Shown in pieces: positions 1-47,073 of a stretch of DNA of 47,073 nucleotides; the first letter of the stretch is position 1; every line of letters starts with the position of its first letter. The notes under the pieces are model-generated. The model did no database searches, was not told the origin of the DNA, and saw only the letters and a list, made by a program, of their open reading frames with translations. The DNA is from Anaeromyces robustus. Taxonomy: Eukaryota > Neocallimastigomycota > Neocallimastigomycetes > Neocallimastigales > Neocallimastigaceae. The stretch is from the NCBI GenBank assembly GCA_002104895.1, contig MCFG01000471.1, positions 1 to 47,073 of the forward strand. Reading direction: 5' to 3'. A program made the position numbers and the translations under genes.

Positions 1-72
1 ATAAATAAATAAATAAATAAATAAACAAATAAATAAATAAATAAATAATATATATATATATATATATATAAA
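1..72. repeat. AAAT tetranucleotide array followed by a TA run
   Basis: AAAT units with one AAAC variant run from the window edge to about position 48, and then alternating TA to about 71. The array lies just downstream of the last visible exon of the minus-strand kinase-like gene, so it is probably inside that gene's next intron. Confidence 0.9.
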
Positions 73-126
73 TAATCGCTAATAAGTTTTTATATTATTA
101 TATAAATAAATATGTTTTATATATAC

Positions 127-1599
127 CTTTTTTCCAGTTTTATTATGAATAGCATTTCTAACAAATCCACTTGAACCTTTTCCTAATTGTTTGGTAACTG
201 TAAAATCTTTAATATTTTTAGAAACTCTAATACTTTCATAATCACATTTTTCTTTATAAAATTCACTTTTTTTCATTTTAGTTATAAAGGAATTAAAGGT
301 CATTGGAATATATTTCATATTATTATTCTTTAAAACGTTAAATAATAAATGATGATTTTCATGGTCACATTCATCTTTAAAGAATAATAAAAGAACATGA
401 TCTTCTTCTAATGTATTTAAATAATGATTTGAATAAGTTAAAAGGTCATTTGTAAAATAATTAAAACAAGAATGAGTAGAATAAACAAAATTAATGTTAT
501 TCATGGAAGAACATTCTTCATTTAAAAATTCATTTCCTAAAATCTTTTCAAGTTTTTGACTATCATAAAGATTAATTACTGTATTATTTAAAATTCTTAA
601 TAGATTATAGGATATAAACCACCATAAAAAGAATACTTTCTTTTCATTATCAATATTAGAACCTTTTTTTTTTTTTAATTATATGAATATTTAAGAACAA
701 TTAAAAAATAATATTAAATATTAATAAAAAGAGTTATACTATACTATAATTATATATATATGTAATAATTTTTTTGTATATCTCATATAAATACCTTTTT
801 TCATATTTGAAAGTTCGAAACAAAGATTTTTGTGTAAATTAAGAATATCAAAGATGGTTTCCTGGTCAGAATCATTTTTTTCTGTATTTAAATGGTCATT
901 ATCATTGTTACTATAATGAACTAATGCAGCAGCTAATTCTGGAGTGGATAAATGAATAGTATTATTATTTTCATAATTATTATTTTTATTTTCTTTACTT
1001 CCGTAACAACAATTATAATAATTGATGACTTCAAGATCAAATTCTTTTAAATATCTACAACGAATATACCAACAAATATGGTAAGTCCAATTCCAATAAT
1101 TTTCAATTATTTTATTTTTAAAATTTATTGCTTCAAGATCATCATTAGAATAATTAAATTGGTCTTTTAAATGTCCAACCATTAATTGATCTGAAAAAGC
1201 AAGAGTATTTAAAATACTTTGTACCGTAATAATATTTTCATCATTTTGATTTTTATATGGAATTGAATCATTAATACATCTAAAGTATTCATAAAATAAA
1301 ACATTTAAAATAAAGTAAGAAAGAAATATATATATATATATATATAAATATAGATAATTAAATAATAATAATCATAATATATACATACTCCGTTGTTTTA
1401 AGAATAAGTTGAGGGTCTTTACTAATAAATGGCATCCATGATGGAAGGATGGCTTTTTCTATGAATATTATTTTATATAATATAATATTCCAATTATTAG
1501 TATTTTTAATTTTTATATTATAATATCATTATATATGGTTATTAATATATTAATATTATTAATATTTTTACCAATATTTCTTGAATTAAATTGAACCAT
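127..1599 (-). CDS. Putative protein kinase, 5' part only; continues beyond the left edge
   Basis: Model with exons 1572-1599, 1389-1458, 795-1279 and 127-662, all junctions in frame, giving the first 373 residues. The start ATG (1597-1599) has A at -3. The final 26 residues contain LGKGSSGFV, which matches the glycine-rich ATP loop of a eukaryotic protein kinase (FTVTKQLGKGSSGFV, then GKK). The catalytic lysine, HRD and DFG motifs would lie outside the window. I do not recognise the roughly 345 residues before the loop: they are rich in aromatic residues and Asn, have no obvious signal peptide, and contain stretches such as WNWTYHICWYIRCRYL. One ambiguity is that without splicing at the final donor (GTATAT at 126), the frame reads on as VYIK, which resembles the VAIK lysine motif, before a stop at about 79. 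I prefer splicing, because a protein ending there would have no kinase domain. Kinase assignment moderate, exact substrate unknown. Confidence 0.68.
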
Positions 1600-4119
1600 G
1601 ATGACTTTTTTTTTTTTAAATTTTATTAATTATTAATTTTTATTAACTATTATTTTGAATTATATATATGGCTATATATATATATATATTCTTATAATTT
1701 TTTCTTCTTTAAAAAAAAAGGTAAAGATTTACTTGTTTTATATAATTATAATAAAAATTATTATAATTATATATATCCTATTTTTTTTAAATAATTTTTC
1801 TCTTTGTTGTTATCTTTATTATGTCTTTATATATATTATATATAACCTTTTAAATAAAAATTCGTATTTTTTAATTTAATAATTAGTTTTAATTGATTTA
1901 ATAATATTAATTGTTCTTTATATTAAATGTTCTTGTAATAGGGAAAAAAAAGTTTTATATATAACAATAAACAAAATATATTAATATATTACCTATTTTA
2001 TAGTTTTGAACTATTACTATTTTAATATTGGAACTTTTTTTCTTTCTTCTTAATTATGCTTATTTATTAAATTATCTCAAAAAATAAGCGTTAATTTTCT
2101 TTCTTTTTTTTTTTTTATTCAAAAGGTTAATATATAAATATATATTTTATTCGTTTATTTTTAAAATTTAATATTAAATATTTATTCACAAATAAAATAT
2201 ATATATATATATATAATTTTTTTTTTCACAATTATTAATATATTATTTTTTATTTTTTTTTTAAATTAATGGTTTTTAAAATGGAATAATGTGGTCAATT
2301 TATTTTTTTATTTTCTTTTTTATTTGATTTTTTCCTTATTACTTATTGATAATTTCTTTTAACTTTACTTTTTTTTTTTTTTCCTTTTTCCAAATAATTA
2401 TAAAAAAAAGTATAAGAAAAGAAAAAAATAAATTTTTATTAATGTAATTATATATGGATGTGTTTTAAAAAAATAAGAGGGAAAATATATTAATTGTTTT
2501 TATTTTGTTTTGTTTTGTTTTTTGATTTTAAAAGAATATAATTATTATATTCATATAAATGTTATAGTTTTGAATAAAAATTTATTATTAATATTTTTTT
2601 TTTGATTATTAGTGCTAAAGCTAAGTTATGGTGATATGATGATAGAATGGATTTATTTTTCTTTTAAATCAAAGAAAAATATATGGAAAATGATGTATGA
2701 TGATGTGGATTTTTTTAGGAAAAAAAATGAACGTTTTGTGTGGGGTAGTTAACTTAGAACTAATACTTTTTTTATTCTCTTTTCTTTTATTACTTTTTTT
2801 TTTTTTTGAATATTTTTTAGATTTATTCTTTTTTCTTTTTTTTTTTTTATTTAATATTAATAATAAATTATTAATATTTCACTTTCTGTTTAGAAAAAGT
2901 AAGTACTTGTTTTTTTCTTTTCGTCTTTTTTATTTAAAAAATAATATAAAATATAAGGGTGAAATTTATATTGTTATAGTATTTTTTAAAAAAAAATATA
3001 AATATTAAAAATAATTTATTATAATAATAATATTATTTAATAAATATTATATAAAATAGTTAAAATATGTTGTTATAATGTTGTTATAATAAATATATTA
3101 ATATTTAAGAGAGTTAAAAATATAAGATATATTTATTTAATATATGTATTATGTATTATTATCTTTTCTTAATATATACTTTTTTTAACAATATTTTATA
3201 TTAAATAAATTTATTATCTTTTTTCTTGGTACAAGTTAAAATTACACTTTATTATGTACTTTATTATTAATTGGAATAATTAATTTCATATATTTTTTGA
3301 GCAATTATTATTTTAAATACTGTCATAAAATATTGATAAAATATATATATATATAAAGTAATTAATATAATAAATTTAAAAATTTATAAAAGTCATTTCA
3401 ATAGTTACTTTACTTTTATTTATATTAATTTATTTATTTATATTTATTTATAGAAATAATTAATGTACTTACTTTTCAATTTGTTTTATAAAGAATGTTA
3501 CAATATTTCACCTTTTTTTATTTTTAATAATCGCTTTGATTTATTTTATTTATTTTCTTTTTTTTTTTTACTTTTTTTTTTTTTTCTTTTTTTTTTTTAA
3601 ATTACAACAATTGAACCATATATGATTAATATTTTTTTTCTTCTTTTAGAATTTATTAAAATAGCACCTTAATAAATGATATATTAATTATCACAAATAT
3701 TAAGAGAATACTATAAACAATAAAAATATTATTGATATAGGTAATTGACTTTTAACTTAGTATTTTTCTTCTTAATGTTTTATATGAACTCTTTATTTTT
3801 TTATTTGTATCTAATATTTTTAGTTTATATATAAGGAACATATATAAATTTTAATTTTATTCTTTTAACTTTTATTTTTTTTTCTTCTGTAGGTATTAAT
3901 TGTTCCAAAAGATAATAAGACAATAATAATCATAAAAAAAATACAAATGTATTTTTTTTATTATATGCCTATTTATTATATAAAAAATTAGATAAAAGTA
4001 TTTAAAAAAAAAAGAAAAACTCTTTTTTTTTTTTATTTTATCTTTTTTTTTAATATAATATAATATCAATAGTAATTATTAATATTAAAGGCAAATAGTA
4101 TTATTATTAATAAAATATT

Positions 4120-4160
<41 letters not shown>

Positions 4161-5032
4161 ATCTCTTATTGATTGTTTATTTTATGGTTTATTATTTGCT
4201 TTTTGTTAGTTGTTAAAATTTTTATTATGTTTTGATAATGGTTTGATTTGGATTTTTAGTTATTTGAATTTTTTTTTTGGATTTAAAGAAAAAAAAAATT
4301 TTTTTTTATCTTAATCTTTTTATTCTCTTTTTAAATTCATATTTCATATGTTACAGTAATAATGACAATTTTTATTTTAAATTTTAAAATTAAATATTGA
4401 TTATTAATATTAAAAATCAAATATAAAAAATTAAATATTATTAAATATATTATTTATACTATAATATTTAATATAAAAATTAGCAAAAAAATATGATTTT
4501 TTATTTTATATTAATTTAGTAATTTTTTTAATTAACTTTTTTTTTAAACTTTTTTTATCATTCATTACCATTATTTTAAACTTTAATTTACAAAATATGT
4601 AATATAAAATATTTATTAAATAATATAAATAATATATAAAATAAAATTATATATTATATTATATTATATTATATTATATTGTATTATATAATATTAATTA
4701 TAGTATTTTTATTTTAATTTTTTAAAAAAAAATTTGATATATTATTTTATATATGTATTATTCATTTAATTAATTATAATAAATCAAATGTTAATATATT
4801 ATATAATATATTATTTAATTAAAACATACATTTTTCTATATTTTTGTTATATATATTGAATAGAATAAAATGAAATGAAATAAAATCAGTTATTTTTAAT
4901 TATAAAAAGATTATATAATTATAATATAGTGTTATTATAATTGAAGTAATTACATTTCATTAATAATCATTATTAATTAAAATATAAATATATACATTAT
5001 TTTTTTTTATATTATCAATCTTATACTATCAA

Positions 5033-5078
<46 letters not shown>

Positions 5079-6383
5079 TACTGCTTCTTTGCTATCTTTT
5101 TTATAACAAAATATAGTTTATTATCAAATATTTGTTTAATATATTTATTTTATTTAATTTAAATCATTTGCTTTATTTTTTTATTTTTTATTTTTGATTA
5201 AATATATTATATATATGTAATATAAATTTTATTTATTTAATATTATATAATTAAAAATAACTTGTGATAATTATCAATAAAACTAAAAAAAAAAAAATTG
5301 ATTATTTCATGAATCCAATATTTTTTTTATAGTTTTTGAATTCAGTTTTATTTTATTTTAAATTATATATATATGTTATTTTAATTATTTACTCTTACTC
5401 TTTATTTTTCTTTAAATAAATTATCAATTCTTTTTTAAGATAGTTAAAAGATTAAATTATTCATATCATAATATATATCTTCATAAAAATATAGGATTTT
5501 AAATATAATGAATTTAATTTATTATATTTTTTTAAAAAGTAATTTTTTTTTACAGATTGCCTTGCCGTAAAAATTGAATTATTTTTATACGTTCATATAT
5601 TATTAATAATTAAAAATATATAAAAAAGAAATATTTATATTATTATATTTAATATTAATATAAACATGAAATGAATGGAAAAAAAGAAAATAATATACTA
5701 ATTTAAAAACATTTTCGATTTTATATAAAAATTATTCATTAATTGATTATCATTTTATTATTATTATTATTAATTTTTTTTTTCATAATAAAAGTTTTAA
5801 TTCTATTACGATAGACTTAAAATTATGAAAAAAAATTTATGTTATTATTCAATTAAAAATTTTCAATAAAATTGTTTTAAAAAATTTTTTTAATTATTTA
5901 ATATTTCATTTAATTACATTATTTCATTATTTATTTATTTATTTATTTAATTGGGATAGATAATTTTGATGAAGGTATTATAATAAAATACCATTCTTAT
6001 AAATATTATAATAGTTCATAATAATTATTTATATAAATATTATTACTATTATTATTAGTTTCCTTTTTTTATTTTTTATTATTTTTTTAATTTTTTTTTT
6101 TTACTTTTTAGTTAAATGATTAATTTAACTTATGAGTACTCTATTGTATGCATTAAAATATATAATAAATATTATATTAATGTAAAATTATAATAAATAT
6201 TATACTAGTAAAAAATAATAATAATAAATATATATATTTAATATATATATATTTATTATTATTAATTATTTTTTATGTTTATTATTTATTTACTTAATTA
6301 CTTATTATTTTTTTAAATTAATTATTATTATTTATATTATAGAATTTGCTTTTTTATTCAATTTTATTTTGTAAATGTTATAT
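1600..6383. other. Gene-free AT-rich region between the kinase-like gene and OCT1
   Basis: This 4.8 kb stretch lies between the 5' end of the kinase-like gene and the 3' end of OCT1. It is almost entirely A and T, with many homopolymer runs (for example about 30 T near 4120-4154) and an ATT triplet array near 5033-5078. Open frames here encode only Phe, Ile, Leu, Tyr, Lys and Asn-rich low complexity and have no matching splice structure. I see no RNA gene. Confidence 0.75.
5033..5079. repeat. ATT trinucleotide microsatellite
   Basis: About 15 uninterrupted ATT units in intergenic DNA downstream of OCT1. Confidence 0.9.
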
Positions 6384-12183
<5,800 letters not shown>

Positions 12184-13904
12184 TTATCTAGAGTGACTCA
12201 TTGTTGATTCTTTTAAGGCAACTAATTGCTTAGTTCTGAATGTTTCATAGTGAACAATACCAGTTGTTTCAATTAAATCTTGAAGGTGAGTTCTAGTTAA
12301 GAAGTTTCTAAGTTGTGAGAATTCACAGTGAGTTTCATCTTCAACTATAATTATTATTAGTTAAAATATAGGAAATAATAAATAATAAAAGATATATTTA
12401 TTCAGTATTAATATATATTTTTATATAAATATTAATTATAGTTAATTATATATATATATATCAAATAAACTTACTGTTAATTGAACCCCAACGAGTCTTA
12501 CGACCACGAACAGCCTTACCATCAACAACAACATTTCTTTCGGAACCAACAACAGCAAATGGAATTAAGTCCTATTTAAATTATATAATTATAATAACAA
12601 ATTTTAATATATAAAATATAAATAACAAGTTAATTTCAATAAATTATTGTATTTTTGTAATTTTTAAATATTAAAAATAATTACATATTTATATTATGCT
12701 GTTTTTTAATATTATCAATATTTTATAAGATATATAAAAGATATTTACTCTCATTTCTTGGTTTAAGGCCTTTTCAGCTCTATCAGCTTCAGTAACACTG
12801 TAATCATCGGTATCAACATCATCGTATGGGAAGAGAACAATGTTATTGAAAGCAAGTTCTTCCTTAATACGCTTTTTGAAAGCGGCACGTTCTTCTAAAG
12901 TTAAGGAATCAGCTTTAGCAATAACTGGAATAACATTACAAATGTCAGAAAGTTTCTTAAGAACAATGATATCAATTGGTTTAAGACTGTATTTTGATTT
13001 TTTATATTTATTTATTACATTCATAATAATGTATATATGGTTTTAAACATATTAATAAGTTGAAAAAAAAAAAAACAAAAAAAAAAAAAAAAAAAAAAGA
13101 AAAAAAAGAAAAGAAAAAAAAAATCTAATATTTACGAATGACCAGTTGGAGCAATGAAATATAATACAGCATGGATTCTAGTATCAGCAATTCTTCTATC
13201 TCTGTTTGGTGTTAATTCTTTACGAAGATATGTAGCATATTGATCCTTAATATATTTAATAATGGATTCCCAGCTATTATCATTTTATGTATAAGTTAAA
13301 ATTTATAAACCAATATATAAATATAAATATTTATATAACAGGTAATATGTAAATATATATGTATTAAATAATTATAATCACCAGTTTTCATTATTAATTT
13401 GATCACCGAAACCTGGAGTATCAGTGATACTTAATCTAAGTCTAACACCGTTTTCTTCGATAACTATTGATATTTATTAATGTTTAAATATAATAATTAA
13501 TATATTTATGTTTATGTTTCAATTTAAATAATGAATGTGGTTTTTAAATATATATTTAAAATGATAGTTACCATGAGTAATTGTGTTAATTTCAGTAGTT
13601 TGACGTATTGGGTCACTAGCTTTTTGAGTAGCCTTATTATCTAAAAGATGAGCAGCGAAAAGAGTATTAACCATAGTTGATTTACCTAAACCGGATTGAC
13701 CTAATAATATTTATATATTGTATTTAATTAATAATAAATCTTAGTCTAAAATTTATATTAACAATATATTATTATATAGTACTATAAATGTTTATAAATA
13801 TTTTATTTATATTATATTATACAGTTATATATATTTATATCAATTTATATTGGTTTATGTTTGAAAACAAAAAAAAAAAAAAAAAAGAATTTTAAATTAA
13901 TATT

Positions 13905-13936
<32 letters not shown>

Positions 13937-14943
13937 CTTTTTGAATATGTATTTTATAAAAGATATAAAATACATCTATAATTGAAATAATTACTGTTTA
14001 TTTATTATAAAAATTAAAGTTTGTAATATTTTAAATAATAGTTGTCGATTTGGTTTTTTGTCTCTTCTGTTCATACGTGGTAAAAATTTGACGTAAATAG
14101 TATATATATTTACAAAATTTTTATATTTGTTATTTATTTGTTTATTATTATATTTTTATTTTATATTTATTTGTTTATTTTTATATTTATATTTTACAGG
14201 AATGATTATTGGTTTTTAAATTATTATCCTTGTTTTCACATTTTGTTATAATTTTATTTATCAATTTTACAATTGTTATTATTTTTTATTGGAATAAATT
14301 AAATATAAGGTTGAACATTTATAATTCATCTTGATTTATTAAATGTACATCTGTAAAATAATTTATTATTTTCCAAAAAAAGGAAAATATTGAACATAAA
14401 AACTTATTAATTTTCCTCAATTTTATACTAACCAACAACCATAAGATTTAGAGTAAAACCTCTCTTTACTAATTTCTTTTCAATTTGTCTAGTAATAGTA
14501 TCAAAACCGACATATCCAGTTAAAGTAATCTTTGTAATGGTTTTATAATTTTTGTTTGATTGTTTGTTTATTTTTATAATAAATAAATAAATAAATAAAT
14601 TAAAATAAATAAAAATTTAAATAAAATAAAATAAAATAAAATATTAGCATAATTATATATATTTTTTATTTATTTTAATTAATATAATAATTTTATTAAT
14701 TATGTTTATATTTTTGTAATATTGTTATCGATAAATAAATAAACATAATGAAAGTAACAATTTACTAATTATTTATTTTTATAATTAATAAATAATTAAT
14801 TATCAATTTTTATCATTAAAAAACAATATGATCTATTTTAATTTATTAATATTGAATTTATTATTGATTATATGAATATTCACTTTCTTATTTTCTGGAT
14901 TTTGTTGTTGAACGACGACTGGACTTTGTTGACCTTGTTCCAT
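12184..14943 (-). CDS. CDC10: Septin, CDC10-like (short septin without coiled coil)
   Basis: Eight exons: 14884-14943, 14433-14529, 13572-13700, 13382-13463, 13136-13273, 12749-12986, 12475-12571, 12184-12344. They encode 333 aa in frame, ending in TAA. Septins are GTP-binding proteins that assemble into filaments at division sites and cell cortex. The P-loop GQSGLGKST is at residues 53-61, the G3 motif DTPGFG at 111-116 and the G4 motif AKAD at 192-195. The septin unique region follows with RGRKTRWG, and the C-terminal HLQDLIETT ends shortly afterwards. Length (CDC10 of yeast is 322 aa), the GYVGFDTIT start of the core and the missing C-terminal coiled coil point to the CDC10 group. Exon 1 is the least certain: it codes for a Gln-rich 20-residue leader with a GTGAAT donor and CAAAG acceptor. 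Intron 2 is unusually long for this gene (732 nt). Confidence 0.94.
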
Positions 14944-16387
14944 TGTTATATTTGTTTATATTTATTATTATTAATAAAATCTATATTTATTGTTTTTGTT
15001 TATTTGATTCTAAAATAAAAAGAAATGATATAGTCTGTTTATATTAAATAATATATCTATATTTAATTTAAATATATATAATAATAAATAATTATTATTT
15101 GCTATTTATATAAAGATTTAATAAAAACAGATTAGTTTATGAAAATTTAAAAATATAAATTTACTTTACTCTTTTAGTCTATTATTTTTATTATAGTGTT
15201 AATTTTTTTTTTTTTTTTTATTTTTATTTATTTTAATAATAATAATATTATTATTAATTATTAATTATATATTTTAATACTTGTTTTTTTTAAATAGAGA
15301 TTAATATATTATGTAATATATTTAATACAAAAAACAATAACTCTACTATATATTATAATTGATTATATTTTATTAAATTATATTTTGTATTCATTAATGA
15401 ATTATTAAAAAAATAAAATTTTAAAATATATCATATATAAATTATATATAAATAATTGATATAATAATCATGAATCAAACATATTTAATATATAATATTA
15501 TATTTAATTATGTATCAACAATATAATGTATTTATATTTTTTTTACATGTTTAATGTTATGTATTTAATAATACCATACGTATTATACATTAATTTAAAA
15601 TTTAAATAATATACTACATTATACATTATATACTACATTATACATTATATAATTGATCCAATCATGTACTATATATATTTAGCCACTAATACATATAATG
15701 TATTAATTACTTTATATTATCAAAATCATTCTTTTATTATAAAAATAATATATAAATATTTTATATACATTTACATTACATTATTATTTTATATAGCGGT
15801 ACATTACTAATTATTATGTATATAAAAAAATAATATAATTTTTATTTGAATTATTTATTTATGAATAATTTAGTGAATAAAAGAAATTTTACCAATACCT
15901 ACTTGTTTTATTATAATTAGCATTTTTTTTAGTATAATTAGTATTATTTATGTATTATTAATCATAATATATGATAATTTTTAATATATTATGTTTGTTG
16001 ATGATTAAAAAATTATTACTATTAATACAAATTAAATTATATTTTATTTGATATTTTATATCTTAAATAATGATATGGTAAAATTAATATGTAATATAAA
16101 TAATTATACTAATAAAATTGAGAAATTTAAAGAATTGGAATAATTATAAAATTTTAAAATTCAAAATAATATTAATTATTATTAATTCATATAAAGTATA
16201 AAAACAAGTAAATTAAATAAAAAGATTGGGTTAATTCGAATGAATAAATGCATTTTTTTTTTCATATATTTTATTTTCATTTCCATTAATAATAATATAA
16301 TATGATAATAAAGAAAAGACTATATCAATAATAATGATATAATTGTAATAATTAATAATAACGTTATAATAATAATAATAATTAATA

Positions 16388-16820
<433 letters not shown>

Positions 16821-17619
16821 TATAAAAATTAATTTTATAATGATGATATATAGTTATATAAATAATAGTTTAATATTTTTATAATTTAATTTTATAATAA
16901 ATATTTCCTTTTTATATAAAAAGGACATATAAGTTTTTTTTTAATATATTAAGACACTTAATTTTTACTTTATAAAAAAATGAAACATAAATGAAACATA
17001 TTAGTAAAGGTGAAAAATAAGAAATTTTAAATTAATAAAAGAATAAAGTAATAACGAAAAAAAATATCTAAGGATAATATTCAAGATTATAGACAAAATC
17101 CTTTTCAATATAGATAATATTAATATAATTTTTGAATGAAGCATTATAATAATTGATTAACGATTATTAATTATTAATCATTAATCTTAAGACTTATTAT
17201 AATAAACTAAAGATTTTAAATACAGAAATTATATTTTTTTTATCTTGTTTCTATTCTAAAACCCCTTAATTTACTATAAGTATAAAACAGAAAATGAAAA
17301 GGAAAATAGTATTACAAATATATTACGTATAACAAAAAAACTACCAAAGAAATTAGTTATATAATAACACTAAAAAATACAATTTCTGTATTTAATATTT
17401 AAGTATAATAGTAATATGAGTAATAGTTACAATACTATCAACATATTATTAGTTTATCTTTGAAAAAGAATATTATACTTTTCATAATTAATATATATCT
17501 CCTTAAAATAGTTAGTGTAATTATAATTTGTATGACAAAAATAAAATATTTTATAATAATCAATTTATAATAATTTCATGATATTTATAATATTAAGTTA
17601 TATATTATATTATTTTTTA

Positions 17620-17765
17620 AGAAATTATTTAAATTAAAAAGTTGTGTGTGAAGTGTTAAAGAAATTATTAAATTAAAAGTTGTGAAGAGGAAGAGGAAAT
17701 TATTTTAATTAAATATTAAAAGTTGTGAGTTAATTAAGGAAATTATTTAAACTTAAAAGTTTTAT
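17620..17765. repeat. Diverged tandem repeat, about 4 units of 35-50 bp
   Basis: The core GAAATTATTTAAATTAAAAG followed by TTGTG occurs about four times with changing spacers (GTGTGAAGTGTTAAA, AAGAGGAAGAG, AGTTAATTAAG). It is intergenic and of unknown meaning. Confidence 0.65.
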
Positions 17766-18210
17766 TTTTGTTATAATATAGTTTTTATTTTTTGACGAAT
17801 TTTAAATAATATTTTCCTTTATTTTTGTTATAATAATTAATTATAACATAATTAAAGATTCATAGTAAAACTATAGATATAATAAATGATAAAACAGAAA
17901 TAAATAAATAATAAATAAATAAAAAAAAAAAGAAAAAAAGAAATCTTATAATTAAAATTCATAGAATATCTCATGACAAAAATTTTATATAATAAAATTT
18001 AATATTATCTTTTTGTATTATTTTTTTTTAATTTTTATTTCTGTTTTAATTTTTATATTTTTTTTTAAAAAGTATTTTTTTAATATTTTTATTATATTTT
18101 TACTATATTTTTACTATATTTAATTATTTAATTATCAAATAACTACATTTATTTAATTATGTTTAAACATTATCTATATAAATATTAAGTAATTAAATTA
18201 AAAGGATAAA

Positions 18211-18338
18211 AGATAGTTTTTATTTTTATTTTTATTTTTTTTTATTGTTGTTTTCTTATTTTCATTATTTAGATAAGATAGTTTTAATTTTAATTTTTAT
18301 TTTTTTTATTGTTGTTTTCTTATTTTCATTATTTAGAT
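18211..18338. repeat. Tandem duplication, two 64-bp units
   Basis: Units 18211-18274 and 18275-18338 share the block GATAGTTTT, then T-rich DNA, then TTGTTGTTTTCTTATTTTC and ATTATTTAGAT, with few differences. Intergenic. Confidence 0.85.
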
Positions 18339-19979
18339 TATGTTTAATGATAAGTATTTTTGATAACAATTATAAATTATAAATAAATTTGTTATTGTTA
18401 TTTTATATTTAAAATAATATAAAGATATTTAGGTGTAACAAATAGATATATATATAATATTAAAATTATTAAACAAAACAAATAATAAATAATATATTTA
18501 ATTTTAATTTTAATATTTTTATTATTAATAATTAAAAATTAATATTAAAAACTATTATAATTAAATTTTGCATAACTATTTTTATAATAATTTTATTAAT
18601 TATTTATAATAAAAATATATTATAGTGATATAATATTCTTTTAATTAATTTTTTTTTTCTTTTCGTTTTTTCTTTCTTCTTTCTTTTCTTTATGTTAAAT
18701 CATTAAAATATTAAATCTTCAATAATGTTTAATTATTGAAATTTAATATATTATGATTAATTAAATATTATAATATATTAAAAATTATATGAGTAACCAT
18801 AATAATATATTTTAATACTATTATTAATATATAATATAATGGAGATTAACCAATCATAATGACATTTTATATAAATAAATGTTATTCTTGTTGAAACCGC
18901 ATGTTATTTGTGAAAGGTAATACAATTTCAAGATTGTATATTATATATATTAATTATAATATATTATTATATTAAAAATCAATTTATTATTTAATATGTT
19001 TTTGTTTATTTTATTCCAATCATAGAATTGACCCTTCAAATTGTTTTTAATCTATTATATGTTGATTTTCTAAAAAATTATATATTTTATTTATTACTAT
19101 AATATATTATACTATACTTGTAATATATTTATTTTAAGAATTTTAATATATCATTAGAAAATTTTAATTAACAATTAAAGTTTTAAAATTTAAAAAATTT
19201 AAAAAAATAAATTAAATATTTCCTTTTTTATTATGTTTCGCTATTAAATTAACTTTCTATATTAAATTTTCAAAAAAGGAATGTAATAAATTATCAAATA
19301 AAAATAAATAATAGAAAGAATAATTAATATAATCTATTATTTGTAACTATTATTATTATTATTATTTCTGAAATAAAAAATTGGAAATAAAAATTTATAA
19401 ATTTTCTTTTCTTTTTTCTTTTTTCTTTTTTAATTTTTTTATCTAAACTTATATTTAATATTTATTAGTAATCGTTTTTTTAAAAAAAGAAATACAAGAA
19501 TAAAAAAAACGAGGATTTTGTAAATTTTCTTTAGTAGTTTAATAATATTAAATTATTATTTAATAACAACATACCAATAATTTATTAACACAAAAAAAGA
19601 ATAAGTGTATAACAAGTACATTTTTATAATATTTTAAGAAATAAAAAGGGTAATCTTGTCACAATTAATATAGCAAACATAGATACCCTTTTTATTTTAC
19701 TGTAAAATTAAAATAATCATAAATAAATAAAAGATTTAACATTGTATAATATTAATATGGTATTTTGAGTAATAATAAAAATAAAAGAAAAGACTATAAA
19801 AATTAAAGATTTACATTAGCAAAAAGACATTAATAGTTTAATTTAAAAAAAAAGAACAAGTTAAAAAAATAAAACACTTAATATTTAAGAAAAGTAAAAA
19901 ATAAAATAATCAAAATAAATTTTTTGAAACATCTTTAATTTAATATTTTTTAATAATTAAATAATTTTAATAATCAACA

Positions 19980-22733
19980 ATGGAACAATCAAATGGTAAA
20001 CTTCACAGCAGTTTAATCTGCGAATTAAAAAATAAATTAGAAAAAACTGAAAAGTTCAACTTGGAAGATGAATACGAAATTATTTCTATTCCAAAAGAAA
20101 AAATAGTAAAACGTATTGTTGAAGTATGTAAAAAATGATAAAATAATAAAATATATAATTGTTATATAATTTATTTGTATTATAAAATATAAAATAAAAA
20201 TTGAATAATTTATTATATTATTATATGTAAAAATACTTAATTTCTCTTCTTTTCTTTAAATTTTTTATTTATATTATTTCTCTATTTATATACCTGTATA
20301 TATAATTACAAATTTAAATTAATAAACAATTCAATAATAAAGAAAATTCCAGTTGCACCACCAAGACCACCAATTATTAGACTTCTTCAACCAATTATTC
20401 GTTTAAGAATTGGAAAACCAAAAAGTACTATTCCAGTTCCACCACCAAGACCTTTAATGGACTTTGAAAAGAATAGAATTCCAGTTCCACCACCAAGACC
20501 TTTAATGGACTTTGAAAAGAACAGAATTCCAATCCCACCACCAAGACCTTTAATGGACTTTGAAAAGAACAGAATTCCAATCCCACCACCAAGACCTTTA
20601 ATGGACTTTGAAAAGAACAGAATTCCAGTCCCACCACCAAGACCTTTAGTGGACTTTGAAAAGAACAGAATTCCAATCCCACCACCAAGACCTTTAATGG
20701 ACTTTGAAAAGAAGAGAATTCCAGTTCCACCACCAAGACCTTTAATGGACTTTGAAAAGAAGAGAATTCCAATTCCACCACCAAGACCATTGATGGACTT
20801 TGAAAAGAAGAGAATTCCAGTTCCACCACCAAGACCTTTAATGGACTTTGAAAAGAACAGAATTCCAGTCCCACCACCAAGACCTTTAATGGACTTTGAA
20901 AAGAAGAGAATTCCAGTTCCACCACCAAGACCTTTAATGGACTTTGAAAAGAAGAGAATTCCAATTCCACCACCAAGACCATTGATGGACTTTGAAAAGA
21001 AGAGAATTCCAATTCCACCACCAAGACCATTGATGGACTTTGAAAAGAAGAGAATTCCAATTCCACCACCAAGACCATTGATGGACTTTGAAAAGAAGAG
21101 AATTCCAATTCCACCACCAAGACCATTGATGGACTTTGAAAAGAAGAGAATTCCAGTCCCACCACCAAGACCATTGATGGACTTTGAAAAGAAGAGAATT
21201 CCAGTCCCACCACCAAGACCTTTAATGGACTTTGAAAAGAAGAGAATTCCAGTTCCACCACCAAGACCTTTAATGGACTTTGAAAAGAAGAGAATTCCAG
21301 TTCCACCACCAAGACCTTTAATGGACTTTGAAAAGAAGAGAATTCCAGTTCCACCACCAAGACCATTGATGGACTTTGAAAAGAAGAGAATTCCAGTCCC
21401 ACCACCAAGACCTTTAATGGACTTTGAAAAGAAGAGAATTCCAGTTCCACCACCAAGACCATTGATGGACTTTGAAAAGAAGAGAATTCCAGTTCCACCA
21501 CCAAGACCTTTAATGGACTTTGAAAAGAAGAGAATTCCAGTTCCACCACCAAGACCATTGATGGACTTTGAAAAGAAGAGAATTCCAGTTCCACCACCAA
21601 GACCTTTAATGGACTTTGAAAAGAAAGTTACTAAAGAAATTAAATTCAAGGTTGAAGATGACGATGATGATTTCACCTTTGTTCCAATGATGGTTGAAAA
21701 AACTACTGAATATCCAGATGAAGTTATTAATGCTCATGAAAAAGTTATGAATGAACTTCTTAGTAAAACTAAGAAACTTGAAAAGAATAAGAAATCTAAC
21801 GGTATGTTATCTGCTCCAACTAAGATGAACAACCACTGTTTATTAATGTATGAAATTAAAAATTACAAGAGTAAACTTAATACTGTTAACTCTTCTATTA
21901 AGGATAATAAGATGACTCCATCAACTTTAAAAGACTTATTACTTTATGAAATTAAGAACCACAAAGTTTCATTAAAGAAAGCTCAAAAAACTGTTGTTCA
22001 TTCTAACTTAAATTCTCGTGGTTACATGGCTTGGGAATTAAAGGATTCTAACATTTGTAAGAATGTTAAGAATGAAAAGAAAGAAACTAAGAAGACTGAA
22101 AAGGTTATGCCAAAATCTCTTAGTCCAATGCAACAAATCATTTGGGAAATTAAGAACCGTGATATTACTCTCAAGAAAACTGCTGTTATTAACAAGAAGG
22201 AAACTCCACTTAAACTTTCCTTCCCAGAACAACTTGTTTTAGAAATTAAGAATCATCGTCCATTACGTAAGGTTGCAATTGAAGACATTCCAAAAGCTAT
22301 TGGTGGTAGTCGTTGCTCAAACGAAAAGGATATTTCATTAGAAATTTTAAATAAGGCTGCTAATTCAGTTTGTAACCAATCTCGTGAAAAGGTCTACATT
22401 GTACACCAAGCTCGTCAAAGACTTACTTCTGATGATCAATACGCTAAACTTCTTTGTAATATTAAGAAATTCAAGAAATGTGGTGAAGAAAATGATGAAG
22501 AAATAAATTCTTCTGTCTACACTAAGAAATACTCTAACCCAATGATAAATAAATATTATGGTAGTGCTAACAGTAACAAAAACGTCTGGTGGGATGAAGA
22601 ACACAAGAAGATTATGCGTAGTATCAGAAGAAGAAACTTCTCTTTAAGATCAATTGAAGATGAAGTTTGGGTTTATGTTCCACCAAAACATAACTCAGAA
22701 ACTCAAAAGAAGTCTAGATTCTGGTTATGGTAA
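19980..22733 (+). CDS. Proline-rich 24-repeat protein with tandem WH2-like motifs, probable actin regulator
   Basis: Two exons, 19980-20123 and 20343-22733, encode 844 aa in frame, ending in TAA. Residues 87-470 are 24 head-to-tail copies of the 16-residue unit MDFEKKRIPVPPPRPL with only N/K, V/I and one M/V change. A decayed copy (IPVAPPRPP) precedes them. PPPRP is a class of SH3-, WW- or profilin-binding ligand. The remaining 374 residues carry a second, diverged repeat centred on EIKN: LLMYEIKNYKSKLNTV (548-563), LLLYEIKNHKVSLKKA (580-595), WELKDSN (near 613), IIWEIKNRDITLKKT (near 650), LVLEIKNHRPLRKV (near 682), and weaker forms near 715, 754 and 808. A lone copy, LICELKN, sits in exon 1. 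The shape L-L-x-x-I-x(5,6)-L-K/R-K resembles the WH2 actin-binding motif. Codon choice (AAG, ACT, CGT, TCT) suggests strong expression. No transmembrane segment. The reading frame is near certain; the function is inference. Confidence 0.9.
20457..21608 (+). repeat. 48-bp coding minisatellite, exactly 24 units
   Basis: The units are 48 bp and encode one 16-residue proline-rich repeat each. Units 1-5 and 9 carry the Asn (AAT/AAC) form and the others the Lys (AAG) form. The last two codons alternate between CCT TTA and CCA TTG, with runs of one type (for example units 11-14 with ATT CCA and CCA TTG), as expected from recent unit turnover by unequal exchange. Confidence 0.97.
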
Positions 22734-23137
22734 ACTAATTAATCAAATACATAAATATTAAGAAAAAATTTGTATACAAAAACATAAATAATAATAACTC
22801 ATACATAATGAATATCGCGTATATCAAAACCTTTTTTTCAACCATACTTATAATTTAATTAATAATAAATATAATCATATTAAAATATTACCATTAGAAA
22901 TATTACATACATTTTAATATTACTAATGGATTTTATTCTTTTTTTCCTATCTTTATATAAAATAAAAAATATATAAATTAAAAAAAAAAATTGAAAAAAA
23001 AAAAAGGTAAAAAAAAAAATAACTAATTACTATCTGATCTTTTTAATTAATATTTGTATTCTATTTTTATCGTTAAAAAATATAATAAATTTATATTTAA
23101 TTGGATACTTTTATTTTGTTTTTATTTTTTTTATTCT

Positions 23138-23488
23138 TTTTTTAAAAGTATTTTAACTATTATTATAAAATATTTTGACAATATTTTATTGATATTTATA
23201 TTTATATATATTAATAGTAAAATTTTAGAAAAAAGTTAAAAAAAAAAAAAATAAAATAAAATAAAAATAAAATTTATAATAATAATATCTTTTTTAGAAA
23301 ATTGTTTTTATTTTTTTTTATTTTTTTTTTAAAAGTATTTTAACTATTATTATAAAATATTTCGACAATATTTTATTGATATTTATATTTATATATATTA
23401 ATAGTAAAATTTTAGAAAAAAGTTAAAAAAAAAAAAAAATAAAATAAAATAAAAATAAAATTTATAATAATAATATCTTTTTTAGAAA
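23138..23488. repeat. Direct duplication of about 165 bp
   Basis: The copies, about 23138-23300 and 23325-23488, share AAAAGTATTTTAACTATTAT, then ATTTTGACAATATTTT in copy 1 versus ATTTCGACAATATTTT in copy 2, and end at ATATCTTTTTTAGAAA. They are nearly identical apart from homopolymer length. Confidence 0.88.
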
Positions 23489-23670
23489 TATTTATTATTA
23501 ATTTAATAAAATTTTCTACTTAATAACATTATATTAACAAAATATTTTTTTTTGTTTTAAATAAAAATAAAATTTATAATTATAAAATTATAATATCTTT
23601 TTTAGAAATATTTATTATTAATTTAATAAATTTTCTACTTAATAACATATTAACAAAATATTTTTTTATT
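23440..23670. repeat. Second direct duplication of about 110 bp, overlapping the first
   Basis: The copies, about 23440-23550 and 23556-23668, share ATATCTTTTTTAGAAATATT, then ATTAATTTAATAAA and TTTTCTACTTAATAACAT. The left part of this unit is also the right part of the preceding 165-bp duplication, so the two events are nested. Confidence 0.82.
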
Positions 23671-23852
23671 TTAAATATTTAATTTTTTATTTGATAGATT
23701 ATTTTATTTTATTAATAATATATTATCATTAATAGTTTATGCATTTAATATATATTATTCTTTTTAAATATATTTAAATAGTATTTATATGTATTTATAT
23801 ATTTAAAATTATTCTTTTTTATTAAAATGATACAAAATACTATGAAATCATG

Positions 23853-26756
<2,904 letters not shown>

Positions 26757-27757
26757 TTTTGATGTTAACTTTTTAATAGATATTTGTTAATATATTTATT
26801 AAATATAAAATTTTTATATTTTATTATTACAGTTATTATTATTTTTAATATATAATTTTATATTTTGTAGAATTGAACAAAAAATTCTTAAAATTAATAA
26901 TTATTATTCATTCTTTATAATAAATGTATATTCTATTTTAATAATTTATTTTAATAAAAAAAAACTTTATATAAAAAAAAGCAGCATTTTTTTTTATGTT
27001 ATTGTAAAAAACTTTAATTAAATTAAACTTTAATGTGTTTTGTTTTTAATTAATACATTTATTATTAATAAATTATAATATAATTATTACAACAACAAAA
27101 ATCATTTCTTTTTATGTAAAACAAGTGAAAAAAAAAAAACTTCAATGTTAAAACATATAATATTAAAGATTAATAATGAAATTTATATTAATAAATAATT
27201 ATATATATATATATAAATAATAAATATATAAATTATTTATATTAAATAAAAAATCATTAATATAGATTATAAAATAAACAATGTATATTTGCTTTATTTA
27301 TTATATAAGTTAATTATCTTTAAAATGTATTAAACTGATAATTAAATAGAATATAAATAAAATAATAAAAATAAAATTGTAATAATGAAAAAAAAAGTAA
27401 TGAAAAATAAAAATAAAATAAAATAAAATAATAAATAAAAGATAAAAACTCGCAAGAATTAAAAAATTATGCAAATGAGAATGAACATATGAAATATTAA
27501 ACTTTTTATACTGTAATATATTTATATAGTATTATTTTATTAATGTTAAGATTTAGGATCTAAAAATGACAAGAATCATAATTATATTATTATATCAATT
27601 TCTAATAATTAAAAAAAAAAAAAAAAAAAAACAATTAAACAAAAGCCAAAATGGAGAAACTAATTTAAATAACAAAAAAAAAAAAAAAAAAAAAAAAATG
27701 GATGACTTCATCATTTTATGCATTTATATAATGTATTTCATTACACTTATAAAATTA

Positions 27758-27844
27758 TTAAAATTATATATCTACTTTTGTATAAAAATTGTTTTTGATA
27801 TTAAAATTATATATCTACTTTTGTATAAAATTTTGTTTTTGATA
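27758..27844. repeat. Tandem duplication, 43 and 44 bp
   Basis: Units 27758-27800 and 27801-27844 share TTAAAATTATATATCTACTT, then TTGTATAAAA and TTGTTTTTGATA. They differ by one or two bases in an A/T run. Confidence 0.9.
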
Positions 27845-28539
27845 ATATAATATTAAAATAAAAGAAAAGAAAAAAAACTCACATTTTATAAAAAAAAAGT
27901 TTATTAAAAATAAATAATTATGCAAATAATATAAATAAACATTTAATTCTTTTTTGTCAGCATTAGATGTTTATTTATATAATAAATTAAGTTTATTATT
28001 TTGAAAAGGAAAAATTTATGTAAAAGGCTCAGTCTCAAAAAATTGTTTATTTTACATATATATAAGATTTTTTGTTTTTATTATTATATATATAAATAAT
28101 AAAAAACATTTTTTTTTAATATTCTTCATGTTTTGTTATTATGATTTAGATTTGTGAAGTTTTCTATTTATTTATTTTAGAGAATAAGGATTTAAAATTT
28201 TATATAAAAACCTGTGTTATATCTCTGTTTTTACATGAAGCAGATACATTGAGTCAATTATTGTAAAGTATTAAAATTATCTAATTAACTATTTAAAAAA
28301 AAAAAGCATATAAAAAACATATATACATATAATAAACATATAAAATTTAAATCCCGAATAAAATTGTATTTAATTTGAGTAATGGCTTTAATTGCAATAA
28401 ATACAATAGTAAATAAAATCAATTGATTATTATTTTTATATTTTGTGGCTTTTTTTAAAATGTAATTCAAGAAGACTATTTCTACAATATTTACCATTAA
28501 AATATTCCTTATATATAAATTGGTTAAAATTGAATCAAT

Positions 28540-28830
28540 TATATATATTTATTTATTAATATATTTATTTATTTACTAATATATTTATTAATTTATTTAC
28601 TAATATATTTATTGACTTATTTATTAATATGTTTATTTATTTATTTACTATATATTTATTGATTTATTAATATGTATATATTTATTGATTTATTTATTAA
28701 TATGTTTATTTATTGATTTATTTATTAATATGTTTATTTATTGATTTATTTATTAATATGTTTATTTATTGATTTATTTATTAATATGTTTATTAATTTA
28801 TTTACTAATATAAATTCATTCATTTATTTA
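28540..28830. repeat. Imperfect TTTA field with a recurring ATTAATATG(T/A)TTATTTATTG unit
   Basis: Around ten copies of a unit of about 20-30 bp, built from TTTATTGATT, TATTAATATG and TTTATTTA blocks in varying order, degenerate toward both ends. Confidence 0.75.
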
Positions 28831-28885
28831 TTTAATTTTTCTTTTCACCTTTATTAGTGTGAAAAGAAAAATTTTATATTAGTAA
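28802..28885. repeat. Two-step inverted repeat (13-bp outer and 15-bp inner arms)
   Basis: The inner arms 28834-28848 (AATTTTTCTTTTCAC) and 28859-28873 are perfect complements around a 10-base loop. The outer arms 28802-28814 (TTACTAATATAAA) and 28873-28885 are also perfect. The left side has a 19-base bulge between them. The structure could form a cruciform or an RNA hairpin. Confidence 0.8.
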
Positions 28886-28992
28886 TATTTATATATAGTC
28901 ATTCTATAAATACAAAGAATTTGAATAATTAGTTTATATAGAGAAATCTTTTATATATTTTAATTTCAAAATTTAATAATAAATAAAATAAC

Positions 28993-29026
<34 letters not shown>

Positions 29027-30148
29027 TTTAGATGATATAGTAATTATAGCAATAATTATATGTCTCTTAAATATTTTGTAACTTATTTTTTTTATTTATA
29101 TTATTATTTATAACTTTTTATTATTTTGCTTTTTTATTACTTTTATTTATATTTAATTTTATTTTTATTTTTTTATTTATATTTATATGTGTTTTTTATA
29201 AATATATTAATGCAAAATAAATATAAATATTCAACAAAGGATTTTATTACTTAATCGTAAAAATTGAAAAACAATTTATTATTTCTAAAAAGAATAAAAG
29301 AATAAAGTAATCATAATGTGATAATGTGACTGTTTATTTATTTATTTATTTATTTATTTTTTCATTTATTTATTTATTCATTATTATTTAATTTTTCTAT
29401 ATTACTATTGCAATTTTTTTTTTTCAATGTATGTTCTTTTTTATTAAAAAAATATCCAAAAATAAATATAAAAAAAAAATTAAAAAAAAAAGGACAACTC
29501 TTTTGAAAAAAAAATTTTTAATCAAAAAATAGTAATATTAAAAAAATTAAATTTTTTTTTAATATTTTATATAGATAAAATATTTTAATAATTATAAATT
29601 AATATTATTGATCCTTTTTTTTATCTTTTCTTTTTTATTTGCTTGTGGAGTTTGTATTGAAAAAAATAAAATAAAATTATTGGTTTTTCTCTTCCTTTTT
29701 TTCTTTTCTAATATTCTAAATTGTATATATATTTTATTTAAATCTATATAAATATAATAATCAAGTGATTCTACTATTTATCATTAAAATTTTATTAATT
29801 TATAATACCGATAAATTAGAAAGGATTAATTATGAATTATTGTTTAATATTTAAGAATAAGGTTTAAGAAAATAACAAAAAAAATTAGTTTATTTATGGC
29901 AATAAAGTTTTATATTTTATTTTTTTTTTTTGTATTATTTATTAAAAATATTGTTTTAGATTGTAGATAAATAAAATTATATATATTAATTATATATATT
30001 ATTTGTTCAATTATAATAAATCATTAGTATATAGTTTGATATATTATTAAGATTCTAATCATTATTAATTTATATAAACATCCCATTATCTTTTTATAGT
30101 AAATATTCTCTTGCTAGTAAATATATTACTATATCATATCATTAATAT

Positions 30149-30233
30149 TTATTATTATACTTTTTATTTTATGATTACTTTAATACATTTTTACTTAATT
30201 ATTATAATCATAAAATAAAAAGTATGATAATAA
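30149..30233. repeat. Inverted repeat with 29-bp arms (one mismatch)
   Basis: Arms 30149-30177 and 30205-30233 contain ATACTTTTTATTTTATGATT and its complement, matching at 28 of 29 positions around a 27-base spacer. This is longer and contains more C/G positions than random AT palindromes nearby. Confidence 0.85.
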
Positions 30234-30394
30234 GTGTGAATAAATAAAAAAAAAATATTATATAAAATATTGTAGTATTTTTTTTTTTTCCAAAAGAAAA
30301 AAATTAACTTGTGTTAAAAAATCAAGACAATTAATAAAATATTTATTCATTTAAAAATTAAAAAGTCTTTTTTAATCGTTAATACGCGCTCTCT

Positions 30395-30507
30395 TTTATT
30401 TTTACATTATATCATTATATTACATATAGCTTTATTAAATTTTTGATTATTTATTTTTACATTTATATCATTATATTACATATAGCTTTATTAAATTTTT
30501 GATTATT
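30395..30507. repeat. Tandem duplication, about 56 bp
   Basis: Units 30395-30450 and 30451-30507 share ATATCATTATATTACATATA and GCTTTATTAAATTTTTGATT, differing by one T inserted after TTACAT. Confidence 0.9.
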
Positions 30508-31896
30508 TATTTTTATTATACTTATTATTCTATTTTTTTTTATACAAATATATATAAATTCTTTTCATTACAGTATATATATTCATCAACTTGTAGGTAT
30601 TAATTTTTCTAAACAATGTCAGGTTTATTAACTTTCTAACCCCATGAATATATCATTGAAATAATATTGTTTATAATATGTGTTTTATTATTAATAAAGA
30701 AACTTTTAATTTTTGATTTTTATAAGTATTCTTTTATTTTTTTATAATACAAAAATTACACAATCTCTCTTTATATATTTAAAGTTGTATATAATATTTT
30801 ATATGTTCTCATTCAATTTTATTATATTTTATAAATTATCTTATAATATATAATTTAATTAAAATTTAATTAAAATATATTTTATACTTTTTTTACTCAA
30901 TTATATATAAGGTATTATATATATTGATTTTATTCTTTATTTTTTAATATTTAATATTTTTATATTAATTAGAATAAATACATCAAATAGTTAAAAATCT
31001 TTTATTATTAATATTATTATAGTTTAAATAATAATCATAATATTAATTATTATATTAATAATTAAAATGTTTATTATTTATTTATTTATTTATACTTAAA
31101 ATTTAAATTAATATAATATATTTAATATAATATATTATATATATGTAAATAAATAATAAATAATAAATAAATAAATAAATAAATAATTAATTAAATAAAT
31201 AAATATATAAATAGATAAATAAATATATACAATATATTTAAGATTATTATTATATAATTATTAAACAATAAAATTAAAAAATTTTTTTTCATATCAAATT
31301 TTTATAATACTTTTTTTTTATTTCCTCTTTTTTTTTTCTTTTTCTCTTTTTCTCTTTTTTTTTCTTTTTCTCTTTTTCTCTTTTTTTTCTCTTTTTAATA
31401 TTAAGTATTTCAATTAAAAAAAGTATCATTAATACTTATAAAATTTTCTATATTGTTTACAATAACAGAAATAAATAAGAAGAAAAAATTACGCGGAAAA
31501 TATTATTTATTTTTCTACATATTAATAACAGTATTAAAACTATTATTGTATTGCCTTTTTTAAGGAAGATATTTTTTTTATCAAATTATCAAATATTATT
31601 TTTCTTTTGAACTTGAACTATATTTTTTAATATAATAAAATAAAAAGGTATACTTAATATAGACTTGATATTTTATTTATATAAAAATATCTATTTTATA
31701 AAATAATAGATATAATAAACTTTTTTTTTGTTTATTATAGTAGGAAGGAATATTTCTTTGTTTAATTTCCTTTTTTTATAAAGTCAATTTTTTATTTTTT
31801 TTATTATTTTTTTAGAGATAATATATTAAATATAAATACTTATTAACTATTTTACGTATTTAAATAATAATGATAAACAAAAAATCAAAAATAGAA

Positions 31897-32816
31897 ATGG
31901 CTGCTACTAAGAGTTCCCCAAAAACAGAAAAGTCTACTGAAAAGAAAGCTAAAAGTCAACCAGACCACCCAAAATACATGTATGATATCTAATATGATAG
32001 CAATTAAATAATTATAATAATAAATATAAATGTAATATTTTCTTTTAGATATTAAAACACTGTTATTTTAAAATATTATCGTTTAAAACTAACTTCTACT
32101 TTTTCATGTTTATTTATTTATAAAGGGATATGATCAGGTATATAATTTAATAATTTTAAAGTACCTTGTAGGTGATATAATATTATCATAATGTAGTGAA
32201 TAAAATGATAAATTAATAAAGCTCCGTCAATATTTTATGATATATTATTTTTGAGAAGAAACAATTTTTTATTATTGGAAAGATATTCTTGAAATATTAA
32301 CCATTTATAATCATTTTTAATTTAATGTATATTAATTATTTATCTATCTTAACTTTATTAATATTTTATAGAGGTAATGATAAAAATATTCTATATAATA
32401 AAATTTTATTTTCAACTCTTTGAAATATAAATATAATATTAATGTTATAATATATATTTATTGTTATTTATTTAATAATATACAGAGGCTATTATTGAAT
32501 TAAAGGTATATATACTTTTATGTGTCATTTATAGAATTTCTATATACTAAGTATATACATGAATGTATTTTTAATAACACCTTTTTATATTCTTTTTATA
32601 ATTTATAATATTAATATATTAATATTTAATAATAGGATCGTACTGGTTCCAGTAGACAAGGTAAATAATTTATTGCAACTATATTATATTATATATATTA
32701 AGAAATTTTAAATGTGTATAACACTTATAAAATTCTTTCTTTATTATTATTAACAGCTATTAAAAAGTACATTCTTTCTAAATACACACTTACTGAATCT
32801 GTTGCTAGTATGTATC

Positions 32817-32870
<54 letters not shown>

Positions 32871-33901
32871 ATATAAAAGAAATAAACAAAATAATAATTA
32901 TTACTCCATATAAAATTTTCTTATTAAAAATTTTTTTTATTTTTTCTGTTTTTTTATTCATTAAATAAATTTTTTTTTATATATATTATAAAAAGTCAAG
33001 CAAATTAATTTAGCTTTAAAGCGTGGTTTAGACCAAAAAATCTTATATTGTCCACAAGGACATTCTAATTCATACAAATTATTTAAGCAAGAAAAAGTAA
33101 TATTTTTTTTTATTCTTATTATGAAAATATTCATAAATAAAAGTTTTGAGTGGAATAATACATATCATATATCATCCATATATTTGAAATATAAATTTGA
33201 TTGGATAGAATTATAATAAATAATTATTATTTAAATTATTATTATTTAAAATTTTATTTATATAATATTAAATCTTATTTAAAATTTAAAAATTCTAAGA
33301 AGTATATATATAAAATATTAATAATAATAATAATTTAATATAATAGTTTTTAAGATCAATTTTTTAATTTGATGATATATAAAATTATATTAAAATATTG
33401 GATAATAATTATAAATATTTCAAATAAATATAATATTTAATTAAAAATAAATAATATATGTAACAGTAATATATTATTTATAAATAATTTTAATATAATA
33501 TATTATTATCATATAGTTATTTTAATATAATCAAAATAAGATAATAATTAACATTTTAATAATAAGGAAATAATATTATTTATAATAATACTAATTAATA
33601 ATTTATTTATATATAATATATTTAATATTTGATATTTTATTAGCCAAAACCAAAGAAGCCAGTTGCTAAGAAAGTAGCTGAAAAGAAGAAGACTACAACT
33701 AAGAAAGCTAAACCAGCTGCTAAGAAGGCTACTACTAAGAAGACTACTACTAAGAAGGCTGCTTCTACTAAAAAGGCTGCTACCACTAAGAAATCCACAA
33801 CTAAAGCTGCTACCACTAAAAAGGCTGCTTCTACTAAGAAGGTTATTAAGAAGAAATCTGCTTCATCAACCACTAAAAAGGCTAAGTCTAAATCTAAATA
33901 A
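31897..33901 (+). CDS. H1: Linker histone H1
   Basis: Eight exons: 31897-31979, 32126-32137, 32372-32373, 32486-32505, 32636-32660, 32757-32807, 32996-33096, 33644-33901. They encode 183 aa, ending in TAA. The globular winged-helix domain runs HPKYMDMI, then REAIIELKDRTGSSRQAI, KKYILSKYTL, NLALKRGLDQKILYCPQG and SNSYKLFKQE, which follows fungal H1 without gaps. The tail is the Lys/Ala/Thr-rich DNA-neutralising type (AAKKATTKK-like). H1 binds linker DNA and compacts chromatin. The first exons are extremely small: 12, 2, 20 and 25 nt. The 2-nt exon is inferred because frame and residue spacing require it. An in-frame ATG at 31870 would add nine residues (MINKKSKIE). I chose 31897 because MAATKSS is more histone-like and its codons match the rest, but the upstream ATG also has A at -3 and would be met first by scanning ribosomes. 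No 3' histone stem-loop is seen. Confidence 0.93.
32126..32137 (+). other. H1: 12-nt coding microexon of histone H1 (exon 2)
   Basis: GGATATGATCAG lies between a TATAAAG acceptor and a GTATAT donor. It supplies the DMI of HPKYMDMI; phase 2 enters and leaves. Confidence 0.88.
32372..32373 (+). other. H1: Predicted 2-nt coding microexon of histone H1 (exon 3)
   Basis: The dinucleotide AG is enclosed by a TTTTATAG acceptor and a GTAATG donor. Joined between ...ATC AG and AG GCT..., it yields ATC AGA GAG GCT (I-R-E-A), giving exactly the residue count and the acidic residue typical of the H1 helix. Direct joining of exons 2 and 4 would hit a stop after a few codons. An alternative is a 4-nt exon CTCC (32221-32224) with the acceptor of exon 4 shifted by two bases, giving I-S-S-A with the same length; its GTCAAT donor is weaker. 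Confidence 0.6.
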
Positions 33902-34410
33902 GCTAATTTAACACAATAATTATTTTTTTTTTTAAATATTTTGTTATCTTTATTATTTTAAAAGATAATAATTTAATCAATACATTTTTTTTTTAATTTT
34001 TATAATATATTATTCTTTTTTCCTTTTTTCTTTTTTTTTTCTTTTGTTTCTTTAATTACTTTTTATTTAATTTTTTTTTATAAATTTATAAATATATATA
34101 TTATTTTATATATTTTTATAATAATTACAATAATCGTATTTAATATTTAAACTGTTTTTTTAAAAAACAATTAAACTAAAAAAAAAAAAGATAAAAAAAA
34201 AAAAAAAAAAAAAGGAAAAAGAAAAAAGAATAATTTTTTTTATTTTCAATTTTTTTTTCAAACGCAAATTGCAAATTATATAATATTTATGATATTATAT
34301 ATATATTTTTATTAATATAATATTTAATGAATTTTTTTTTTCAATAATACTTTTTATAAAGATTTTAAACAATTTTATATTAGAAAATATATTATAATAA
34401 TAAAATTTAC

Positions 34411-34472
34411 TATATATAAATATAAATATAAATATAAATATAAATATAAATATAAGTATAAATATAAATATA
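34411..34472. repeat. TATAAA hexamer array
   Basis: About ten units of AATATA/TATAAA with one G variant, in the H1 3' flank. Confidence 0.85.
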
Positions 34473-34969
34473 AATATATATATAATATTTTTATTTTTTT
34501 GGCATTTTTTTTAATTTATAACAAAAGGAAATATTATTAGGTATTAAAAAGTATAAATAGTAAGAAGTGTATATAAGAAAAAATTGAATGTAGTACTGAT
34601 TTTAAAAAATCTATAATAAATTCATCTTTATATCAATTTATTATAGTAAATATTTCTACAAAATATTTCTATATAATTTGAAATCATTTTTATCTACTAT
34701 AAAAAAAAGGAAACATTTTTAAGAATTTCTATAGTTTTTAGCCTAAAATTTCAAATAATTTTGATTATTATTAATTTTTTCAGTATTTGAAAGTCCGATT
34801 TATAAAATTAAAACTTTTATTATTATTATGTATATAATTTTAGTTATCATCATTATTTTTTATTTTTTTAAAAATAATGATAATATTTGATATTTGATAT
34901 TTTTTAAAAACTTTCAAATTACAGGTTTATAACAAATTTAAATAAACTGTTTGTTTTTTATAATTTAAG

Positions 34970-35011
34970 AATATTCACATATTTTAATTTATAAGTAAAA
35001 ATGTGAATATT
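34970..35011. repeat. Inverted repeat with perfect 11-bp arms
   Basis: AATATTCACAT (34970-34980) is complementary to ATGTGAATATT (35001-35011) around a 20-base loop. Given the AT bias this could be chance, but it includes G/C pairs. Confidence 0.55.
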
Positions 35012-35456
35012 AATTATTGTAATTTTTTATATAATTATAATAGTGAATGATTATAGGATATTTAAACAAGTTATATCCAAAAATATAGGATTTTGATAAT
35101 TATACATATATTACAATTATATGTATTATTTATTAATATAAAATATCAATTTTTAGTTTGTATATTATGAATTGCTTAACTAAATTTTATCCAATAATTA
35201 AATAATATTTTTACCGAAATTATATAAGTATAATATAATATATTTTTTTCTATATTTTTAAAATAATATTTGAATTTTTAAATATATCATAGAATTCCAG
35301 ATTTTTAATATTTTACATAATAATTTTCCTTTTTTATATTTGAAATATATATTAATATATTGTTTAATACAATAAATATATTATAATTTAAATTTATATA
35401 ATGATTGGTATTTATTAATTAAATATTATTTTCAAGTTTTTTTTGAATTTTTAAAA

Positions 35457-35694
<238 letters not shown>

Positions 35695-36147
35695 AAATAA
35701 CTAATTAACTAAACTAACTAAATAACTAACTAAATAAATAGTTATCATTAATATATAAGTAAATAAATAACTTATTATTATGTTAATGTTATTCAATTAT
35801 TATAAATTTTTTTTTATTTATGATATAACAGGTAAAAATATTAATATTGAAAAATTCATTTGTTAGTTATTTATATTTAATAAATTTTATTATACTATAA
35901 TAAAGTTTAAAATAAAAATTCTTTTTATATTTAATTATTTTGTTTTATTTATTTTTTAAAAAAAAAATTAAAAATTGTATTACTTTACAATAATTTTATT
36001 TATTATAAAAATATAATATAATAATTTTATTAGTAAATTGGGAAAGTAAAAGACTATAACATGATAACATGAGTAAAAACTATAATTAATATAATTTTAG
36101 AATATATTTTTTAGTATCTTATTATTAAATAATAAATAATAAATAAT

Positions 36148-37195
<1,048 letters not shown>

Positions 37196-38557
37196 AATAT
37201 ATTATAATAATTATAATCATTAATAAATAAACAAATAATAATAAAAAAAAATAATCATAATATTTAATAATTATAATCATTAATAAAAATAATATATAAT
37301 AATATGCAATAAATAATTAAAATTAATAAAATTTCTTCGATTATATTAAATTTCTTCGATTATATTAAATATTAATTAGAATTATTATTTTTCATAAAAA
37401 ATTAATATTTCCTTTTCCTTTTTTTTTATTATTATTTTTTTTTTTTCACTTTAATATTACTTTTATTGTAATTCCTTTTTTTTTATCTTTAAAACTTTAG
37501 AAAATATAATAATTTAATAATCGAAGTAATATTGAAGATTGAAATTGAACCATTTTATATTACTACAATAATATCATATATCGTATATTATCTATATTAT
37601 ATATTATTTAAAATTCTTTATCAAATCAAATTATTATTATTTTTTTAATTTACAGAAATTTCAACTTTTAAATCCCTGAAATTAATGAATATATCATAAA
37701 AAACTATCTTTAAATTATGCTATCATATTTAAGTTTATAAATAAGTTGAGAAAAAGGTATAAAAATAATAATGTATTATAAATACTATTATTTTGATATC
37801 ATATATATCATAATGAAAAATAGACATAATTGAATTTGATAAATAATGAAAAAGAAAATTTTTATAAAAGATTATTAAAATCTAAAACAAAAAGTACAAT
37901 AATATCAAAATTAATTTTAAAGAGAAGTATTATTTTAAAAATAATTTTAATAATTCTCGGAACCTTTTATAAAATAATTGTATTAAATAATAATAAAAAA
38001 ATTTTTTTTTTATTATATATTATATATATAGAAATAAAGATATATATAAATAAACTAAGCCAAAAAATAATTATATTTATAAATTGTTTTGGGAATTAAA
38101 AATTTATTTTATTTCAATTATAAAAATATATGTAAAAATTATAAAAACAATAGTTATAACAAATAATATTTTAAATAATAAAACTTATAATAATAATAAT
38201 AATAATAATAACTATAATGAATATAATAATAAAGAATAATAATAGTATGAAATAATAACAATAACTATAATAAAATAATGACAATATTTTGAATTTATTA
38301 AATATTAAGCAATAGAAAAAGAATTTTAAATTATTAACATATAAATAATATATATTAAAATAATGTTATATTTTATTAGTCTAATATATATTATTTAATA
38401 TTGAATTATATAATTTTTAGAATGAAAATTAATTTTTTTTTTTTTCTATATATATGATAATATAATATCCTACTTTTTATTTAAAAATAGTAAATTATAT
38501 ATAAATATAATTATTGTGGTTTTATAAATACAAGTATTAACATTAATATTGCCGAAG

Positions 38558-39558
38558 ATGGTTGAAGATTATACTTTACATAAATATATATATAATGATG
38601 ATTATGTCAATCTTTTTCTTTTTTTACAACAACCAAATATAAAAAAGATAATTAATAATAAGGATACACATGGAAATACAGCTTTACAATTAGCATTAAT
38701 GCTTGATAGAAGAAACTGCGCACAAAAATTAATTGATAGTGGTGCCGATTCTTCTATTAAAAATGGTTTTGGGTGGTCTTGTTTAGATGAAGCTTCTATG
38801 TAAATTTATATATATATTATAATATATAATTAATAGTATATTTTTTATTTATATATTAGTATATTAGTATAGTAATATTTTATTAATTTATGGAAAATAT
38901 ATATTTTTCATATAATAAATAATAAATAAATAAATAAATAAATTATTTACTTTATTTCATTTTTCTAATTTAAAATAATTAAAAAATTGAATAATATCAA
39001 TATCAATATCAATATCAATATCAATATCAATATCAATATCAATATCAATATCAATATCAATATCAATATCAATATCAATATCAATACCAATACCAATACC
39101 AATACCAACACCAATACCAATACCAATACCAATACCAATACCAATACCAATACCAATACCAATACCAATACCAATACCAATACCAATACCAATACCAATA
39201 CCAATACCAATACCAATACCAATACCAATACCAATACCAATACCAATACCAATACCAATACCCATAATAATATAGAACAAATGATATTGATTTAATAGAG
39301 AAATTAATTATTCAGAAATGGACAAATGCTGTTAGGAAATGTCTTGGGCCTGATGGGCCGTTAGAACGTTTTAATAATGTAAATAATAAGTTTTATAATT
39401 TATTAATAATATTATAAAAATTGATTATATTGGATTTATTAATATATTATAATTATAATTAGCTGCTTCCATGTTTTCAAACTCAAATGGCATTATCATT
39501 TAGAAGTCCAGGTATATTAATAATTAATATTTTATTAATATTATTAAATTATACAGCA

Positions 39559-39591
<33 letters not shown>

Positions 39592-41808
39592 CAATATATC
39601 TTTTTTTTTAATTAAATTAAATATACAATTTTATTAAACAAATTATATATATATATATAAAAGTTCCTTTGTTAGCAAAAATTTGTCCAAGTGATCTTAT
39701 GACTATATATAAAAAAGGATCAAAATTTAGAGTGGATTTTCATATTATAGGTTTAGATAAAAGATCAATTCCAAAATTTATAAAAGGAAATATGAGTATT
39801 ATTATTAATGTATTACCAAATGAAGGTAAATATAAAGTCAATTAATAATTATAGTAATAAAGTTATATTTATGTTTTAATTAATATATATTATTAATTTT
39901 GAGAAAATATATATAATATTATATTTTTAATATATATTATTTATATTTCATAATTTTTTTTTTATTATTACATATTTAATTAACATTATGTATTATTATT
40001 AAATTCTATTTTTATTTTTTATTTTTTATTATTTGTATATTAATATTAGAATTGCCTGTTATTCACCTTCTTGATAATGATAAGAAAACTTTCCAAGAAA
40101 TTTTTCCAAATATTTCCGCAATGTCTTTATACGATTTTGTATCACAGTATTGTAATGCATCAAGTATTATATCTTTCGATTTAAATTTGAAAGATATCGT
40201 CGTTAAAAAGAGAAGTAAAAAGTTGTTCAGTAAATCAAAATCTGTTCAACTTAATAGTAGATCGGTAAAAGCTGATGTTTACAAATTAACTAATATTGTA
40301 TTAAATACTCAAGAAAGATTAAATGAAAAATTTATTGGAGATAAACCAAGTTCAATTGTAAAAACTAAAATTATTCATAAGAAAAAGGTACAAAAAGCAT
40401 CAAAAGAATCATCATCATCACAATCTTCAATTTCAAAATCTTCAAGTAATGAAGAAATCTATGATTCAGATAATATAGAAAGTGAAGACGATGCATATGA
40501 TTCTTCTTTTACTGATGATGATGAGAAAGATTCAAATGAAAAGAAATCAAATTCTAAAAAGCAATTAAATCATTTAAATCAACAAGAACAACAAAAACAA
40601 TCACAATCACAATCAAAATCGCAATCACAAGAACAACAAAAACAAAATCAAAGCAATATTTTAGAAATGTTAAATAATAATGAAAAAACTCCTTTAAATA
40701 AAAAGATGAAGGAACAAATTACTCATATGTTAATTACTGGAAAAGATGAAAATAATAAACCACTTCAAAAGAAGGATATAGAATTTTTAAATAATCATAT
40801 TGAACAATATTTAGAAGATATTGATAACGAAAGTATTGATGCTATGATGCTAGACACCCCAAAAACTTTAGGTACAACTCCATCCATTATTTCATTAAAA
40901 AGTAATTCTACAAATACACTTATTGAAACTAAATCTGTTGATTCTTTTAATACCAGTAAATTTGTTAGTCATAGTACTATTATGGCTACAGCTTCAAGTA
41001 GTAATCATAAGAATAAAAATCAAACAGAAAAATATAATAATAATAATAATACTCTAAGTAATCTTGTAAATTCAAATCCAAATATTGAACGTATACGTGA
41101 AGTTGTTAGTGAACCACCAACAAAATATTGGGATAAACAAGATATGACTTTCCAAGAATATATTAGTTCTAAATCTCTAAAAGGACCACTTCATATGGGT
41201 AGAAGAATAAATATAGAATATGATCAACATGTTTATAAACAAAAAATTAAATTCTATATGTGTAAATGCGATAAAGATTATCCTGTAAGTCTTTCACAAT
41301 TTGCTCCACTTCTTGAATATTTCTTATCATTTACTATTAGAAATCCAGAAGAAGAATTAAATATTCGAAAGTATATAGATCAAGCTATTAATGAATTATC
41401 AGGAAAAGACCATTTCCCAGGAAAAATAGGTAAAATTATATTAATAAATTTTTTAATAAATAAATAAATAAATATAAATATTATTCATTCTTATTATATT
41501 AAGTTATATAGTATATACTAATTTATATAAATATATATGTATATATAATTTTTTTTTATATTTTTATATATAAATAATATTTTATTTTATTTTCTAATTA
41601 ATATCATTAATGCCAATTATTATGTTCTTTTTTTTTATCATATAATATCATATTATCATTTATAATAGAAATTCCTATTATGGCAACTGTTTTTGCTAAA
41701 TTTAAATTTAAGAATATGCATACTGATGAATCAAAAATACCGGATGAAATATTTGAACTTCCAAAGGATTATCAACCAAACGATGTTTATTTTAAGATTA
41801 TTAATTAA
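38558..41808 (+). CDS. ANKRD13-family protein (ankyrin repeats plus GPCR-chaperone-type domain)
   Basis: Six exons: 38558-38799, 39276-39378, 39463-39511, 39664-39825, 40050-41429, 41669-41808. They encode 691 aa in frame, ending in TAA. Residues about 36-80 form ankyrin-type helices (DTHGNTALQLALMLDRRNCA, LIDSGADSSIKNGFGWSCLDEA). The following region matches the ANKRD13 domain (Pfam GPCR_chapero_1) in order: a WTNAVRKCL segment, KICPSDLMTIYKKGSKFRVD, then PPTKYW, MTFQEYISSK, a PLHMGRRINIE stretch, YPVSLSQFAPLLEYF, HFPGKIGIPIMATVFAKFKF and FELPKDY near the end. Animal members act at the ER or endosomes on receptor trafficking. Residues about 300-535 are a Ser/Gln/Lys/Asn-rich insertion that splits the domain. 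No ubiquitin-interacting motifs follow the domain, unlike ANKRD13A/B/D and like ANKRD13C. Exact subfamily uncertain. Confidence 0.88.
38995..39258. repeat. Hexanucleotide array, 15 TATCAA then 29 TACCAA units, in intron 1 of the ANKRD13-family gene
   Basis: The 44 units switch abruptly from TATCAA to TACCAA at 39085, with a single CACCAA variant at 39109-39114. The array ends 17 bases before the exon 2 boundary. It lacks stops in several frames, which creates artificial Asn/Ile/Thr, Gly/Ile and Val/Leu open frames. Confidence 0.97.
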
Positions 41809-42904
41809 TTAATAAATTAATTAATAAGTTAATAATAATAATAATAATAATAATACTACTAATAATAATAATAATGATAAAAATGATAAAAATGATAAAA
41901 ATGATAAAAAGGATAAAACAATTAACTTTTTTATATATTTTTATTTATTTTTATTTTTATAGATATAAATTAATATATAAATTAATATTTAATTTTATGT
42001 ATATATTATTATTATTATTATTAAAAAATGAGAAAGAAAGAAAAGTATTTTAAGATAAATATTATTATGTAGTTAAAAATTTATTATAAAAAAAAAAAAA
42101 CTATCATAATAGTAATAGTAATAATAATAATTACAGTAAATATAATAATCATATTTATATACATATATATTTAAATTTTTTAAACATATTTTTTAAACAA
42201 AAACATAATTATATTTATTTTTATTATTAAGGTTTTTCTTTCCTCTCTCTCTTTTTTTTTTTTTTTTTAATTATTTCAATTTACATTTTTTTAATTTTCT
42301 TTTTTTTTTTTTTTTACAATCATCAATTCAAATATAATTCATTTGAATATCTAATTAAAAAAAAAAAAAAAAAAAAAAAAACTTTATAAATAATTAATTA
42401 AAATTATATATATACAAATATAATTTTTCTTTTATTTTTTTTAATACTTTTTTTTTTTTATAAATATATATTTCAAAAAAAAAAAAAAGAGTTATTTGTA
42501 AAATTATTAAATAAGAGTAATAGTTAATATGAAATATTTATATAAATAAATATTTTAATTAAATATTTATCATATTCGTTTTTTTTTTTTTTAAAAAAGA
42601 ATACTATATTATTCAAGAAATATTTAAAAAAAAAAAGTATTATTAAGTATTATTATAAAATATACTAATAACTAATTTTAATTTATAAATTATTATTTAA
42701 AGAATTATTTAGATTTTATTATTCAATCAATTCATATAACTATAAAATTTATAGTTAGTAATTAATTAGATGTAAAAAACAAAATAAGGAAGGAAAAAAA
42801 AATACAAAAAACAAGAAAACATAAATACAAACAAAACAAATACAAAATACAAATTATTTATTTCATAAAATATAAATTTTTTTGTAATTAATTAATTAAA
42901 TAAT

Positions 42905-42966
42905 CAAAAACAAAACAAAACAAAACAAAAAACAAAACAAAAAACAAAAAACAAAAAACAAAAAAC
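42905..42966. repeat. AAAAC / AAAAAAC array
   Basis: About ten CAAAA(A/AA) units, intergenic. Confidence 0.9.
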
Positions 42967-43161
42967 AGAAAATAAAAAAAAAAAAATTAAAAACAAATAA
43001 AATACATTTAACAAAAATAAAAATAATATCAAAAGATTAATAATAAATAATAATACAATTTTATAAAGAAAAATAGAAAAAAGAAAAATAGAAAAAAGAA
43101 AAACTTATAAAAAAATGTAATTTATAAGTTAAATAAAATTAAATAATAAAACTTAATAAAA

Positions 43162-43338
<177 letters not shown>

Positions 43339-43756
43339 CAATTAATATTTATCTTTTATTTTGTAATAAATGATTGATATATTTATTGAATTTATATTTT
43401 TATTTTATTTTCTTTTTGTAATTATTTTTTTATCTTTTACTTTTTATTTTATTTATTTTTATTATTACCATTATAAGTTTATTTTGATTTGTTTTGTTTT
43501 TAAATATTTACTTAATTTGGCTGTTTTGGTAATTATATATATATATATATATTGTAACCAGATTTCTAAAAATTAAACAATAAATACAATAATTTTAAAC
43601 AAGTTTAAAATTCAAAGAAATAAAAATATTATTATATGTTATTTTTATTATTATTTTTTAGTAGATAATATTAAAAAAAAAAAAAAAAGATAAGTATAAA
43701 TTTTAATATTTTTAATATTTTCATTTTGAAAAATCTGGATTATTAGATTTATGTAG

Positions 43757-43893
<137 letters not shown>

Positions 43894-45088
43894 AAATTCG
43901 TATCTAAATTTTTTTAAGCTATATTATAAATATATTACTTATATTCATTATATACACATAGAAAAGTAGAAATAATAACAATATTTACCATAATAAATAA
44001 TATGTAATTATACTACATAAATAAATGTATATTAATATTTAAACTTTTCCGCACATAAATACTTTTTGACATATATAGTAATTAAATATCAAAATTTTTT
44101 ATAAATATTAATATTTATTTATCATTCTGTATCATACTTATCAGTTAAATGAGAAAAAAAAAATTAATACATATTAATATAATATTAAATATATAAATAG
44201 ATAAATTTTTTAAATATATATATATATTTAAATAATTTTGAACATATATAAATAATAATTTTATCATATTTATTATTATTATTTTTTCAAATGATGTTTA
44301 ACTTTGGAACTTTAAATTTTATAAAAAAAAATTAAACAAATTTAATAAGATAGATAGAATATTAGATAGTTTTTTTTATTGTTAAATTGATATCATATTT
44401 ATAAAATATGATGGTAAACTTTATTTTATTATTTCTTAAATACCGAGGTTTTTTGTTTAAAAAAAAAAAGAAAAAAAAAAAAAAAAACAATAAATAAAAT
44501 ATAATGTTTGACTCTGTATGATAAATATCTGTATAATTAATTAATTTATTTTGCTGATGACCGTAAATAAATTAATTTTATGTATATATATTAATGAAAA
44601 TTATAATATATATATTTTCGTAATATTATCATTATTTAGTTATGATTATTTTTTTTAATGAAGCTACATTTTTATTTATTATTTTAGTATTATATATAGT
44701 ATTTATTATATTATAATATAGTATTGTATTAAATACATGTATAATTATTCTTTTTCCTTTTTTTATCAAACATTTCATTTAATAAATAATAATAAATAAT
44801 ATTAAATAAATAAATAAATAAATAAATCATTAAATAAATTAATAAATAAACCATTAAATAAATCAATAAGTAAATCAATAAATAAATCAATAATATATTT
44901 TTTGTTTTTAATATATGTATAAATGTTTCTGTAAAATTTATATTTTTCCTTTGATTTTGTTCTTATTTTATTGGTGTTACATTACATTATATTAGTATTA
45001 TATTGGATTATGTATTTTATATATAGAATTGTCAATATTTTTTTTTCTGACTTAGTGTAATGTTTAAATAAAAAAAAATGTTTTTTTT

Positions 45089-45348
<260 letters not shown>

Positions 45349-46516
45349 ATGTTAATAATAATAATAGTAATAATACTAATTATAAAATTACAATAATTAA
45401 ATATTTACTAATGTCAAAAATAATAATAAAGAAAAAATTTTCCTTTTTATTAATTAATTTTGTTTTGTGTGAATTGTTTTAATCAATTTTAATTAATATT
45501 ATTTTTACTTTGTGTTATCAAATTATTCAATTTATTTTAATTATATTTTATTATACAATTTAATATACTATTTACATTTTATTTTTTTATTTAATATAGA
45601 TGAATTTTAGTTTATCTTAAGTATTTATATATATATATTTATAAAAATAATAAAAATATCAATTACTCTACTTATTTTATTTTATATTTTACTTTTTTAT
45701 AGTCTATAATATATATTCCATAATTTTATTCCATATATTTAATATTAGATAATATTTATTATATACTATATATTTTATATTCCATATGCCAATATCCAAC
45801 AATCTATATTTAAATTTTTTATCTTATTTTCCTATAATAAACATTTAAATATTCGTTATTATATAATTTATTATCATTTATAATTATTTAATTTTTTTAT
45901 TTTATTTTTTTTTTTTTTTAATTAATTAAAAAAAAGACTATTTAAATAGTAATTAAAGTTTTACATATTTTCAGTTAATTTAATTTAAAAAGTAGTACAA
46001 AGTTTTAATAAAAAGATAAATATATAAGATTATATTTAATTGTATTGTTAAGGTAATAAACTTATAACAGTGGAATAAATATGGTTAAATAAAATAATAT
46101 ATATAGTTATATTAAAATTATATTAAGATAATATATATTATTATTATTCATAATATATGTAATATTATATTATATATATTATAATTAATTTACTATTAAC
46201 ATATCAATTAAATATATTTGATTTATATTTTTAATTATTAAAAATGTATTATATATTATTAAATAATAATATTAATAATTAATTTCTTAATTTATGTATT
46301 TTTATTCATGTTTATTTTATATTTAATACATTAATATTAATATATATTTTATTATAATTTTCTTTAACTTAAATTTCTTTTAATATTTTAATAAACAAAA
46401 AAGGAAAATACTAAATTTTAAATACTAAAAAAAATGGTTATTTCTAATTTTTTATTAAACATTTTCGTATTATACAGTAAATTAATTAAAAGTATTAATT
46501 TAAAATAACCGGGGAC

Positions 46517-46552
<36 letters not shown>

Positions 46553-47073
46553 ATATAAACAAAAAAAAGCCTTTTTTTTTTTTTTTTTACTTTTAATTTT
46601 ATATATTAACATCATTTTTTTTGGGTATTAAATTTAATATTTAAAACTATAAAAAATAGTTTTTATTCTCTTCTATTTTTATTATATATTATTATATTTT
46701 AAAAAATAGTAAAAGGGAAAAAGAAACTTATATAAAAAATAAGTAAAATATAAATAAGATAAAATAAAATAAGATAAAATAAAATAAAATTAAATTAAAT
46801 TAAAAAAATAGAATAAAATAAAATATAGTAAAACATATAAATAATAAAACAAAATAAAAAAAATAAAATGAAATATAATATAATAATAATAATAATAATT
46901 AAAAAAACTTTATTTTTTTTTAAAAAAAGAAAGAAAATAAAAAATTATATTTTTTATTTCTAAATTTAAATAGTTTTGATATTAATTTTATTTAAGATAG
47001 ATTATAATAATTTTTTGAATCTTTAATAAAGGCTTATTTATTTTTTAATTTAAATATTTTTCATTTTTTTTAA

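Follow-up and report, generated by a model that had tools for sequence, protein, structure and literature searches.

A constitutive exon of 1 nt is found in the Arabidopsis gene APC11, and its authors favour the successive removal of two introns (PMC4674806). In land plants, the 1-nt exons of APC11 and VPS55 are conserved and were confirmed by RNA-seq and RT-PCR; the text of that paper contains no word-initial '2-nt' (PMC8831610). The CYP621A P450 genes of Fusarium carry a 1-nt exon (AG-G-GT) in 20 orthologues, with SRA evidence, and a rescue by a cryptic exon after the loss of a base near the boundary is proposed by the authors (PMC12940212). According to its title, a further report concerns an RNA-confirmed 1-nt exon in the mitochondrial cox1 gene of placozoans (PMC5436844). 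Among the titles and abstract openings listed for open-licence papers, none concerns a 2-nt exon; the two papers in which the words '2 nt exon' or '2 bp exon' occur give them another meaning and describe no such exon. 'Microexon' and 'Neocallimastigomycota' gave no joint match in the open-licence literature searched. The placozoan exon is mitochondrial and hence outside the nuclear spliceosome. A recursive splice site (ratchet site) is a juxtaposed AG|GT in an intron and contributes no bases.

The locus described here encodes a linker histone H1 and belongs to an anaerobic gut fungus. Its predicted 2-nt exon would probably add to the ultra-short exons already described, those cited above being of 1 nt. 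It resembles that of APC11 as an ultra-short constitutive exon that lies between introns and is needed for the product; APC11 differs as a plant gene with a 1-nt exon studied in reporter constructs, whereas the H1 exon has 2 nt, belongs to a gut fungus and is predicted from sequence (PMC4674806). With the Fusarium genes, it shares a fungal host, a phase gap at a conserved motif and a candidate exon in an over-long intron; the Fusarium exon has 1 nt and 20 orthologues, whereas the gene models of the relatives of this fungus seem to lack the 2-nt exon (PMC12940212). As with plant microexons, standard annotation misses such exons, so that annotated proteins are shorter or different (PMC8831610). 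Like a ratchet site, the H1 site presents AG|GT inside an intron; unlike a ratchet site, it must retain two bases.

The H1 gene and its product

The window, i.e. the whole stretch of DNA analysed, is the complete contig C414 (47073 bases) of a genome of 70.2 Mb in 769 contigs. Its G+C content is 11-24% (nine 5-kb steps computed). A 48-nt tandem repeat (20430-21625; 24.9 copies, 96% matches) lies in an open frame (20241-22733, +), is translated as recurring PVPPPRPLMDFEKKRI and belongs to the 5-kb step with the highest G+C content. A gene of Peptidase family M3 with several exons is found at about 7475-9675 (-) (PF01432 on three pieces).

The H1 gene (31897-33901, +) has a coding span of 2005 nt including seven introns. 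Its eight exons of 83, 12, 2, 20, 25, 51, 101 and 258 nt, as predicted, give an assembled CDS of 552 nt including the stop, which encodes an intact linker histone of 183 aa. The first 126 aa match Pfam Linker_histone PF00538 (83.6 bits, E 1.1e-23, cut-off 22.4). Helix 1 aligns without a gap to the solved H1.0 chains. The C-terminal tail, encoded by the last exon, is K/A/T-rich, in keeping with the lysine-rich tail of a linker histone. The nearest named proteins are those of Piromyces finnis and Neocallimastix lanati, which suggests a member of the Neocallimastigomycota. The features are given below; P0001 is a protein encoded on short contigs.

31897..31979 (+): exon 1, 83 nt; ends ...CAC CCA AAA TAC AT; protein same as P0001.
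31980..32125 (+): intron 1, 146 nt; GTATGA...AAAG.
32126..32137 (+): 12-nt microexon GGATATGATCAG; flanks aaag / gtatat; contributes MDMIR with its neighbours.
32138..32371 (+): intron 2, 234 nt; GTATAT...TATAG.
32222..32225 (+): 4-nt exon CTCC as an alternative; Ser-Ser predicted, at odds with P0001.
32372..32373 (+): probable 2-nt exon AG; flanks ttttatag / gtaatg; based on the frame, the R-E of P0001 and splice-site scores.
32374..32485 (+): intron 3, 112 nt; GTAATG...ATACAG; internal AG absent before its own acceptor.
32482..32487 (+): ACAGAG; an AC 3′ splice site following 32483 is a rival that, by sequence inspection, would lead to an mRNA identical to that of the 2-nt exon.
32486..32505 (+): 20-nt exon AGGCTATTATTGAATTAAAG; flanks atacag / gtatat.
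32636..32660 (+): 25-nt exon; assembled CDS.
32757..32807 (+): 51-nt exon; assembled CDS.
32996..33096 (+): 101-nt exon; assembled CDS.
33644..33901 (+): last exon, 258 nt with the stop; lysine/alanine-rich tail.

The long intron 7 (33209-33642) has numerous matches elsewhere in the genome, most of them at about 65-77%, and may be a dispersed repeat or of low complexity. Elsewhere in the genome, a second H1 gene (L001, C668:154459-157614) has few introns and a helix 1 encoded within one exon; the first 542 bases of this locus are N. In L002 (C490:173906-177085), an open frame encodes a linker-histone-like domain (30.7 bits).

Reading frame and expressed sequence

The 12-nt exon ends in AG with its codon still open, and the 20-nt exon, which begins AGGCT, needs two extra bases. 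If 32137 is joined directly to 32486, the frame is broken and a stop is met at codon 36; this joining is also contradicted by P0001. Single extra exons of 1-120 nt preceded by AG and followed by GT or GC were enumerated, with both possible acceptors of the next exon. Exactly two keep the frame without a stop, i.e. AG, which gives Arg-Glu, and CTCC, which gives Ser-Ser; AG is the sole single canonical extra exon that gives Arg-Glu. The 2 nt are needed both for the reading frame and for conserved residues. The AG is flanked by TATAG and by GTAATG, a weak donor, with introns of 234 and 112 nt on either side, and these two sites would be the ones used by the splicing machinery. The exon at 32372-32373 is probably real (probability of about 0.75). 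The preliminary description had given the letters of the exons 32126-32137, 32372-32373 and 32486-32505, all of which are present with their flanks, and had recognised that a 2-nt exon satisfies the change of phase between the 12- and 20-nt exons. Its phrase 'cluster of microexons' is fair for H1 (12, 2, 20 and 25 nt). Among 30 internal exons found in the comparison septin genes, the smallest measures 38 nt, with an aligner that misses exons of 1-2 nt.

A search of 5.8 billion proteins retrieved P0001 (183 aa), which is identical to the prediction with the 2-nt exon over 183 of 183 aa. It reads Arg-Glu exactly where the AG exon predicts it; this is a match at the protein level, from which the junction codons are deduced. 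P0001 is encoded on six contigs, the longest of 1154 nt, and its source tag 'lgn' presumably denotes the Logan assemblies of public reads. No intronless copy of H1 was found in the genome among the candidates scored (4 of 4; 40 of 1962 in a second search). Given a gene of 2005 nt, contigs no longer than 1154 nt and the absence of an intronless copy among those candidates, the six contigs should derive from spliced RNA. The 90%-identity cluster of P0001 has one member sequence and therefore holds no form that skips the 12 nt. A contig-derived orthologue, P0002 (206 aa, on 2 contigs not exceeding 944 nt), likewise reads MDMIREAI. The Arg-Glu of P0001 argues against both direct joining and CTCC. 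It is seen as a protein encoded by six short contigs, and two rival readings predict an identical mRNA.

Splice-site scores and alternative readings

Chance was estimated from 20000 dinucleotide-shuffled copies of the intron, as the share of copies in which the pattern occurs one or more times. AG-NN-GT of any kind is not rare (0.23 of the shuffles). Since Arg-Glu is observed, the exon has to be AG or GG, and the pattern to be considered is AG[AG]GGT, which occurs in 0.014 of the shuffles; YAG[AG]GGTA occurs in 0.0035. A count of TATAGAGGTAAT in the genome (11, versus 45 for the reversed control) was discarded as evidence because this string was chosen after the site had been seen.

Splice sites were scored with a model of 51 introns from the same genome, i.e. 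51 donors and 51 acceptors of septin, H1, H3 and H1-paralogue sites. It includes 36 introns from six septin genes (spliced alignment), seven of the window septin, the H1 sites not under test, one H3 intron and one H1-paralogue intron. The 36 septin introns were kept from 38, two terminal ones with unlikely ends having been dropped before the 51 were counted; locus L047 was omitted because it is the same gene as L051. The acceptor of the 2-nt exon scores above 27 of the 51 (about the median) and its donor above 5 of the 51 (weak). The donor GTAATG is absent from the 51 (GTAATT, 5; GTAATA, 4). For a 2-nt [AG]G exon in the H1 intron, the position-averaged likelihood ratio is 74. The score of this intron is equalled or exceeded in 4 of 1804 AT-rich blocks of 348 nt; these are not independent draws, since the blocks overlap by half, some loci have stretches in common with one another or with the window, and blocks with at least 20% G+C were omitted. 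Introns of 234 and 112 nt are within the length range of the genome, and an intron of 346 nt is surpassed by 4 of 50.

With a cruder 15-intron model, the donor scores 1.0 (lowest training site, 4.1) and the acceptor 4.1 (lowest, 4.6), the training sites not being left out; both test sites lie below all 15 training sites, which counts against the 2-nt exon. With the same model, 4 of the 18 AG[AG]GGT sites in 349216 bases, the test site among them, reach the sum of the test site. Since 15 sites do not suffice for such a model, the 51-intron model took its place.

The same mRNA as with the 2-nt exon would result from an AC 3′ splice site at 32483 or from a 2-nt deletion in the assembly, so cDNA alone is unable to prove the exon. 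The reading of the transcript junction, put forward in the preliminary description as a test, is therefore not decisive: AGAGAGGCT would also come from a GT-AC intron (32138-32483) or from a genomic CAG-AGAGGCT. An assembly error or a strain difference is an unlikely explanation. The true gene would have two more bases and read CAG|AGAGGCT with a 22-nt exon, AGAGGT would be coincidental, and the genome would read ACAGAGAGGCT, CAGAGAGGCT or TATAGAGAGGCT, not the assembled ATACAGAGGCT. The gene models of P. finnis and N. lanati, which join AT to xGAG and may thus indicate AG|xGAGGCT, fit this explanation. So does the overlap of window positions 43010-47071 with the end of contig C282 (98%), where the 4128 columns contain 35 substitutions as well as 41 indel events, including 3 of 2 nt: indel errors or alleles exist in the assembly, these differences being either unmerged alleles or uncorrected contig-end errors. 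However, the H1 site is 14.7 kb from the right end of the contig, the gene is at least 13 kb from the contig ends, and its other coding bases are without indel. Moreover, the window septin, whose eight exons were assembled as those of H1 were, shows three substitutions and no indel against P0121 over 333 aa, and the coincidence needed is the one seen in 4 of 1804 blocks. This septin (12187-14943, -) is Cdc10-like, has ordinary exons of 60-238 nt and matches the product of a 1002-nt contig at 99%. C282 stops about 9 kb before H1, and no second H1 allele was found in the assembly among 40 scored of 1962 candidates.

A single GT-AC intron (32138-32483) with a non-canonical AC 3′ end, spliced to AGAGGCT, is very improbable. 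By sequence inspection, it gives an identical mRNA and protein without any 2-nt exon, and relatives may carry AG at this place, one substitution away. Yet the AC site scores -1.0 (above 2 of the 51), whereas the canonical CAG two bases downstream scores 7.6 (above 43 of the 51 acceptors, itself among them), and the AGAGGT coincidence is required here too. In yeast, GU-AC introns are poorly spliced. U12-type donors have a consensus like RTATCCTT; the donor at 32138 is GTATATAA, and its GTATAT is unlike a U12 donor, so that by its donor the intron does not resemble the U12-type/AT-AC class. Little credence is given to a degenerate gene, in which the frame gap would be the mark of a pseudogene and P0001 would come from another strain with an intact junction. 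An intron-poor H1 paralogue is indeed present on contig C668, but the product equals P0001 from end to end, and the frame is kept in the other seven exons. The 4-nt exon CTCC, joined to GCT after a CAGAG acceptor in a transcript reading AGCTCCGCT, can practically be dismissed. It had been described one base too low (it lies at 32222-32225); it does keep the frame, and its own acceptor scores above 24 of the 51. However, its donor GTCAAT scores above 1 of the 51 and the downstream acceptor CAGAG above 2, and it predicts Ser-Ser where P0001 has Arg-Glu.

Splicing order, relatives and origin

The preferred reading is that the AG at 32372-32373 would be a constitutive 2-nt exon of a divided linker histone gene. 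With one base each, it would complete an Arg codon and open the Glu codon that follows (AG|A G|AG) in helix 1 of the winged helix, with the mRNA junction ATCAGAGAGGCT. Two spliceosomes could hardly assemble two bases apart; the obvious model is intron definition, with the introns removed in sequence. Each flanking intron would most likely be recognised by its own ends, and both would be removed successively. If intron 2 is removed first, ...ATCAG-AG|GTAATG would result, i.e. a 14-nt exon with an AG|GT donor. If intron 3 is removed first, TATAG|AG-AGGCT would result, i.e. a 22-nt exon. Either order would work.

When 12 H1 proteins are aligned, four residues of helix 1 are absent from two, namely the annotated P. 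finnis and N. lanati proteins (HPKYI----EAIIELK). The absent residues match the 12-nt exon in length and place and are found in the other 10 proteins, including two contig-derived orthologues. The simplest reading would be that a 12-nt exon was skipped by annotation, although the exon may really be skipped in these species. The junction of AT with xGAG in these relatives suggests that their next exon starts AG|xGAG and would be an undivided 22-nt exon. The 2-nt exon would then be derived and of recent date in this fungus. H1 DNA of the relatives was sought in 175 (viral_contigs) and 587 (genome_contigs) pattern-matched stretches, none of which encodes a relative. A four-sequence profile, with 8000 candidates scored, retrieved at E 1e-20 or better only the same four gut-fungus sequences and one Funneliformis protein.

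The odds are about even that the H1 gene provides the first case of a 2-nt constitutive exon with expressed-sequence support, and that the exon is young. An ancestral 22-nt microexon, undivided in Piromyces and Neocallimastix, would have been split into 2 + 20 nt by the gain of a 112-nt intron, or a shifted acceptor would have been rescued by a cryptic 2-nt exon. The rescue could have followed damage to an acceptor (AG to AC), the cryptic exon being adopted in compensation, as proposed for Fusarium (PMC12940212). An origin of intron 3 by tandem duplication was rejected: although the two acceptor regions can be aligned in register, their score is also attained in 48 of 500 shuffles, and among 1225 acceptor pairs this one ranks 73rd, which gives no support.

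If real, the 2-nt exon stands between the published 1-nt and 3-nt exons. It would argue again that exon definition is dispensable, and sequential splicing would be testable on a small gene. The H1 proteins of two gut fungi would carry an annotation fault, lacking four residues of helix 1 where the gene described here has a 12-nt microexon. If the 2-nt exon is indeed young, gut fungi would provide, next to a conserved 12-nt microexon dropped by annotation in two of them, a before-and-after pair for an exon reaching minimum size.
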